From: Streptomyces sp. NBC_00091
GTDB taxonomy: Bacteria > Actinomycetota > Actinomycetes > Streptomycetales > Streptomycetaceae
Reading direction: 5' to 3'
Assembly: GCF_026343185.1 (NCBI RefSeq)
Contig: NZ_JAPEMA010000001.1
Location: 3,472,001-3,536,000 of the forward strand
DNA length: 64,000 nt
In this document: positions 1 through 64,000 of the stretch, in pieces
Numbering within the stretch: the stretch's first letter is position 1
Layout: the number at the start of each line of letters is the position of its first letter
Program-made: the position numbers and the translations under genes
The notes under the pieces: model-generated
Databases searched by the model: none
The model's input: only the letters and a program-made list of their open reading frames with translations
What the model was told of the DNA's origin: nothing

Positions 1-566
1 ACGTCCGCGAGGGCCGTACGGGCCTCCGCGAGCTCCTCCAGGCGGCTGACCGTGCGCTCGTGGTCGGCGCCCGGGTTCGGCTGGACCGGGACGAAGTCGG
101 GGTGCGAGGGGTGGCGGCGGCGGGCCGCGGCCAGCTCGGCCGAATCCTCCGGGTACTCGTCGGCGAGGTCGTCGCCCAGGACCGGCTCCAGGCCGACCAG
201 GTCCGCCTGCCGGGGCAGGAAGACCGGGCTGTCCTCACCGAGGCCGGGCAGGCCGCCCAGCAGCGAGGGAGCGTCGGCGGCGTCACGGGCCTCCTGCGCG
301 GCCCAGAAGGCCCGCGCCTCGGCCAGCTCGCGCTCGCGCTCCTCGGCGAGGGCTTCGGCCACGGCGGCTCGTATCTCGGCGGCGGGGGACTGCACCGCGC
401 TGCGGGCGTGCGGAACGGTCGCGGCGCGCGGGTGGGCCGACACCGCCAGCTCACCACGCAGGGCGGTGACCTGCTTGCGCAGTCCGTGTACGGCGTGCAG
501 CGCAGCAGCGCCCACGGCCGTGGCAGCGGCCGTGGTCAGCAGCAGGGCAAGAGACATGGCGCTCAC
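1..566 (-). CDS. Membrane-anchored hypothetical protein, C-terminus off the window
   Basis: Not assigned to a family. Translation runs leftward and leaves the window, so only about 188 N-terminal residues are visible. The GTG at 566 is preferred because AGGAG lies 7 nt upstream; an in-frame ATG at 557 is the alternative. The protein opens with one hydrophobic segment (SLALLLTTAAATAVGAAAL), which is either a signal anchor or a signal peptide. A long Ala/Glu/Arg-rich stretch follows (AEALAEEREREL) and looks helical, possibly coiled-coil. A charged, proline-containing part comes next (DFVPVQPNPGADHER). The layout suggests a membrane-anchored protein, but on which side of the membrane the soluble part lies cannot be decided. 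The next gene is a thiolase in the same orientation about 290 bp upstream. Confidence 0.6.
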   Translation of the reverse strand, partial: MSAMSLALLLTTAAATAVGAAALHAVHGLRKQVTALRGELAVSAHPRAATVPHARSAVQSPAAEIRAAVAEALAEERERELAEARAFWAAQEARDAADAPSLLGGLPGLGEDSPVFLPRQADLVGLEPVLGDDLADEYPEDSAELAAARRRHPSHPDFVPVQPNPGADHERTVSRLEELAEARTALAD

Positions 567-716
567 TGACTAACTCCTGGTTGATTCGATCCCCCGACTT
601 CCTACATCAGCTTGTCCTGTGCTGTGAATGGCGTGCAGTGCATTACGTCATGAATTGGACAGGTCTTTCGTCCTTGCGGATCAAGGGGGATGGCGTCTGA
701 CCTGGGCAAATACCGA

Positions 717-747
717 TCCCCCAGGACAAAGGTCACATCCTGGGGGA
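717..747. repeat. 10-bp perfect inverted repeat in intergenic gap
   Basis: The arms at 717-726 (TCCCCCAGGA) and 738-747 (TCCTGGGGGA) match perfectly across an 11-nt spacer. They lie about 150 bp upstream of the leftward hypothetical gene and about 115 bp past the thiolase stop. The element could be an operator for the leftward gene or a second hairpin terminator for the thiolase transcript. The rest of the 293-bp gap (567-859) shows nothing else I can support. Confidence 0.4.
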
Positions 748-833
748 GATTCGGTCACAGGTCGGCCGCGACGAGGTTAGATCCGCCGCCAGTACAGCGC
801 ATGGATCTCGAGGATCCCTTGCGGGGCCTGGGG

Positions 834-853
834 GCCGGGCTCGATCGCCCGGC
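834..853 (-). terminator. Candidate terminator of the thiolase gene
   Basis: GCCGGGC (834-840) and GCCCGGC (847-853) pair around a 6-nt loop a few bases beyond the thiolase stop codon. There is no U tract, as is usual for Streptomyces hairpin terminators. Confidence 0.4.
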
Positions 854-859
854 TCCGGC

Positions 860-2080
860 TCAGCTGAGGCGCTCGATCACCATGGCCATGCCCTGACCGC
901 CGCCCACGCACATGGTCTCCAGACCGAACTGCTTGTCGTGGAACTGCAGGCTGTTGATCAGGGTGCCGGTGATCCGGGCACCGGTCATCCCGAACGGGTG
1001 ACCGACGGCGATGGCCCCGCCGTTGACGTTCAGCTTCTCGAGCGGGATCTCCAGGTCGCGGTAGGACGGGATGACCTGGGCCGCGAAAGCCTCGTTGATC
1101 TCGAACAGGTCGATGTCGCCGACGGTCAGGCCGGCCCGCTTCAGGGCCTGCTTGGACGCCTCGACCGGGCCCAGGCCCATGATCTCGGGGGACAGGGCGG
1201 TGACGCCGGTGGAGACGATCCGGGCCAGCGGGGTCAGGCCCAGCTCCCGCGCCTTGGTGTCGCTCATGATGACGAGCGCGGCGGCGCCGTCGTTCAGCGG
1301 GCAGCAGTTGGCGGCCGTGACCAGGCCGTCGGGGCGGAAGACGGGCTTGAGGCCCTGGACGCCCTCGAGGGTGACGCCGGCGCGCGGGCCGTCGTCGGTG
1401 GAGACGACCGTGCCGTCCGGGGTGGTGACCGGGGTGATCTCGCGGGCCCAGAAGCCGTTCTTGATGGCCTCCTCGGCCAGGTTCTGGGAGCGGACGCCGA
1501 ACTCGTCCATGTCGCGCCGGGTCACGCCCTTGAGGCGGGCCAGGTTCTCGGCGGTCTGCCCCATCGCGATGTACGCGTCCGGGACCAGGCCGTCCTCGCG
1601 CGGGTCGTGCCAGTCCGTGCCCTCCTGGGCGGCGCGGGAGGCGGTACGGGCCTCGGCGTCCGCGAAGAGCGGGTTGTGGGTGTCCGGCAGGCCGTCCGAG
1701 GAGCCCTTGATGAACCGGGAGACCGTCTCGACGCCCGCGGAGATGAAGACGTCGCCCTCGCCGGCCTTGATGGCGTGCAGGGCCATGCGGGAGGTCTGGA
1801 GCGAGGAGGAGCAGTAGCGGGTGATCGTGGTGCCCGGCAGGTAGTCCATGCCCATCTGCACGGCGACGATGCGGGCCAGGTTGTGGCCCTGCTCGCCACC
1901 GGGGAGGCCGCAGCCCAGCATCAGGTCGTCGATGTCGCGCGGGTCCAGCCCGGGGACCTTGGCGAGGGCGGCCTGGATGATCGTCGCGGTCAGGTCGTCC
2001 GGGCGGACGTCCTTGAGGGACCCCTTGCCGGCGCGCCCGATGGGAGAGCGGGCGGTGGAAACGATGACGGCTTCGGGCAT
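860..2080 (-). CDS. Acetyl-CoA C-acetyltransferase (thiolase)
   Basis: Thiolase of 406 residues that condenses two acetyl-CoA molecules or cleaves 3-ketoacyl-CoA in the cytoplasm. The signature residues are all present: nucleophilic Cys90 in RYCSSSL, the NEAFA motif, His361 in GHPFGMTGA and Cys391 near the C-terminus in CVGGGQG. The full length fits the family. The ATG at 2080 is chosen because GGAG sits about 7 nt upstream and the protein then begins MPEAVIVSTARSPIGR, the usual thiolase start. An upstream in-frame extension to 2116 has no supporting features. The gene is not coupled to its neighbours, so the exact pathway (PHB, ethylmalonyl-CoA, beta-oxidation) cannot be told from context. 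GHPFGMTGA differs slightly from the commoner GHPIGASGA but keeps the catalytic His. Confidence 0.93.
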   Translation of the reverse strand: MPEAVIVSTARSPIGRAGKGSLKDVRPDDLTATIIQAALAKVPGLDPRDIDDLMLGCGLPGGEQGHNLARIVAVQMGMDYLPGTTITRYCSSSLQTSRMALHAIKAGEGDVFISAGVETVSRFIKGSSDGLPDTHNPLFADAEARTASRAAQEGTDWHDPREDGLVPDAYIAMGQTAENLARLKGVTRRDMDEFGVRSQNLAEEAIKNGFWAREITPVTTPDGTVVSTDDGPRAGVTLEGVQGLKPVFRPDGLVTAANCCPLNDGAAALVIMSDTKARELGLTPLARIVSTGVTALSPEIMGLGPVEASKQALKRAGLTVGDIDLFEINEAFAAQVIPSYRDLEIPLEKLNVNGGAIAVGHPFGMTGARITGTLINSLQFHDKQFGLETMCVGGGQGMAMVIERLS

Positions 2081-2285
2081 CGGGACTCCAAGGGGTGCGT
2101 CGTTGCGGGACCGCAAGCGAAGTTACCGCCCCGTACGGTCGAGGTCACCGGCCTCGGCATGTGATGCCGGTCGCTCTGCCGGCCCGCCCCGAGCCTCCCG
2201 GTACGTAGAACGCGCCCCGGCAGCCCCCTATGCCGCCGATCCCGGGGGGCCGGCCAGAGGGCTCTTCACCCCGCCCCGCCCTTCC

Positions 2286-2356
2286 TCCGTTCCCCGGACC
2301 CTCCCCCAGACTCCGTCCGGGGGGACCCCCAGCCTCAAACGCCGGCGGGGCTGGAT
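2286..2356. repeat. Half copy of interspersed palindromic element (family 1, copy A)
   Basis: In the 313-bp gap between the thiolase and the SGNH hydrolase, 2334-2355 carries the TCAAACGCCGG...GGCTGGA core found as the left arm of the complete copies near 5.3 kb and 12.35 kb. It is preceded by the same GC-rich lead-in (CCCGCCC...CCCCGGACC). The matching right arm is missing, since the SGNH stop codon at 2394 follows within 40 bp. The element lies just past the 3' end of the leftward SGNH gene, where it could act as a transcript-end hairpin remnant. Nothing else is visible in the gap. Confidence 0.6.
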
Positions 2357-2393
2357 TGTGGCTGAGCCGCACTCGAAAGCGCCTCCAGGCGGC

Positions 2394-3398
2394 CTAGGCC
2401 TGGGGGGCCGCCGGTTCCGGGACGGGGGGCGCCGGGAGGCGCCGGCGGCGGCGGTGCTTGAGCAGGGCCCACGGCCCCCGGGCCGCCGTGACCTCCGTAC
2501 CCGCCTCGCCCGCGGCGGCGGACGCCGCCTTGGCCACCAGCAGCATGTCCTCGTCCCGCGAGACGTCCAGCCGGTCCGACCCCGGCCACAGGCCCAGCGC
2601 CGCGCACAGCGTCGGCAGCACGGCCATGGCGGCGGTCGCGTACCCCTCCGCCGAAGGGTGGTAGGAGTCCGGGCCGAACATCTCGCGCGGGTTCGCCGCG
2701 AACTCCGGGCCCAGCAGGTCCCCCATCGAGAGCGTGCGCGCCCCCAGCGCGACCACGCCGATCGTCTGCGCCGCGGCCAGCTGCCGCGAGACCCGGCGGG
2801 CCATCCACCGCAGCGGCTGGTAGACCGGCTCGATGGTGCCCAGGTCGGGACAGGTGCCGACCACCACCTCGCAGCCCGCGAGCCGCAGCCGCCGTACCGC
2901 CGCCGTCAGCAGCCGCACCGACTGGGTCAGCGGCATCCGCCGCGTCACGTCGTTCGCGCCGATGATGATCACGCAGACGTCCGGCGGCGGCGCGTCCCCC
3001 TCCAGGAGCAGCGACACCTGGCGGTCGAGGTCGTCCGACATGGCCCCGGACTGCGCCACGTTGCGCAGCTCCACCGGTCTCTCGGCCACCGCCGCCAGCC
3101 CGGAGGCCAGCAGCGCGCCCGGAGTCTGGCGGGCCCGCCGTACGCCCAGCCCCGCCGCCGTGGAGTCGCCCAGCATGCCCATCCGCAGCGGACCCGGGCT
3201 CAGCTCCGGCCCGCCGAACTCGCTCCCGTACAGGCCGTCGGCGCGCGGCGGATCCCCGAGCCCGTTGCCCACGGTGCGCTTGGCGAACTGGACCTCCGCC
3301 AGCACCAGCCCCACCGCGGCGACCCCGACCAGCCCGAGCCCGCCCCCGCCGTACGCTGCCCCCGCCGCGATCCGGCGGGCCGTCCTCGCCCTGGACAC
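2394..3398 (-). CDS. Membrane-anchored or secreted SGNH/GDSL hydrolase
   Basis: SGNH-fold esterase/lipase-like hydrolase of 334 residues. Block I is GDSTAAG with nucleophile Ser79, block III is GAND near residue 148, and block V is DSYHPSAEGY near residue 247 with the catalytic Asp and His. A Gly/Val-rich hydrophobic segment at about residues 12-34 suggests a signal anchor, so the active domain is probably extracytoplasmic. The C-terminus is basic and Pro-rich. The GTG start at 3398 has GGAGGAGG 8 nt upstream. The gene is divergent from the cystathionine beta-synthase gene across 125 bp, which must hold both promoters. Substrate unknown; acyl groups on envelope lipids or glycans are possible. 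Confidence 0.88.
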   Translation of the reverse strand: MSRARTARRIAAGAAYGGGGLGLVGVAAVGLVLAEVQFAKRTVGNGLGDPPRADGLYGSEFGGPELSPGPLRMGMLGDSTAAGLGVRRARQTPGALLASGLAAVAERPVELRNVAQSGAMSDDLDRQVSLLLEGDAPPPDVCVIIIGANDVTRRMPLTQSVRLLTAAVRRLRLAGCEVVVGTCPDLGTIEPVYQPLRWMARRVSRQLAAAQTIGVVALGARTLSMGDLLGPEFAANPREMFGPDSYHPSAEGYATAAMAVLPTLCAALGLWPGSDRLDVSRDEDMLLVAKAASAAAGEAGTEVTAARGPWALLKHRRRRRLPAPPVPEPAAPQA

Positions 3399-3523
3399 CC
3401 TTCGAGCCTCCTCCTGCGTCGTGTTGACCTACCTGCCCCGTACTGCCGGTCGGCCAATCCCTTTCCGCATACTCTGGCCGGACCTCCCGGAGAACCCGTG
3501 GAGTCCCCTTCTTGGAGAACATG

Positions 3524-4906
<1,383 letters not shown>

Positions 4907-5229
4907 CCGACGGCACGGGCCGGATCCTGCCGGTCGCGCAAACGGTACGGGGCCGACACGTGGCGGCAGCACCGGCTTAACACGGCTCCGGCACAGTGGT
5001 GGTTGTCGGCAGGGGGCCCGGGAGACCGGGAAACCCGGCCGGCACCACGCACGGCGTCCGCGCAACCTCCGGAGCGGCTCCCGGACCGCACGGACGCCAA
5101 GGACGCGGACGGCCCTGACCCGGCCCGTGTCCCAGGCGGGGACCGCCGTCGTCCCGCCCCCCGGCCCGCCGGGGGTGCCGGCGGCCCCCGCCCTTCAGCT
5201 CCGCCTGGCCCCGCAGCCCGCGCCCGGCC
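4907..5229. other. Gene-free stretch after cbs
   Basis: No credible gene or RNA is visible here. The stretch is very GC-rich, and its codon pattern does not match real genes on either strand despite long open frames. The cbs transcript presumably ends in it. The second half of the 768-bp gap holds the palindromic elements listed separately. Confidence 0.5.
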
Positions 5230-5445
5230 GGCGCCGCTGCGCGGTCTGCTCCCCGCCCCGCCCTTCGCCCGCTCCCCGGGGCTCCGCCCCGGACCCCGCG
5301 CCTCAAGCGCCGGCGAGGCTGGAAGATCCAGCCCCGTCGGCGCTTGAGGCGCAGGTCCGGGCAGCGCCCTGGGGGCACCTCCCAGCGGTAGCTGGGGGAG
5401 GAACGGGCGAAGGGCGGGTAGGGGACTGCCCCGCGCAGCGGCCAA
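5230..5445. repeat. Large palindromic intergenic element (family 1, copy B)
   Basis: Nested imperfect palindrome of about 215 bp. The core hairpin has arms at 5301-5322 and 5328-5349 (CCTCAAGCGCCGG... and ...CCGGCGCTTGAGG outer ends), 22 bp with two positions that can wobble in RNA and a 5-nt loop. Further out, 5257-5271 (CCCGCCCTTCGCCCG) pairs perfectly with 5403-5417. Beyond that, GC-rich flanks around 5230-5255 and 5415-5445 are again roughly complementary. It shares its core with the copies at 2.3 kb and 12.35 kb. It lies between cbs and the RpiR regulator, where it may end cbs transcription. No coding content. Confidence 0.75.
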
Positions 5446-5500
5446 CCCCCGCAGACGGGCAACCGACCCCAGCCCGGGCCCGCGGCCGCCGCCCCGGGTC

Positions 5501-5583
5501 CGACGGACGGAGTCCGGCGCAGCGCCGCGAAGCCGGAGAGGCGCCCCGGCGCCGAGCCGCGCGAGCGGCGCGTCGGGAAAGGG
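5501..5583 (+). repeat. 83-bp interspersed repeat (family 2, copy 1)
   Basis: The 83 bases align without gaps, at roughly 85 percent identity by eye, to the reverse complement of 28305-28387. The shared core includes GGAGTCCGGCGCAGCG and AGGCGCCCCGGCGCCGAG. Several internal palindromes are visible (GGCGCCCCGGCGCC; CCGCGCGAGCGG). It lies about 90 bp upstream of the RpiR regulator start. No flanking direct repeat was seen at this copy. Confidence 0.65.
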
Positions 5584-5605
5584 GACGCGGGCACGGCTTG
5601 CCCCG

Positions 5606-5651
5606 CTGCATAGACACATGCAGAGTGCACGGTGACTGAATAATCTCACCG
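5606..5651 (+). promoter_or_regulatory. Two dyads upstream of the RpiR regulator, candidate operator
   Basis: CTGCAT (5606-5611) and ATGCAG (5618-5623) form a 6-bp inverted repeat. CGGTGA (5630-5635) and TCACCG (5646-5651) form another around CTGAATAATC. Both lie 24-70 bp upstream of the regulator start, where an autoregulatory site would be expected. RpiR-type proteins bind such dyads; assignment to this protein is inference. Confidence 0.35.
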
Positions 5652-5674
5652 GGGACGGGACGGAGGGGACGGCC

Positions 5675-6517
5675 ATGAACGACAGCCCGGCCGCACGGCT
5701 GCAGCAGCTGTTCGAGGGACACCGGCTGACGCCGACCCAGCGGCGGATCGCGCACTGCATGGTGCGCGGCGCGGCGGAGGTGCCCTTCCTGTCGAGCGTG
5801 GAACTCGCCGAGCTGGCCGGGGTGAGCCAGCCCTCGGTGACCCGGTTCGCCGTGGCCCTGGGGTTCGACGGGTACCCGGCGCTGCGGCGGCACCTGCGCG
5901 AGGTGGCTCCGGCCGGGCGGCCGGAGCCCGCGCAGCAGGACGCGTACAACGAGTACCAGCAGGCCGTCCAGGGCGAGATCGAGAACCTGCGCAGGCTCTC
6001 GGCGATGCTCGCGGATCCGGCGCCGGTCGAGGAGGCGGGCCGGCTGCTCGCGGCCTCGGCCCCGCTGCCGGTGCTGGGGCTGCGGGCGGCGTCCTCGCAG
6101 GCGCGCGGGTTCGCGTACTTCGCCGCCAAGGTGCACCCGGACGTACGGCTCCTCGACGAGGGCGGCTCCATGCTCGCCGACCGGATCGACGCGGCGGCCG
6201 CCGCCGGGGCCTCGGCGCTGCTGTGCTTCGCGCTGCCGCGCCACCCCCGCGAGGTGGTGGAGGCCCTGGACCACGCGCGGGCGGCCGGGCTGACGGCGGT
6301 GACGGTCGCCGACTCGGCCTTCGCACCCGTCGCCCGGCACTCGGACCTGCTGATCCCGGCGCCGGTCGGTACCGGGCTGGCCTTCGACACGGCGTGCGCG
6401 CCGATGCTGCTGGGCCGGGTGCTGCTGGAGGCGATGGCGGACGCGCTGCCGGACGCGCAGGCGCGGCTGGAGTCCTTCGACGCGCGGGCCGCGGCGCGCG
6501 GGCTGTTCGTCGAGTAG
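5675..6517 (+). CDS. MurR/RpiR-family transcriptional regulator (HTH + SIS)
   Basis: Cytoplasmic DNA-binding regulator of 280 residues. The N-terminal HTH_6 domain covers about residues 6-80 (LTPTQRRIAHCMV; ELAELAGVSQPSVTRFAVAL is the recognition region). A SIS domain follows at about 100-245 and should bind a phosphosugar or related small ligand. The ATG at 5675 has GGAGGGG ahead of it. The gene converges on a fold-III PLP decarboxylase 13 bp away and lies upstream of the hut operon, so control of either is plausible. Dyads in its own leader suggest autoregulation. The ligand is unknown; the family often senses amino sugars, but some members act in amino-acid catabolism. Confidence 0.88.
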   Translation: MNDSPAARLQQLFEGHRLTPTQRRIAHCMVRGAAEVPFLSSVELAELAGVSQPSVTRFAVALGFDGYPALRRHLREVAPAGRPEPAQQDAYNEYQQAVQGEIENLRRLSAMLADPAPVEEAGRLLAASAPLPVLGLRAASSQARGFAYFAAKVHPDVRLLDEGGSMLADRIDAAAAAGASALLCFALPRHPREVVEALDHARAAGLTAVTVADSAFAPVARHSDLLIPAPVGTGLAFDTACAPMLLGRVLLEAMADALPDAQARLESFDARAAARGLFVE

Positions 6518-6530
6518 GCCGGCCGGGGCC

Positions 6531-7943
6531 CTACAGCAGCGCGTCCCCGAACGCGCCGCCCGCCTCCGCGACGATCTCCGCGAGGGACTGCGCCGGGCGC
6601 GCCAGGGCGAAGCGGATCGCGCCGCCCGGGCCGTCGGCCGTGAAGCCGTGGACGGCCGGGCGGGGGAGGCTGTTGTAGCCGTAGTGGGCCGTGAAGAAGT
6701 ACGCGCCCGTGTCCGGGACGGCGATCACGTCGCCCGGGGCCAGCTCCGGCAGCTCCCGGGCGGTGGCCAGCAGGTCCCCCGCGAAGCAGGCCGGGCCCGC
6801 GATGTCCTGCGCCACCGGGACGCCGGTCCGCGGGGCGCCCTTGGCGTCGTACGCGAGGATCCGCAGCGGCCAGGCCGCCGGGGCGTACACGGTGCGGGTG
6901 GCCAGCTGGACTCCCGCGTGGGTCAGGGCGATGGGCCGGCCCCCGGTGACCTTCGTGTACTCGACCCGGGCCAGCACGAGCCCGTGCTTGGCCAGCAGGG
7001 ACCGGCCGAACTCGGTGACCAGCCCGTACGAGCCGTCGAAGAGCGCCGGCGCCGCCGCGCGCAGGGCGTCGACGTACGCGGCCCAGCCGGGGGTGTGCTC
7101 GTCCGAGGTGAAGTTCACCGGCAGCCCGCCGCCGATGTCGAGGGTGTCGATCCGCCGCTCCCCGGCCGCCGCGTTGATCTCCTCGGCGAGCGCGTGCAGC
7201 TCCCGCACCCCCTCCGCGATCAGGGACAGCGGCACTCCCTGCGAGCCCGAGTGGGTGTGCAGCCGGGTCAGCCACGGCCGCTCCAGGAAGTCCCGTACGA
7301 GCCGCTCGCGGGCCCCCGGGTCGCGCAGCGGGAAGCCGAACTTGGAGGTGGCGGTGGCCGTGGACAGGGCGTCGATGGCCCCGGCGCCCGTCTGGGGGTT
7401 GATCCGCAGCCCGAGCGGGGAGCGGGTGGGGGCCGCGGCCACCAGGGCGTCGAGGCGCTCCAGCTCCTGCCGGTTGTCGGCGTTGACCGCGATCCCCAGG
7501 GCCAGTGCCTCGCGCAGCTCCGCCGGCGTCTTCGCGGGGGAGTCCAGTACCGTCCGCTCCGCCGGGACCCCGGCGGCCCGGGCCAGCGCCAGCTCGCCCG
7601 GGCTGGCCACCTCGCAGCCGATCCCGGCGCCGGCGAGCAGCCGCAGGACGGGGACGAGCGGGGCGGCCTTCACCGCGAAGGTGTGCAGGACCGGCGTGCC
7701 GGGCGCCACCGCGGCCGCGAACGCGTCCGCCAGGGCGGCGGCGGAGGCGCGGATCCCGGCCACGTCCAGCAGACAGACCACCGGCTCGCGGTCCAGCAGT
7801 CCCTGCCCGACGGCGGCGCGTACGGCCTGGTCACGCAGGGCGGAGGGGTCGTGCGCGTGCGTCACCGTGTGCGTCTCGGCAGCCATGTCCGCCATCCCAT
7901 CATCAGGCCGACCCGCCCGCAGCTGTTGACTGGAACTATTCAT
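6531..7943 (-). CDS. Fold-type III PLP-dependent decarboxylase, diaminopimelate/ornithine decarboxylase-like
   Basis: About 455-470 residues with the alanine-racemase-like TIM barrel followed by a beta domain. The PLP lysine is in HTFAVKAAP, the phosphate/PLP loop includes THSGSQG and DIGGGLPVNF, and the C-terminal half carries ACFAGDLLA (the position of the CESGD cysteine in LysA) and GAYFFTAHYGYNSLPRP. The changed active-site segment makes it unlikely to be the housekeeping lysA, and the substrate is uncertain. Starts are ambiguous: ATG 7943 gives an extra 16 residues and would place the start inside the hutU promoter; ATG 7895 is as likely. It is divergent from hutU and convergent with the RpiR gene, suggesting an amino-acid catabolic role. 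Confidence 0.8.
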   Translation of the reverse strand: MNSSSQQLRAGRPDDGMADMAAETHTVTHAHDPSALRDQAVRAAVGQGLLDREPVVCLLDVAGIRASAAALADAFAAAVAPGTPVLHTFAVKAAPLVPVLRLLAGAGIGCEVASPGELALARAAGVPAERTVLDSPAKTPAELREALALGIAVNADNRQELERLDALVAAAPTRSPLGLRINPQTGAGAIDALSTATATSKFGFPLRDPGARERLVRDFLERPWLTRLHTHSGSQGVPLSLIAEGVRELHALAEEINAAAGERRIDTLDIGGGLPVNFTSDEHTPGWAAYVDALRAAAPALFDGSYGLVTEFGRSLLAKHGLVLARVEYTKVTGGRPIALTHAGVQLATRTVYAPAAWPLRILAYDAKGAPRTGVPVAQDIAGPACFAGDLLATARELPELAPGDVIAVPDTGAYFFTAHYGYNSLPRPAVHGFTADGPGGAIRFALARPAQSLAEIVAEAGGAFGDALL

Positions 7944-7960
7944 GCCGCCAGGATGTGAAT
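7926..7960 (+). promoter_or_regulatory. Candidate hutU promoter with overlapping dyad
   Basis: TTGACT (7926-7931) and CAGGAT (7949-7954) are spaced 17 bp, upstream of hutU and its GGAGGAGG ribosome site. ATTCA (7938-7942) and TGAAT (7956-7960) form an inverted repeat over the -10 element, a suitable place for a repressor. The region also serves the divergent decarboxylase gene. Confidence 0.4.
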
Positions 7961-7991
7961 GGATTGACCAACACCGGAGGAGGCACCCGCC

Positions 7992-9677
7992 ATGTCAGGA
8001 CCCCGCCCCGTACGGGCCGCGCGAGGCACCGAGCTCAGCACCCTGGGATGGCAGCAGGAGGCCGCCCTCCGGATGCTCCAGAACAACCTCGACCCCGAGG
8101 TCGCCGAGCACCCCGACAAGCTCGTCGTCTACGGCGGCACCGGCAAGGCCGCGCGCGACTGGCGCTCGTACGACGCGATGGTGCGCACCCTCCAGACCCT
8201 CAAGCAGGACGAGACCATGCTGGTCCAGTCCGGCCGCCCGGTCGGCGTGATGCAGACCCACGAGTGGGCGCCGCGCGTCCTGCTCGCCAACTCCAACCTG
8301 GTGGGCGACTGGGCCAACTGGGAGGAGTTCCGCCGCCTGGAGAACCTGGGCCTGACCATGTACGGCCAGATGACGGCCGGCTCCTGGATCTACATCGGCA
8401 CCCAGGGCATCCTCCAGGGCACCTACGAGACCTTCGCCGCGGTCGCCGCAAAGCTGCATTCAATTGGTAAGGGAGGGGTCAACGGGACCCTGGCCGGCAC
8501 CATCACCCTCACCGCCGGCCTCGGCGGCATGGGCGGCGCCCAGCCGCTGGCCGTGACGATGAACGACGGCGTCGCCATCTGTATCGACGTCGACCCGCGC
8601 GCCATCGAGCGCCGCATCGAGCACCGCTACCTGGACGTGAAGGCCGACAACCTCCGCCACGCCCTCCAGCTGGCCACCGAGGCCCGCGACGCCCGCAAGC
8701 CGCTCTCCATCGGCCTCCTCGGCAACGCCGCCGAGCTGCTCCCGCAGATGCTGGCCGAGGGCGCCCCGATCGACATCGTCACCGACCAGACGAGCGCCCA
8801 CGACCCGCTCGCCTACCTCCCCGTCGGCGTCGACTTCGAGGACATGGCCTCCTACGCCGCCAAGGACCCGGCCGGCTTCACCACCCGCGCCCGCGAGTCC
8901 ATGGCCACGCACGTCGAGGCCATGGTCGGCTTCATGGACGCCGGCGCCGAGGTCTTCGACTACGGCAACTCCATCCGCGGCGAGGCCCAGCTGGCCGGCT
9001 ACGACCGCGCCTTCGCCTTCCCCGGCTTCGTCCCCGCCTACATCCGCCCGCTGTTCTGCGAGGGCAAGGGCCCCTTCCGCTGGGCCGCCCTGTCCGGCGA
9101 GGCCTCGGACATCCACAAGACCGACAAGGCCATGCTGGAACTCTTCCCCGAGAACGAGTCCCTGCACCGCTGGATCAAGATGGCCGGCGAGCGCGTCCAC
9201 TTCCAGGGCCTGCCCGCCCGCATCTGCTGGCTCGGCTACGGCGAGCGCGACAAGGCCGGCGAGCGCTTCAACGAGATGGTCGCCGACGGCACCCTCGCCG
9301 CCCCCCTGGTCATCGGCCGCGACCACCTGGACTGCGGCTCGGTGGCCTCCCCGTACCGCGAGACCGAGGCCATGCTCGACGGCTCCGACGCGATCGCCGA
9401 CTGGCCGCTGCTCAACGCCATGGTCAACGTGGCCTCCGGCGCCTCCTGGGTGTCCATCCACCACGGTGGCGGCGTCGGCATGGGCCGCTCGATCCACGCG
9501 GGCCAGGTCACCGTCGCCGACGGCACCCCGCTGGCCGGCGAGAAGATCCGCCGCGTCCTCACCAACGACCCCGGCATGGGCGTCATCCGCCACGTCGACG
9601 CCGGCTACGACATCGCCGAGACGGTCGCCGACGAGCGCGGCGTCCGCGTCCCCATGCGTGAGGGTGACTCCGCGTGA
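7992..9677 (+). CDS. hutU: Urocanate hydratase (urocanase)
   Basis: NAD+-dependent enzyme of 561 residues converting urocanate to 4-imidazolone-5-propionate, the second step of histidine degradation. The family-typical opening ([11 protein letters not shown]), the Rossmann glycine motif [14 protein letters not shown] and the conserved C-terminal [13 protein letters not shown] are all present, and the length fits. The ATG at 7992 follows GGAGGAGG. It is the first gene of a tight operon, overlapping the M20 gene by 4 nt. One oddity: residues 155-164 ([10 protein letters not shown]), between the helix AAVAAK and [12 protein letters not shown], look inserted compared with the form I remember from other Streptomyces and use unusually AT-rich codons. 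hutH is not in this window. Confidence 0.95.
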
Positions 9678-10927
9678 GCTTGTCCCACGACCCGTCCCCG
9701 GCCGGCCGGCCGGGGACGGGGTCCTCGTTCCACGCCATGTGGAACGAGCTGCGCCCCATCGGCCGCGACGGCGGCAGCGGCGGGTACCGCCGGTACGCCT
9801 GGACCGGCGCCGACGCCGACTGTCGCGGCTGGTTCAAGGCGCAGGCCGAGTCCCGCGGGCTCGCCTACGAGGTGGACCGCAACGGCAACCAGTGGGCCTG
9901 GCTCGGCGACCCCCTCGCGGGCGACGCCGTCGTCACCGGCTCCCACCTGGACTCCGTCCCCGACGGCGGCGCCTTCGACGGCCCCCTCGGCGTGGTCTCC
10001 TCCTTCGCCGCCCTGGACGAACTGCGCGCCCGGGGCGCCGCGTTCACCAGGCCGCTGGCCATCACCAACTTCGGTGACGAGGAAGGTGCCCGCTTCGGCC
10101 TCGCCTGCGTCGGCTCCCGGCTCACCGCCGGACAGCTGACCAGGGAGAAGGCGTACGAACTCCGCGACGCGGACGGCATCTCCCTCCCGCAGGCCATGGA
10201 GGCCGCCGGGTACGACCCCGACGCCATCGGGGCCGACCCCGAACGCCTCGCCCGCATCGGCGCCTTCGTCGAGCTGCACGTGGAACAGGGCCGCGCCCTG
10301 GACCTCTCCGGGGACCGGGTGGGCATCGCCTCCGCCATCTGGCCGCACGGCCGCTGGCGGTTCGACTTCCACGGCGAGGCCAACCACGCCGGCACCACCC
10401 GCCTGGTGGACCGCCGCGACCCGATGCTCACGTACGCGCAGACCGTCCTCGCCGCCCGCGAGGAGGCCGCCCTCGCCGGCGCCGTCGCCACCTTCGGCAA
10501 GATCGCGGTCGAGCCGAACGGGGTCAACGCCATCCCCTCCCTCGTCCGCGGCTGGCTCGACTCCCGCGCCGCCGACCAGGCCACCCTCGACACGGTCGTC
10601 ACGGCCATCGAGAAGGCGGCCCGCGAGCGCGCCGAGCGGGACGGCATCGACCTGCGGATCGTGCGCGAGTCCTTCACCCCCGTGGTCGAGTTCGAGCACG
10701 CCCTGCGCGACGAGCTCAACCGGATCCTGGGCGGGGCCGTCCCCGTCCTCGGCACCGGTGCGGGACACGACGCCGGGATCCTCTCCGGATCGATCCCGAC
10801 CGCGATGCTGTTCGTACGCAACCCCACCGGCGTCTCGCACTCCCCGGCCGAATCCGCCGAGGAGGACGACTGCGTCGCCGGTGTCCTCGCACTCGCCGAC
10901 GTACTGGAAGGTCTCGCGTGCCGGTAA
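9674..10927 (+). CDS. M20-family amidohydrolase (allantoate/N-carbamoyl-amino-acid type) in the hut operon
   Basis: Dinuclear-metal amidohydrolase of 417 residues. Metal-site motifs are in order: [28 protein letters not shown] and a C-terminal GHDAG, with HSPAE near the end. The family cleaves allantoate, ureidoglycolate or N-carbamoyl amino acids. Here the GTG start at 9674 overlaps the hutU stop (GTGA) and its 3' end overlaps hutF by 10 nt, so it is translationally embedded in histidine degradation. No HutG-type formylglutamate amidohydrolase is in the cluster. I infer that this enzyme hydrolyses N-formyl-L-glutamate to glutamate and formate, a reaction on the same kind of N-acylated amino-acid substrate. 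An allantoate role remains the annotation default. Confidence 0.88.
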
Positions 10928-12258
10928 AGACGTTTTGGCTGGAGCACGCCTGGCTCGACACGCACGTGGAGCCGGGCGTGGCCCTGGACGTTTCCCAGGA
11001 CGGCCGGATCGCCGCGGTCCGCACCGGGGCGGTCACCCCGCCGCCGGGCGCGGAGATCCTGCGGGGCCTGACCCTCCCCGGCCTGGCCAACGCCCACTCG
11101 CACGCCTTCCACCGCGCCCTGCGCGGCACCGTCCAGGTGGGCAGCGGCACCTTCTGGACCTGGCGCGAGACCATGTACTCCGTCGCCCAGAACCTCACCC
11201 CCGACTCGTACTACGCGCTCGCCCGCGCCGTGTACGCGGAGATGGCCCTGGCCGGCATCACCTCCGTCGGCGAGTTCCACTACCTGCACCACGCCCCCGG
11301 CGGCGCGGCGTACGCCGACCCCAACGCCATGGGCGAGGCCCTCATCGCGGCCGCCGACGCGGCCGGCATCCGCATCACCCTGCTCGACACCGCGTACCTG
11401 TCCTCGGGCTTCGGCGAGGCGCCGAACACGCACCAGCTGCGCTTCAGCGACGGCACCGCCGAGGCCTGGGCCGAGCGGGCCTCCGCCCTCAAGGAGCGCG
11501 CGCACGCCCGGATCGGCGCCGCGATCCACTCCGTACGCGCCGTCCCCGCGGGCCAGCTCGGCACGGTCGCGCAGTGGGCCGAGGCCCGCCGCGCCCCGCT
11601 GCACGTCCACCTCTCCGAGCAGACCGCGGAGAACGAGGCCTGCGAGGCCGCCCACGGGGTCACGCCCACCCGGCTGCTCGCCGACCACGGGGTGCTCGGC
11701 CCGCGCACCACCGGCGTGCACAACACGCACCTGACCGACGCGGACATCGCCCTCCTCGGCGGCACCACCACCGGCACCTGCATGTGCCCCACCACCGAAC
11801 GCGACCTCGCCGACGGCATCGGACCGGCCGTCCGCCTCCAGCGGGCCGGCAGCCCGCTCTCGCTGGGCAGCGACAGCCACGCCGTCATCGACCTCCTCGA
11901 GGAGGCCCGGGCGATGGAGCTGAACGAGCGGCTGGCCAGCCGTACGCGCGGCCACTGGACCGCCGCCGCCCTGCTCCGCGCCGCGACCGCCGACGGCCAC
12001 GCGGCCCTCGGCTGGTCGGACGCGGGCACCCTGGAGCCGGGGGCGCTGGCCGACTTCACGACCATCGCGCTGGACTCCGTGCGGACGGCGGGTCCCGTGC
12101 CGCGGCTCGGCGCCGAGACCGCGGTCTTCGCCGCCTCGGCGGCGGACGTCCGGCACACGGTGGTGGGCGGCCGCCATGTGGTCCGCGACGGCCACCACAC
12201 CCTTGTCGGCGACGTCGCGTCGGCCCTGTCCGAGTCCATCGCAGCCGTCCGCGGCTGA
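10918..12258 (+). CDS. hutF: Formimidoylglutamate deiminase
   Basis: Amidohydrolase-superfamily enzyme of 446 residues that deiminates N-formimino-L-glutamate to N-formyl-L-glutamate and ammonia. Metal ligands are visible as NAHSHAFHR near residue 60, the strand motif LHVHLSEQ, THLTD and the catalytic Asp in LGSDSH. The sequence is closer to HutF (RALRGT, TFWTWRETMYS) than to guanine deaminase or chlorohydrolase. The GTG start at 10918 lies inside the preceding gene (10-nt overlap), pointing to coupled translation. With HutF present, the pathway goes through formylglutamate rather than direct formamide release. Confidence 0.93.
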   Translation: MPVKTFWLEHAWLDTHVEPGVALDVSQDGRIAAVRTGAVTPPPGAEILRGLTLPGLANAHSHAFHRALRGTVQVGSGTFWTWRETMYSVAQNLTPDSYYALARAVYAEMALAGITSVGEFHYLHHAPGGAAYADPNAMGEALIAAADAAGIRITLLDTAYLSSGFGEAPNTHQLRFSDGTAEAWAERASALKERAHARIGAAIHSVRAVPAGQLGTVAQWAEARRAPLHVHLSEQTAENEACEAAHGVTPTRLLADHGVLGPRTTGVHNTHLTDADIALLGGTTTGTCMCPTTERDLADGIGPAVRLQRAGSPLSLGSDSHAVIDLLEEARAMELNERLASRTRGHWTAAALLRAATADGHAALGWSDAGTLEPGALADFTTIALDSVRTAGPVPRLGAETAVFAASAADVRHTVVGGRHVVRDGHHTLVGDVASALSESIAAVRG

Positions 12259-12266
12259 CGCTTTGA

Positions 12267-12464
12267 TTCCCCCACCCCACCCCTTCCCGAAACCGGGGCT
12301 TGCGACCCCGGCCGCCGCTCCCGGGGCTCCGCCCCGGACCCCGGTCCTCAAACGCCGGACGGGCTGGATGTTGCCGCCGCGCGGCAATTCCAGCCTCGCC
12401 GGCGTTTGAGGCGCGGGGGTCTGGGGCGGAGCCCCCAGTTTCGGGAAGGGGCGGGGTGGGGGAA
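12267..12464. repeat. ~200-bp palindromic element between hutF and hutI (family 1, copy C)
   Basis: The outermost arms, 12267-12293 and 12438-12464, are 27 bp with one mismatch (TTCCCCCACCCC outer end, CCCGAAAC inner end). The inner arms at about 12325-12358 and 12398-12433 contain GGCTCCGCCCCGGACCCC and the TCAAACGCCGG core. The centre has GCTGGA/TCCAGC and a small GCCGCGCGGC palindrome. Folded as RNA it would be one very long hairpin lying inside the hut operon, before the hutI ribosome site. It could attenuate hutI, protect upstream mRNA, or be a mobile miniature element. Confidence 0.8.
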
Positions 12465-12487
12465 GGAACCCCACGAGAGGAACCCCC

Positions 12488-13663
12488 GTGACCACCACCG
12501 TCATCACGAACATCGGCAGCCTCGTCACCAACGACCCCGCCCTCGGCGAGGGCCCCCTCGGCCTCCTCGAGGACGCGGCCGTCGTCATCGACGGCGACAA
12601 GGTCGCGTGGGTCGGCGCGGCAGCCAAGGCTCCGCAAGCCGACGACGCCTTCGACGCGGCCGGCCGCGCCCTGATCCCCGGCTTCGTCGACTCCCACAGC
12701 CACCTGGTCTTCGCCGGCGACCGCACCGCCGAGTTCAACGCCCGGATGTCCGGCCGCAGCTACTCCGCCGGCGGCATCCGCACCACCGTCGCCGCCACCC
12801 GCGCCGCCACCGACGCCGAGCTGGAGGCCAACCTCCTGCGCCACCTCGACGAGGCCCGCCGCCAGGGCACCACCACCTTCGAGACCAAGTCCGGCTACGG
12901 CCTCACCGTCGCCGACGAGGCCCGTGCCCTGCGCATCGCCTCCGCGCACACCGAGGAGGTCACCTACCTCGGCGCGCACATCGTCTCCCCCGACTACGCC
13001 GACGACCCGGCCGGTTACGTCGACCTCGTCACCGGCGAGATGCTGGCGGCCTGCGCCCCGTACGCGCGCTGGGTGGACGTCTTCTGCGAGAAGGGCGCCT
13101 TCGACGGCGACCAGGCCCGCGCCATCCTCACGGCCGGCGCCGCCGCCGGGCTGATCCCGCGCGTCCACGCCAACCAGCTGTCCTACGGCCCCGGCGTACA
13201 GCTGGCCGTGGAGCTGGAGGCCGCCTCCGCCGACCACTGCACCCACCTCACCGACGCCGATGTGGACGCCCTCGCCCAGGCGGCCGGCACGACCGTCGCC
13301 ACCCTGCTGCCCGGCGCCGAGTTCTCCACCCGCGCCCAGTGGCCCGACGCCCGCCGGCTGCTCGACGCGGGCGTCACCGTCGCCCTGTCCACCGACTGCA
13401 ACCCCGGTTCCTCGTACACGAGTTCCATGCCGTTCTGCATCGCGCTCGCCGTCCGGGACATGGGCATGACCCCCGACGAGGCCCTGTGGGCCGCCACCGC
13501 CGGCGGGGCCCGCGCGCTGCGCCGCGCGGACATCGGCCGCCTGGCCCCCGGCGCCCGCGCGGACCTGGCCCTGCTCGAAGCCCCCAGCCACGTCCACCTC
13601 GCCTACCGCCCGGGCGTCCCGCTGGTCTCCGCCGTCTGGCAGCGCGGGGTCCGCGCCGCCTGA
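12488..13663 (+). CDS. hutI: Imidazolonepropionase
   Basis: Metal-dependent amidohydrolase of 391 residues that opens the imidazolone ring to give N-formimino-L-glutamate. Seen motifs: [14 protein letters not shown] with the metal-binding His pair, [23 protein letters not shown] and LSTDCNPG (catalytic Asp), all in family order. The GTG at 12488 follows GAGAGGAACCCCC. It is the last gene of the hut cluster in the same direction, separated from hutF by the 200-bp palindrome. The intergenic stretch 13664-13800 carries no clear hairpin. Confidence 0.95.
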
Positions 13664-13800
13664 GCGGCTGCCCGGAACACCGCCCGAATACGCCCGAAGC
13701 ACCGGGTGTCCTTTGTCTTCCCTCCGTAAGGTCCCGGGCGTACCTTGAGCCACCAATCTGATGTGTCGTCAGTAACTTGTGGCCCGAGGGGAAGACGAAG

Positions 13801-14493
13801 GTGTCCGACCGGAAACGCTCCACCGCCCTGGCACTGGCCTCCGCGCTCGCCGGATCCGCGGTCCTGCTCGCCGCCCCCGCGGCCCACGCCGACGTGGTCG
13901 ACGTCCAGTACAACTGCCAGACCCCCATCGGGGACAAGTCGGCGGTCTCGCCCATCGACATCAAGGCCGTCAAGGAGGGCGACGGCTACAAGCTGACGAT
14001 GTCCTTCCAGAAGGGCGTCTCCTCCAGCCCCATCGAGCTCGGCAAGGGCGCGATGAACCCCAGCGCCGTCATCATGGCCGACGGCGCCGAGAAGGCCTCC
14101 GTACCGGTCTCCGGACCCCCCAACCCCGAGGCCGCGCCCGCCAACACCCCCATCAAGATCACCGACCTCTCGGGCACCTACACCCCGAAGAAGAGCGGCA
14201 AGGTCACCTTCACCGCCGGGGTCCTCACCATCAAGGCCATGGGGACCACCACCACCTGCACCCCCGGCAACAGCCCGGGGCCCTCCCTGGAGATGGAGGT
14301 GACGGCGGCCGGCGGCGGCGCCCCGCAGCCCGGCGCCGACGGCGCCGACAGCGGCGGCACCCTCCCGCAGACCGGCCCCGCCGACTCCGCCCTCGCCCTC
14401 GGCACCCTCGGCGCCACCGTGCTGCTCTCCGGCGCCGCCGGAGCGCTCTGGCTGACCCGCCGCGGCGGGCCGGCCCAGCGGACCCGGTCCTGA
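13801..14493 (+). CDS. Exported protein with LPQTG sortase anchor and one Ig-like domain
   Basis: About 230 residues. The signal peptide (ALALASALAGSAVLLAAPAAHA) ends near residue 30 with an AHA|D cleavage site. One ~140-residue beta-rich domain follows, with a Cys pair (YNCQ ... TTCTP), then a Gly-rich linker, LPQTG, a hydrophobic helix and a basic tail, the layout of a sortase substrate. The domain matches the C-terminal domain of the fourth gene of this cluster (GTYTPKKSGKVTF versus GTYKPGKSGKVTL). The GTG at 13801 is chosen over upstream TTG/ATG because GAGGGG lies 9 nt ahead and the signal peptide then begins normally. It is the first gene of a four-gene run. Confidence 0.82.
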   Translation: MSDRKRSTALALASALAGSAVLLAAPAAHADVVDVQYNCQTPIGDKSAVSPIDIKAVKEGDGYKLTMSFQKGVSSSPIELGKGAMNPSAVIMADGAEKASVPVSGPPNPEAAPANTPIKITDLSGTYTPKKSGKVTFTAGVLTIKAMGTTTTCTPGNSPGPSLEMEVTAAGGGAPQPGADGADSGGTLPQTGPADSALALGTLGATVLLSGAAGALWLTRRGGPAQRTRS

Positions 14494-14507
14494 ACGGAGC
14501 AGCCCCC

Positions 14508-15533
14508 GTGCTCCCCACCCTCAGCCGCCGCCGCCTCACGCGGCTCGCCGCCGCCCTCCTCGCCGCCGCCACCCTGTACGGGGCCCCGGCCGCGGCCGCC
14601 GACGAGCCCGGCTGGACCGCCGAGGCGGCCACCGGCCGCCCCGGCCCCGCGCGCCCGTACTTCTACCTCGCGGGCCCCGCCGGCACCGTCCTGGAGGACC
14701 GCCTCACCCTGGCCAACCCCACCGACCGGGAGCACACCGTCACCCTGCGCGGGGCCGACGCCTACAACACCCCGGACGGCGCCTTCGCCGTGCGCCCCGC
14801 CTCCGGGTCCAGGGGCGCGGGGTCCTGGATCAGCTTCGGCGGCGCCACCACGGTCCGCCTCCCGCCCCGCACCCGCGCGGTGGTCCCCTTCACCGTCACT
14901 GTGCCGCCCGCCTCCCCGCCCGGCGACCACCCGGCCGCCGTGGTCGCCGCCGAGGCCGGCCGCGAGGTGGGCGTACGGGTCCACCTGCGCGTCGGCGGCC
15001 CGGCCCTGGCCGCCCTCACCGTCGAGGACGTCTCCGTACGCGGCCACGGCGCGGCCGCCGCCGTGGAGTACACCCTGGTCAACCGGGGGAACGTGGCCCT
15101 GGCCCCCGAGCTCGCCCTGAGCGCCGAGGGCACCTTCGGCGAGCTCCCCGGCCGCGCCGCCCGCGCCCTGCCCGTCGAGCTGCTGCCCGGCCAGCGGGCC
15201 CGGCTGAGCGAACCCTGGCCCGGCGCCCCCGACTTCGACCGGGTCGCCCTCACCCTCACCGTCACCGCCCCCGGCGCGGCCCCGGCCACCGCCACCGCCC
15301 CGGCGTGGTGCCTGCCCGGCGGGGGCGCGGCCGCGGCCGGCGGCGGGCTGCTCGCCCTCGGCGGGACGGCACTGGCCGCGCTGCTCCTCGTACGCGCCCG
15401 GCGCGCCAGGCGCAGCCGACGCGAGGAGCCGTACGAGACGGCCGCGGGCCCGCGGACGCCGGCACCGGAACACGCACGGAACCACAAGCACGAGCACGGG
15501 CACGAGCACGAGCTGACGGGAGCAACCAGGTGA
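14508..15533 (+). CDS. Exported membrane-anchored protein, DUF916-like
   Basis: About 341 residues. Signal peptide with a cleavage-like AAAA|DEP, then a beta-sandwich region in which RLTLANPTDREHTVTLRG and VPPASPPGDHPAAVV resemble DUF916/WxL-associated surface proteins. A second Ig-like part follows (VEYTLVNRGNVAL), then one transmembrane helix near residues 275-300 and a basic, His/Glu-rich cytoplasmic tail. No enzymatic motif. The GTG at 14508 lies 15 bp after the previous stop. The last codons overlap the start of the next gene (GTGA), implying coupled translation. It probably binds cell-wall polymers or scaffolds the neighbouring exported proteins. Confidence 0.7.
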   Translation: MLPTLSRRRLTRLAAALLAAATLYGAPAAAADEPGWTAEAATGRPGPARPYFYLAGPAGTVLEDRLTLANPTDREHTVTLRGADAYNTPDGAFAVRPASGSRGAGSWISFGGATTVRLPPRTRAVVPFTVTVPPASPPGDHPAAVVAAEAGREVGVRVHLRVGGPALAALTVEDVSVRGHGAAAAVEYTLVNRGNVALAPELALSAEGTFGELPGRAARALPVELLPGQRARLSEPWPGAPDFDRVALTLTVTAPGAAPATATAPAWCLPGGGAAAAGGGLLALGGTALAALLLVRARRARRSRREEPYETAAGPRTPAPEHARNHKHEHGHEHELTGATR

Positions 15534-16609
15534 GCCGCACGGTCGGCGCGAAGGCCGTATCCCTCCTCGCGGCGCTCGCCCTGGCGCTGCTCGCGCCGGT
15601 GGCCGCCCCGGCCGGCGCCGCCGAGGGGAAGCCCGCCGCGGTGCTCTCCCTCCAGGAGGCGGCCAAGGGCACCGAGATCACCGTCACCGGCACCGGCTGG
15701 CGGGCGAAGACCCTCGTCATGCTGCTGGTCTGCGGCCAGAACATGATCGGCGGCACCAACAGCTGCGCCAACGCCGACGGAGTGGCCGTCGCGGTCGCCG
15801 ACGACGGGCACTTCGCCGCCCAGCTTCCGGTCGTCGAACCGCCCAAGCCCTGCCCCTGCGTGGTCAACGTGACCTCCGTCAACGGGGACCAGTCCACCGT
15901 GGCCGTCCCGCTGAAGATCACCGGCCACCCGGTGGCCGAGCTGCCCGCCGAATCGGGCACCGCCCGGCTCGCGATGCTGACGGGGGTCCGGCTGAAGGGC
16001 GAGGACGGGGTGCTGACCTGGTTCGGCGCCCCGCCCGGCCGCAAGTTCACCGCCACCCTCGGCAACCTCGGCTCGGCCCCGGTCAAGGACCCCGTCTTCC
16101 AGCTCGGTACCGCCCACGGGGTCTTCGCCCCGGTGTGGGAGGAGGCCCGCTGGAAGGGCACGATCCCGCCCGGCGGCAAGGCGGAGATCGCCCTGGACGT
16201 GGCCCTGCCGGCGGGCGCCCACGGCGACTACACCGTCTCCCTCAAGTACGGCGACACGGTCCTGGCCGCCCAGCCCTGGGGCGTGGACCGCCCGTACGGG
16301 GTGCTGCTGTTCTGGGGGCTGCTGCTCGTGGTGATCCCGACGGCGGTCTTCCGGGCCGGCATGGCCGTCGTGGACAAGGTCCGCCCCCGCGCCACGCCCC
16401 CGGGCGGCCGCCACCGCGGAGCGAAGGCCCTGGCGGCGGCTCCGTCGGCCCCGTCGGCCTCGGCGGTCACCGCCCGGCTGCCGAAGGCGGCGGCCGGGCC
16501 GCCGTCCTCCCCCCAGACCTCCACGGCGGTCCTGCCGTGGTTCACCCCGGAAACCCCACAGACATCCGCACCGTCTGAGACAAGTCCGACAACGAAGGGA
16601 CCATCGTGA
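15530..16609 (+). CDS. Exported neocarzinostatin-like domain protein with a C-terminal membrane helix
   Basis: About 359 residues. A signal peptide (ALALALLAPVAAPAGA) is followed by a ~110-residue domain with the spacing of the neocarzinostatin/macromomycin fold (LSLQEAAKGTEITVTGTGW, LLVCGQN...NSCAN, PCPCVVNVTS). Then come a second beta domain (AKFTATLGNLGSAPV-like region), a transmembrane helix (LLFWGLLLVVIPTAVF) and a long Pro/Ala/Ser-rich cytoplasmic tail. I infer the fold from pattern only. The GTG at 15530 overlaps the previous stop, and its own stop overlaps the next GTG. The Cys pairs suggest oxidised, extracytoplasmic structure. Confidence 0.68.
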   Translation: MSRTVGAKAVSLLAALALALLAPVAAPAGAAEGKPAAVLSLQEAAKGTEITVTGTGWRAKTLVMLLVCGQNMIGGTNSCANADGVAVAVADDGHFAAQLPVVEPPKPCPCVVNVTSVNGDQSTVAVPLKITGHPVAELPAESGTARLAMLTGVRLKGEDGVLTWFGAPPGRKFTATLGNLGSAPVKDPVFQLGTAHGVFAPVWEEARWKGTIPPGGKAEIALDVALPAGAHGDYTVSLKYGDTVLAAQPWGVDRPYGVLLFWGLLLVVIPTAVFRAGMAVVDKVRPRATPPGGRHRGAKALAAAPSAPSASAVTARLPKAAAGPPSSPQTSTAVLPWFTPETPQTSAPSETSPTTKGPS

Positions 16610-17976
16610 AGACCCAACGGAGGGTGAGCGCGGCCCTGGTCGCGCTGCTGCTCAGCGGCGCGGGCATCGCCATGGCGGCTTCCCCCGCCCAGGCCGCCGA
16701 GACCACGTTCAAGGTGAAGTGCGTTCCGCCGGCCGGGGGCGGCTCCCCGGTGGAGGGGGAGACCACCGCCAGGATCACGGCGCCCGCCACGGCCAAGGTC
16801 GGTGACGAGGTCGACGTGTCCTGGGAGACCGTCAAGCCCGCCTCGAACAACACCGACCTGATGGTGATCCCGAAGGACTCCGTCGAGCCCACCGGCTGGA
16901 TGACGGTGAGCGGCGGGGGAGGCGAGGTCAAGGTCGTCGGGGAGAAGAAGAACCCGGAGATCCCCAAGAAGGCCCCCATGGTCATGTCCACGATGAAGGG
17001 CAAGCTGAAGCTGACCAAGCCCGGCAAGGTCACCCTGACCCCGGGCAAGTACGACGTGTCGGTGACGTTCTCGTTCGGCACGTTCGTCACCAAGTGCGCG
17101 CCGATGGGCGAGGTCAAGGGCGGGGCCACCATCGACGTGACGGCCGGCGGCGGCAGCGGCGGCTCCACCACCGGCGGGACCACCACCGGCGGCGCCACCA
17201 CCGGCGGTTCGGCGACCGGCGGCTCCACCACCGGCGGCTCCACCACGACGGGCGGCTCGACCACCACCACGGGCGGCTCCACGACCGGCGGCAGCGGCGG
17301 CAGCGGCGGCCAGACCGACTTCCCGGGCAAGCCCGTCGAGGTGGCCTACGACTGCGGCGCGGTGGTCCCCGGCGGCATCAAGACCCCGGTCACCGTCAAC
17401 GCCAAGAAGAACTCCGGCGGCGGCTACGACCTGACGGTCAAGACCGCCAAGGGAGCCATGGCCGCCCCCATGGCCCTGCCCGCCGGGGCCCTCAAGCCCT
17501 CGATGGACATCAAGCTCGGCGGCGCCGACAGCGGCACGGTCAAGGTCTCCGGCCCGGCCAACGCGGAGCCGATCCCGGACAAGGCCCCAGTCAGCCTCAG
17601 CGACATGACCGGCACCTACAAGCCGGGCAAGTCGGGCAAGGTGACGCTGAGCCCCGACCAGCTGACGATCGACGTCACGATGGCCCCGGGCTCCACCCCG
17701 ATCAACGTGCCCTGCAAGGCGGCCAGCAGCGGCGTCTCCCTGGAGCTGGACACCACCGCCCAGCCGGGCGGCTCCGGCTCCACCACCTCCGGCTCCTCGG
17801 CCTCAGGCTCCACCACCTCGGGCACCACCGGCACCTCGGGCGGCGGGCTCGCCGAGACCGGCGCCGACGACGAGGGCGGCGTCAAGGCCCTGGCCCTGGT
17901 CGCCGGCACCGTGATCCTGCTCGGCGGCGCGGTCTTCACCTTCACCCCGTGGCGCCGCCTGCGCGGCACCCGCTGA
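16606..17976 (+). CDS. Exported two-domain Ig-like protein with LAETG sortase anchor
   Basis: 456 residues. Signal peptide, domain 1 (about 28-180, bounded by FKVKC and FVTKCAP), a Thr/Gly/Ser-rich linker of about 55 residues (TTGG repeats, 17154-17310), domain 2 (about 243-385, with YDCG...NVPC), a second Ser/Thr/Gly linker, then LAETG, a hydrophobic helix and RRLRGTR. LAxTG is the class E sortase signal typical of Streptomyces. Both domains carry a GKVTL turn and one Cys near each end, like the first gene of the cluster, so the fold occurs three times. GTG 16606 with AAGGGA ahead. A perfect hairpin terminator follows. Confidence 0.82.
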   Translation: MKTQRRVSAALVALLLSGAGIAMAASPAQAAETTFKVKCVPPAGGGSPVEGETTARITAPATAKVGDEVDVSWETVKPASNNTDLMVIPKDSVEPTGWMTVSGGGGEVKVVGEKKNPEIPKKAPMVMSTMKGKLKLTKPGKVTLTPGKYDVSVTFSFGTFVTKCAPMGEVKGGATIDVTAGGGSGGSTTGGTTTGGATTGGSATGGSTTGGSTTTGGSTTTTGGSTTGGSGGSGGQTDFPGKPVEVAYDCGAVVPGGIKTPVTVNAKKNSGGGYDLTVKTAKGAMAAPMALPAGALKPSMDIKLGGADSGTVKVSGPANAEPIPDKAPVSLSDMTGTYKPGKSGKVTLSPDQLTIDVTMAPGSTPINVPCKAASSGVSLELDTTAQPGGSGSTTSGSSASGSTTSGTTGTSGGGLAETGADDEGGVKALALVAGTVILLGGAVFTFTPWRRLRGTR

Positions 17977-17993
17977 TCGGCGGGCGGACAACC

Positions 17994-18031
17994 GAACGGC
18001 CCGGCACACCTTCCGGTGTGCCGGGCCGTTC
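17994..18031. terminator. Bidirectional terminator between the surface-protein cluster and the POT transporter
   Basis: A perfect 17-bp stem (17994-18010 with 18015-18031; GAACGGCCCGG at the base) with a TTCC loop, between two convergent stop codons. Confidence 0.9.
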
Positions 18032-18049
18032 ACCGCTCGCGCGGGTGAC

Positions 18050-19570
18050 TCAGTTCATGTCACCCATGAGCACGTTGACCTTCTTGCGGTACATGTAGAT
18101 CGCGAGACCAGCGAGCACAGCGGCGGCCGCCTGGAAGAGGATCACGCCCACGCCGTCCAGCTTCACCTCGGCCAGGCCGAGCAGACCGGTGACGCAGTCA
18201 CCGGCGGTGACGGCGAGGAACCACACGCCCATCATCTGGGAGGAGTACTTCTGCGGCGCCATCTTCGTGGTGACCGACAGGCCGACCGGAGACAGGCACA
18301 GCTCGGCGAGGGTGTGCATCAGGAAGATCAGCACCAGCCACCACATGGTGACCTTGGTGTCGTTGCCGGCGGTCTGGTTCAGCGGAAGGGCGAACACGAA
18401 GAACGAGGCGCCGACGATGACCAGGGCCACCGAGAACTTCACGATGGTGCTGGGCTCGCGGTTGCGGCGGGCCAGGGCCAACCACGCGGCGGCGAAGATC
18501 GGGGCCAGGGCCACCACGAAGGCCGGGTTCAGCGACTGGAAGATGACGGTCGGGACTTCCCAGCCGAACAGGCTGCGCTCGGAGTTCTTGTCGCCGAACA
18601 GCGACAGGGTCGAACCGCCCTGGTCGTAGATCATCCAGAAGACGGCGGCGGCCACGAAGAACCAGATGTAGGCGCTCATCTTGGTCTGCTCGCCCGGGGT
18701 CAGGTCCTTGTCGCGCTTGATGCGGACGAGAACGGCGACCGGGATGATCAGACCGACGATGGTGATCGGGTACAGCGCCCACTTGATCGTGAACATGTCG
18801 GCCATGGTCACGGCGGTGTAGAACACGGCGATGACAGCCAGGACCGCGAGGGCCTTGACGATCACGGCCTTGCGCTCGGCCGGGCTCAGCGGGTTCGGGA
18901 CGAGGCTGCTCTTCGGGTCCAGCGTGCGGCCGGCGAGCAGGTAGACCGCGAGGCCGATGCCCATGCCGACGGCGGCGAGCGCGAAGCCGAGGTGCCAGTT
19001 CACGAGCTCGCCGACCATGCCGATGCCGACCGGGGCGAGGAGGGCACCCATGTTGATGCCGATGTAGAAGATCGTGAAGCCGCTGTCGCGGCGCGGGTCG
19101 TCCACACCCTTGTACAGGTGGCCGACCATCGTGGAGATGTTGGCCTTCAGCAGACCGGAGCCGACCGCGACCAGCAGCAGACCGATGAAGAACGAGATCT
19201 GGCCGGGCAGCGCGAGCGCCAGGTGGCCCGCCATGATCACGCCGCCGGCGATGGCGACGGTCTTGCGGGCGCCCCAGACGCGGTCGCCGAACCAGCCGCC
19301 GGGCAGGGCCATGAGGTAGACCAGCGCCACGTACACGGAGTAGATCGCCGTGGCCGTCGCCGCGGTGAAGCCGAGGCCTCCGCCCTGGCTGCCGGTCGCG
19401 GCGTCGACACCGCCGGAGACCAGGTACAGAACGAGAAGTGCGCGCATGCCGTAGTAGGAGAAGCGCTCCCACATCTCGGTCATGAACAGAGTGGCCAGGC
19501 CACGGGGGTGGCCGAAGAAGGTCTTTTCGGCGCCCGGGGACGCCGAGTCCTTCGTCAGGCTGGAAGCCAT
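18050..19570 (-). CDS. Proton-dependent oligopeptide transporter (POT/PTR family)
   Basis: Inner-membrane symporter of 506 residues importing di- and tripeptides with protons. The N-terminus contains the PTR signature TEMWERFSYYGMRALL with the ExxER motif. About 14 hydrophobic helices follow, and GGWFGDRVWGARKT is the conserved loop after helix 3. FYIGINMGALLAP matches the second PTR signature. The ATG at 19570 has AAGGAT 5-6 nt upstream, and MASSLTKDSA is a sensible cytoplasmic start; a longer frame to 19768 lacks support. It ends at the shared terminator and is divergent from the two-component genes. Peptide uptake near the dipeptidase genes at 24-27 kb may be functionally related. Confidence 0.92.
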   Translation of the reverse strand: MASSLTKDSASPGAEKTFFGHPRGLATLFMTEMWERFSYYGMRALLVLYLVSGGVDAATGSQGGGLGFTAATATAIYSVYVALVYLMALPGGWFGDRVWGARKTVAIAGGVIMAGHLALALPGQISFFIGLLLVAVGSGLLKANISTMVGHLYKGVDDPRRDSGFTIFYIGINMGALLAPVGIGMVGELVNWHLGFALAAVGMGIGLAVYLLAGRTLDPKSSLVPNPLSPAERKAVIVKALAVLAVIAVFYTAVTMADMFTIKWALYPITIVGLIIPVAVLVRIKRDKDLTPGEQTKMSAYIWFFVAAAVFWMIYDQGGSTLSLFGDKNSERSLFGWEVPTVIFQSLNPAFVVALAPIFAAAWLALARRNREPSTIVKFSVALVIVGASFFVFALPLNQTAGNDTKVTMWWLVLIFLMHTLAELCLSPVGLSVTTKMAPQKYSSQMMGVWFLAVTAGDCVTGLLGLAEVKLDGVGVILFQAAAAVLAGLAIYMYRKKVNVLMGDMN

Positions 19571-20046
19571 GGTCGATCCTTGCTTGCTCGGGACGCTCGG
19601 CTTCGTGAGCTCTACAGCGCCCGGTGGGGGGTGGCCGGCACCGGCGTCGCATGTCCCACCCCACGCCCAGGGTCTCTTCCCCGGTATGCCGGGGGCTGAA
19701 AGGACATTCGTCGCCGGGATCCACGCCCTTTGCGCATCTTCGCGCCAAGGGCCCGGCCCATAGGTCATTCACTGTCATCTGGGCCGGATCAAGCCGAACC
19801 GACCAGAGCAGAATTTGAGGTCTTGGGCGCGTTTTTCGGCACAAAGATCCCCGGGGTATTGCATAAGGCGTCTCGCCACCATACGACAGGACACTGCGCC
19901 ATACGGAAGGACTTGAGAGATGGATCACAGGCTTCCAGGGAACCGATTCAGCATATTCGAAGGCCGGTAGTAGTTCATAAGCCCAGTTCGAGAGGGGTGT
20001 GCGGGCAAGGGCCTCCTTTCAGCCGCCGCGGACTACCATCACCCAC
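19571..20046. other. 476-bp divergent intergenic region, POT transporter / response regulator
   Basis: It should hold both promoters. It is less GC-rich than the flanking genes, especially 19750-19980. I see no convincing -35/-10 pair, no strong dyad and no small gene, and open frames here lack coding bias. A long 5' leader for the transporter is possible. Confidence 0.4.
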
Positions 20047-20724
20047 ATGACGCGTGTACTGCTCGCCGAGGACGACGCATCCATCTCGGAACCCCTGGCC
20101 CGCGCCCTGCGCCGGGAGGGGTACGAGGTCGAGGTCCGGGAGGACGGCCCCACCGCCCTGGACGCCGGACTGCAGGGCGGCGTCGACCTCGTCGTCCTGG
20201 ATCTGGGCCTGCCCGGCATGGACGGCCTGGAGGTGGCCCGCCGCCTGCGCGCCGAAGGCCACGGCTTCCCGATCCTGGTCCTCACCGCCCGTGCCGACGA
20301 GGTCGACACGGTGGTCGGCCTGGACGCCGGCGCCGACGACTACGTGACCAAGCCCTTCCGGCTCGCCGAGCTGCTCGCCCGCGTCCGGGCCCTGCTGCGG
20401 CGCGGCGCCACCGAGGCCAGCCAGGCCCCCGCCACCCACGGCGTGCGCATCGACGTCGAGTCGCACCGCGCCTGGATGGGCGAGGAGGAGCTCCAGCTCA
20501 CCGCGAAGGAGTTCGACCTGCTGCGCGTCCTGGTCCGGGACGCCGGCCGGGTCGTCACCCGCGACCAGCTGATGCGCGAGGTCTGGGACACCACCTGGTG
20601 GTCCTCCACCAAGACCCTCGACATGCACATCTCCTGGCTGCGCAAGAAGCTGGGCGACGACGCCGCGAACCCCCGCTACATCGCCACCGTCCGTGGCGTC
20701 GGCTTCCGCTTCGAGAAGAGCTGA
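20047..20724 (+). CDS. OmpR-family response regulator
   Basis: 225 residues: a receiver domain (1-120) with acidic pocket E8-D9-D10, phosphoacceptor D52 in VVLDLGLPGMDG, and TKPF near 101, then a winged-helix trans_reg_C domain (about 130-225) ending in the usual YIATVRGVGFRFE. The ATG at 20047 gives a standard receiver start; upstream in-frame codons are not supported. The histidine kinase starts 38 bp downstream on the same strand. The pair is a typical Streptomyces two-component system. The signal is unknown, and no obvious target gene lies in the operon. Confidence 0.93.
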   Translation: MTRVLLAEDDASISEPLARALRREGYEVEVREDGPTALDAGLQGGVDLVVLDLGLPGMDGLEVARRLRAEGHGFPILVLTARADEVDTVVGLDAGADDYVTKPFRLAELLARVRALLRRGATEASQAPATHGVRIDVESHRAWMGEEELQLTAKEFDLLRVLVRDAGRVVTRDQLMREVWDTTWWSSTKTLDMHISWLRKKLGDDAANPRYIATVRGVGFRFEKS

Positions 20725-20762
20725 CCCGCTCCCGGAGCATCCGCTAGGGCATCCTCTAAGGC

Positions 20763-22028
20763 ATGCGCCGCCGCCTCATCAATTCCACGCTCGCCGTGGT
20801 GCTCGTCGTGATCGCCGTGTTCGGGGTCTCCCTCGTGATCGTGGAGACCCGGACCATCACCAGCAGCGCCCAGGACCGGATCGGGTCCGAGGCGCTGCGG
20901 CTGCTGGGCATCGTCGAGGCGGACGTCCTGGAGCACAAGCCGGTCGACGCGGGCGCGATCGCCGAGCAGCTCGACCTCGGCACGTACGCCCGTGTCACCG
21001 TCGCCGGACGGCCGCCCGTCGAGATCGGCGACCGGATCGACGACAGCGTCATCCGGGGCACCGCGCGCGGTGAGCAGGGCGTGCTGGTGGTGGTCGAGGA
21101 GTCCCGCTCCACGGTCACCAGGGAGGTCGGGCGCACCCTGGCGGTGGTCGGCGCGGTGGCGCTGCTGGCCGTCGTGGCGGCCGTACTGCTCGCCGTACGC
21201 CAGGCCAACCGGCTGGCCTCCCCGCTCACCGACCTCGCCGAGACCGCCGAGCGGCTGGGATCGGGCGACCCGCGGCCCCGGCACAAGCGGTACGGGGTCC
21301 CCGAGCTGGACCGGGTCGCCGACGTACTGGACTCCAGCGCCGAGCGGATCGCCCGCATGCTGACCGCCGAGCGGCGCCTGGCCGCCGACGCCTCCCACCA
21401 GCTGCGGACCCCGCTCACCGCCCTGTCGATGCGGCTCGAGGAGATCACGGTCACCGACGACCTGGAGACCGTACGGGAGGAGGCGACCATCGCCCTCACC
21501 CAGGTGGAGCGGCTCACGGACGTGGTGCAGCGGCTGCTGACGAACTCGCGGGACCCGCGGACCGGCTCGGCGGTCCCCTTCGACCTGGACGAGGTCGTCA
21601 AGCAGCAGGTGGAGGAGTGGCGGCCGGCCTACCGCAGCGCCGGGCGGGCCATCGTCCGCTCCGGGAAGACAGGCATGCGGGCCGTCGGCACCCCGGGGGC
21701 CGTCTCCCAGGTCCTGGCGACCCTCGTGGAGAACGCCCTCATGCACGGCGGCGGCACCGTCGCCCTGCGCACCCGCGTGACCGGCAACCAGGCCGTACTG
21801 GAGGTGACGGACGAGGGCCCGGGCGTCCCGCCCGACCTCGGCAACCGGATCTTCGAGCGGGCCATCAGCGGCCGCAACTCCACCGGGATCGGCCTGGCCG
21901 TCGCCCGGGACCTCGCGGAAGCCGACGGCGGCCGCCTGGAACTGCTCCAGGGCCAGCCGCCGGTGTTCGCACTGTTCCTCAGCCGTACCGCCCCGGAACG
22001 GACGGAGCCGGAGCGGACGGTGCGGTAG
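20763..22028 (+). CDS. Sensor histidine kinase
   Basis: 421 residues. TM1 at about 7-27, a short extracytoplasmic sensor (about 28-122), TM2 at about 123-147, HAMP linker (SPLTDLAETAERLGSGD), HisKA with phosphoacceptor His212 in DASHQLRTPLTAL, then the ATPase domain: N-box LVENALMHG, G1 DEGPGVP and G2 STGIGLAVARDLAEADGG. It should phosphorylate the regulator encoded just upstream. The extracytoplasmic loop of about 95 residues has no recognised domain. It ends 21 bp from the convergent GtrA-like gene. Confidence 0.93.
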   Translation: MRRRLINSTLAVVLVVIAVFGVSLVIVETRTITSSAQDRIGSEALRLLGIVEADVLEHKPVDAGAIAEQLDLGTYARVTVAGRPPVEIGDRIDDSVIRGTARGEQGVLVVVEESRSTVTREVGRTLAVVGAVALLAVVAAVLLAVRQANRLASPLTDLAETAERLGSGDPRPRHKRYGVPELDRVADVLDSSAERIARMLTAERRLAADASHQLRTPLTALSMRLEEITVTDDLETVREEATIALTQVERLTDVVQRLLTNSRDPRTGSAVPFDLDEVVKQQVEEWRPAYRSAGRAIVRSGKTGMRAVGTPGAVSQVLATLVENALMHGGGTVALRTRVTGNQAVLEVTDEGPGVPPDLGNRIFERAISGRNSTGIGLAVARDLAEADGGRLELLQGQPPVFALFLSRTAPERTEPERTVR

Positions 22029-22049
22029 GGGCCTACCCGGCCCTGCGTC

Positions 22050-22577
22050 CTACTGGCCCGCGGGCTCGGGGGTGAGGGGAGCGGCGGGCGCCTCGTGCCC
22101 GTCGCGCTGCTCGACGACCAGCGAGGGCGCGGCCGGCGTGGGCAGGGCCTTGAAGACCCAGCTCCGGTAGGACCAGAAGCGGAAGACGGTCGCCACCGCC
22201 ATGCCGAGGAACTTGAAGACGTTGTTCTGCAGCGAGCTGTCGAAGCCGAAGCCGTACGTGGCCACGTAGAGCACACCGCTCTCGATGACCATGCCGATGA
22301 CGCTGAACAGGACGAAGAGCAGCATCTCGCGACGGCGGCTGCCGAGGTCGCGGTCACGGTAGGTGAAGTACCGGAACCCCACGTAGTTGGTGACGATCGC
22401 CACCACGATGGCTATGACGTTCGCGCGCACGGTCTGCAGATCGGTCGTGCTGCGCAGCAGGTTGAAGACACCGAAGTTGACGAGGACGCCCGCTCCGCCG
22501 ACCGCTCCGAACTTGACGACCTCCCGGGCCAGACCGCGGAAGCGCTCGGACAGCGGTACTGCGTTCGGCGTGCTCAT
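22050..22577 (-). CDS. GtrA-family membrane protein
   Basis: 175 residues, four predicted helices: FGAVGGAGVLVNFGVFNLL, ANVIAIVVAIVTNYVGFRYF, LLFVLFSVIGMVIESGVLY and a C-terminal FLGMAVATVFRFWSYRSWVF. GtrA proteins are thought to flip or position polyprenyl-phosphate-linked sugars. The R-FWSYRSWVF end is typical. The ATG at 22577 (MSTPNAVPLSERFR) is preferred over the upstream extension. It faces purK divergently and the kinase convergently. Given the mannosyl and other glycosyltransferases downstream, a lipid-linked sugar role is reasonable but not shown. Confidence 0.85.
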   Translation of the reverse strand: MSTPNAVPLSERFRGLAREVVKFGAVGGAGVLVNFGVFNLLRSTTDLQTVRANVIAIVVAIVTNYVGFRYFTYRDRDLGSRRREMLLFVLFSVIGMVIESGVLYVATYGFGFDSSLQNNVFKFLGMAVATVFRFWSYRSWVFKALPTPAAPSLVVEQRDGHEAPAAPLTPEPAGQ

Positions 22578-22785
22578 GTGATGGTTCAGTCCCTGTCCGT
22601 CGTCGTCGCCCACGGCGGGGCGTCACCCGATCTCGTCAACCCCACCATGCTAAGTGTCCTCCGCTGCGGCCGTCTGCGCCTCGGCACCCCGTGCGACGCA
22701 CGGCACACGCGCCCGCGGACCCCGTCGGCGAGTCCGCGCCAGGGCCACGTCCGAATGGCGGAATACCGGCGGATACCCTGGAGGC

Positions 22786-23925
22786 GTGACGTTCCCGGTA
22801 GTCGGCATGGTCGGCGGCGGACAGCTCGCCCGCATGACCCACGAGGCGGGTATCCCCCTCGGCATCAGATTCAAGATCCTCAGTGACACCCCACAGGACT
22901 CGGCGGCCCAGGTCGTGAGCGACGTCGTCATCGGCGACTATCGCGATCTGGAGACGTTGCGCGCCTTCGCGCGCGGCTGCGATGTGATCACTTTCGACCA
23001 CGAGCACGTGCCCATCGAGCACCTCCGGGCCCTGGAAGCGGACGGCATCCCCGTCCGCCCGGGGCCCGACGCGTTGATGCACGCCGCCGACAAGGGGGTG
23101 ATGCGCGCGAAGCTCGACGAGATCGGCGCCCCGAGCCCCCGCCACCGGATCGTGAGCGATCCGGCGGACGCGGCGGCCTTCGCGGACGAGGTCGGCGGGT
23201 TCCCCGTCATCCTCAAGACGGTGCGCGGCGGGTACGACGGCAAGGGCGTGTGGTTCGTCCGCACCCCCGAGGACGCGGAGCTCCCCTTCAGGGCGGGCGT
23301 CCCGGTCCTCGCCGAAGAGAAGGTGGACTACGTCCGCGAGCTCGCGGCCAACATCGTCCGCTCCCCGCACGGCCAGGCGGTGGCCTACCCCGTCGTCGAG
23401 TCCATCCAGGTGGACGGGGTCTGCGACACGGTGATCGCCCCCGCTCCCAACCTCTCCGAGGCCCTCGCCGGCGAGGCCCAGGCCCTGGCCCTGCGCATCG
23501 CCAAGGAGCTCGACGTGACCGGCCACCTGGCCGTGGAGCTGTTCGAGACCACCGACGGCCGCATCCTCGTCAACGAACTGGCCATGCGCCCGCACAACAG
23601 CGGCCACTGGACCCAGGACGGCGCCGTCACCTCCCAGTTCGCCAACCACGTCCGCGCGGTCCTGGACCTCCCCCTGGGCGACCCGCGCCCCCGGGCCCGC
23701 TGGACGGTCATGGCCAACGTGCTCGGCGGGGACTACCCCGACATGTACGCGGCGTACCTGCACTGCATGGCCCACGACCCGCAGGTGAAGATCCACATGT
23801 ACGGCAAGGACGTGAAACACGGCCGCAAGGTCGGCCACGTCAACACCTACGGCGACGACCTTGACGATGTGCTGGAGCGCGCACGTCACGCAGCCGGCTA
23901 CCTCAGAGGAACGATCACAGAATGA
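22786..23925 (+). CDS. purK: 5-(Carboxyamino)imidazole ribonucleotide synthase
   Basis: ATP-grasp enzyme of 379 residues making N5-CAIR from AIR, bicarbonate and ATP in purine synthesis. It begins [13 protein letters not shown] (nucleotide-fold start), with [22 protein letters not shown] (ATP-grasp loop), LAEEKVDY, the metal-binding [26 protein letters not shown], and a C-terminal AYLHCM/KVGHVN region. The GTG at 22786 has GGAGG only one base away, which is too close for normal initiation. A TACCCT element 6 nt upstream (22774-22779) would place the transcript start on the GTG itself, so a leaderless mRNA is likely. The ATGA overlap with purE shows coupling. Confidence 0.95.
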
Positions 23926-24449
23926 GCACCTCTCCCGTCGTAGGCATCGTCATGGGATCCGACTCCGACTGGCCGGTCATGGAGGCCGCGGCCCAGGCGC
24001 TGGACGAGTTCGAGATCCCCTACGAGGTCGACGTCGTCTCCGCCCACCGGATGCCGCGCGAGATGGTCGCGTACGGCGAGCGGGCCGCCGGGCGCGGCCT
24101 GAAGGCGATCATCGCGGGCGCGGGCGGAGCCGCCCACCTGCCCGGGATGCTCGCCTCCGTCACCCCGCTGCCCGTGATCGGGGTGCCGGTGCCGCTGAAG
24201 TACCTCGACGGCATGGACTCGCTGCTGTCGATCGTGCAGATGCCCGCCGGGGTTCCCGTCGCCACCGTCTCCGTCGCCGGAGCGCGCAACGCGGGCCTGC
24301 TGGCCGTACGGATGCTGGCCGCCCACGACGAGGAGCTGCTGGCCCGGATGCGGGACTTCCAGCAGGAGCTGAACGACCAGGCCACCGAGAAGGGCAAGCG
24401 GCTGCGTACGAAGGTCGCGGGCGCGGACTCCTTCGGATTCGGCAAGTGA
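23922..24449 (+). CDS. purE: N5-carboxyaminoimidazole ribonucleotide mutase
   Basis: Class I PurE of 175 residues, converting N5-CAIR to CAIR, the step after PurK. Signature: [10 protein letters not shown] near the N-terminus, SAHRMPREM with the catalytic His, [11 protein letters not shown] and [32 protein letters not shown] core segments. The length is normal. The start overlaps the purK stop by 4 nt, and its own stop overlaps the dipeptidase GTG, so three genes are translationally coupled. Confidence 0.96.
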
Positions 24450-25627
24450 GCGCGGCGGACCTGCTGGGGCAGGCCCGGGAGCTGCTCGCCCAGTACCCCG
24501 TCGTCGACGGCCACAACGACCTGCCCTGGGCGCTGCGCCAGCAGGTCCGCTACGACCTCGACCGGCGGGACATCGCCGGCGACCAGTCGGACCACCTGCA
24601 CACCGACATCCCCCGGCTGCGCGCCGGCGGGGTCGGCGCGCAGTTCTGGTCCGTCTACGTGCGCTCTGACTACACGGGCGACGAGGCGGTCAGCGCCACG
24701 CTGGAACAGATCGACGTCGTCGACCAGCTGATCACCCGTTACCCGGGCTCGCTGGTGCGCGCGCTGACGGCCGACGACATGGAGGCGGCCCGCGCCGACG
24801 GCCGGATCGCCTCGCTGATGGGCGCCGAGGGCGGCCACTCCATCAACAACTCGCTGGCCACCCTGCGCGCCCTGCACCAGCTGGGCGTGCGGTACATGAC
24901 GCTCACGCACAACGACACCATCGACTGGGCGGACTCGGCGACCGACGAGCCCCGGCACGGCGGTCTCACGGACTTCGGCCGTGAGGTCGTGCGCGAGATG
25001 AACCGCATCGGCATGCTCGTGGACCTCTCGCACGTCGCCCCGACGACGATGCGCGACGCCCTCGACGTCTCGGACGCGCCGGTGATCTTCTCGCACTCCT
25101 CGGCGCGCGCGGTGTGCGACCACCCGCGCAACGTCCCCGACGACGTGCTGGAGCGGCTCGCGGCCAACGGCGGGGTGGCGATGGCCACTTTCGTGCCGAA
25201 GTTCATCCTGCCCGCGGCCGTCGAGTGGACCCTGGCGGCGGACGAGAACCTGCGCGCGCACGGCCTCCACCACCTCGACACCACCCCCGAGGCGATGGCC
25301 CTGCACCGGGAGTTCGAGGCGGCGCGCCCGCGCCCGGTGGCCACCGCGGCCACCGTCGCCGACCACCTGGACCACATGCGCGAGGTGGCCGGCGTCGACC
25401 ACATCGGCATCGGCGGGGACTTCGACGGCACCGCCTTCACCCCCTCCGGTCTGGACGACGTGTCGGGCTACCCGAACCTGATCGCGGAGCTGCTCGGGCG
25501 CGGCTGGTCGCGCGCCGACCTGGCCAAGCTCACCTGGTCCAACGCGGTACGGGTGCTGCGCGACGCGGAATCGGCCGCCCGGGAGCTCTCGGCGACCCGG
25601 GGCCCGTCCAACGCCTGCCTCCTCTGA
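24446..25627 (+). CDS. Membrane-dipeptidase-family (M19) amidohydrolase, active form
   Basis: 393 residues, zinc dipeptidase of the renal dipeptidase family. Metal ligands are intact: H23 and D25 in DGHNDLPW, Glu in MGAEGGHS, His in DLSH and His in FSHSS; GGDFDG supplies the substrate/catalytic Asp. I recall that the S. coelicolor counterpart (Sco3058) was structurally characterised as the closest bacterial relative of human renal dipeptidase, cleaving L-Xaa-D-Xaa dipeptides. No signal peptide is visible, so it is probably cytoplasmic. The GTG overlaps the purE stop. The link to purine synthesis is unexplained; cell-wall dipeptide salvage is the likely role. Confidence 0.93.
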
Positions 25628-25660
25628 CGGTACCGGCGTCCGGGGCCGGGGGCCGGGGGC

Positions 25661-25700
25661 GGTCCGGGGGTGCGCCCCCCGGAGACCCCGCCCCCGGACC
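25661..25700 (+). terminator. Candidate terminator of the purK-purE-dipeptidase operon
   Basis: GGTCCGGGGG (25661-25670) and CCCCCGGACC (25691-25700) form a perfect 10-bp stem. A smaller GGGGG/CCCCC hairpin lies inside the 20-nt loop. It is 34 bp past the dipeptidase stop. Confidence 0.5.
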
Positions 25701-25801
25701 GGGTCACCACCCGAACGCCACATCCGCCGGGCGGCCCCGGCGACCCACGTGTCACGGTGGCAGCATCTCTCCCTGCTGCCGCCGAGACCGGAGCCAACGC
25801 C

Positions 25802-26869
25802 ATGGCCGACCTGCAGGATGAACCCCACTCCGTGGGCGTCGGAGCCGAAGACGTCCCCGCCCCCACCATGGTGGGCGGCGCCCTGGACCGGGCAGCCGCG
25901 CTGCTCGCCGTCCATCCCGTCGCGGACGGGTGCAACACCCTCGTCTGGACCCTGCGCCAGAGCCCGTACCACGACATCGACACCCCGGACAGCGAAGTCG
26001 ACACCGACATCCCCCGGCTGCGGGCGGGGGGAGTGGGCGCCCAGTTCTGGACGCTGCTCGTACCCCCGGGCCGCCCGCGCGGGACGGGCGCCGCCGACCA
26101 GGTGGTGTCCGACACCCTCGAACAGATCGACGTGGCGCGGTCCCTGATGCGCCGCTACTGCGACAGCCTGTGCCTCGCACTGAGCGCCGACGACATGGCC
26201 GACGCCCGCAACCGGGGCCGGATCGCCTCGTTCCTGGGCCCCGTGCCCGGGAGCACGCTCACCGATTCCCTCGGCGCGCTGCGCGCGTTCCACGCGCTGG
26301 GCGTACGGATCCTCGCGCCGGCTGGTGCCCCCTGGGCCGACGAGGGGCTGACGGCCTTCGGCCACGAGGTGGTCAAGGAGGTCAACCGGCTGGCGATGCT
26401 GCTGGACCTGACGGGCTGCTCGCCGGCCGCGGCCTGCCAGCTCGCGGCGGCCTCCAAGGCACCGGTGATCATCTCGAACACCGGGGCGACCGCGCTCAAC
26501 CCGCATCCGGGGAACGTCACCGACGAGGTGCTCCTCGCGCTACGGGCGGCGAACGGGCTGGCGATGGTCACCTTCGACACCGCGCGGACGGGGGACTCCC
26601 TGCACGCGGTGGCCGACCACGTGGAGCACGTACGGGCCCTCGCGGGCCCGGAGGGCGTGGGGCTGGGCGCCACCTTCGGCGCCGAGCGGGGAAGTCCGAG
26701 GCCGGCCGGCCTGGCGGATCCCTCGGGCTACCCGTACCTGATCGCGGAACTGCTGGAGCGGGGCTGGTCGGAAGCCGACCTGGCCCTGCTGACCTGGGGC
26801 AATGCCCAGCGGGTGTTGCGCGACGCGGAGTTCACGGCCCGCGCCGCCCAGCACCGCAGAGCTCCCTAA
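25802..26869 (+). CDS. M19 dipeptidase paralogue lacking the metal-binding residues (probable pseudoenzyme)
   Basis: 355 residues, clearly related to the preceding dipeptidase along its whole length ([46 protein letters not shown]). Every metal ligand is replaced: HND becomes CNT (C44, T46), EGGH becomes GPVPG, DLSH becomes DLTG, SHSS becomes SNTG and GGDFDG becomes GATFGAE. The fold and the C-terminal signature stay intact, and the frame is open, so it is not a decayed gene but a likely non-catalytic protein. It may bind a dipeptide or regulate its active neighbour. ATG 25802 with GGAG upstream. Its stop overlaps that of the convergent GT87 gene. Confidence 0.85.
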   Translation: MADLQDEPHSVGVGAEDVPAPTMVGGALDRAAALLAVHPVADGCNTLVWTLRQSPYHDIDTPDSEVDTDIPRLRAGGVGAQFWTLLVPPGRPRGTGAADQVVSDTLEQIDVARSLMRRYCDSLCLALSADDMADARNRGRIASFLGPVPGSTLTDSLGALRAFHALGVRILAPAGAPWADEGLTAFGHEVVKEVNRLAMLLDLTGCSPAAACQLAAASKAPVIISNTGATALNPHPGNVTDEVLLALRAANGLAMVTFDTARTGDSLHAVADHVEHVRALAGPEGVGLGATFGAERGSPRPAGLADPSGYPYLIAELLERGWSEADLALLTWGNAQRVLRDAEFTARAAQHRRAP

Positions 26870-28167
26870 ACGGAGCGGGGAGCCAGTGCCCGCTTCGGCA
26901 GGACGGTCGCCTTCCACAGCCGGATCCCGGACCACACCGTGGCGTAGAGCAGGAGGCCGTTGCGCGCGCACAGCAGGACCGTGCCGAGCGTGCTGTTGGT
27001 GAGGATGTCCGAGCCGTACCAGACCGGGAAGATCAGCGTGGTCAGCGCGGTGGCGACCACCAGCAGCCAGGCGATCGGGCGCTGGGTGGTGTGCCGGGAG
27101 GTCAGGCAGACGGCCGCGAGGCCGAGCAGCCAGATCATGTACTGCGGGCTGATCACCCGGCTGGTGACGGTGAAGACCATGATGGCGCAGAGCGCGGCGT
27201 CGAAAGGCGTCGCGTTCGACCAGCGGTTGGCCCTGACCCGCCACAGCAGGAGCAGCAGGAAGCCGATCACGGTCAGGCCGAGCGAGGCCCGCGCGATGCT
27301 CGACACGTACGGGCCGACGTACTCGAAGGCCCCGTACTGGAAGTTGATCTTGCCGGGCCACAGGTCCACGAGGCGCAGCGCCATCAGCGCGCTGCCGCCG
27401 AGGGACTCGACCTGCACACCGCGGTCGCCCTGGTTGCCGAGGAAGCCGAGGGTGTCGCGGAACAGCGCGGCGAAGACGGCCAGCAGCGCGACGCAGGACA
27501 GCGCCGCCGCGACGAAGGCGTCCCGCGTGGACTTGCCGCGCGGGGTGCCGAGCAGGGTCAGCAGCGGCCACACCTTGACCATGGCGCCGATGCCGGCGAC
27601 GACGCCGCCGAGCCGGGGGCGGTAGCGCAGGCAGAGCAGCGAGCCGACGGCGAGCAGGGTGACCTGGACGTCGTAGCGGGCGAACGGGGTCGCCATCAGC
27701 ATCGGCAGCGTGAACAGCCACAGCGCGGCGCCGGCCATGCTGCCGTCGTTGCGGCGGGCGGCCCGCATCAGGCCGACGAGGATCACGGCGTCGCAGAGCA
27801 CCGTCAGGGCGACGAAGGCCTGGAAGTAGGTGAGGAAGGGGAGGAGGTCGGGCGAGAGGAAGATCGCCGCGGCCGCCGGGGGGTACTGCCACATGATGTC
27901 GTTCTGCGGCAGCGTCCAGGTGACGAGGACGTTGTACCAGTTGTGGTAGGTCGCGGTGACCTCGACCCGGACGACGTTCGAGCTGAAGAACTCGTTGACG
28001 AGCATCCAGAGCATCGCGGCACGGGACGCCAGCCAGAAGCCCGCGATGCCCAGCAGGGCTCCGCGTCCTCGCATGGCTGCTTCGAAGGATCCCCGCCGGT
28101 CACGCGTGGCGGGCGCCGCCGTCGCAGATGCGGTGGGGTTGGTCGGAGGGCTGCTGGTCGTGGTCAT
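26866..28167 (-). CDS. GT87-family polyprenol-dependent glycosyltransferase (membrane)
   Basis: 433 residues, about ten transmembrane helices, DUF2029/GT87 type like the mycobacterial PimE and arabinofuranosyl/mannosyl transferases. The first extracytoplasmic loop carries the acidic catalytic region (EVTATYHNWYN; NDIMWQYPPAAAA), and PFARYDVQ and SRVISPQYMIWLLGL are family-like. It should transfer a sugar from polyprenyl phosphate to an acceptor outside the membrane. ATG 28167 (MTTTSSPPTN) is plausible. Downstream it converges on the pseudo-dipeptidase (stops overlap by 3 nt). ManB, manC and a DPM-like GT2 in the window could provide its donor. Confidence 0.85.
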   Translation of the reverse strand: MTTTSSPPTNPTASATAAPATRDRRGSFEAAMRGRGALLGIAGFWLASRAAMLWMLVNEFFSSNVVRVEVTATYHNWYNVLVTWTLPQNDIMWQYPPAAAAIFLSPDLLPFLTYFQAFVALTVLCDAVILVGLMRAARRNDGSMAGAALWLFTLPMLMATPFARYDVQVTLLAVGSLLCLRYRPRLGGVVAGIGAMVKVWPLLTLLGTPRGKSTRDAFVAAALSCVALLAVFAALFRDTLGFLGNQGDRGVQVESLGGSALMALRLVDLWPGKINFQYGAFEYVGPYVSSIARASLGLTVIGFLLLLLWRVRANRWSNATPFDAALCAIMVFTVTSRVISPQYMIWLLGLAAVCLTSRHTTQRPIAWLLVVATALTTLIFPVWYGSDILTNSTLGTVLLCARNGLLLYATVWSGIRLWKATVLPKRALAPRSV

Positions 28168-28271
28168 CGGCGCGAAGTCTACCTATTCATTTATTCCACT
28201 TCTTTGACTGAGACCCATCAAAAGTGGGTATCGGTAAAGGCCCTGGCCAGCCCCCGAGCCCGCCATTTGCC

Positions 28272-28303
28272 TTACGCCTGAGGCCGCCCCATCGCCCGGT
28301 ACG
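28272..28303. repeat. Displaced duplicate of the ugd 3' end
   Basis: These 32 bases match 28402-28433, the last codons and stop of the dehydrogenase gene, with a single difference (A for C at the tenth base). Read leftward, the copy would encode YRAMGRPQA and a TAA stop but is out of any gene. The two copies flank the 83-bp family 2 repeat. Confidence 0.85.
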
Positions 28304-28304
28304 A

Positions 28305-28387
28305 CCTCTTTTCGACGCGGCCCTCGCGCCCCTCGGCGCCGGGGCGCCTCGGGGGCTTCGGGCCGCTGCGCCGGACTCCGCCCGTCG
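28305..28387 (-). repeat. 83-bp interspersed repeat (family 2, copy 2)
   Basis: Reverse-complement match, without gaps, to 5501-5583. It fills nearly all of the space between the true ugd 3' end (28402-28433) and its duplicate (28272-28303), as if it had been inserted with duplication of flanking sequence. It is GC-rich with internal dyads. Beyond the duplicate, 28168-28271 shows nothing but a relatively AT-rich promoter-side stretch for GT87. Confidence 0.7.
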
Positions 28388-28401
28388 GGGCTCGTGCGGC
28401 G

Positions 28402-29745
28402 TTACGCCTGCGGCCGCCCCATCGCCCGGTACGTCCAGCCGGCGGCCCGCCAGCGCGCCGGGTCCAGGGCGTTCCGGCCGTCGAGGATCAGGCGGTCGGT
28501 GACGACCTCGCCGAGCACCGCCGGGTCGAGGTCGCGGAACTCGCGCCACTCGGTGAGGTGCAGGACGACCTCGGCGCCGCGGGCCGCCGCGAGGGCGGAG
28601 TCGGCGTAGCCGAGGGTGGGGAAGACGCGGCGGGCGTTGTCCATGCCCTTGGGGTCGTAGACGGTGACCTGGCCGCCCTGGAGGTGGATCTGCCCGGCGA
28701 CGTTGAGGGCGGGGGAGTCGCGGACGTCGTCGGAGTCGGGCTTGAAGGTGGCGCCGAGCACGGCGACCCGCTTGCCGAGGAAGGAACCGCCGACCGCCTC
28801 CCGGGCCAGCTCGACCATGTGGCCGCGGCGGCGCATGTTGATGGAGTCGACCTCGCGCAGGAAGGTCAGGGCCTGGTCGGCGCCCAGCTCGCCGGCCCGG
28901 GCCATGAAGGCCCGGATGTCCTTGGGCAGGCAGCCGCCGCCGAAGCCGATCCCGGCGCGCAGGAACTTCGCGCCGATCCGCTCGTCGTAGCCGATGGCCT
29001 CCGCGAGCTTGACCACGTCGCCGCCCGCGGCCTCGCAGACCTCGGCCATCGCGTTGATGAAGGAGATCTTCGTCGCGAGGAAGGAATTGGCGGCCGTCTT
29101 GACCAGCTCGGAGGTCGGGAAGTCGGTGACCACCAGCGGGGTGCCCTCCGACATCGGGGTCTCGTACACCTCCCGCAGCAGTTTCTCGCCGCGCTCGCCC
29201 TGGACGCCGATGACGATCCGGTCCGGGTGCAGGGTGTCCTGCACGGCGAAGCCCTCGCGCAGGAACTCCGGGTTCCACGCCAGTTCCACGTCCTCGCCGG
29301 CCGGGGCCAGCGCGGTCAGCTTCGCCGCGAGCCGCTCCGCCGAGCCCACCGGCACCGTCGACTTGCCGACCACCAGCACCGGCCGGGTCAGGTGCGGGGC
29401 CAGGGACTCCATCGCGGAGTCCACGTACGACATGTCGCAGGCGTACTCACCGTGCTTCTGCGGGGTGTTCACACAGACGAAGTGGACGTCGCCGAAGGCG
29501 CCGACCTCCTCCCAGGAGGTGGTGAACCGCAGCCGGCCCGTGGAGCCGGGCAGCCCCGCGACGTGCGAGGACAGCAGTTCCTCCAGCCCGGGCTCGTACA
29601 TGGGGACCCGGCCGCCGGCCAGCATCTCGATCTTCTCCGGGACCACGTCCAGCCCGAGCACCTCGAAGCCCAGCTCGGCCATCGCGGCGGCGTGCGTCGC
29701 GCCGAGGTAGCCGGTGCCGATCACAGTGATCTTGAGGGGGGCCAT
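28402..29745 (-). CDS. UDP-glucose/GDP-mannose 6-dehydrogenase
   Basis: 447 residues, NAD-dependent two-step oxidation of a nucleotide sugar to its uronic acid (UDP-glucuronate most likely). N-terminal Rossmann fold (ITVIGTGYLGATHA), NTP at VCVNTPQ, KSTVPVGSAE, the central domain WNPEFLREG and TANSFLATKISFINAMAE-like segment, and catalytic Cys272 in GFGGGCLPKD. The C-terminal UDP-binding domain includes LGATFKPDSDDVRDSP. The ATG at 29745 has GGAG 5 nt upstream. It could feed an acidic cell-wall polymer made by the glycosyltransferase and LCP genes on the right. The last 32 bases are duplicated downstream. Confidence 0.9.
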   Translation of the reverse strand: MAPLKITVIGTGYLGATHAAAMAELGFEVLGLDVVPEKIEMLAGGRVPMYEPGLEELLSSHVAGLPGSTGRLRFTTSWEEVGAFGDVHFVCVNTPQKHGEYACDMSYVDSAMESLAPHLTRPVLVVGKSTVPVGSAERLAAKLTALAPAGEDVELAWNPEFLREGFAVQDTLHPDRIVIGVQGERGEKLLREVYETPMSEGTPLVVTDFPTSELVKTAANSFLATKISFINAMAEVCEAAGGDVVKLAEAIGYDERIGAKFLRAGIGFGGGCLPKDIRAFMARAGELGADQALTFLREVDSINMRRRGHMVELAREAVGGSFLGKRVAVLGATFKPDSDDVRDSPALNVAGQIHLQGGQVTVYDPKGMDNARRVFPTLGYADSALAAARGAEVVLHLTEWREFRDLDPAVLGEVVTDRLILDGRNALDPARWRAAGWTYRAMGRPQA

Positions 29746-29949
29746 GGGTGCTCCAGAGGTGCGGGGCCGTTTGCGGCCACCGAGCATAGCCGCGCCGCCG
29801 ACAGGGCACGTTCTCAGCTGTCACGCAGCTCACGTGCGCCGTACATATCGCTCCCGGGACGCCGGACACTAAGATTTCGGTTACTTAACGGTAGTTAGCA
29901 TCCACGCAGCGCGCACCAGCGTCAGCGTCACCTTGGGGAGTGAGAGATC

Positions 29950-31107
29950 TTGGCGGGTTCTGCCGACTTCGACCTGTACCGCCCGGCCGAGGAGCACGAC
30001 ATGCTCCGCGAGTCCGTCCGCTCGCTCGCCGAGGCGAAGATCCTGCCGTTCGCGGCAGCGGTCGACGAGGAGTCCCGCTTCCCGCAGGAGGCCCTCGACG
30101 CCCTGGTCGCCAACGACCTGCACGCCGTCCACGTGCCCGAGAACTACGGCGGCGCCGGCGCGGACGCCCTCGCCACCGTGATCGTGATCGAGGAGGTGGC
30201 CCGCGTGTGCGCCTCCTCCTCTCTTATCCCGGCCGTCAACAAGCTCGGCTCGCTCCCGGTGATCCTTTCCGGTTCCGAGGAGCTCAAGGCCAAGTACCTC
30301 GGCCCGCTGGCCAAGGGCGACGCGATGTTCTCGTACGCCCTCTCCGAGCCCGACGCGGGCTCCGACGCCGCCGGCATGAAGACCCGCGCCGTGCGCGACG
30401 GGGACTTCTGGGTCCTCAACGGCGTCAAGCGCTGGATCACCAACGCGGGCGTCTCCGACTACTACACGGTCATGGCCGTCACCGACCCGGAGAAGCGCTC
30501 CAAGGGCATCTCGGCCTTCGTGGTCGAGAAGTCCGACGAAGGCGTGTCCTTCGGCGCCCCGGAGAAGAAGCTCGGCATCAAGGGCTCGCCGACGCGCGAG
30601 GTCTACCTCGACAACGTCCGCATCCCCGCCGACCGCATGATCGGCGCCGAGGGCACCGGATTCGCCACCGCGATGAAGACCCTGGACCACACCCGCATCA
30701 CCATCGCGGCACAGGCGCTCGGCATCGCCCAGGGCGCCCTCGACTACGCCAAGGGCTACGTCCAGGAGCGCAAGCAGTTCGGCAAGCCGATCGGCGACTT
30801 CCAGGGCGTGCAGTTCATGCTCGCGGACATGGCCATGAAGATCGAGGCCGCCCGCCAGCTCACCTACGCCGCCGCCGCGAAGTCGGAGCGCGTGGACGCT
30901 GACCTCACCTTCTTCGGCGCCGCGGCCAAGTGCTTCGCCTCCGACGTCGCCATGGAGGTCACCACCGACGCCGTCCAGCTCCTGGGCGGCTACGGCTACA
31001 CGCGCGACTACCCGGTCGAGCGCATGATGCGCGACGCGAAGATCACGCAGATCTACGAGGGCACGAACCAGGTCCAGCGCATCGTGATGGCCAGGAACCT
31101 GCCGTAG
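29950..31107 (+). CDS. Acyl-CoA dehydrogenase
   Basis: FAD enzyme of 385 residues oxidising acyl-CoA to 2-enoyl-CoA. Motifs: MFSYALSEPDAGSDAAGM, WVLNGVKRWITNAG (FAD and substrate strands), ERKQFGKPI, QLLGGYGYTRDYPVERMMRDAK and the catalytic Glu in IYEGTNQVQR. The start is an unusual TTG at 29950. It is preferred because GGGGAG lies 9 nt upstream and the protein then begins LAGSADFDLYRPAEEHDM, the conserved N-terminus; the next ATG at codon 18 would cut into the first helix. The gene stands alone, divergent from ugd, and is closed by a very strong hairpin. Confidence 0.93.
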   Translation: MAGSADFDLYRPAEEHDMLRESVRSLAEAKILPFAAAVDEESRFPQEALDALVANDLHAVHVPENYGGAGADALATVIVIEEVARVCASSSLIPAVNKLGSLPVILSGSEELKAKYLGPLAKGDAMFSYALSEPDAGSDAAGMKTRAVRDGDFWVLNGVKRWITNAGVSDYYTVMAVTDPEKRSKGISAFVVEKSDEGVSFGAPEKKLGIKGSPTREVYLDNVRIPADRMIGAEGTGFATAMKTLDHTRITIAAQALGIAQGALDYAKGYVQERKQFGKPIGDFQGVQFMLADMAMKIEAARQLTYAAAAKSERVDADLTFFGAAAKCFASDVAMEVTTDAVQLLGGYGYTRDYPVERMMRDAKITQIYEGTNQVQRIVMARNLP

Positions 31108-31122
31108 TAGACGGGTGCTGAC

Positions 31123-31179
31123 CCTGCCCAACCGACAAGGCCCCCGGCATCACGCCGGGGGCCTTGTCGGTTGGGCAGG
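31123..31179 (+). terminator. Strong hairpin terminator after the acyl-CoA dehydrogenase gene
   Basis: A perfect 26-bp stem (31123-31148 with 31154-31179; base CCTGCCCAACC, top CCCCCGGC) and a 5-nt loop, beginning 15 bp after the stop codon. Confidence 0.93.
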
Positions 31180-31649
31180 ATCAGGCGACTTCGGCCCGCT
31201 CGGTGGGGTCGTCCGCGCCGGGGGTGTACGTGTGCCCCGAGTGCGTCCCGGACCTGCCGAGGCCGCCGGACCAGTTCGATCTCCGCGAAGCGGAGCGCTC
31301 CTTTGTAACGATTCCGATCCAGCGGGCGCGCGCGCCGGATGCTGGCGCCCCCAGGACGTGCCCGTTCCACCGTGGCGGGTGGGCGTCTTCGGGCGGGGCG
31401 GCGTCCGGTCCGTGGCCTGGAAGTGATCGGTGCAGTTCCGCTGCTGAGCATTGCGTCTTCGCCGTTGTATGGCGTATATCGCGCACGAGCGGAGGACGTG
31501 CGGGCCCCGGAGCGTCGGCATGGCGCGGAGCCGCCGTAACCGGAACGTTGCCGCAGGCGGCTCTGGCGGGCCGCCTGCGGCCTTCGCGCATTCCAGGATG
31601 GGCTAACTTTGAAGCTTCGCACGCCCGAACCGGTTGGGGAGAGACAAAA
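31180..31649. other. 470-bp gap upstream of manC
   Basis: No gene that I can defend. Short open frames exist on both strands (for example 31339-31539 plus) but without codon bias, ribosome site or recognisable product. CTCCGC/GCGGAG (31284-31298) forms a small hairpin followed by CTCCTTTG. Composition is more mixed than in the genes, so this may be a decayed gene or a long manC leader. Confidence 0.4.
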
Positions 31650-32732
31650 ATGACGGAAGCGATCCTGCTGGTCGGCGGGCAGGGGACGCGACTGCGCCCC
31701 GTGACGGTGAACACCCCCAAGCCGATGGTTCCGGCCGCGGGTGTCCCGTTCCTCGCCCACCAGATAGCCAGGGCCGCCGCCGCCGGTGTCACGCACATCG
31801 TGATGGCCACCTGCTACCTCGCCGAGGTCTTCGAGCCCTACTTCGGCGACGGATCGGACTTCGGCATCACCCTCGAGTACGTCGTCGAGGACGAGCCGCT
31901 GGGCACGGGCGGCGCCATCCGCAACGCCGCGCAGCGTCTGACCGGCGGCCCGGACTCCCCGGTCCTGGTCTTCAACGGCGACATCCTCACCGGCCTGGAC
32001 ATCGCGGGCCTGGTCGAGTCCCACCAGGCGGCCGACGCCGACGTCTCCCTGCACCTCGTGCGGGTCGAGGACCCGCGCGCCTTCGGCCTGGTCCCCACCG
32101 ACTCCGAGGGGCGGGTGCTGGCCTTCACCGAGAAGCCGCAGACCCCCGAGGAGATCATCACCGACCAGATCAACGCCGGCTGCTACGTCTTCCGCCGCAG
32201 CGTGATCGACTCCATCCCGGCCGGCCGATCGGTATCCGTCGAGCGCGAGACCTTCCCGGGCCTGCTCTCCTCCGGCGCCAAGCTCCACGGCGTCACCGAG
32301 GACACCTACTGGCTGGACCTCGGCAAGCCCGAGTCCTTCGTACAGGCCTCCGCCGACCTCGTGCGCGGCATCGTGGCCTCCCCGGCCGTACCCGGCCCCC
32401 GGGGCGAGGCCCTCGTGCTCCCCGGCGCCCAGGTGGCGGACGGCGCCAAGCTCTCGGGCGGTACCGTGGTGGGTGCCGGCGCCCGGATCGAATCGGGTGC
32501 TGTCGTCCAGGGCTCCATCGTGCTGGACGGCGCGATCCTCGGCGCGGACACGGTGGTGAGCGCCAGCCTCATCGGCGCAGGCGCCTCGGTCGGTTCGCGC
32601 ACGGTGGTGACGGGCGCGGTCATCGGCGACGGTGCCGTCGTCGGGGCTGACAACGAACTTCGCGCAGGGGTGCGGGTGTGGTGCGAGGCCGAGCTGCCCG
32701 ACGCCGCCGTCCGCTTCTCCTCCGACCGGTGA
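31650..32732 (+). CDS. manC: Mannose-1-phosphate guanylyltransferase-type nucleotidyltransferase
   Basis: 360 residues making a nucleotide sugar, most likely GDP-mannose. Signature GGQGTRLRPVT at the N-terminus, the KPMVPAAGVPFL loop, DEPLGTGGAI, FNGDILTGLD (metal Asp) and EKPQTPEEI. The C-terminal third (about 255-345) has left-handed beta-helix hexapeptides (GGTVVGAGARIESGAVV-type). The ATG at 31650 follows GGGGAGAG. The next gene is a DPM-like GT2 starting 23 bp later, which would use GDP-mannose. ManB is encoded at the right edge. From memory the S. coelicolor orthologue is one of several ManC candidates. A glucose-1-phosphate thymidylyltransferase role cannot be excluded by motifs alone. 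Confidence 0.87.
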   Translation: MTEAILLVGGQGTRLRPVTVNTPKPMVPAAGVPFLAHQIARAAAAGVTHIVMATCYLAEVFEPYFGDGSDFGITLEYVVEDEPLGTGGAIRNAAQRLTGGPDSPVLVFNGDILTGLDIAGLVESHQAADADVSLHLVRVEDPRAFGLVPTDSEGRVLAFTEKPQTPEEIITDQINAGCYVFRRSVIDSIPAGRSVSVERETFPGLLSSGAKLHGVTEDTYWLDLGKPESFVQASADLVRGIVASPAVPGPRGEALVLPGAQVADGAKLSGGTVVGAGARIESGAVVQGSIVLDGAILGADTVVSASLIGAGASVGSRTVVTGAVIGDGAVVGADNELRAGVRVWCEAELPDAAVRFSSDR

Positions 32733-32755
32733 CCAACTTCAGTGAGGCACAACCT

Positions 32756-33565
32756 GTGATAGGCGAGCAGCAGACTCCCCGCGCGACCGACGTCGCAACC
32801 ACGAAGCTCCCCGACACCTGGGCGGACACGCCGCTCACCGTGGTCATGCCCACGTACAACGAGGCGGGCAACCTGCCGGGCATGGTGGAGCTGCTCATGG
32901 GTCTCGACCAGCCGGGCCTGCGCCTGCTGATCGTCGACGACTCCTCGCCCGACGGCACCGGCAAGATCGCCGACGAGCTGGCCGAGGGCTTCCTCACCGA
33001 GGACGGCAAGCCGCGCATGTCGGTCCTGCACCGCACCGCCAAGGACGGCCTCGGCCGCGCCTACGCGGCCGGCATGGCCAAGGCCGTCGAGGACGGCGCC
33101 GAGTACGTGCTCCAGATGGACGCGGACGGCTCCCACCCGGCCGGCAAGATCGCCGAGATGCTGGGCGTGGCCCGCTCCACCGGCGCCGGTCTCGTCGTCG
33201 GCTCCCGCTACGTCCCGGGCGGCACCCTCTCCGACGCCTGGGGCGCGCACCGCAAGCTGCTCTCCCGCTGGGCCAACGCGTACGCGAGCACCATCCTGGG
33301 CACCCGCGTCCGCGACATCACGGGCGGCTTCAACCTGTGGAGCGCCTCCGCGCTGAAGGCGATCGACCTCGCGTCGATCGGCAGCGCCGGCTACAGCTTC
33401 CAGGTGGAGATGAAGTTCAAGGCCCTGCGCCGCGGCTTCCAGGTGATGGAGGTCCCGATCCACTTCGAGGACCGCACCGTCGGCGAGTCCAAGATGAACC
33501 TGGCCGTCCAGCTGGAGTCCATCGCCATGCCGTGGAAGCTCCGCGCCCGCGCCGGCAAGAAGTAG
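32756..33565 (+). CDS. Polyprenyl-phosphate mannosyltransferase-like GT2 (DPM1 family)
   Basis: 269 residues, GT-A fold. LTVVMPTYNEAGNLPGMVE begins the domain, DDSSPDGTG follows, and the metal-binding DAD lies in LQMDADGSHP. GSRYVPGG, DITGGFNLWS and VPIHFEDRTVGESKM are hallmarks of dolichol-phosphate mannose synthases. There is no membrane segment, as in the single-domain actinobacterial type. It should make polyprenyl-phosphate mannose for GT39 and GT87 enzymes. The GTG at 32756 is favoured since GAGG lies 8 nt upstream; GTG 32729, overlapping the manC stop, is in frame but has no ribosome site. Confidence 0.92.
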   Translation: MIGEQQTPRATDVATTKLPDTWADTPLTVVMPTYNEAGNLPGMVELLMGLDQPGLRLLIVDDSSPDGTGKIADELAEGFLTEDGKPRMSVLHRTAKDGLGRAYAAGMAKAVEDGAEYVLQMDADGSHPAGKIAEMLGVARSTGAGLVVGSRYVPGGTLSDAWGAHRKLLSRWANAYASTILGTRVRDITGGFNLWSASALKAIDLASIGSAGYSFQVEMKFKALRRGFQVMEVPIHFEDRTVGESKMNLAVQLESIAMPWKLRARAGKK

Positions 33566-33605
33566 TCGCGTACGAGCGCCAGTCGCGTACGCGAGCGGAA
33601 CAAGC

Positions 33606-33637
33606 GGAAGGGGCACCCCCTCGGGGGTGCCCCTTCC
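33606..33637. terminator. Bidirectional terminator between the DPM-like gene and an acyltransferase gene
   Basis: GGAAGGGGCACCCCC (33606-33620) pairs perfectly with 33623-33637. It sits between convergent genes and ends 5 bp from the acyltransferase stop. Confidence 0.9.
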
Positions 33638-33642
33638 GTCGT

Positions 33643-34803
33643 CTACGCGCCGCCGCGTCCGCCCCGCCCCGCCGGCCGGGACTCCAGGAACCGCTTCAGA
33701 CCGCGCGCCGCCGGCCGCTCCACGAACCGCTGGATCAGCCACGAGGCCAGCAGCATCACGGCCATCGCCGACAGCATCAGCGTCCACGGCGGGGCGTCCC
33801 GGCTCCACTGGTTCAGCAGGGTCACCCCGACCTGCTGGTGCAGCAGGTACAGCGGGTACGACATGGCGCCCGCGACCGACAGCCACCGCCAGTCGATCCG
33901 GTCCAGCCACCCCAGGGCCACCGCGGCCATCACCACGTAGCACAGGGTCACCACGAGCAGGCACATCTCCCAGGACAGCCGGTCGCCCTTGACGGTGTTC
34001 CACTGGACGATGTCGTTCAGCCAGCGCTGCATCAGCAGCCAGGAGAACACCAGCAGGGCCCACGGCTCGCCCGCGCGCGCCCCCTCACGGCGGATCAGGT
34101 AGAAGCAGATGCCGGAGACGAACAGCGGCGAGTAGCTCGGGTTCGCCAGCACGTGCAGGATCGGCAGCCCGGAGCTGGGGGCCAGCAGCGAGGCGACCGT
34201 CCAGACCCAGCAGAAGTTCAGCACCTTGCGGTACGTCAGACCGGTCCACGCGACCACGGCGAAGATCAGGTAGAAGCGGACCTCGGACCACAGCGTCCAG
34301 TACGACATGTCCAGCGGGGCGCTGCCCAGCGGGGTCTGCACCATCGTCAGGTTGGTGAGGATCTGGCTCAGCCCCGGCCCGGCGCCGCCGAAGGGCTTCC
34401 CGACCGTCAGCAGCACGCCCATGGTGACCAGTACGCAGAACCAGTACGCGGGCCCCAGCCGGATCACCCGGCTGCGCAGGTAACCGCCCAGCGGCCGCCC
34501 CCAGGCCGACATGCAGATGACGAAGCCGCTGATCATGAAGAACAGCTCCACGCCCATCCAGCTGTACCGGCCCACCATGGTCAGCCAGCCGAAGGCGTCA
34601 CGCCCCCACACTTCCTGCCGGGTGTAGTGGTGCACCAGCACCAGCACCGCCGCCAGGATGCGCAGCCCGTCCAGGACGCGCAGCCGGGGCCGTGCGGCGG
34701 CCGCAGCGTCCTGAGGCCGCCCCGGCAGGGACGGGAGCACAAGGGGACGGTCGCCGTCCTCCCGTCGGTCTGTGAGGACGCGCGGGGACGGATGCAGGGA
34801 CAT
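33643..34803 (-). CDS. Acyltransferase 3 family membrane protein
   Basis: 386 residues, about ten helices. The first helix starts at LRVLDGLRILAAVLVLVHHY, with the catalytic-type His; RYSWMGVELFFMISGFVICMS and SRVIRLGPAYW are the next family motifs, and a C-terminal YPLYLLHQ closes it. These enzymes move acetyl or succinyl groups onto extracytoplasmic sugars. The closest relative in the window is the acyltransferase at 37.1 kb (same FVICMS, SYPLYLLHQ/TYPVYLLHQ). ATG 34803 has GGAG 5 nt upstream. It is encoded downstream of an LCP gene on the same strand, consistent with decorating a wall polymer. Confidence 0.9.
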   Translation of the reverse strand: MSLHPSPRVLTDRREDGDRPLVLPSLPGRPQDAAAAARPRLRVLDGLRILAAVLVLVHHYTRQEVWGRDAFGWLTMVGRYSWMGVELFFMISGFVICMSAWGRPLGGYLRSRVIRLGPAYWFCVLVTMGVLLTVGKPFGGAGPGLSQILTNLTMVQTPLGSAPLDMSYWTLWSEVRFYLIFAVVAWTGLTYRKVLNFCWVWTVASLLAPSSGLPILHVLANPSYSPLFVSGICFYLIRREGARAGEPWALLVFSWLLMQRWLNDIVQWNTVKGDRLSWEMCLLVVTLCYVVMAAVALGWLDRIDWRWLSVAGAMSYPLYLLHQQVGVTLLNQWSRDAPPWTLMLSAMAVMLLASWLIQRFVERPAARGLKRFLESRPAGRGGRGGA

Positions 34804-34979
34804 GGACGCTCCACGGGCAGACGGACGCGTGCCCGAAATTTCAACGGCCGCGCCGGAACACGGGCCCCACGCGCTATCCCCCCGGCGTACGGGCCGCAAC
34901 AGTCTTACGAGAAAACCATCGCACTGTCCACAGCGCCGGGTTGGGCGAATGTCACGCCCTCACCCGTTCAGCGGCCTGA

Positions 34980-36311
34980 TCACTGCCCCCTGACGGTGAC
35001 CTTCTCGTCGTTCTGGATCTGCTTGACCAGCTGCTGCACCTTCGCCTTGTCCCAGACGAGGTTGCCGCCCCGCTGGCCCGAGATCGGCATGTTCAGCGAG
35101 ACGCCGTCGCCCCCGTTGACGCCCTTCATCGCGAAGAACATCTGCCCCATGTCCCACAGCCCCATGTCCTTGTCCACGACCAGCGTGTCCAGGCCGGCGC
35201 CCATCACCGGGTAGAGGGAGAAGGGGTTGAGGACCGTGCTCGGGGTGGCCGCCTGGCTCGCCAGCGCGGAGAGGAACTTCTGCTGGTTCTTGGTCCGTTG
35301 CAGGTCCGACTCGGCGAAGGCGTACCGGGTCCGTACGAAGGCCAGGGACTGCTCGCCGTTCAGGGTCTGGCGGCCCGCCTTGAAGTCGGCGCCCGACTTC
35401 TCGTCCTTGAAGCCCTGTTCGATGTCCAGCTCCACCCCGCCGAGGGCGTCCACGATGTTCGCGAAACCGGCGAAACCGATCTCGGCGTAGTGGTCGATGC
35501 GCAGCCCGGTGTTGAACTCGACCGTCCGCACGAGCAGCTCCGGGCCGTCCTCCGCGTACGCGGCGTTCAGCTTGACCCGGCGCCCCTCGGAGGCGAACTT
35601 CTTGCCCGACTGGGAGCCGACGAAGGAGGGGATCTCCACGTCGGAGTCGCGAGGCAGCGAGACCATGGTGTTCCCGCTGGAGCACTTCGCCAGGATCATC
35701 ATCGAGTCGGTGCGCTTGCCCTCGGCGGAGCCCGTGTGGAGCTTCTTCTTCTCCCCGTCGGACATGCCCTCGCGGCTGTCGGAGCCCACGATCAGGTACG
35801 TGGTGCAGTCGCCCTCCTTCGGGCGCTCGATCACCTTCGACAGGTCCACCTCGCGGCGGACCTGGGAGTCCGCCCAGAAGTAGGTGCCGATACCGGTGAC
35901 CAGCAGGACGGAGACCACGGCGATCGAGCCGATCTTGATCCGCTTGCGCCAGTCGACGACCACCCGGACGGGGACGGCGCCGCCGGGGCCCGAGGGGCCG
36001 CCGGGGCCCGAGGGACCGCCCGGGCCCGCGGGCCGGCCGTAGACCTGCCCGGTGTTGTAGCCGCTGTCGTACGCGGCGTCCGGGCCCTGCGCCTGCTGCG
36101 GCGGCACCCCGTACCCGGGACGGGCGCCCGGCGGCGGGGACTGCGGCGGGACCGGCGGCCGCGCCGGGCGCTGCGGCGGCTGCTGGGGCCGCTGGACGTG
36201 ACGCATCCGCTGCGCCCCGTCCGGCTGCGCCTGCCCGCTGCCGTTGCCGTACCCGTCATCGCGGCGGCCCCGTGCGTCGCGCTCGCCGTTCCACCCGTCC
36301 CAGTCACTCAT
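34980..36311 (-). CDS. LytR-CpsA-Psr (LCP) family protein 1
   Basis: 443 residues. A ~125-residue cytoplasmic Pro/Gln/Gly-rich head, one transmembrane helix (IGSIAVVSVLLVTGIGTYF), then the extracytoplasmic LCP catalytic domain: YLIVGSDSR, RTDSMMI, SLPRDSDVEIP, KLNAAYAEDGPELLVRTVE and FVRTRYAFAESDLQR. LCP enzymes transfer polyprenyl-pyrophosphate-linked glycopolymers to peptidoglycan. No LytR_C domain after the catalytic part, unlike LCP 2-4 here. ATG 36311 (MSDWDGWNGERD) is the natural start; the longer frame has no support. It is divergent from the thioesterase gene. Confidence 0.92.
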   Translation of the reverse strand: MSDWDGWNGERDARGRRDDGYGNGSGQAQPDGAQRMRHVQRPQQPPQRPARPPVPPQSPPPGARPGYGVPPQQAQGPDAAYDSGYNTGQVYGRPAGPGGPSGPGGPSGPGGAVPVRVVVDWRKRIKIGSIAVVSVLLVTGIGTYFWADSQVRREVDLSKVIERPKEGDCTTYLIVGSDSREGMSDGEKKKLHTGSAEGKRTDSMMILAKCSSGNTMVSLPRDSDVEIPSFVGSQSGKKFASEGRRVKLNAAYAEDGPELLVRTVEFNTGLRIDHYAEIGFAGFANIVDALGGVELDIEQGFKDEKSGADFKAGRQTLNGEQSLAFVRTRYAFAESDLQRTKNQQKFLSALASQAATPSTVLNPFSLYPVMGAGLDTLVVDKDMGLWDMGQMFFAMKGVNGGDGVSLNMPISGQRGGNLVWDKAKVQQLVKQIQNDEKVTVRGQ

Positions 36312-36417
36312 GCGGACAAGGATGCCTGGCCCGGGGTGGTGCAGGACACCCCGGTGGAGCCTTCGTACCGGGGCTGTTGCAGAGCTGATGCCTGCAATAC
36401 GCACTTAAGGTGGCCGT

Positions 36418-36957
36418 ATGACAGAGATACCGGCCGCACCGGCGGGAAAGCCGATCTCGGCCTCCCGCACCACCCTCAGCCACATCATGACCGCGAACGA
36501 CACCAACCTCCTCGGCACGGTGCACGGCGGCGTGATCATGAAGCTGGTGGACGACGCCGCCGGGGCCGTGGCCGGGCGTCACTCGGGCGGGCCGGCCGTG
36601 ACCGCCTCCATGGACGAGATGGCCTTCCTCGCCCCGGTCCGGGTCGGCGACCTCGTCCACGTGCGGGCGCAGTGCAACTGGACCGGCCGCTCCTCGATGG
36701 AGATCGGCGTACGGGTCCTGGCCGAGCGGTGGAACGAGTCCACCCCGGCCACCCAGGTCGGCAGCGCCTACCTCGTCTTCACGGCGGTGGACGCCGAGGG
36801 CAAGCCCCGCCAGGTCCCGCCGGTGATCCCGGAGACCGAGCAGGACGAGCGCCGCTACCAGGAGGCCCAGATCCGCCGCACCCACCGCCTCGCCCGCCGC
36901 CAGGCGATCACCGAACTGCGCGAGCGCCGCCAGGCCGAGGGCCTCGACGAGGAATGA
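36418..36957 (+). CDS. Acyl-CoA thioesterase (hotdog fold, YciA-like)
   Basis: 179 residues. The hotdog core carries NDTNLLGTVHGGVIMKLVDD, with the Asn/Asp and HGG active-site elements of acyl-CoA hydrolases, then MAFLAPVRVGDLVHVRAQ and a basic helical tail. It hydrolyses acyl-CoA in the cytoplasm; chain-length preference cannot be read from sequence. ATG 36418. The gene lies 106 bp from the divergent LCP 1 and 117 bp before the acyltransferase; no operon is evident. Confidence 0.9.
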   Translation: MTEIPAAPAGKPISASRTTLSHIMTANDTNLLGTVHGGVIMKLVDDAAGAVAGRHSGGPAVTASMDEMAFLAPVRVGDLVHVRAQCNWTGRSSMEIGVRVLAERWNESTPATQVGSAYLVFTAVDAEGKPRQVPPVIPETEQDERRYQEAQIRRTHRLARRQAITELRERRQAEGLDEE

Positions 36958-37074
36958 TCCATTCGGCCGCTGCGGCGGGCCACCCGTAGACTCCTCAGCC
37001 GACGTCTGCCCGCCCGGCACCGGGTGGTGCGGCGTGACCCCTCAACCGGCTCCTGTTGTGGAGATTTACTCACG

Positions 37075-38292
37075 ATGTCGACGGTCATACCGCCCCAGCG
37101 GGGCGCAGAGAAGGTGCTGCCGGGCTCGCGCCAGGAACCCGACAGGGCCCGTCGGCCGAGGCTCCGAGCCCTGGACGGCTTGCGGCTGGTGGCCGCGCTG
37201 ATGGTGGTCGCCTTCCACTGGGTGGGCGTCAACCGGAATTCCGCGGTGTGGGGAGGGACCCCCGAGTCCCTCATGCCGGTGCTGCACCGCTTCAGTGCCT
37301 ACGGCTTTATGGGCGTCCAGCTGTTCTTCCTGATCAGCGGCTTCGTCATCTGCATGTCCTGCTGGGGCCGCACCCCCCGGCAGTACTTCACCTCGCGCGT
37401 GGTGCGCCTCTTCCCGGCGTACTGGGTCGCGATCGTGCTGACCGGACTGGTGGTCAACTACGCCGCGTCGGCGAGGCAGGAGCGCGGGCACCGCAGCGTC
37501 TCGGACATCCTGTCCAACCTGACGATGCTCCAGCAGCCCCTCGGCGTGGCCGAAGTGGACCCGGTCTACTGGACCCTCTGGGTCGAGCTGCGCTTCTACC
37601 TGCTCTTCGCCTTCGTGGTGGCCTTCGGGCTGACCTACCGCCGGGTGCTGACCTTCTGCGGGATCTGGATGGTCCTGTCCGTCGTCGGCAGGGGCTCGGA
37701 CAACAAGCTGCTGGAACTGTTCGTCATGCCCGAGTACGCCCCGTACTTCATCGCCGGTGTGGTCATGTACCTGATCTACCGCTTCGGTGCGAACTGGCTG
37801 CTCCTCGGGTCGGTCGGATTCTCGTTCCTGGTGGCCCAGCACCAGCTGCTCGGCACGCGCGACAGCTTCAAGTACGGCGTGATGCACTCGATCAGCTGGA
37901 CGGCCATGACCGTCTTCTGCCTGTTCGCCTTCGGGGTGGTGCTCGCAGCGGCGATGGGCGCCTTCGACCGGATCCAGTGGAAGTGGCTCACCACCGCGGG
38001 AGCGCTCACCTACCCCGTCTACCTGCTGCACCAGGAGATCGGCTTCGCCCTGATCCGCTGGGCCCGCGACCACGGCATCGGCGTCTGGGCGACCCTCATC
38101 GCCGCCCTCGCCGCCATCCTCCTGCTGTCCTGGGTCGTGCACCGCTACGCCGAGCGCCCCCTGTCGGCCCTCATGCGACGCATGCTGGACGCTCCCGGGC
38201 TGGCACTTCCCAAGTCCGACCCACCCGTACGCAGCCGCGCCACGCTCGCCGAGCAGCCTGCGGTCCACGCAGAAGGCAGCCCCATCCGATGA
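37075..38292 (+). CDS. Acyltransferase 3 family membrane protein (second copy)
   Basis: 405 residues. LRALDGLRLVAALMVVAFHW begins the first helix with the His motif; FMGVQLFFLISGFVICMS, SRVVRLFPAYW and TYPVYLLHQEIGF follow, with about ten helices and a basic C-terminal tail. It is a paralogue of the 33.6-kb protein, probably O-acylating an extracytoplasmic glycan. ATG 37075 is taken as the start; the in-frame extension to 37024 looks non-coding. Its stop overlaps the ATG of the GT39 gene (ATGA), so the two products are made together and probably act on the same polymer. Confidence 0.9.
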   Translation: MSTVIPPQRGAEKVLPGSRQEPDRARRPRLRALDGLRLVAALMVVAFHWVGVNRNSAVWGGTPESLMPVLHRFSAYGFMGVQLFFLISGFVICMSCWGRTPRQYFTSRVVRLFPAYWVAIVLTGLVVNYAASARQERGHRSVSDILSNLTMLQQPLGVAEVDPVYWTLWVELRFYLLFAFVVAFGLTYRRVLTFCGIWMVLSVVGRGSDNKLLELFVMPEYAPYFIAGVVMYLIYRFGANWLLLGSVGFSFLVAQHQLLGTRDSFKYGVMHSISWTAMTVFCLFAFGVVLAAAMGAFDRIQWKWLTTAGALTYPVYLLHQEIGFALIRWARDHGIGVWATLIAALAAILLLSWVVHRYAERPLSALMRRMLDAPGLALPKSDPPVRSRATLAEQPAVHAEGSPIR

Positions 38293-39818
38293 CCTCCGCA
38301 GGCATGCTGCCCGTCTCGCCGGCCGATCCGCCGGCGGATTCGCCCGCCGACCCGCGACCCGGGACCGGTGCGGGACCCGCGACGCCGCGCCGGCTTCCGG
38401 GCCCCGACTGGCTGTGGGCCGCGCTGCTGACGCTCGTGGTCACCGCCTTCGGCATCGGCCGGGCCGAGCCCTGGCGGGATGAGCTGGCCAGCTGGAACGC
38501 CGCCACGCGCAGCACCGGCGAGCTGATCGACATGCTGGGCCGGGTGGACGCCGTCTCCGGCCTCTACTACCTGCTGCTGCACGGCTGGGTCTCCGTCTTC
38601 GGGGACTCCACCGCGATGCTCCGGCTGCCGTCGGCGCTCGCCATGGCCGCCGCCGCGGCCTTCGCCGTACTGACGGCCCGCAGGCTCTTCGACCGCCGGA
38701 CCGCCGTTTTCACCGGTCTGCTCTTCGCCTTCGTGCCGGCCGTCTCCCGGTACGGCCAGGAGGCCCGCTCGTACGCCTTCGTCGTGCTGGCGGTCACCGC
38801 CGCGACCTGGCTGCTGCTGCGGGCGCTGGAGCGGCCGGCCCTGCGGCGCTGGGCCCCGTACGCCCTCGCGGTGGCGGCGGCCGGGCTGTTCCACGTCGTG
38901 TCGCTGCTGTTCCTGCTGCCGCACGGCCTGATCGTGCTCCTGCGCTGGTGGCAGGACCGGCGGGGGCGCACCCTCGTCGCCTACGCGGTGACGGTGGCGG
39001 CCGCCCTGCTGCCGGTGATCCCGCTGGTGCTGCTGGGGCAGCGCCAGGTGGGCCGCCAGATCAGCTGGATCAAGACCCCGCACCTGCGGAGCATCGCCGA
39101 CCTCTGGAGCAACCTCTTCGGCTCCCCGATGATCGGTCTCGCCATTGCCGCGGTGGCGCTGCTCCCGCTCGCCTGGAGCCGGGGCCGGCGGCCCGCGGTG
39201 GAGCTCGCCTTGGTCGGGGCGGCCCCGATCGGGGCCGCCTGGGTGGTCTCGCAGGGCAGCACCTCGTACTTCATGGACCGCTACCTGCTCTTCACCCTGC
39301 CCGCCTGGGTGGTGCTCGCGGCCGCCGGCCTGGCCGCGCTGCGGCCGCGGCGGGCCGGGGCGCTCGCCCTGGCCGCGCTGATCCTCCTCGGCCTTCCCGA
39401 CCAGCGCCAGATGCGTACGGAGTGGTCCAGGGTCGGCCTCGACGGCGAGGCCGCGGCGCGGGTCATCGCCAAGGGCTACCGGCCCGGGGACGGGTTCGTT
39501 CCCGTGCGCGGCGCGGACCGGGTGTTCATGATCGACTTCCAGGTGGAGTACTACCTGCCGCAGCGCGTCCAGCTGAGGGACGTCTTCGCGGAGCGCTCGG
39601 CGCTGGCGAGCGACGACCTGTTCCCGCAGGAGTGCGCGCGGCCCGTGCAGTGCCTCGGCTCCACCCAGCGGGTGTGGGTGGTGACCTGGAGCGGTACGAA
39701 GAACCCGTACCACAAGCTCCCGAAGGAGCAGGCCGAGGCGCTGGAGAGCCACTACCGGGTGGCCGAGAGCCAGACGGTGCGCGGACTGCGGGTCTCCCTG
39801 CTGGAGCGCGTCAGGTAG
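38289..39818 (+). CDS. GT39/ArnT-like membrane glycosyltransferase
   Basis: 509 residues. A short Pro-rich cytoplasmic head, then WLWAALLTLVVTAFGIGRAE leads to the extracytoplasmic catalytic DE motif in EPWRDELASWN. RYGQEARSYAF and FMDRYLLFTLPAWVVL match the PMT_2 family. About nine helices are followed by a ~125-residue C-terminal extracytoplasmic domain containing two Cys (ECARPVQC). It uses polyprenyl-phosphate sugars. It is less like the true protein O-mannosyltransferase Pmt and more like lipid or wall glycan transferases. Translationally coupled to the acyltransferase before it; its 3' end overlaps LCP 2 by 8 nt, tail to tail. Confidence 0.87.
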   Translation: MTSAGMLPVSPADPPADSPADPRPGTGAGPATPRRLPGPDWLWAALLTLVVTAFGIGRAEPWRDELASWNAATRSTGELIDMLGRVDAVSGLYYLLLHGWVSVFGDSTAMLRLPSALAMAAAAAFAVLTARRLFDRRTAVFTGLLFAFVPAVSRYGQEARSYAFVVLAVTAATWLLLRALERPALRRWAPYALAVAAAGLFHVVSLLFLLPHGLIVLLRWWQDRRGRTLVAYAVTVAAALLPVIPLVLLGQRQVGRQISWIKTPHLRSIADLWSNLFGSPMIGLAIAAVALLPLAWSRGRRPAVELALVGAAPIGAAWVVSQGSTSYFMDRYLLFTLPAWVVLAAAGLAALRPRRAGALALAALILLGLPDQRQMRTEWSRVGLDGEAAARVIAKGYRPGDGFVPVRGADRVFMIDFQVEYYLPQRVQLRDVFAERSALASDDLFPQECARPVQCLGSTQRVWVVTWSGTKNPYHKLPKEQAEALESHYRVAESQTVRGLRVSLLERVR

Positions 39819-41400
39819 TCCCGCACACCACCTGGTCGCCGGTGACCGCCCCGGCGGCCTCCCCGCCCTGGTAGGGGTCCTCGGGCCGCACCGGGACCAC
39901 CTTGCGGTACTCCGAGCCGGCCGTCACCAGCACCGTGCGGCCCTGCCCGGTGACCGCGCGCAGCTCACTGCCGGGCAGCGCCGTCGCCACGGTGCGGGCG
40001 GAGCGGTCCCAGCGCGGGTCGTACGCGATCACCGTGCGCCGGACCTCGCGGCTGGCGGCGTTGCCCGGGGCGCGGGTCGTGTCGAAGCCGGTGGCGCGCA
40101 GGGCCGCGTCCACCCGCCCGCCGAGCCCGTCGATCCGGGTCCCGTTCTCCACCTGGACCCTGATCTGCTGCGGGGGCACGTCCACCGGCACGGCGGGGAG
40201 CCGCTGCCCGCCGCCGCCGCCGCTGCCGCCGCCCTGCCCGGTCCGGGCCGGGGCGAGCGGGCGGTCCTGGCGCAGCGCCTCGAAGAGCCGGGCGGCCTTC
40301 GGCTCGTCCCACTTCACCGTCGAGCCGATCCCCTTGACCGGGTACGAGGCGTCCCCGACCGGGACCGAGGCGAACTCGGACGAGGAGGGGGTGAAGTCGC
40401 GCATGGCCTGCCCCAGCGCCAGCATCTGCTCCGAGCCGAAGTCCTTGTCGGCCCGCACCGACCCCAGCAGGGTGGAGCTGACCTCCTTGAACTTCACCGG
40501 GTTCAGCAGCACCCCGCCCCCGGTGGCCTGCTTGATCAGGGCGGCCACGAACCGCTGCTGGCGCTGCATGCGGCCCAGGTCGGAGGCCCCGTCCACATGG
40601 CGCGAGCGCACGTACTGCAGGGACTGGCCGCCGCTGAGCCGGTGGGTGCCGGGCAGCAGGTCCAGGCCGGTGTTCTGGTCGTGCAGGGCCTTGGCGGTGC
40701 AGATCTCCACCCCGCCCATCGCGTCGACGGTCCTCATGAAGCTGGTGAAGTCGACCTCCAGGTAGTGGTCGATCTTGACCCGGGTCATGTTCTCGACGGT
40801 CCGCACGGTCAGGTTCGGCCCGCCTTCGGCATAGGCCGCGTTGAGCTTCACCGGGTGGGCCCTGTGCGGCTTGCCGGTCACCGGGTCCCGGTGCGCGGGC
40901 AGCTCGGCGTAGCTGTCCCGGGGGAGGCTGACCACGCTGGCCCGCTCCTTGTCGGCGGACAGGTGCACCAGCATGATCGTGTCGGTGCAGCGGCAGGGCG
41001 CCCCGCCGAGCCGGTACTCCCGCTTCTCCTCCGGGCTGATCTTGTCCCGGCCGTCGGTGCCGACCAGCAGGAAGTTCATCCCGTGCCCGGCCTGCGGGCG
41101 GTTCTTCATGTCCTTGAAGGGGTCCACCCGCTCGATCCCGGTGTCCAGGCCGGTCATCACGGCGTGCCCCACGGCCCCCGAGCCCAGCACCACCAGCGAC
41201 AGCCCGGCCGCGATCCGCACTCCCCACCGGGGCCGGTCGCCCCGCCCCCGGGCCTCGCGACCGCCGCTCCGCGCACGCTGCGGCTGGGAAGGCCTGGCGG
41301 GTCGGGTGGGACGGGGCGGCTGGGGCACGGGGGACACCTCCGCGGGGGACAGCAGGGGAACGGAGCCGGCGTTCGGTCCGCCGTACGGGCCGGCCGGCAC
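39811..41400 (-). CDS. LytR-CpsA-Psr family protein 2 (LCP + LytR_C)
   Basis: 529 residues. A Pro/Arg-rich cytoplasmic head (about 1-60), one helix (IAAGLSLVVLGSGAVGHAVM), the LCP domain (NFLLVGTDGRDKI, CTDTIMLVHLSADKE, SLPRDSYAELP, KLNAAYAEGGPNL, YVRSRHVDGASDLGR), a Gly-rich linker and a C-terminal LytR_C domain (IRVQVENGTRIDGLGG). It should ligate a polyprenyl-linked polymer to peptidoglycan outside the membrane. The GTG at 41400 has no clear ribosome site; an overlapping ATG at 41402 is out of frame. It is divergent from the GT2 gene at 41.5 kb and convergent with GT39. Confidence 0.9.
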   Translation of the reverse strand: MPAGPYGGPNAGSVPLLSPAEVSPVPQPPRPTRPARPSQPQRARSGGREARGRGDRPRWGVRIAAGLSLVVLGSGAVGHAVMTGLDTGIERVDPFKDMKNRPQAGHGMNFLLVGTDGRDKISPEEKREYRLGGAPCRCTDTIMLVHLSADKERASVVSLPRDSYAELPAHRDPVTGKPHRAHPVKLNAAYAEGGPNLTVRTVENMTRVKIDHYLEVDFTSFMRTVDAMGGVEICTAKALHDQNTGLDLLPGTHRLSGGQSLQYVRSRHVDGASDLGRMQRQQRFVAALIKQATGGGVLLNPVKFKEVSSTLLGSVRADKDFGSEQMLALGQAMRDFTPSSSEFASVPVGDASYPVKGIGSTVKWDEPKAARLFEALRQDRPLAPARTGQGGGSGGGGGQRLPAVPVDVPPQQIRVQVENGTRIDGLGGRVDAALRATGFDTTRAPGNAASREVRRTVIAYDPRWDRSARTVATALPGSELRAVTGQGRTVLVTAGSEYRKVVPVRPEDPYQGGEAAGAVTGDQVVCGTT

Positions 41401-41489
41401 ATCGGGCAGATTCGTCAGAACAGTAGGCCCATACGATCAGCCTCTGTCCGTACCGCTCGTCCGCCGCGCACCCGTTTCCCCCGTACGCG

Positions 41490-41499
41490 GTAACGTGAC
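41490..41499 (+). promoter_or_regulatory. Tandem GTNAC half-sites upstream of the GT2 gene
   Basis: GTAAC followed directly by GTGAC, 27 bp before the GT2 start. Two GTNAC units is the pattern bound by BldD-type regulators. The short length makes chance occurrence possible. Confidence 0.25.
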
Positions 41500-41525
41500 A
41501 CCGATACCCGACCGTGAAGGACGAC

Positions 41526-42569
41526 ATGCCCGCCCAGCAGCCCGCAGTCTCGGTGATCATGCCGGTGCTCAACGAGGAGCGCCACCTGCGTGACTCCGTC
41601 CGGCACATCCTCGGACAGGAGTACGCAGGCGAGATGGAGGTGGTGATCGCGCTCGGGCCGTCCACGGACCGCACCGACGAGATCGCCGCCGAGCTCGTAC
41701 GAGAAACCGCGTCCAATGAACGAGCCCGCGTCCGCACCGTCCCGAACCCCACCGGACGGACCCCCGCGGCCCTCAACGCCGCGATCAAGGCCTCGCGCCA
41801 CCCGATCGTCGTCCGCGTCGACGGCCACGGCATGCTCTCCCCGAACTACATCGCCACCGCCGTCCGCCTCCTGGAGGAGACCGGCGCGCAGAACGTCGGC
41901 GGCATCATGCACGCCGAGGGCGAGAACGCCTGGGAGGACGCCGTCGCCGCCGCGATGACCTCGAAGATCGGCGTCGGCAACGCGGCCTTCCACACCGGCG
42001 GCCAGGCCGGCCCGGCCGAGACCGTCTACCTCGGCGTCTTCCGCCGCGAGGCCCTGGAACAGCAGGGCGGGTACAACGAGGAGTTCATCCGCGCCCAGGA
42101 CTGGGAGCTGAACTTCCGCATCCGCGAGGCCGGCGGGCTCATCTGGTTCTCGCCCGAGCTGAAGGTCCAGTACCGGCCGCGGCCCTCCGTACGGGCCCTG
42201 GCCAAGCAGTACAAGGACTACGGCCGCTGGCGCCACGTGGTGGCCCGCTACCACTCGGGCTCCATCAACCTGCGCTACCTGGCCCCGCCGACCGCCGTCT
42301 GCGCGATCGCGGCCGGTGTGGTCGCGGGTGTGGCCGTCACCCCGTGGGCCTTCGCCGTCCCGGCCGGCTACCTCGCGGCGATCGCCGCCGGCTCCGTCCC
42401 GGCGGGCAGGGGGCTCCCGCTCAAGGCCCGGGCGCAGATCCCCGTCGCCCTCGCCACCATGCACATGTGCTGGGGCTTCGGCTTCCTGACGAGCCCGCGC
42501 TCGCTCGCCCGCAAGGTCATCGCGAGCCGCCGCCCGTCGGTCCCCGGCCGCGACCACTCGCAGGTCTAG
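41526..42569 (+). CDS. GT2 glycosyltransferase with C-terminal membrane segment
   Basis: 347 residues. VSVIMPVLNEERHLRDSV starts a GT-A domain; VRVDGHGMLSPNYI holds the donor/metal-site Asp, GGQAGPAETVYLGVFRREAL and EEFIRAQDWELNFRIREAGG are the acceptor-side motifs. A hydrophobic pair lies near residues 258-300, then a basic tail. It resembles succinoglycan/exopolysaccharide-type GT2 enzymes. AAGGA is 5 nt before ATG 41526, which decides the start over GTG 41514. It is flanked by LCP genes on both sides and closed by a perfect hairpin. Confidence 0.9.
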   Translation: MPAQQPAVSVIMPVLNEERHLRDSVRHILGQEYAGEMEVVIALGPSTDRTDEIAAELVRETASNERARVRTVPNPTGRTPAALNAAIKASRHPIVVRVDGHGMLSPNYIATAVRLLEETGAQNVGGIMHAEGENAWEDAVAAAMTSKIGVGNAAFHTGGQAGPAETVYLGVFRREALEQQGGYNEEFIRAQDWELNFRIREAGGLIWFSPELKVQYRPRPSVRALAKQYKDYGRWRHVVARYHSGSINLRYLAPPTAVCAIAAGVVAGVAVTPWAFAVPAGYLAAIAAGSVPAGRGLPLKARAQIPVALATMHMCWGFGFLTSPRSLARKVIASRRPSVPGRDHSQV

Positions 42570-42580
42570 CTGCTACACCA

Positions 42581-42621
42581 GAAGGGGTGACCCGGTCCTC
42601 CACGGACCGGGTCACCCCTTC
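42581..42621. terminator. Bidirectional terminator between GT2 and LCP 3
   Basis: A perfect 18-bp stem (42581-42598 with 42604-42621; GAAGGGGTGACCC at the base) with a TCCAC loop, followed by AGGTTTT on the plus strand, between convergent genes. Confidence 0.92.
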
Positions 42622-42657
42622 AGGTTTTCATCGGGCTTCGCGTTCAGCCCCGCCGGG

Positions 42658-44418
42658 TCACCAGCGGTAGGGCTTGTAGACCTCCATGCAGGCCCCGGTG
42701 TCCGAGCCGTTGAGGGCATCGGCCGTGTCCGGCACGGCGCCCGCCTCGGGCGGCGCCTGCTGCGGATAGACGGCGCCCTCGCGCCAGTCGGCCCCCACCA
42801 CCAGGGTGATCCGGGAGACGTCCGCGGACTGCTGCACCGCGGTGGCCGGGATGCCCATGGCCGCCGCCACGCTCTGCGCCTCGTCCGCCAGGTCGGGGGT
42901 CGGGTAGCGCACGACGGTGGTCTTCTCCGGGGTCAGCGCGCTGTCCGCCTTCGCCGCCGTGAAGCCCTTGGCGACCAGCGCCTCCGCCACCGCGTTCGCC
43001 CGCCGGGGCGCCAGCGGCATCTTCTCGACGGCGGTGCCGTTGACCACGTGGACGGCGATCTTGTCGGGGGTGGTCACCGGAGCCTTGGACGGCTCCTGGC
43101 CCGGCTGGCTCGGCTGGCTCGGCTGGCCGGGCTGCGCCGGCTGCCCGGGCTGTGCCGGCTGCGAGGCGCCGGCGGCGGGCTGCGAGGCGCCCGGGGCCGG
43201 CGCGGAGGCCGAGGCCGAGGGGCTCTGCGGGGCCGTCGGGGCGCCGTTCTTGTCGAAGGCCACGTCCTTGCGGACCATCGCCCACAGCTTGTCGGCGTCC
43301 GCCGCGTTCACGACCAGCCGGTTCTCGTCCCGCGGGTCGGGGAAGGTCGGCATCGTGGTCATCGTGATGCGGTTGGTCGGTACGTCCTTGAGCTGCATGG
43401 CCAGGTTGTACAGCTTCTTGACCGACCCGATCTCCTCGGAGACCTCCAGCGCCTTGGTGCCCGCCTCGGCCAGGGCCGTGATCCGGGCGACGTCGGTGAA
43501 GGCGTTCTGGCCCTTCAGCTCGCGCATCATCGAGTTCATGTACATGTGCTGGGCCTGCGCCCGGCCCAGGTCACTGCTGAAGGCGTGCCGGGTGCGCAGC
43601 CACTGGAGCGCCTGCTCGCCCTTGACCCGGGTCGTGCCGGCCTGGAGCTTGAGGCCGGAGCCGCCCGGGGAGGTGGGTATCGGCCGGTCCCAGACGTTGT
43701 CCTTGACGCAGACCGGGACACCGCCGATCGCGTCGGCCATCTGCACGACACCGGAGAAGTCGATCATCATCCAGTGGTCGATGTAGACGTTGGTCAGCTT
43801 CTCCCAGGTGGCCAGGGTGCAGCCGGGGCCCCCGCGGCCGAGCGATTCGTTGATCATCGCGTTGGTCTTCTTGTACTTCTGGCCGGTCTTCGGGTCCGTG
43901 CACTCGGGTATGTCGACCCGGGTGTCACGCGGGATGCTCACCACCGAGGCGTTCTCCCGGTCGGCCGACACGTGCAGCATCATCTGCACGTCCGCCAGCG
44001 GGGGAGCCCCCACGCTGTCGTGGCTGCCGCCCAGTTCCAGGTTCTCCGGCTTGTTGCGGCTGTCGGAGCCGAGCAGCAGGATGTTCAGCGGGCGCTGGCC
44101 CTTGGCGTTGGCGTGGGACTTCTCCACGCCGCTCTCCCCGCTCAGGCGCTGCCCGCTGCGGATGTTGCCGTCGAGATGACGGTAGTAGAGGTAGCCGGCC
44201 GCCGAGGTCCCCAGGATCAGGAACGCCATGACGGACGCCACCCAGAACAGCACCCGGCGGCGGCGCCGCCGGACCGGAAGCCCATCGCCCGGGGGCCGGC
44301 TGCCGCCCGAGCCCTTCCGGGGCGGGGGCACCGCGCCGGACGCCTTCTTGCCGCCGCCGGATATGCCGTCGGCGGCCTGGTCGGGCGCCCCCTCCCCTCG
44401 CACGCTGCTGTGCCTCAC
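42658..44418 (-). CDS. LytR-CpsA-Psr family protein 3 (LCP + LytR_C)
   Basis: 586 residues. A basic cytoplasmic head, a helix (VLFWVASVMAFLILGTSAAG), the LCP domain (NILLLGSDSRNKP, SIPRDTRVDIPEC, TRHAFSSDLGRAQAQ), a Pro/Gln/Ser-rich linker with PGQPAQ repeats, then LytR_C (IAVHVVNGTAVEKMPL). The usual DT of the metal/pyrophosphate site reads LADVQMML, a Thr-to-Val change that may mark a subfamily. The GTG at 44418 is chosen because GAGGGGGG lies 5 nt upstream; the GTG at 44439 is in frame but less well placed. Third-to-last of three consecutive leftward LCP genes. Confidence 0.9.
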   Translation of the reverse strand: MRHSSVRGEGAPDQAADGISGGGKKASGAVPPPRKGSGGSRPPGDGLPVRRRRRRVLFWVASVMAFLILGTSAAGYLYYRHLDGNIRSGQRLSGESGVEKSHANAKGQRPLNILLLGSDSRNKPENLELGGSHDSVGAPPLADVQMMLHVSADRENASVVSIPRDTRVDIPECTDPKTGQKYKKTNAMINESLGRGGPGCTLATWEKLTNVYIDHWMMIDFSGVVQMADAIGGVPVCVKDNVWDRPIPTSPGGSGLKLQAGTTRVKGEQALQWLRTRHAFSSDLGRAQAQHMYMNSMMRELKGQNAFTDVARITALAEAGTKALEVSEEIGSVKKLYNLAMQLKDVPTNRITMTTMPTFPDPRDENRLVVNAADADKLWAMVRKDVAFDKNGAPTAPQSPSASASAPAPGASQPAAGASQPAQPGQPAQPGQPSQPSQPGQEPSKAPVTTPDKIAVHVVNGTAVEKMPLAPRRANAVAEALVAKGFTAAKADSALTPEKTTVVRYPTPDLADEAQSVAAAMGIPATAVQQSADVSRITLVVGADWREGAVYPQQAPPEAGAVPDTADALNGSDTGACMEVYKPYRW

Positions 44419-44546
44419 GCGTACCCCCCTCAAGATCACTCATTGGTCGGTGTTGTGCCGGGCCTACCGGCTACCGGCCGTCATTCGGCGGTCGGTGGAT
44501 GACGAGTGCTGCCGTAACCGCTGCCGCTGCGGCCGGCGCTGTCCGC

Positions 44547-46283
44547 TCACTTCGCGCAGACCGCCTTGTCCGCCTCGACCCGCTGGACCCCCTCGGGCGC
44601 CTGCTGCGGGGTTTCGGGCGCGCTGAGCGGCGCCCCGGGTTCCTTGAAGTCGGAGCCCAGTGTCAGCTTCATCGGGGTCCGCGGGCCGGCGTCCACGGAG
44701 CCCACCTTCAGGGCCGCGGCGGACAGGCCCATCATGTCGGCCAGCGCCCGGGCCTGGTCGGCCTGGTTGGGGGCGTACTCCAGCTGGGTGCTGCCCAGCC
44801 GCGCGGAGGCGTTGCCGTGGTTGCTGGCCTTGAGGACGCCCTTGGTGTTCTGCAGCCAGGTCAGGGTGGTGGAGGCCGATCCCGGGGGCCCGCCGCCGTT
44901 GTACACGTCCACCCGGACGTCCCCGGCGGGCGCGCGGCTGCCCTGGAGCAGCGCGTCCTGCCTGCTCTTGGCGTCGGCGTCGGCCGCTTCCTTCGCGGCC
45001 GCCTCCTTCTTCTCGACCTCGGTGAGCGAGACGTCCCCGCGGATCATCTGGAGCAGCGGTTCGGCCTGCCCGGAGTTGAGGACGACGGTCGCCTTCCGGT
45101 TCACCGGCTCGTTCGGGTTGTCGAGCACCGGCAGCGTCGTGAAGGTGATGTTCTTGAGGTTCATGTCCTTCAACTCACCGGCGAGATCGGTGAGCTTGCC
45201 GATGGACCCCAGCCCCTGGTCCACGGTCAGCGACTTGGTGGCCGCCTCCGCCAGCGAGAAGAACTTCTTCGGACTGGTCAGCGTCTCCTTGGACTTCATC
45301 TCCCGCATCATCGAACCGAGGAACTGCTGCTGGGTCTTGATCCGGTCCAGGTCGCTCTCGTTGCCGAAGGCGTGCCGCGTCCGTACGAAGGCCAGCGCCT
45401 GCTCGCCCGCCAGCCGGTGCTGGCCCGCCTTCAGGTCCAGTTTGGAATCGCGGTCGCTGACGTCCTTCTCCACGCAGACGGGCACCCCGCCCACCGCCGT
45501 GCTCAGGTTCTTCACCGCGTTGAAGTCGACCATCATGAAATTGTCGACCTCGATGCCGGTGAGCTGCTTGACCGTGCGCATAGTGCAGCCGGGGTCGCGC
45601 CCTTCCTGGCCCAGGCTGTTGTTGAAGCGGGTGCCCTTGGTGCCCGCGATCTCCTTCACCGAACCGTTCGGCTGCTTCGTCGGGCAGGCCGGGATGTCGG
45701 TGATCAGGTCGCGCGGGATGGACAGCGCGGTCGCGTTGCTGCGGTCCTTGGAGACGTGGAAGAGGATCGTGGTGTCGGCGTGGCCGACGCTCTCCGCGTC
45801 CCCGTAGCCCTCGTTGCCCTTGCCGCTGCGCTTGTCGGTGCCGATGACCAGGATGTTGATCGGCTGGTCCTTCTTGAAGCTGCCGCCCGCGCCGCCGGTG
45901 TCGATGACCTTGAGGTTGCCGTTCAGGTGCTCGTAGTAGAGGTACGAGCCGAGCCCGCCGCCGACCAGCAGCAGCGCCAGGGTTCCGCCCGTGACGACGA
46001 GGAGCTTGCGGCGCCGCGCCGGACCGCCGCCCCTGCGGGGGCGGCCGCCGCGCCGGCCGCCGGGCGGGCCGTCGCCGCGGCGGGGCCTGGGTACGGCGGG
46101 GGACGGTGCGGTCGGCGCCGAGGGAACGGTGGGGGCTCTGCGGGATCTGCGGGGCGCGGCCACGGTGTGCTGCTGCGCAGCGGAATCTCCCAGTCGCAGT
46201 TCGTAGTTGCCAGTGCGGGGATTGAGGACCCACTGGTCTGCGGGGTCGATCTCGTCCGCCCGCCCACGGCTTTGCGCATCCAC
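44547..46283 (-). CDS. LytR-CpsA-Psr family protein 4 (LCP + degenerate LytR_C)
   Basis: 578 residues. An N-terminal motif ADQWVLNPRTGNYELRL is followed by a strongly basic Pro/Arg stretch, one helix (LLVVTGGTLALLLVGGGLGS) and the LCP domain (NILVIGTDKRSG, HADTTILFHVSKDR, SIPRDLITDIPAC, FVRTRHAFGNESDLDR). The segment after it has a helical KKEAAAKEAADADAK stretch and a LytR_C-like end (VRVDVYNGGG). GTG 46283 with GGAGG about 12 nt upstream. It lies 128 bp from LCP 3 and is probably co-transcribed with it. Function as for the family: glycopolymer attachment to peptidoglycan. Confidence 0.9.
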   Translation of the reverse strand: MDAQSRGRADEIDPADQWVLNPRTGNYELRLGDSAAQQHTVAAPRRSRRAPTVPSAPTAPSPAVPRPRRGDGPPGGRRGGRPRRGGGPARRRKLLVVTGGTLALLLVGGGLGSYLYYEHLNGNLKVIDTGGAGGSFKKDQPINILVIGTDKRSGKGNEGYGDAESVGHADTTILFHVSKDRSNATALSIPRDLITDIPACPTKQPNGSVKEIAGTKGTRFNNSLGQEGRDPGCTMRTVKQLTGIEVDNFMMVDFNAVKNLSTAVGGVPVCVEKDVSDRDSKLDLKAGQHRLAGEQALAFVRTRHAFGNESDLDRIKTQQQFLGSMMREMKSKETLTSPKKFFSLAEAATKSLTVDQGLGSIGKLTDLAGELKDMNLKNITFTTLPVLDNPNEPVNRKATVVLNSGQAEPLLQMIRGDVSLTEVEKKEAAAKEAADADAKSRQDALLQGSRAPAGDVRVDVYNGGGPPGSASTTLTWLQNTKGVLKASNHGNASARLGSTQLEYAPNQADQARALADMMGLSAAALKVGSVDAGPRTPMKLTLGSDFKEPGAPLSAPETPQQAPEGVQRVEADKAVCAK

Positions 46284-46505
46284 GGTTGCTCGAATCCTCC
46301 GTCGGTGCTTCGCGACGCGCCTCCCCCCAGGCGCGCGGTCAACGATCCGGCTGCTGGTGCAGGGCCTCTTGACGGCCGGTGCACCGGATCGCTCACCTTA
46401 TCCGGCCAGGTCAGCCCCAAACCATGCTGGTGAGAAAATCCACTCCCCCCATAACGCATCAAAGCGCCCATCCGGTTCGGTTGGACCTCCGGCTTTTGGA
46501 TTGCT

Positions 46506-47795
46506 TTACCGGCAGTCGGCCGCAGCCGCCGTGGTTCCTGTGAAAGTGGGGACGGGAGTGGGGGCGACGGGGGTTCCGCTTCCGGCCGGCACCGGCCCGC
46601 CCGAACCCGCCGCCGTCCCGGATCCGTCCCGCTCACCGGCCACCTCGGCCGACTCCGGCCGCGGCTCCGGCTGCGGCTCCGGATCGGGCCGCGGGTCGGG
46701 TGGTGGGTCGGACTGCGGGTCGGGCGGCGGGGTGATCGTCAACGGCTGGTCCATCCGCAGCTGCTGGAACAGCCGGGCCGCGTCGGGCTCCGCCAGCTCG
46801 TCCCGGTTCGGGTCCGCGGCGTACGGCCGCCGGGGCACGGTCAGGAACTTGACCTGCTCGGTCGGTATGTCCCGTACGCCCCGTACGAGTTCGTACAGGC
46901 CGCGCAGCGACGCCAGCCCCGGGTCGGTGGTCACCGAGGAGGTGGCCGCGTCCAGCAGCGGATACAGCCGCGCCGGGTTCAGCAGCACCCCGTTGCTCTG
47001 CACCTTCTCCACGAGCGAGCCGAGGAACTGCTGCTGGCGCGCCATCCGTTCGGTGTCGCTGCCGTCGCCCAGCCCGTACCGGGCCCGGACGAAACCGAGC
47101 GCCTGTTCGCCCTGGAGCAGCTGGCGGCCCGCCGGGAGCCTGAGGTGCGCCTCCGCGTCCACCACCGGCCGGTCGAGGCAGACCTCCACCCCGCCGACGG
47201 CGTCCACCATCCGCTTGAACCCGCCGAAGTCCAGCACCATGTGGTGGTCGATCCGGATCCCGGTGAGCTTCTCGACCGTACGGATCGTGCAGGCGGCCCC
47301 GCCCCACTGGAAAGCCCAGTTGAACTGCGCGAACCGCTCGCCGGTGCGGGAGCCGTCCGGCCCCAGGCAGCCCGGGACCTCCGTCATCAGGTCCCGGGGT
47401 ATCGAGACGGCCGTCGCGCTGCGCCGGTCCGCCGGCAGGTGCAGCAGGATCGTGGTGTCCGAGCGCTGGGTGCCCTGGTCCTGCCCGTAGCGCGCGTTCG
47501 CCGTACCCGAACGGGAGTCCGAGCCGATCAGCAGGATGTTCTGGGCGCCGGTGGCGAAGTGCGCCGGGCGCTCGCGCTCGTAGCGCCGCAGCTCGGCCTC
47601 GGCGGAGGTGTCCTCGGTGATGTTCCCGTCGAGCTTGGCGTACAGCCACCAGCCGGCGGCGGCCCCCGCCAGGACCAGCAGCACGGCCCCCAGCCCGATC
47701 CAGCGCAGCAGCCGGCGTCGCCGGCGGCCGCGCGGAGGCCTCCCAGTGCCTCCGGCCGCTCCGGCGTCGCCCGGTATGCCCGCGCTGTCCGTCAC
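46506..47795 (-). CDS. LytR-CpsA-Psr family protein 5
   Basis: 429 residues. A short basic head (RGRRRRRLLRW), a helix (IGLGAVLLVLAGAAAGWWLY), the LCP domain (NILLIGSDSRSG, RSDTTILLHLPADR, SIPRDLMTEVPGC, FVRARYGLGDGSDTER), then a Pro/Asp/Glu-rich extracytoplasmic tail ending in TAAAADCR, with no LytR_C. The GTG at 47795 is preferred, with GAGGGG about 10 nt upstream; the longer frame to 47912 reads through untranslated leader. First of three leftward LCP genes. Confidence 0.9.
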   Translation of the reverse strand: MTDSAGIPGDAGAAGGTGRPPRGRRRRRLLRWIGLGAVLLVLAGAAAGWWLYAKLDGNITEDTSAEAELRRYERERPAHFATGAQNILLIGSDSRSGTANARYGQDQGTQRSDTTILLHLPADRRSATAVSIPRDLMTEVPGCLGPDGSRTGERFAQFNWAFQWGGAACTIRTVEKLTGIRIDHHMVLDFGGFKRMVDAVGGVEVCLDRPVVDAEAHLRLPAGRQLLQGEQALGFVRARYGLGDGSDTERMARQQQFLGSLVEKVQSNGVLLNPARLYPLLDAATSSVTTDPGLASLRGLYELVRGVRDIPTEQVKFLTVPRRPYAADPNRDELAEPDAARLFQQLRMDQPLTITPPPDPQSDPPPDPRPDPEPQPEPRPESAEVAGERDGSGTAAGSGGPVPAGSGTPVAPTPVPTFTGTTAAAADCR

Positions 47796-47966
47796 TCGCG
47801 TTCCGTCCCCTCGGCCTCCCGGAAACCAGCCGTACGGGTGAGTACGGCCTGGAGCCGATCCTGCCCCCGGGTGACCTGGGCGGCCCGGGGGCAGGGCCCT
47901 GGCAAGGGCCATTTGGGTGACAAATAGACCGGAGCCGCCGTTGGACGGTACGGGTGACGACGCCGC

Positions 47967-48716
47967 TCAGGCGGTGTGGGTGACGCGCTCGCTCTCGATC
48001 CGCTGCTCCAGCGCGGCCTGCGACAGCCGGTCCAGGTTGCGGCACAGCACCACGGAGCCGCCCGTGGCCAGGGCCCCGTACAGGCCGGCCGACAGCCCCT
48101 CCCAGGTCTCGTAGCCGAGCCCCGACAGCACCCGGGCGCCCTCGCCCCAGCCGCGCTTGACCGCGTCCTCGCGGGCCCGCTCGACCACGGCCGCGTACGA
48201 GAGCTCCTCGCCGCCGGCCACCAGGCCGGGGCCGTCGGCGTCGACGGGGGCGAAGGGCGCGAACCGGTCACCCTGCCCCGGCACCTCCACCGCGTAGTCC
48301 GCGAACCCGGCCGGCGGCTGCGGGAACCGCCCGCCCAGCGGACGCAGCGCGAGGGCGACCCGCTCGCCCGAGCAGGCGCGGGCCTCCTCGAGGGTGTCGG
48401 GCCCGCTCACCACCAGGTCGGCGCCGGCGGGATCCCCGCCCACCTCGGCGACCACCCCGACGGAGGCGCAGGCGAGCAGCCACACGGCGCTCTGCCAGTG
48501 CGCGGGGAGCAGCAGCGCGAGCCGGTCACCCGGTTCGGCGGCCAGGTCACCCTGGAGCAGATTGGCGGTCTTGGCCACCCAATTGGCGAAAGTGGCGACG
48601 GACAATTCGACGCGCTCGCCCGTGGCGTCGTCGTAGAAGGTGACGAGAGGGCGGCCCGGATCGGCGGCGAGCGCGGATCGCAGCAGGTCGGCAGGGGTGC
48701 GGTCAGTGGCGTTCAC
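47967..48716 (-). CDS. TIGR03089-type protein (truncated AMP-binding-like)
   Basis: 249 residues. The sequence resembles the N-terminal half of acyl-adenylating enzymes (VTFYDDATGERVELS, NWVAKTANLL, DRLALLLPAHWQSAVWLLA) but stops without the ATP-binding P-loop and C-terminal domain, as is usual for this actinobacterial family. It is therefore probably not an acyl-CoA ligase. The role is unknown. GTG 48716 (VNATDRTPADLL) is chosen; the longer frame to 48758 has no ribosome site. It is divergent from the amidase gene over 140 bp. Confidence 0.85.
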   Translation of the reverse strand: MNATDRTPADLLRSALAADPGRPLVTFYDDATGERVELSVATFANWVAKTANLLQGDLAAEPGDRLALLLPAHWQSAVWLLACASVGVVAEVGGDPAGADLVVSGPDTLEEARACSGERVALALRPLGGRFPQPPAGFADYAVEVPGQGDRFAPFAPVDADGPGLVAGGEELSYAAVVERAREDAVKRGWGEGARVLSGLGYETWEGLSAGLYGALATGGSVVLCRNLDRLSQAALEQRIESERVTHTA

Positions 48717-48856
48717 CCGGCCCAGCGTACGCGGGCCCGTCCCTCGTACGGAGGGCACCGGCTCGCCCGTACAGGGGAGTCGAGCCCGGCGGACCGTCGG
48801 ACGGATCGTCAGTTCTCCGATGGCGGTTCGTGGTGGGTGTGCTCAGCATCGCTTCC

Positions 48857-50317
48857 ATGCGTGCATTCCTTGCTTCCTCGATCGGCGTCGCGACGGCTGC
48901 CGCACTGGCCCTGCCGCTCGCGCTCCCCACGCCCGCCCTGGCCGAATCGACCCCGGTGCGGCCCGCCGGGTCCACCCAGTCACTGCCGCTCGTCCCCCTC
49001 GCGCCCTCGGGCGCCCGGATCCCCGGCGTACCCGGCATGAGCACCTCGCCCGCCCCGGCCGGGACCCGGGGCCTGGCCGCGCGCGAGGTCAAGACCTTCT
49101 CGCTCGTCGGCGTCGTCTGGGACGACGTGAGCACCCAGCTCGTCGGCCGGGTCCAGGTCCGCACCCGCGCGGTCGGCACGCACCGCTGGTCCGACTGGCA
49201 GGACGTCGAGACCCACAACGGCGAGCACGCCGCCGACCCCGACGCGGTGGAACGCGGCACCGGCCGCGTCCGCGGCAGCACCGCCCCGCTGTGGGTCGGC
49301 GCCTCCGACGGCGTGGAGGTCCGGGTCCAGGCGGAGAACGGCGCCACCCGGGCCGGGGCCCGCCTCCCCTCGGGCATGCGCATCGAACTCGTCGACCCGG
49401 GCGCGGAGCAGCCGGCCCCGGCACCCGACGGCAAGAACGGCGCGAACGGCGCCAACGGCCCGGCCGGGGACCGCCCGGCGACCCGCCCCGCGGAGCGCCC
49501 GGGGGAGCGCCCGGCGGACGGCCCCACGGATGACGACAAGGGCGACGCGGTGGCGCTGCCCGGGATGACCATGGAGGTGGCGGAGTCCTCCTCCGCCAAC
49601 CTCCCGCACGCCCCGCTCGGCGCGCTGGAGATCCCCGCCCTGAACAAGGCGGACTCCACCGCCGACGCCGCCTTCGCGGACGACGGGGACCCCGGCCCGG
49701 CCGCCGCGCCGTACATCGGCCCGCGCCCGAAGATCGTCACGCGGCGCGGCTGGGGCGCGGACGAGACCCTGCGCGAGACCGGCTTCGTCTACACGAGCAC
49801 CGTCAAGGCGGCCTTCGTCCACCACTCCGCCTCCGGCAACAACTACGCCTGCAAGGACGCCCCGGCGGTGCTGCGCAGCCTGTACCGCTACCACGTGATC
49901 AGCAGCGGTTGGCGGGACTTCGGCTACAACTTCGCCGTCGACAAGTGCGGGACGGTCTACGAGGGGCGGGCGGGCGGAGTCGCCAAGCCGGTGCTCGGGG
50001 CGCACACCATGGGCTTCAACGCGGACAGCATGGGCATCGCCGTGATCGGCAGCTACGGGTCCACCGCGCCGCCGGCCGTGGCCGTGGAGGCGGTGGCCCG
50101 CCTCACGGCCTGGAAGCTGGGCCTCTTCGGCGCCGACCCGCGCGCGAAGACCACCCTGAAGTCGGGCGGCGGCAACCGCTACCCGAAGGGCAGCAGCGTG
50201 AAGCTGAACGTCATCTCGGGCCACCGCGACGGCTTCGCCACGGAATGCCCGGGCCGCCTCCTCTACAACCAACTCCCCCCGACCCGCACCTCATCGGCGA
50301 AGCTCCAGGGCCGGTAG
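48857..50317 (+). CDS. Secreted peptidoglycan-recognition/N-acetylmuramoyl-L-alanine amidase
   Basis: 486 residues. Signal peptide FLASSIGVATAAALALPLA with a cleavage-like TPALA|ES, a beta-rich N-terminal region (VGVVWDDVSTQLVGRVQVR), a Pro/Ala/Gly-rich linker, then a PGRP/amidase_2 domain (about 285-475). Zinc ligands are present: His in AFVHHSAS, His in ISGHRDGF and Cys in TECPGRLLY, so it is probably an active amidase cutting the stem peptide from muramic acid. ATG 48857 is chosen for the signal peptide; GTG 48830 and 48839 are in frame. It acts in the wall, next to genes that attach wall polymers. Confidence 0.9.
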   Translation: MRAFLASSIGVATAAALALPLALPTPALAESTPVRPAGSTQSLPLVPLAPSGARIPGVPGMSTSPAPAGTRGLAAREVKTFSLVGVVWDDVSTQLVGRVQVRTRAVGTHRWSDWQDVETHNGEHAADPDAVERGTGRVRGSTAPLWVGASDGVEVRVQAENGATRAGARLPSGMRIELVDPGAEQPAPAPDGKNGANGANGPAGDRPATRPAERPGERPADGPTDDDKGDAVALPGMTMEVAESSSANLPHAPLGALEIPALNKADSTADAAFADDGDPGPAAAPYIGPRPKIVTRRGWGADETLRETGFVYTSTVKAAFVHHSASGNNYACKDAPAVLRSLYRYHVISSGWRDFGYNFAVDKCGTVYEGRAGGVAKPVLGAHTMGFNADSMGIAVIGSYGSTAPPAVAVEAVARLTAWKLGLFGADPRAKTTLKSGGGNRYPKGSSVKLNVISGHRDGFATECPGRLLYNQLPPTRTSSAKLQGR

Positions 50318-50383
50318 AGCGGGGGTACGCCGTCCAGCGGGGGCGGGGGCGGGGGCCGGGCGGTGGGGGAGCGGGGTTTCGGT
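50318..50383. other. Gap between the amidase gene and the inverted-repeat island
   Basis: G-rich, no gene and no clear hairpin. It marks the left boundary of the island described next. Confidence 0.4.
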
Positions 50384-50777
50384 GGGGCGGTCTCACAGTT
50401 GGTTTGGGGGTTTCCCGTCAGTCCCATCGTCCTTCCGTGTCGGGCCGGCCTGTCAAGGGCGCTCCTTCGTCGCGTCGCTTCGCGATGGCCTTCGGCCACC
50501 CTTGACAGCCCGTCCCGCCCCGGAAAGACAAGGACTGCCGGGAAGCCCCCAAGAGAACGGTCACGGGGCAAGAGTGGGAGGGACGGGTCCCTCAGCGATG
50601 AGGCGAGGGACCGGGGGCCGGCCCGCCGGGCATCCGGGCCCCTTGATCCCTGGTCCAGGGCCGGGAGCCCGACTACCTGCACCAAATGCTGACCAGATCC
50701 CCCTGCGGACCACCCAAGCGCATCAGATCGCTACGCGCTCCTCATATCTCGGCGTCCGGCGGCCGTCTTGGGCTGAT
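50384..50777 (+). repeat. Left arm of ~395-bp inverted repeat around the CYTH gene
   Basis: Near-identical, inverted, to 51613-52008. The outer 41 bases 50401-50441 (start GGTTTGGGGGTTTCCCGTCA) are an exact match, and after one mismatch the match continues for about 64 bases through TGTCAAGGGCGCTCC and CCACCCTTGACAG. The arm is itself palindromic: TTGGGGGTTTCCCGTCAGTCC (50404-50424) opposes GGACTGCCGGGAAGCCCCC (50532-50550), and CTGTCAAGGG opposes CCCTTGACAG. Its inner third (about 50620-50720) is more diverged. No coding features are seen. Confidence 0.9.
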
Positions 50778-50882
50778 ACCGGCACCAAATGACGACCAGA
50801 GCAGCGCGGGAAGCGGATGGGCGCGTCAGATCGCTACGCGCTTCTCAGATCTCAGCGGCAGTCGGTCGTCTTGGGTTGATGG
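50678..50882 (+). repeat. Tandem ~103-bp direct repeat in the left arm
   Basis: Two units, 50678-50779 and 50780-50882, each beginning GCACCAAATG and ending near GTCTTGGG(C/T)TGAT, both with TCAGATCGCTACGCGCT in the middle. The right arm has a single inverted unit (about 51613-51714), which resembles the second left unit (AGAGCAGCGCGGGAAGCG) more than the first. Confidence 0.8.
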
Positions 50883-50886
50883 GGGC

Positions 50887-51465
50887 TTACTGCGGGGGTC
50901 GGGGTTGCTCGCCCAGGCGACGGGCCCTGACTGCAGCGGTGTACAACTCACGTGTCAGGTCTTCAGCACGGATTCCCAACTCGGCGAGGACGATGCGGAC
51001 GTCATCGAGGGCTGAGGCCACGTCCTTCTCCTCTGCCAGGGTCTCCAGCTCCAGGAACGTCCCCTCCACCTCGGGGACGCGGACCAAAGTGGCGAGCATC
51101 TGCCTGCCCCGGGCCTCGAAGGCGTAGTTCCTGCACCGCTTCTCGAACGCGATGGCCGGCACGTAGCCGAGACCTCTCAGCGTGGCGTGTACGGCTTCCG
51201 CGTCCTCGACACGGGTCTCGTGCTCCGGCTTGGATCCGGATTCCTCGTCGACCCGGGCGCCCTTGTACGTGAGAACGGTGCGGGTCTCCTCCGGACCATG
51301 CACGGTCCGGACCCGAAGCTCTTCGTCCCGGGCCTCCAAGGCTCCATCCGCGGTGTCGTAGTAGGTGTCCTGGTACACCTCTGCCCGGCCCTCGGCCCGC
51401 TCATCCAGCTTTCGCAGCGTCTCGTGCGGCGAATGGACGCGCGCCTTCAGCTCCGCTTCGATCAT
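50887..51465 (-). CDS. CYTH-domain protein (class IV adenylate cyclase / triphosphatase-like)
   Basis: 192 residues, one complete CYTH triphosphate tunnel domain. The N-terminal ExExK signature is EAELK near residue 3, followed by YQDTYYDTADGAL, LRVRTV, LTYKGARVD and FEKRCRNY, the alternating charged strands that line the tunnel, and LELETLAEEKD. The family includes CyaB-type adenylate cyclases, thiamine triphosphatases and inorganic triphosphatases; the substrate cannot be chosen from sequence. ATG 51465 has AGGGG 7 nt upstream; the 71-codon extension upstream lacks support. It is the only gene between the inverted-repeat arms, which suggests it moved in as a unit. Confidence 0.88.
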   Translation of the reverse strand: MIEAELKARVHSPHETLRKLDERAEGRAEVYQDTYYDTADGALEARDEELRVRTVHGPEETRTVLTYKGARVDEESGSKPEHETRVEDAEAVHATLRGLGYVPAIAFEKRCRNYAFEARGRQMLATLVRVPEVEGTFLELETLAEEKDVASALDDVRIVLAELGIRAEDLTRELYTAAVRARRLGEQPRPPQ

Positions 51466-51612
51466 CCGTCCGCCCCTCTCAAACCGTGCGGGTGGCAGAT
51501 TCATGCCCTTCCCACCCCGCGTCGAACGCACTGACGAACATGGGGGAGTCAGCCTCCGTGGCGCGTCTGGCCGCGAATTCACCACGGCCGTCGCCAACGT
51601 CGAACCCGCCAA
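51466..51612. other. Upstream region of the CYTH gene inside the island
   Basis: 147 bp between the CYTH start and the right arm. It must hold the CYTH promoter, but I see no clear hexamers. No other gene. Confidence 0.35.
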
Positions 51613-52008
51613 CGACCAGCCCAAGACGGCCGTTGGCCGCTGAGATACGAGGAGCGCGTAGCGATCTGACGCGCCCATGCGCTTCCCGCGCTGCTCTCGT
51701 CAGCATTTGGTGCAGGTAGTCGGGCTCCCGGCCCGGATACAGGACCGTGAGGGCCCGGATGCCCGGCGTGGCAAGGGAAGACCCCTCGCCTCATCGCTGA
51801 GGCGCCCGTCCCTCCCACTCTTGCCCCGTGACCGTTCTTTTGGGGGTTTCCCGGCAGTCTTCGTTTTTCCGGGGCGGGACGGTCTGTCAAGGGTGGCCGA
51901 AGGCCATCGCGAAGCGACGCGACGAAGGAGCGCCCTTGACAGGCCGGCACGACACGGAAGGACGATGGGACTGACGGGAAACCCCCAAACCAGCCCTGAG
52001 ACCGCCCC
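51613..52008 (-). repeat. Right arm of the inverted repeat around the CYTH gene
   Basis: Inverted counterpart of 50384-50777, same internal palindromes (51842-51990). Outside it, 52009-52117 holds only the leader of the DNA glycosylase gene. Confidence 0.9.
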
Positions 52009-52117
52009 GGGGGATACGGCTCCCCGGCCACCGGCCCGCAGACAAGGGGGCGAGGGGGAGATGGCGGGCCCGCGCCGAGTCGGGGTCGGCCCTCTCCCGG
52101 GCGGCTACGCTCGACGC

Positions 52118-53116
52118 ATGGCCGGCCGTTTCACCCCCTCCACCCGCACCACCGTCCGCGGCGGCCACACCGCCGTGCCCGCGGGCCAGGGGCGCGCCGT
52201 CGGGGCGGGCGGGAAGGGGCGGAGCTGGAACCCGGGTGTCCCGGTGGACCTCGGGCTGGTGCTCGGCCCCCTGCGCCGCGGCCCCGGCGACCCCACCTTC
52301 CGCACCACCCCCGACGGCTCCGTCTGGCGCGCCACCCGCACCCCCGAGGGCCCCGCCACGCTCCGGGTGGCCGCCACCCCCGACGGGGTGGACGCCGAGG
52401 CATGGGGCCCCGGCCGGGACTGGGTGCTCGCGCAGCTCCCCCCGCTGCTCGGAGCCGACGACGACCCCTCCGCCTTCGTCCCCCGCCACCGCCTCGTGCA
52501 CGCCAGCCACCGCAGCCGCCCCGGCCTGCGCCTCACCCGCACCGGGCTGGTGCTGGAGTCGCTGATCCCGACCGTCCTGGAGCAGAAGGTCACCGCCGAC
52601 GAGGCCTACCGCGCCTGGCGCCGCCTGGTACGCCAGTACGGGGAGCCCGCGCCCGGGCCGCTGGGGCAGGAGCTGTACGTGATGCCCGACGCCCGCGCCT
52701 GGGCGCTGATCCCCTCCTGGGACTGGCACCGGGCCGGGGTGGACATGAAGCGCTCGGCCACCATCGTGCGCGCCGCCCGGGTGGCGCACCGCCTGGAGGA
52801 GGCCGCCGCGATGGACCTCGCGCAGGCCTCCGCCCGCCTGGAGGCCGTTCCCGGCATCGGTCCCTGGACCTCCGCCGAGACCCTCCAGCGCAGCAACGGC
52901 GCGGCCGACGCCGTCACCACCGGCGACCTCCACCTCCCCGGCATCATCGGCTACGCCCTCGCGGGCGACCGCGACGCCGACGACGCCCGGATGCTGGAGC
53001 TGCTGGCCCCGTACGCCGGCCAGCGCCACCGTGCGGCCCGCCTCGTCCTGCTGGCCGGCCGCACCCCGCCCCGCCGCACGCCCCGCATGCCGCGCGGCGA
53101 CATCGGCCGGCTCTAG
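52118..53116 (+). CDS. DNA-3-methyladenine glycosylase-type protein (HhH-GPD)
   Basis: 332 residues, base-excision repair glycosylase of the AlkA superfamily. The C-terminal part holds LIPTVLEQKVTADEAYRAWR (GPD start), the helix-hairpin-helix LEAVPGIGPWTSAETLQR and the catalytic Asp in TTGDLHLP. The N-terminal ~110 residues are an AlkA_N-like domain. It removes alkylated bases. No iron-sulfur Cys cluster. ATG 52118 is taken; ATG 52062 would add 19 residues. It is convergent with fbiB (13-bp gap). Confidence 0.85.
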   Translation: MAGRFTPSTRTTVRGGHTAVPAGQGRAVGAGGKGRSWNPGVPVDLGLVLGPLRRGPGDPTFRTTPDGSVWRATRTPEGPATLRVAATPDGVDAEAWGPGRDWVLAQLPPLLGADDDPSAFVPRHRLVHASHRSRPGLRLTRTGLVLESLIPTVLEQKVTADEAYRAWRRLVRQYGEPAPGPLGQELYVMPDARAWALIPSWDWHRAGVDMKRSATIVRAARVAHRLEEAAAMDLAQASARLEAVPGIGPWTSAETLQRSNGAADAVTTGDLHLPGIIGYALAGDRDADDARMLELLAPYAGQRHRAARLVLLAGRTPPRRTPRMPRGDIGRL

Positions 53117-53129
53117 GCTCTGGCGCAGC

Positions 53130-54425
53130 TCAGCGCACCTCGATGAAGTCCTCCGCCGTCCGCGCCGCGCGTGCGGCGGCCGGCGCCGCCGGGTGGCCCA
53201 CCGCGACCGCGCCCATCGGGTCCCAGTCGTCCGGCAGCGCGAGCACCTTGCGCACCACGTCCCGGCAGAACATCGTCGAGGACACCCACGCCGATCCGAG
53301 CCGCTCCCCGGCCAGCGCGACCAGGAAGTTCTGCACGCCCGCGCCCATGGCGACGACGAACATCTCCCGCTCGGCCGCGTCCCGCCGTGCGTGGTCGTAG
53401 GTGTGGGCCCCGTCCGTGACCATGCACGGCACCACCAGGTACGGCGCGCCCCGCAGCACGTCCCCGCGCCGCACCCGCTTCGCGATGGACTCCTCGGACT
53501 TGCCGTCACCGCGCAGGTCCGCGATCCACGCGTCCCGCATCGCGTCCAGCAGCTCCAGCCGGGCCGCGGCCGACTCGAGCAGCACGAACCGCCACGGCGT
53601 CGTGTGGTGCGGGGCCGGGGCGGTGACCGCCGCCGCCACGGCGCGGCGTACCGCGCCCGGGTCGACCGGCTCGTCGGTGAAGGCCCGTACGGTACGCCGC
53701 TGCGTGACGGCCTCCCGTACGGCTTCCGAGGTGCCCAGGCGGAACATGTCGTCGGCCGGGGCGCGCACCAGGTCCCGCGCCGAGGAGCCCTCGCCGCACA
53801 GGTGCGCCAGCCCGCGGACGACGGCCACGGGCAGACCGGCGGCCTTGCCCTTGACCAGGTCGCCGGCGGCGGCCAGTTCGTCGGCGGTGGCGACCACGGT
53901 CGCGCTCAGCGGGTTGCCGTGCGCGTCGGTGCCGCCCCGCAGGTCGTCCAGCACCCGCACCCCGGCCGCGCCGATGGCGACGTCGGTCAGCCCGTCGCGC
54001 CAGGGCCGGCCGAAGGTGTCGGTGACGACGACGCCCACGTCGACCGAGAGCGCGGCCCGCAGTCCGTCCCGGATGGCCGCCGCCGAGGCGTCGGGGTCCT
54101 CGGGCAGCAGCAGTACGGTGCCGGGCTCGGTGTTCGAGGCGTCGACCCCGGCCGCCGCCATCACCAGCCCCTGCCGGTTCTCGACGATCCGCAGCGGGCC
54201 CCGGCGCGCGACGACCCGTACGGTCTCGGCGTCTATGGCGTCCTCGCGGGAGTCGGCCCGGACGATCCGCCCCTCGGCCTTCGAGACGATCTTCGAGGTG
54301 ACCAGCAGGACGTCCCCGTCGCGCAGGCCCGGTTCCGCTTCCGCGATCAGCCGGGCCAGGTCGTCGCCGGGCCGGACCTCGGGGATGCCGGCGACGGCCC
54401 GCACCTCGTAGGAGGGCACGGTCAC
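53130..54425 (-). CDS. fbiB: Bifunctional coenzyme F420-0:L-glutamate ligase / FMN-dependent reductase
   Basis: 431 residues. The N-terminal ligase domain (about 1-245) has [47 protein letters not shown] and [19 protein letters not shown], adding glutamates to F420-0. The C-terminal nitroreductase-like domain (about 250-431; [50 protein letters not shown]) reduces dehydro-F420-0 as in mycobacterial FbiB. The GTG at 54425 overlaps the fbiA stop by 4 nt (GTGA), so they are co-translated. Confidence 0.94.
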
Positions 54426-55381
54426 CGGGCGGCCTCCGCTAGTTCCAGCGCGGCCCGGGCCATCGCGGCGGTCGCGGCCACGTCGGTCATCATGAGCGGC
54501 ACGGCCCGGCAGGCGATGTCCGCGGCGCCGACCTCGGCGACCGCGTCGGCGTCGGAGGTGTCCACGAGCCAGCCGTCCAGCAGCCCGGAGCCGTAGTGCA
54601 GGGCGACGGCCGCGGCCGTCGACTCCACGCCGACCGCGGCGAGGACCTTGTCGGCCATGCCGCGCACGGGCGCTCCGCCGACGATGGGGGAGAGGCCGAC
54701 GACCGGCGCCGGGGAGGCGGCCAGGGCCTCGCGGATGCCGGGCACGGCCAGGATGGTGCCGATGGAGACGACCGGGTTGGAGGGCGGGAAGAGGATGACG
54801 TCGGCCTCGGCGATGGCCTCGAGTACGCCCGGGGCGGGCTTGGCCTGCTCGGCGCCGACGGGGACGACCGCCTCGGCGTCGAGGGAGGCGCGCAGCTTGA
54901 CCCAGTACTCCTGGAAGTGGACGACCCTGCGTTCGCCGGTCTCGGGGTCGGTGATCGCGACGTGGGTCTCGACCCGGTCGTCGGACATGGGCAGCAGCCG
55001 GACCCCGGGCTGCCAGCGGTCGCAGAGGGCTTCGGTGACGGCGCTGAGCGGGTAGCCCGCGCCGATCATCTGCGTACGGACGATGTGGGTGGCGAAGTCG
55101 CGGTCGCCGAGGCCGAACCAGGAGGGTCCGACCCCGTACGCCGCGAGTTCTTCCTTGAGGGTGAAGGACTCGTCGGTGCGGCCCCAGCCCTGGTCCTCGT
55201 TGATGCCACCGCCGAGGGTGTACATCACGGTGTCCAGGTCGGGGCACACCTTCAGCCCGAACAGGTGAATGTCGTCACCGGTGTTGCCGATGACCGTGAT
55301 GTCCGCGTCGGGGACCGCCGACTTCAGTCCGCGGAGGAAACGGGCGCCGCCGATGCCGCCGGCCAGAACAACAATGCGCAT
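54422..55381 (-). CDS. fbiA: 2-phospho-L-lactate / phosphoenolpyruvate transferase of F420 synthesis
   Basis: 319 residues, CofD family. It joins activated phospholactate or phosphoenolpyruvate to the deazaflavin Fo, giving F420-0 or its dehydro form. Motifs: [39 protein letters not shown] (binding of Fo and metal), [21 protein letters not shown] and [20 protein letters not shown] 55381. First gene of the fbiA-fbiB pair; the cysteine dioxygenase gene ends 14 bp upstream and may belong to the same transcript. From memory the pair lies beside whiB2 in mycobacteria too. Confidence 0.95.
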
Positions 55382-55394
55382 GCACCGCAGTGTG

Positions 55395-55994
55395 TCAGGC
55401 CGGTACGCGTTCCCCGCGGGCCGGGGAGCAGCTGTGCATCGGCATTTCGGTCAGGCCGGGGAAGTACACGTGCAGGCTGACCGCTCCGTCGAGGGTGTCG
55501 TTGACGACCTCGTGGGCGTAGCCGGGGGCGAAGACCCGCTGGCCGCCCGCGCGGTGGCTGAGCCGTCCGCGGGGGGTGTGCTCGGTGAGCTCGCCTTCGA
55601 GGACGGTCAGGATGCCGGAGGAGGCGCCGTGGTCGTGCAGGCCGCTGCCCTGGCCGGGGACCCAGCTGAGCAGCCAGACCTCATAGCCGGGGCCGGTGCG
55701 CAAGCGGTGGTACCAGCGGGTGGTGGCGTCGTACTGGACCAGGTGTTCCCAGCTCGCGCGGTCCTCGGCGATCGACCGGGCGAGGCCGGCGAACTCGGCG
55801 ACGGTGACCGGGTGTTCGCGGGCGGGCTGGAGGAGGTGCTGGACGGCGAGGATGTCGCCGGCGATCTGGAGGTCGCTCTCGACGACGGGCGACGGGGCCG
55901 ACGGAGCGGCCGTGGCGGCGGCCGTGGCGGCGCTCGCGGAAGCGGTCGTGGCCGTGGTCGCGGGGGCGGTGGGGGCTGCGTGGGCGCTGTTCAT
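55395..55994 (-). CDS. Cysteine dioxygenase family protein
   Basis: 199 residues, cupin iron enzyme oxidising cysteine (or a related thiol acid) to its sulfinate. An Ala/Thr/Ser-rich ~35-residue N-terminal extension is followed by the cupin: GLHDHGASSGILTVLEGEL has the two iron His and the Glu/Gly turn, and APGYAHEVVN the third His. RWYHRLRTGPGYEVWLLSW precedes them. ATG 55994, with GAGGAC upstream. Possibly co-transcribed with fbiA. A 38-codon leader frame lies just upstream (see findings). Confidence 0.87.
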   Translation of the reverse strand: MNSAHAAPTAPATTATTASASAATAAATAAPSAPSPVVESDLQIAGDILAVQHLLQPAREHPVTVAEFAGLARSIAEDRASWEHLVQYDATTRWYHRLRTGPGYEVWLLSWVPGQGSGLHDHGASSGILTVLEGELTEHTPRGRLSHRAGGQRVFAPGYAHEVVNDTLDGAVSLHVYFPGLTEMPMHSCSPARGERVPA

Positions 55995-56534
55995 CGTGGG
56001 GGTGTCCTCGACGGATGTCAGTCGTGCGGGGCGGTTGCTGTGGGGGTGTGGCCGGAGCTCAGGGGAGCCGGGGCTCCGCGGGCATCAACAGCTGCAACAG
56101 CAACAGCGAACCTGGGCAGCACGCAGGAACCCACGAATGGGGGTCCGGGTGGCGGCTGCGGGCGCTGACATGGAGACAAGGAGACCGGGCGGAGGGCCGG
56201 ACTGTCAACCCAATGTCCGGTTTGAGGGAAAAGTTTCACCTCATCCGGTTACCGTGTGCGGAGAAAGGTTTGTGCACTCTCCGTAAGGGGATGTGCCGCT
56301 CCGAGCCCACGGGAACCAACCTCAAACCCGTTGGCGTCACTCGTGATCGGAATGTGATCCCAGCCGCATCTTCGGCTGAATCGCAACCCCACCACAGAGT
56401 GACGCGTCGACCACGAACGAGGGTGGCACTCGCGAGCCACGTGTGGCTTGTGTCACGATTTTTGGCGATATGAACACTTTCTGCATAGCCTTGGTTCCGC
56501 AGAGTGAATAAGGCGCCCAATAGCAGATCTCGGC
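55995..56534. other. Divergent intergenic region between the cysteine dioxygenase gene and whiB
   Basis: With 56535-56637 this is a 643-bp gap. A 38-codon frame on the minus strand (56018-56134, GTG start) precedes the dioxygenase gene. Towards whiB the DNA becomes less GC-rich, and there are isolated GTNAC (GTTAC near 56248) and GTGTC (about 56452, reverse of GACAC) elements of the kind recognised by BldD and WhiA in Streptomyces. In S. coelicolor whiB is known to have two promoters; I cannot place the upstream one. Confidence 0.4.
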
Positions 56535-56597
56535 TTGACTGGGCAGGAGCCACACACTTGTAATTTCACTCGTGTCGTTACCTGACGATCAGTAACG
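56535..56597 (+). promoter_or_regulatory. Candidate whiB promoter with GTNAC dyad at the transcript start
   Basis: TTGACT (56535-56540) and TGTAAT (56559-56564) are spaced 18 bp. About 12 bp on, CGTTAC (56576-56581) and GTAACG (56592-56597) make a 6-bp inverted repeat around a 10-bp spacer, a pair of GTNAC half-sites of BldD type. The dyad would overlap or just follow the start point, 40 bp before the whiB ATG, a fitting place for repression during vegetative growth. Confidence 0.5.
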
Positions 56598-56637
56598 GCA
56601 ACACCACGGGGACGCACAGACAGAGCGAGGGGCGCAC

Positions 56638-56901
56638 ATGACCGAGCTGTTTCAGGAACTGCTGGTCGAAGAGGCGGACGAGGAGCTCGGATGGCAGGAG
56701 CGCGCACTGTGCGCCCAGACCGACCCCGAATCCTTCTTTCCCGAGAAGGGCGGCTCGACCCGTGAGGCCAAGAAGGTCTGCCTCGCCTGCGAGGTCCGCT
56801 CCGAATGCCTCGAGTACGCCCTCGCCAACGACGAGCGATTCGGCATCTGGGGCGGACTGTCCGAGCGCGAGCGGCGCCGGCTGAAAAAAGCAGCGGTCTG
56901 A
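56638..56901 (+). CDS. whiB: WhiB sporulation regulator (Wbl family)
   Basis: 87 residues, iron-sulfur transcription factor needed with WhiA for septation of aerial hyphae in Streptomyces. The four cluster ligands are Cys25, Cys48, Cys51 and Cys57 (CxxC at 48-51). GIWGG at 69-73 is the Wbl turn contacting the sigma factor, and SERERRRLKKAAV is the basic DNA-contact tail. The ATG at 56638 follows GAGGGG. Length and sequence are typical for true WhiB (WhiB2/WhmD in mycobacteria) rather than for WhiD or Wbl paralogues. Its last codons form the first unit of a 13-bp tandem repeat. Confidence 0.97.
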   Translation: MTELFQELLVEEADEELGWQERALCAQTDPESFFPEKGGSTREAKKVCLACEVRSECLEYALANDERFGIWGGLSERERRRLKKAAV

Positions 56902-56966
56902 AACAGCCGTCTGAAACAGCCGTCTGAAACAGCCGTCTGAAACAGCCGTCTGAAGCAGCGGTCCGA
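56889..56966 (+). repeat. 13-bp tandem repeat starting in the whiB stop region
   Basis: Six units of 13 bp. The first (56889-56901, AGCAGCGGTCTGA) contains the last whiB codons and the stop; the next four (56902-56953) are identical AACAGCCGTCTGA; the sixth (56954-56966) is AGCAGCGGTCCGA. Weaker CAG-rich echoes continue to about 57010. It lies between whiB and its terminator, so it is transcribed as 3' UTR. Confidence 0.95.
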
Positions 56967-57018
56967 AACGGTCGCAGAGCAGCAGAAACAGCACCGGACA
57001 AAGCAACAGACTGAGCAA

Positions 57019-57059
57019 ACGGTCCGCCTCCCGCACCTTCCCCGCAGGAGGCGGACCGT
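57019..57059 (+). terminator. whiB terminator
   Basis: ACGGTCCGCCTCC (57019-57031) pairs perfectly with 57047-57059 around a 15-nt loop, after the tandem repeat. Confidence 0.85.
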
Positions 57060-57184
57060 CGCGTTCAGGGCCTTCCCCCGACCAGGCGGACCCTCCCCTT
57101 CCAAGCCGTTAGTGTGGGGCGCTGTCCAGCAGCCTCCGAGGGCGAACCACCCCCGGATCCCCAGGCCGGAGGGCCCGTACCGCG

Positions 57185-60100
57185 ATGTCCCTGCACAGCA
57201 ACTCGACGGCCTCGCACCAGGCGGCCGCCACACCCGAGTTCCCCCGGCACGTCGTCACCGCGGTCCTCGTCGCCCACGACGGAGCCCGCTGGCTGCCTCA
57301 GACCCTCGCCGGACTCCTCGCCCAGGAACGCCCCGCGCAGAACCACGTCGCCGCCGACACCGGCAGCGCCGACGACTCCGCGCGACTGCTCGTCCAGGCC
57401 TTCGGCGAGGACCGCGTCCTGCACCTCGCCCGCCGCACCGGCTTCGGCGCCGCCGTCGACGAAGCCGCCCGCAGCGCCGGCGTCCTGACCCCCGAGGAAC
57501 TCCCGTACCTCAAGCGCCCCAGCGGCTGGGACCCCGTCAGCCGCACCTGGCGCGACGACACCTACGACCTCCCCGACCTCCCCCACGGCGAACCCGTCCA
57601 GTGGCTCTGGCTGCTCCACGACGACAGCGCCCCCGAGCCCGACGCCCTCACCGAACTGCTGCGCGTCGCCGACGAGAACCCCGACGCCGCCGTCATCGGC
57701 CCCAAACTGCGCGGCTGGTACGACAGGAAGCAGCTCCTCGAAGCCGGCGTCACCATCGCCCGCGGCGGCCGCCGCTGGACCGGCCTCGACCGCCGCGAAC
57801 AGGACCAGGGCCAGCACGACCAGGTCCGCCCCGTCCTCTCCGTCTCCACCGCCGGCATGCTGCTGCGCCGCGACGTCTACGACGCCCTCGGCGGCTTCGA
57901 CCGCCGCCTGCCCCTCATGCGCGACGACGTCGACCTCTGCTGGCGCGCCCACAGCGCCGGCCACACCGTCCTCGTCGCCCCCGACGCCGTCCTGCGCCAC
58001 GCCGAGGCCGCCGCCCGCGAACGCCGCACCGTCGACTGCGCCGGCCGCTCCGCCGTCGGCCCCCACCGCGTCGACAAGGCCGGCGCCGTCCACACCATGC
58101 TGGCCAACACCCCCGGCCGCGCCCTGCCCTACGTCCTGCTGCGCCTGATCACCGGCACCCTGCTGCGCACCCTCGGCTACCTCATCGGCAAGGCCCCCGG
58201 CCAGGCCGTCGACGAGATCACCGGACTCCTCGCCACCCTGCTGCGCCCCGGCCGCCTGCGCGCCGCCCGCAAGGCCCGCCGCCGCCCCGCCGTCCCCGCC
58301 GCCGAACTGCGCCCCCTCTTCCCGCCGCCCGGCGCCACCCTGCGCGCGAGCGCCGAACAGCTCGCCGGATACCTCGGCTCCGGCCGGGACACCGACCCCG
58401 CCCCCGCCGGCCGGCACGGCGGAGCCCTCGAATCCGGTCCCGGCGGCGACGACGCCGACTACCTGGCGGCCCAGGACTCCGGCCGGCTCAAGCGGATCGC
58501 CCGCAACCCCGCCCCCGTCCTCTTCGCCGGCCTGCTCCTCGCCTCCCTCGTCGCCTGCCGCGCCCTCATCGGCGGCGGCAGCCTCATGGGCGGCGCCCTG
58601 CTCCCCGCCCCCGCCGACGGCCTCGCCCTGTGGCACGGCTACACCGGCGACTGGCAGCCCGTCGCCGCCGGCACCACCGCCGGGGCGCCCCCCTACCTCG
58701 CGATCCTGGCCGCCCTCTCCGCCCTCTTCCTCGGCTCCACCCAGGCCGCCCTGACCCTGCTGCTCGTCTGCTCGGTCCCCCTCGCCGGACTCACCGCCTA
58801 CTTCGCCTCCCGCCCGCTCGTCACCTCCCGGCTGCTGCGCGCCTGGGCCGCCGTCGCCTACGCCTTCCTCCCCGCCGTCACCGGAGCCCTCGCCGGCGGC
58901 CGGCTCGGCACCGCCGTCCTCGCCGTACTGCTGCCGCTCATCGCCCGCTCCGCCGTCACCGCCTGCGGCTTCGCCGACACCGGGGCGAGCGGCGGCCGGC
59001 GCGCGGTGTGGACGTACACCCTGCTGCTGACCCTGGCCACCGCCTTCACCCCCGTCGTCTGGCCGCTCGCTGCCGTCCTCGGCGCCGCCGCGCTCCTCGC
59101 GCGCCGCGCGCGCTGGAAGACTTACGCCCCCCGCCTGTTCGCCGCCCTCGCCGTACCCCTGATCGTCCTCGCCCCCTGGTCCCTGGGCCTGTTCACCCAC
59201 CCCGCCCGCTTCCTGCGCGAGGCCGGACTGCCCTACGGCAGCGGCTCCGCCACCGCCCTCGACCTCCTCGGCGCGAGCCCCGGCGGCCCAGGCACCACCG
59301 GCGGACCGCTCCTCGCCGGCACCCTGCTCGCCGCCCTGGCCGCCCTGCTCCGCGCCGACCGCCGCCTCGCCGTCCGCACCGCCTGGGCCGCCGCCCTCGC
59401 CGGGCTGCTCCTCGCCGTGCTGCTGAACCGCAGCGGCTGGGCGGGCCCCGGCACCCTCCTGTACGGGCTCGCGCTGCTCGCCGCCGCCGCCCTCGGCGCG
59501 GACGGGGCCCGGGAGCGGGTCGCCACCCGCAGCTTCGGCTGGCGCCAGCCGCTCGCCGCCCTCGTCGCCCTCGCCGCCGCGGCCGGCCCCCTGCTCCTCG
59601 GCGCCGCCTGGACGGCCGCCGGCGCCGACGGACCGATCAAGCGGCGCGACCCCGTCCAGGTCCCGGCCGTCGTCGCCGAGCACTCCAACGACACCAACCG
59701 CACCCGCACCCTGGTCCTCGGCGGGGACTCGCCCGCCACCGTCTCCTACGCCCTGGTCCGCGGCTCCGGCGCCCGCCTCGGCGACGGCGAACTCCTCGCC
59801 GCGGCCGGCCCCGAACCCCGCCTCGCCAAGGCCGTCTCCAGCCTGGTCTCCGGCTCCGGAGCCAACCAGTCCGAGCAGCTCAGCGCCTTCGCCGTGCGCT
59901 ACGTGATGATCCCGCCCGGCGGCTCCGTCCCGATGCGCCGGATCCTCGACGGCACCCCCGGTCTCAAGCAGCGCCACCAGAACGACGGCACCGCCCTCTG
60001 GGAGGTCGAACGGCTGACCGCCCGCGTGGTGATCGTCCCCGGCCAGCAGGGCCAGGCCCCCATCACCGTCGACGCCGGACCCGTCGAGGCCCACGCCGAC

Positions 60101-60787
60101 GTCCCGGAGGGCCCCGAGGGCCGCACCCTGCGCATCGCCGACCGGGCCGACCCGGGCTGGCGCGCCACCCTCGACGGCAAGCCGCTCACGCCCAAGACCG
60201 TCGACGGCTGGGCGCAGGGCTTCGCGCTGCCCGCGGAGGGCGGCCGCCTCGACCTCGTCCACCAGGACTCCCTTCCCCGCGACGCCTGGCACTGGGCGCA
60301 GGGGCTCCTGGCCCTGGTGCTGCTGGTGATGGCCCTGCCCGGCCGCCCCGCCCGCCTCGACGACGACCTGCCGGAGGAGGCCGAGACCGCCGCCCCCCTC
60401 GGGGACCGGCCGGGCGAGCCCGCACAGGGCCGCCGCGCCCGCCGGACGGCCGCGCCCGCCCCGCCCGAGCCCGAACCGGCACCGGCGCAGGCCCTCGTGG
60501 ACCCGTACGCGCAGATCCCGGCGCAGCAGGTGTACGGGGAGGAGTCGTACGCCTACCAGGAGCCCTACCCGTACGAACCGCAGCAACAGCAGCACCACCA
60601 GCAACAGCAGCAGCCGCCGTACGACGCGTACGGGCAGTACGGGCAGCAGTACGCCGACCCCTACCCCCAGCCCCAGGAACAGCTCCACTTCCCGCAGCAA
60701 CAGCAGCCCCACCCGTACGAGTACGAGCAGCAGTACGACGCCTACGGACAGCCGATGCCGCGTCCGGACGGGAGCCCCCAGCAGTGA
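57185..60787 (+). CDS. Large GT2-type membrane glycosyltransferase, 1,200 residues
   Basis: An N-terminal GT-A domain (about 18-300): VTAVLVAHDGARWLPQTL, DTGSADDSARLL, WLLHDDSAPEPDAL (DxD-type site) and DDVDLCWRAHSAGH. A spacer follows, then about 13 transmembrane helices (about 435-825, e.g. ALTLLLVCSVPLAGLTAYFA), an extracytoplasmic domain (about 830-1040) and a last helix near 1050. The C-terminal ~130 residues are Pro/Gln/Tyr-rich (QQQQHHQQQQQPP, YDAYGQ repeats) and cytoplasmic. The architecture recalls actinobacterial wall-galactan/arabinan-related enzymes but is not a clear match. ATG 57185. The stop overlaps the DUF5719 gene start, so they form one unit. Confidence 0.88.
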   Translation: MSLHSNSTASHQAAATPEFPRHVVTAVLVAHDGARWLPQTLAGLLAQERPAQNHVAADTGSADDSARLLVQAFGEDRVLHLARRTGFGAAVDEAARSAGVLTPEELPYLKRPSGWDPVSRTWRDDTYDLPDLPHGEPVQWLWLLHDDSAPEPDALTELLRVADENPDAAVIGPKLRGWYDRKQLLEAGVTIARGGRRWTGLDRREQDQGQHDQVRPVLSVSTAGMLLRRDVYDALGGFDRRLPLMRDDVDLCWRAHSAGHTVLVAPDAVLRHAEAAARERRTVDCAGRSAVGPHRVDKAGAVHTMLANTPGRALPYVLLRLITGTLLRTLGYLIGKAPGQAVDEITGLLATLLRPGRLRAARKARRRPAVPAAELRPLFPPPGATLRASAEQLAGYLGSGRDTDPAPAGRHGGALESGPGGDDADYLAAQDSGRLKRIARNPAPVLFAGLLLASLVACRALIGGGSLMGGALLPAPADGLALWHGYTGDWQPVAAGTTAGAPPYLAILAALSALFLGSTQAALTLLLVCSVPLAGLTAYFASRPLVTSRLLRAWAAVAYAFLPAVTGALAGGRLGTAVLAVLLPLIARSAVTACGFADTGASGGRRAVWTYTLLLTLATAFTPVVWPLAAVLGAAALLARRARWKTYAPRLFAALAVPLIVLAPWSLGLFTHPARFLREAGLPYGSGSATALDLLGASPGGPGTTGGPLLAGTLLAALAALLRADRRLAVRTAWAAALAGLLLAVLLNRSGWAGPGTLLYGLALLAAAALGADGARERVATRSFGWRQPLAALVALAAAAGPLLLGAAWTAAGADGPIKRRDPVQVPAVVAEHSNDTNRTRTLVLGGDSPATVSYALVRGSGARLGDGELLAAAGPEPRLAKAVSSLVSGSGANQSEQLSAFAVRYVMIPPGGSVPMRRILDGTPGLKQRHQNDGTALWEVERLTARVVIVPGQQGQAPITVDAGPVEAHADVPEGPEGRTLRIADRADPGWRATLDGKPLTPKTVDGWAQGFALPAEGGRLDLVHQDSLPRDAWHWAQGLLALVLLVMALPGRPARLDDDLPEEAETAAPLGDRPGEPAQGRRARRTAAPAPPEPEPAPAQALVDPYAQIPAQQVYGEESYAYQEPYPYEPQQQQHHQQQQQPPYDAYGQYGQQYADPYPQPQEQLHFPQQQQPHPYEYEQQYDAYGQPMPRPDGSPQQ

Positions 60788-62265
60788 AGCAGCGCGCCCC
60801 CCTGACGCTCGCGGCCGTGACGGCCTCGCTGGCCGCCGTCACCGCACTGGCCTTCCTCACCGCCCCCGCCGCCGCCCCGGCCGCAGGCGACCGCCGGGCG
60901 GCCGCCGCCCGGATGCCGGTGGAGCGGTCCGTGCTGGTGTGCCCGGCGCCCAGCTCCTCGGACATCGCCGAGACCACCTACACCTCCCTCACCCCGGGCA
61001 AGGGCGGCGGCGGGGGCGCGGCCCGGCTCGGCAACAAGGACGGCAAGACGGTCCTGGAGCCCAAGGAGCCCGGCAAGCCCGTCGCGGCCACCGCCTCCGG
61101 CGCCGAGGCACCCGCGCTGACGGGCGCCGCCGAGGGCGCCCTGGCCCCCGGCTGGACCGCCCAGCAGACCACCAAGGTCTCCGTCGGTCAGGCCCGCGGC
61201 CTGCTCGGACTCGCCTGCACGGTCCCCGGTACCGACTTCTGGTTCCCCGGCGTCAGCACCGCCAAGGGCCGCCAGGACTACGTCCACCTCACCAACCCCG
61301 ACGACACCGTCGCCGAGGTGGAGATCAAGCTCTACGGCCCCGACGGGCTGCTCAAGGACAAGCCGGGCACCGTCGACCCCGTCATCCGGGTCGACCCCCG
61401 GTCCACCACCAAGGTGCTGCTGTCCTTCCTCGCCCCCGACAGCCAGCTCGCGGACGTCACCGCGCACGTGAGGACCAGCTCGGGCCGGGTCGGCGCCTCC
61501 ACGCAGGTCGCCGAGGACGGGGTCGGCGCCGACTGGCTGCCGGCCTCCGCCGGCCCGACGGGCACCCTGGTCCTGCCCGGCATCCCCGCCGACGCCACCT
61601 CCGTACGGCTGGTCGCCTTCGCCCCCGGCGAGGACGACGCCGACCTCACCGTGAAGCTGTCCGGCCCGACCGGCCCCCTCAGCCCGGCCGGCAAGGAGCG
61701 GCTGCACGTCAAGGCCGGCATGACGGCGAGCCTGGACCTGGGCGACGTGACCCGCGGCGAGGCCGGCTCCCTGCTGCTGGCCCCCGCCGACCCGAAGAAG
61801 GCCGTACCCGTGGTCGCGGCCCTGCGCGTGGTCCGCGGCACCGCCGCCAAGCAGGAGCTGGGCTTCGTCCCGGCGAGCGCCCCCGTGGGCGAACGGGCCA
61901 CCGTCGCGGACAACCGGGCCGACGACAAGGCCACCGTCCTCACCCTCACGGCCTCCGGCGGCGCCGACGCCAAGGTCCGCGTCACCGCCTCCCCGGGCAC
62001 CGAGGGCGGCCAGCAGGCCGTACAGGAGATCACCGTCAAGGCGGGCACCACCCGCACGGTCACCCCGCCACCGGCCCCCTCGGGCGGCAAGGGCCCCTAC
62101 GCCCTGACGGTCGAGACCCTCTCCGGCGGCCCCGTCCACGCGGCCCGCACCCTGACCCTGCCGCACGACGGGATCCCGATGTTCACCGTCCAGGCCTTCG
62201 GCGACGACCGCTCCATGGTCTCGGTCCCCCGGGCCGTCGAGGACCCGGCGATCCTGCTCCGCTGA
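60784..62265 (+). CDS. DUF5719-type secreted protein, partner of the giant glycosyltransferase
   Basis: 493 residues. A signal peptide or anchor (ASLAAVTALAFLTAPAAAPA) is followed by repeated beta-sandwich-like segments: VLVCPAPSSSDI near the start, WFPGVSTAKGRQDYVHLTNP, EVEIKLYGPDGLL, VRVTASPGTEG and LYGP-like turns, ending in FTVQAFGDDRSMVSVPR. No catalytic motif. GTG 60784 overlaps the previous stop (GTGA). Constant pairing with the membrane glycosyltransferase suggests an extracytoplasmic accessory or acceptor-binding subunit; inference only. Confidence 0.83.
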   Translation: MKQRAPLTLAAVTASLAAVTALAFLTAPAAAPAAGDRRAAAARMPVERSVLVCPAPSSSDIAETTYTSLTPGKGGGGGAARLGNKDGKTVLEPKEPGKPVAATASGAEAPALTGAAEGALAPGWTAQQTTKVSVGQARGLLGLACTVPGTDFWFPGVSTAKGRQDYVHLTNPDDTVAEVEIKLYGPDGLLKDKPGTVDPVIRVDPRSTTKVLLSFLAPDSQLADVTAHVRTSSGRVGASTQVAEDGVGADWLPASAGPTGTLVLPGIPADATSVRLVAFAPGEDDADLTVKLSGPTGPLSPAGKERLHVKAGMTASLDLGDVTRGEAGSLLLAPADPKKAVPVVAALRVVRGTAAKQELGFVPASAPVGERATVADNRADDKATVLTLTASGGADAKVRVTASPGTEGGQQAVQEITVKAGTTRTVTPPPAPSGGKGPYALTVETLSGGPVHAARTLTLPHDGIPMFTVQAFGDDRSMVSVPRAVEDPAILLR

Positions 62266-62273
62266 GGCCGCCG

Positions 62274-62308
62274 CCCCCGGTACGGATCAGTCCTGCCCGT
62301 ACCGGGGG
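62274..62308. terminator. Hairpin between convergent DUF5719 and zincin-like genes
   Basis: CCCCCGGTACGG (62274-62285) pairs perfectly with 62297-62308 around an 11-nt loop. The right arm lies inside the last codons of the zincin-like gene (DPRYGQD), so the terminator is partly coding. Confidence 0.6.
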
Positions 62309-62763
62309 TCCACCGTCTCCGGCGAGAGCCCGAGCAGCTCCGCCACCTGCTCCACCACGATCTCGTGCACCAGCAGCGCCCGCTCGTCCCGCGTCTTCGC
62401 CCGGATCTCCACCGGCCGCCGGAACACCACGATCCGCGCCGGCTTCCCGTCACGGGCCTCCACCAGCCCGCCCAGCGGCACCGCCTCGTCGTTCCACCCC
62501 GCGTCGGGACCGCCCGGCGGCCCCGGCACGTCCGCGATCACGAACTCCACCTCGGCCAGCTGCACCCAGCGCCGCTCCAGCCGCTCCACGGAATCCCGTA
62601 CGAGGTCGCCGAACAGCTCCGCCCGGCTCGCGGACAGCGGCACCTGCGGCGGGGCCAGCGGCCCGCGCATCCCCCGCCCGTGCCGGTCACGCCGCCGCGG
62701 CCGCGGCTCGGAAGGGGCCCCGGCGGGAACCGCGGGGCGGGGAGGAAGCGCACTGTCCGTCAC
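62287..62763 (-). CDS. Minimal zincin-type (DUF1025) metallopeptidase-like protein
   Basis: 158 residues. The core DSVERLERRWVQLAEVEFVIADVP and IVVFRRPVEIRAKTRDERALLVHE identify the family, and DPRYGQD ends it. The zinc motif expected as HExxH reads HEIVVEQ, so the second His is missing. I recall the same loss in the mycobacterial orthologue beside whiB2 (Rv3259), so this clade is probably not a peptidase. The GTG at 62763 gives a basic N-terminal extension (RPRRRDRHGRG); ATG 62670 is an alternative with GGCGGGGG directly ahead. It lies in the conserved whiB-manB block. Confidence 0.8.
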   Translation of the reverse strand: MTDSALPPRPAVPAGAPSEPRPRRRDRHGRGMRGPLAPPQVPLSASRAELFGDLVRDSVERLERRWVQLAEVEFVIADVPGPPGGPDAGWNDEAVPLGGLVEARDGKPARIVVFRRPVEIRAKTRDERALLVHEIVVEQVAELLGLSPETVDPRYGQD

Positions 62764-62985
62764 CCCCGCAGGGTAGCCCTCACCCCGGGCCAGGACCCGA
62801 TACGGTCACGACCTGGTGTCACGACGGTGTCACCCTCCGAACGATCCGGCCAAGATCGGGACGCGTTACGGACTCGATGCCCCTCTTCGTCACCCACCGC
62901 CGAGCACGGGCGGAGCACGACACGGGGGAGCGGCCCGGGGGAGAGTCGTCGCGGCCCGGTCAAGAGTGCGGTACCGTCCAACGTC

Positions 62986-63360
62986 GTGAGCCTTGTACGT
63001 CGCTGTTCGCGCACCGCGTGCGGCCGCCCTGCCGTCGCCACACTGACGTACGTCTACGCCGACTCGACCGCAGTTCTCGGCCCGCTCGCCACCTACGCCG
63101 AACCCCACTGCTACGACCTGTGCGCCGAGCACTCGGAGCGCCTGACCGCCCCGCGCGGCTGGGAAGTCGTACGCCTGTCGGACGGTTCCGGCCCGTCACG
63201 CCCCAGCGGCGACGACCTCGAAGCCCTGGCCAACGCCGTCCGCGAGGCGGCCCGTCCGCCCGAGCGCGCGGCCGAGGCCGGCGGGGGCGGACCGCGCGGC
63301 CCGGTGGCCGGCGAGACGCGCCGCGGACACCTGCGCGTCCTGCGCTCGCCCGACTCCTGA
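62986..63360 (+). CDS. DUF3499 family protein
   Basis: 124 residues. SLVRRCSRTACGRPAVATLTYVYADS and PHCYDLCAEHSERLTAPRGWEVVRL carry a CxxxxC...CxxxC pattern with His, possibly a small zinc-binding fold. The C-terminal third is Ala/Glu/Gly-rich and variable. Function unknown. GTG 62986 matches the conserved N-terminus. It lies 78 bp upstream of manB on the same strand, an arrangement I recall also in mycobacteria (Rv3258c-Rv3257c). Confidence 0.88.
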   Translation: MSLVRRCSRTACGRPAVATLTYVYADSTAVLGPLATYAEPHCYDLCAEHSERLTAPRGWEVVRLSDGSGPSRPSGDDLEALANAVREAARPPERAAEAGGGGPRGPVAGETRRGHLRVLRSPDS

Positions 63361-63438
63361 CACCCGGATCGTCTGAAAAGCGGCTCTCCGTACAGGGTAG
63401 GTTTGCTCCACCGCACAGAACCTTCAGGAGGGCAGGCA

Positions 63439-64000
63439 GTGGCCGCAGATCTTTCGAACATCGTCAAGGCCTACGACGTACGTGGCGTCGTACCGGACGA
63501 GTGGGACGAGCCCCTGGCAGAGCTGTTCGGTGCTGCGTTCGTCGAGGTCACCGGCGCCACGGCGATCGTCATCGGCCACGACATGCGGCCCTCCTCGCCC
63601 GGCCTGTCGGCCGCCTTCGCCCGAGGCGCGGCCGCCCGCGGCGTCGACGTCACCCTCATCGGGCTGTGCTCCACCGACCAGCTGTACTACGCCTCCGGCA
63701 AGCTGGACCTGCCCGGCGCCATGTTCACGGCCTCGCACAACCCGGCCCAGTACAACGGCATCAAGCTCTGCCGCGCCGGTGCCGCCCCCGTGGGCCAGGA
63801 CACCGGCCTCGCCACCATCCGCGAGCTCGCCGAGAAGTGGACCGACGAGGGCGCCCCCGCGATCCCCGCCGGCACCGTCCCGGGCACCATCACCGAGCTG
63901 GACAGCCTCCCCGGCTACGCCGAGCACCTCAAGGGCCTGGTCGACCTCACCGCCATCCGCCCGCTCAAGGTCGTCGTCGACGCGGGCAACGGCATGGGCG
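63439..64000 (+). CDS. manB: Phosphomannomutase/phosphoglucomutase, 3' part off the window
   Basis: The first 187 residues are visible. KAYDVRGVVPDEW is the N-terminal substrate loop, VIGHDMRPSS follows, TASHNPAQYNGIK carries the phosphoserine, and VVVDAGNGMG begins domain 2. It interconverts mannose-6-P and mannose-1-P for GDP-mannose. The GTG at 63439 follows AGGAGGG. With manC at 31.7 kb it would supply the mannosyltransferases of this region. The product should be about 450 residues in full. Confidence 0.93.
   Translation, partial: MAADLSNIVKAYDVRGVVPDEWDEPLAELFGAAFVEVTGATAIVIGHDMRPSSPGLSAAFARGAAARGVDVTLIGLCSTDQLYYASGKLDLPGAMFTASHNPAQYNGIKLCRAGAAPVGQDTGLATIRELAEKWTDEGAPAIPAGTVPGTITELDSLPGYAEHLKGLVDLTAIRPLKVVVDAGNGMG

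Follow-up and report, generated by a model that had tools for sequence, protein, structure and literature searches.

A CYTH gene between inverted cloverleaf arms in Streptomyces: one of a dispersed set of sites whose content differs between species

Mobile insertion cassettes are transposase-less elements that carry passenger genes between inverted repeats; integron cassettes are accessory genes bounded by attC sites that fold as single strands, and are exchanged between strains; and REPINs are units of two inverted palindromes, present in many copies per genome, whose partner RAYT is a Y1 transposase. Streptomyces telomeres, according to passages of PMC4513846, contain palindromes with GCA loops that form sheared G-A pairs and are bound by Tap.

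The locus described here, in a window of 64 kb (the whole stretch of DNA analysed, 64,000 nucleotides) from Streptomyces sp. NBC_00091, can be set beside each of these. Like a mobile insertion cassette, it holds a passenger gene between inverted repeats and is free of a transposase, but its arms are several hundred nucleotides long and contain a cloverleaf, and sites of this kind are common to several species, with changing content. As in integrons, accessory genes are bounded by folding sites and appear to be exchanged between strains, whereas the units here are dispersed singly, form no array, and have two inverted arms that can hold several genes. The use of two inverted palindromes as a unit with many copies per genome recalls REPINs, although these arms are much longer and able to enclose genes, and a Y1 transposase (PF01797) is absent from six of eight carrier genomes, with one copy each in G056 and G072 and matches in 5 of 14 control genomes. 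With the telomeres the arms share C-GNA-G triloops on the strand with the outward-facing 3' end and hairpins that stand side by side, but they are chromosome-internal, paired and built from other stem sequences; we take this likeness of loops as a lead on single-strand folding, not as membership. Open-licence full texts, a scope that excludes subscription papers and preprints, yielded no description of paired arms of this kind in Streptomyces.

The left arm of the cassette (50384..50777, plus strand), which also matches arms of Streptomyces sp. NBC_00249 (G042) and of G001, the nearest genome compared with the window, forms an inverted repeat with the right arm (51613..52008, minus strand). 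The near-identity that the first-pass annotation had reported for these arms holds: an ungapped stretch of 226 nt (50384-50609 / 51783-52008) is 95% complementary, a second ungapped inverted stretch of 127 nt (50649-50775 / 51617-51743) reaches 81%, and a gapped alignment of the pair gives 87% over 393 columns. The two long exact runs it had described are also present, with measured lengths of 43 nt (50400-50442 / 51950-51992) and 65 nt (50444-50508 / 51884-51948) in place of 41 and about 64. On the left side only, an extra inner unit (50777..50878, plus strand) is 87% identical to 51617-51718. Each arm contains a core (50453..50505, plus strand, and 51887..51939, minus strand), and a search allowing up to five edits found just these two in the 64-kb window. 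An outer terminus motif, GGGCCCGCCATCTCCCCC, lies on the right side (52054..52071, minus strand) and was not found on the left side of this cassette.

Between the arms, as annotated, the sole gene encodes a CYTH protein (50887..51468, minus strand; PF01928, E 2.3e-19), and it is under purifying selection, with an omega of 0.12 against the NBC_00249 copy. The unit had been placed between an amidase and a DNA glycosylase gene; the left flank is indeed an Amidase_2 gene (48830..50317, plus strand), but for the right-hand gene (52118..53116, plus strand), which is conserved, Pfam gave no match at E 1e-3.

The arm is a dispersed repeat. The full window arm matches in 14 of 41 relatives, most strongly in G001, where a core pattern search gave 56 exact matches, 28 per strand; G007 has 40 (20 per strand) and NBC_00249 has 25, and the reversed pattern gave zero matches in G001 and G007. 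Scattered copies of the arm, through which the first-pass annotation had suggested that the unit might move, thus exist in other genomes. The exact matches in G001 comprise 26 convergent pairs, two whose partner emerges only under a relaxed pattern or with the covariance model, and two unpaired ones, and the units are scattered singly along the chromosome. Neighbouring cores were convergent in 84 of 84 cases, a count from fetched loci that were picked by their core matches and that includes one cassette twice (L031 and L259 are one and the same cassette, fetched twice). An inverted repeat of 199-658 nt and 72-96% identity was present in 56 of the 56 pairs tested, and the pair counts leave out 19 loci without exactly one core pair. 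Of 61 Streptomyces genomes, 26 gave one or more covariance-model matches at E <= 1e-4, with patchy counts per genome (59, 40, 21, 18, 15, 14, 10 and fewer); phylum-wide, 9 of 149 genomes match at 1e-5, and all but G001 score well below the G001 matches.

Eleven plasmid records match the arm, mostly in the core only, and the phage records do not. Core-only matches of 84-86% were seen on two Nocardia plasmids and, in four places, on a plasmid of Candidatus Mycobacterium methanotrophicum (records NZ_CP108384.1, NZ_CP107850.1 and NZ_CP097321.1). The twenty convergent pairs of G007 (L171-L190) have different outer stems, and the arms of one of its palindromes are 96% identical across 536 nt. The outer 60-200 nt of the arms are G-rich on the inward strand in 11 of 12 genomes (G 0.40-0.56, C 0.22-0.34), G007 being the exception (G 0.36, C 0.38). 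Four contig ends in the drafts of G060 and G046 (L274, L281, L284 and L285) fall ~0.15-0.75 kb from a core, so short-read assemblies probably undercount the pairs.

Judged by its pattern of sequence variation, the core is a conserved cloverleaf hairpin near the outer end of each arm. Eight aligned variants fit a four-way junction with 100% of cells paired, in an alignment that omits 4 of 11 earlier-aligned variants, whose longer stems were not aligned by MAFFT, and adds one. Four pairs of the junction are changed on both sides, a number equalled by 3 of 500 shuffles, and its covariation score was reached by none of 500; as for further pair types, their number was matched by 48 of 500 shuffles, which is not significant. 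The loops are uniform: 73 of 73 triloop hairpins (stem >=4) in 40 distinct cores are of TNC/GNA type and closed by C-G, as against 139 TNC and 115 GNA among 2117 background triloop hairpins (stem >=5). The left core of the window has its TNC triloops on the plus strand; the inward-reading strand has TNC in the aligned variants, and hence the outward-facing 3' strand has GNA. The window core alone folds moderately better than its shuffles (z -3.8 and -3.5, 1 of 200 each), and the energy-model minimum places hairpin B in a different register with a six-nt loop; the triloop register adopted for hairpin B follows the compensatory changes instead. The left palindrome as single-stranded DNA gave z -6.3 on the plus and -10.3 on the minus strand, with 0 of 200 shuffles as good. 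Rfam returned four weak matches, none at gathering score, and those to mir-4776 were taken as a chance likeness to a hairpin.

In G001 the window's junction consists of an amidase gene (95% across the 205 aa used as query), arms with an alpha/beta hydrolase gene (PF12146) between them, and the right-hand gene (86%). The flanks are contiguous without a cassette in six of nine genomes searched, with gaps of 39 bp in G072, 65 in G056, 199 in G060, 204 in G057, 277 in G065 and 377 in G042 (five of the six also inspected as sequence); the rest are G001, with its cassette, and G013 and G044, which are rearranged and uncounted. The first-pass annotation had reasoned that an empty site in relatives, or the same arms around other cargo, would support mobility, and this junction offers both: no cassette in six of six relatives with contiguous flanks, and a hydrolase between the arms in G001. 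Its counter-case was one arrangement in all relatives with no further arm copies; instead, other copies exist and the junction differs among relatives. In another Streptomyces (locus L217), the amidase gene and the right-hand gene are separated, at 2100-3600, by a gene that by eye resembles a nucleotidyltransferase and is absent from the window and G001.

The CYTH cargo is present in one of ten genomes searched, NBC_00249, where it has the same kind of arms but lies at a LacI/alpha-amylase junction; in G001 that junction (L163) has a different cassette. The remaining 79 CYTH loci lack enclosing arms, although L046 includes a single 72-nt arm match over 4 kb distant; CYTH genes as a family are therefore not bound to the arms. 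We read the CYTH gene as passenger cargo.

Ten sites are common to G001 and NBC_00249, six of them by both flanks, with the chain at SITE 1 read as two sites and the single flank matches at SITES 2 and 3 excluded. The main cargo is the same at one of the ten (L164/L258, with one gene more in NBC_00249) and different at six (L144/L252, L163/L259, L146/L253, L159/L251, L165/L257 and L167/L256, the small protein c0, described below, being the sole cargo in common at L165/L257); two are empty in one genome and loaded in the other (L148/L254 and L156/L249), and at L149/L255 neither side has confident cargo. Conversely, the same cargo occurs without a shared flank: XRE and HAD genes at L168/L249, HAD at L169/L251, NUDIX at L161/L250 and CYTH at the window/L259. 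Two plasmids have a similar set of GNAT, pterin dehydratase and a third gene, and their annotated neighbours differ; at the GNAT set of plasmid W1SF4 the arm is recognisable only in part. Of 14 genomes compared at site L168, five have contiguous flanks and no cassette, eight have the flanks apart, and G056 lacks both the cassette and most of the left flank gene. At site L169 the flanks are 33-818 bp apart in 12 of 14 genomes as against ~3.7 kb in G001, and only one flank is listed for G065. At the arm-free L169 site of G056 (L295) there is an insert that resembles an insertion sequence, with an ORF judged by eye to be transposase-like.

As read from these comparisons of genomes, several sites lie at the same gene junction across species, where their content usually differs, and some cargo sets sit at different sites in different species. 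The mobility proposed in the first-pass annotation is supported, but the event usually seen between species is that a shared site changes its cargo.

A pair is either empty or holds 1-8 predicted ORFs, as called by a crude GC3 rule under which some small ORFs fall within arms. Cargo-free pairs of ~0.75-1.2 kb occur in G056, G072, G005 and part of the G001 set, among others; three G007 pairs examined whole are non-coding long palindromes of ~0.9-1.5 kb, and the remaining G007 pairs hold few or no genes by the crude gene finder. Pfam matched 20 of 23 cargo proteins and left three without a match. Four are GNAT, four helix-turn-helix (one below the curated cut-off) and two alpha/beta hydrolases; the others, one each, are NAD synthase, DJ-1/PfpI, GDSL lipase with a GGACT domain, SnoaL, HAD, DUF218, NUDIX, GntR-UTRA, DUF6879 and CYTH. 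Neither the unit in the window, as annotated, nor the set of 23 includes a transposase, and Pfam found no recombinase in the set. PADLOC, run on eight cargo proteins, gave only weak matches of helix-turn-helix type in three, so there is no case for defence islands.

One small protein, c0, recurs. It has 84 aa, is found in 16 cassettes of G001 and NBC_00249 (for example L166, L168 and L160), usually adjoins the inner end of an arm, and has its last codons encoded by the arm itself; it is missing from empty pairs. The window retains C-terminal remnants only: the last 14 codons inside the left arm (50734..50775, minus strand; 93%, E 6.9e-4) and the last 35 codons, with an in-frame stop, entering the right arm (51554..51658, plus strand; 80%, E 2.2e-13). 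c0 is under constraint (omega 0.13-0.39, 15 comparisons) and has 447 homologues at E <= 0.001, with matches of Streptomyces type, and no Pfam match. A homologue was modelled as a small beta protein with a mean pLDDT of 83, and Foldseek gave no PDB match to this model at E <= 0.001.

Sequence comparison of the arms indicates that they are homogenised within each genome, independent of site. Mean within-genome identity is 0.889 in G001, 0.867 in G042, 0.823 in G056 and 0.908 in G072 (0.91 for the window pair in the same comparison), and between-genome identity is 0.707-0.823; arms of G001 and G042 are as alike at the same site (0.7913, n 40) as at different sites (0.7911, n 1192). Among G001 arms, r2 is 0.40 for positions 1-5 nt apart and 0.015 for those more than 120 nt apart, and four gametes occur in 387 of 435 position pairs; four long-range pairs with r2 >0.5 all lie within the palindrome. 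Homogenisation within genomes and a decay of linkage disequilibrium with distance were the two marks sought of concerted evolution by recombination, and both were found: frequent short-tract conversion would give such a pattern of r2 and four gametes, and recurrent mutation could contribute to the decay. Arm identity had been taken at first as a sign of recent duplication, gene conversion or mobility. It is no mark of a recent duplication of this pair as such, because partners in G001 are no closer than non-partners (0.891 vs 0.889); partners are closer in NBC_00249 (0.924 vs 0.865) and less close in G056 (0.787 vs 0.826). Near-identical empty elements lie at separate loci in G056 (99.5%, 97.5% and 95.1%), and G072 has one such pair (95.5%), which points to whole elements having spread recently, whether by conversion or by transposition.

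Because sites are shared, their content changes and the arms are alike independent of site, we consider it probable, on a comparison between genomes in which exchange is not seen directly, that the window's unit belongs to a scattered set of docking sites at which recombination through the arms exchanges cargo. The arms would provide shared homology, and a RecA-type crossover or gene conversion through both of them would replace the content of a site with that of another site or of incoming DNA. Conjecturally, a hairpin extruded in single-stranded DNA may start the exchange by way of cleavage by an SbcCD-type nuclease, or may alternatively be the recognition site of a putative enzyme. A whole unit would sometimes also enter a junction without one, such as the window's, by a further putative activity, since entry into arm-free junctions needs more than homology. 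Several observations weigh against recombination through the arms as a full account: homology leaves such entry (at the window's junction, L168 and L169) unexplained; the 99.5% identical empty elements at different loci in G056 fit transposition equally; and the likeness of partners is uneven, higher in NBC_00249 and lower in G056.

The first two of these lend some weight to transposition, which we regard as a serious but unlikely alternative: the cassettes would be transposable elements of a non-autonomous kind, with passenger genes framed by long terminal inverted repeats, and a putative transposase, or a putative single-strand recombinase, would recognise the arm in its folded form and move them in trans. 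Sites would look shared where insertions are old. It would account for arm-free junctions at three sites (6 of 6 contiguous at the window's, 5 of 14 at L168 and 12 of 14 at L169) and for the near-identity between elements of separate loci in G056 and in G072, and is consistent with an outer terminus motif that recurs on part of the G001 and NBC_00249 arms and with a hairpin conserved through compensatory changes. Against it, the 23 cargo proteins include no transposase and most carriers lack the Y1 family. The exact terminus motif occurs 13 times in G001, 12 times at arms with a core and once at a decayed unit; five decayed units or single-arm regions inspected by eye, a subset of such places in G001 and G042, hold ordinary cargo and no evident transposase, and no transposase-bearing insertion sequence with the same termini was evident by eye in the subset of units inspected outside complete pairs in these two genomes. 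By eye there is no clear target duplication, the edges lying in GC-rich repeats, and the changes of cargo at shared sites also count against transposition. Two of the decayed cassettes in G001 (L304 and L305) retain the terminus motif and inner arm units, have lost one or both cores and contain ordinary genes.

A bolder reading, which we rate as slightly less likely than transposition, gives the folded cloverleaf arms, with their telomere-like GNA loops, a dedicated putative enzyme of which they would be the substrate. Such an enzyme would excise, insert and swap gene sets, one cassette per site, among dozens of dispersed sites and between Streptomyces species, in the manner of an integron without an array.

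The hairpins might, alternatively, be paired bidirectional terminators or insulators that flank accessory genes; selection on termination would maintain them while the cargo turns over by ordinary recombination. Long stable hairpins do stand at both edges, divergent-gene junctions are rarer among cassettes (9 of 83) than among background pairs (74 of 282; Fisher p 0.003), and convergent junctions amount to 24 of 83 as against 54 of 282 (p 0.07). We find this explanation improbable, however: empty and non-coding pairs have nothing to insulate, the avoidance of divergent junctions is also expected from sparing promoters, and the triloop rule and strict pairing exceed what a terminator needs.

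It is more improbable still that the arms are telomere-like ends of a cassette able to take a small linear form, which Tap/Tpg or a similar system would process. The C-GNA-G loops do lie on the strand with the outward 3' end, the telomere palindromes bound by Tap have GCA loops (PMC4513846), and at the left end of the linear plasmid NZ_CP108163.1, 8 of 15 triloop hairpins are TNC on the inward-reading strand and none GNA (the others are 3 TTT, 2 CCC and 2 AAC). Loop type alone is in common, however, and the stems differ; no counterpart is seen at the end of NZ_CP034352.1 and no such hairpin at the assembled ends of G001, and the plasmid-end folds are no better than shuffles (z -1.3 and -1.5). 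A local inverted duplication around CYTH in the window's strain, which would explain the high identity of the two arms, we reject as having next to no likelihood, given dispersed pairs in other genomes and relatives in which the junction has no cassette or other cargo.

If the window's unit does belong to such a set of docking sites, part of the turnover of accessory genes in Streptomyces would use defined sites with interchangeable content, and the entry of small gene sets into the chromosome core would become testable at named loci. Such sites would be natural landing pads for strain building.
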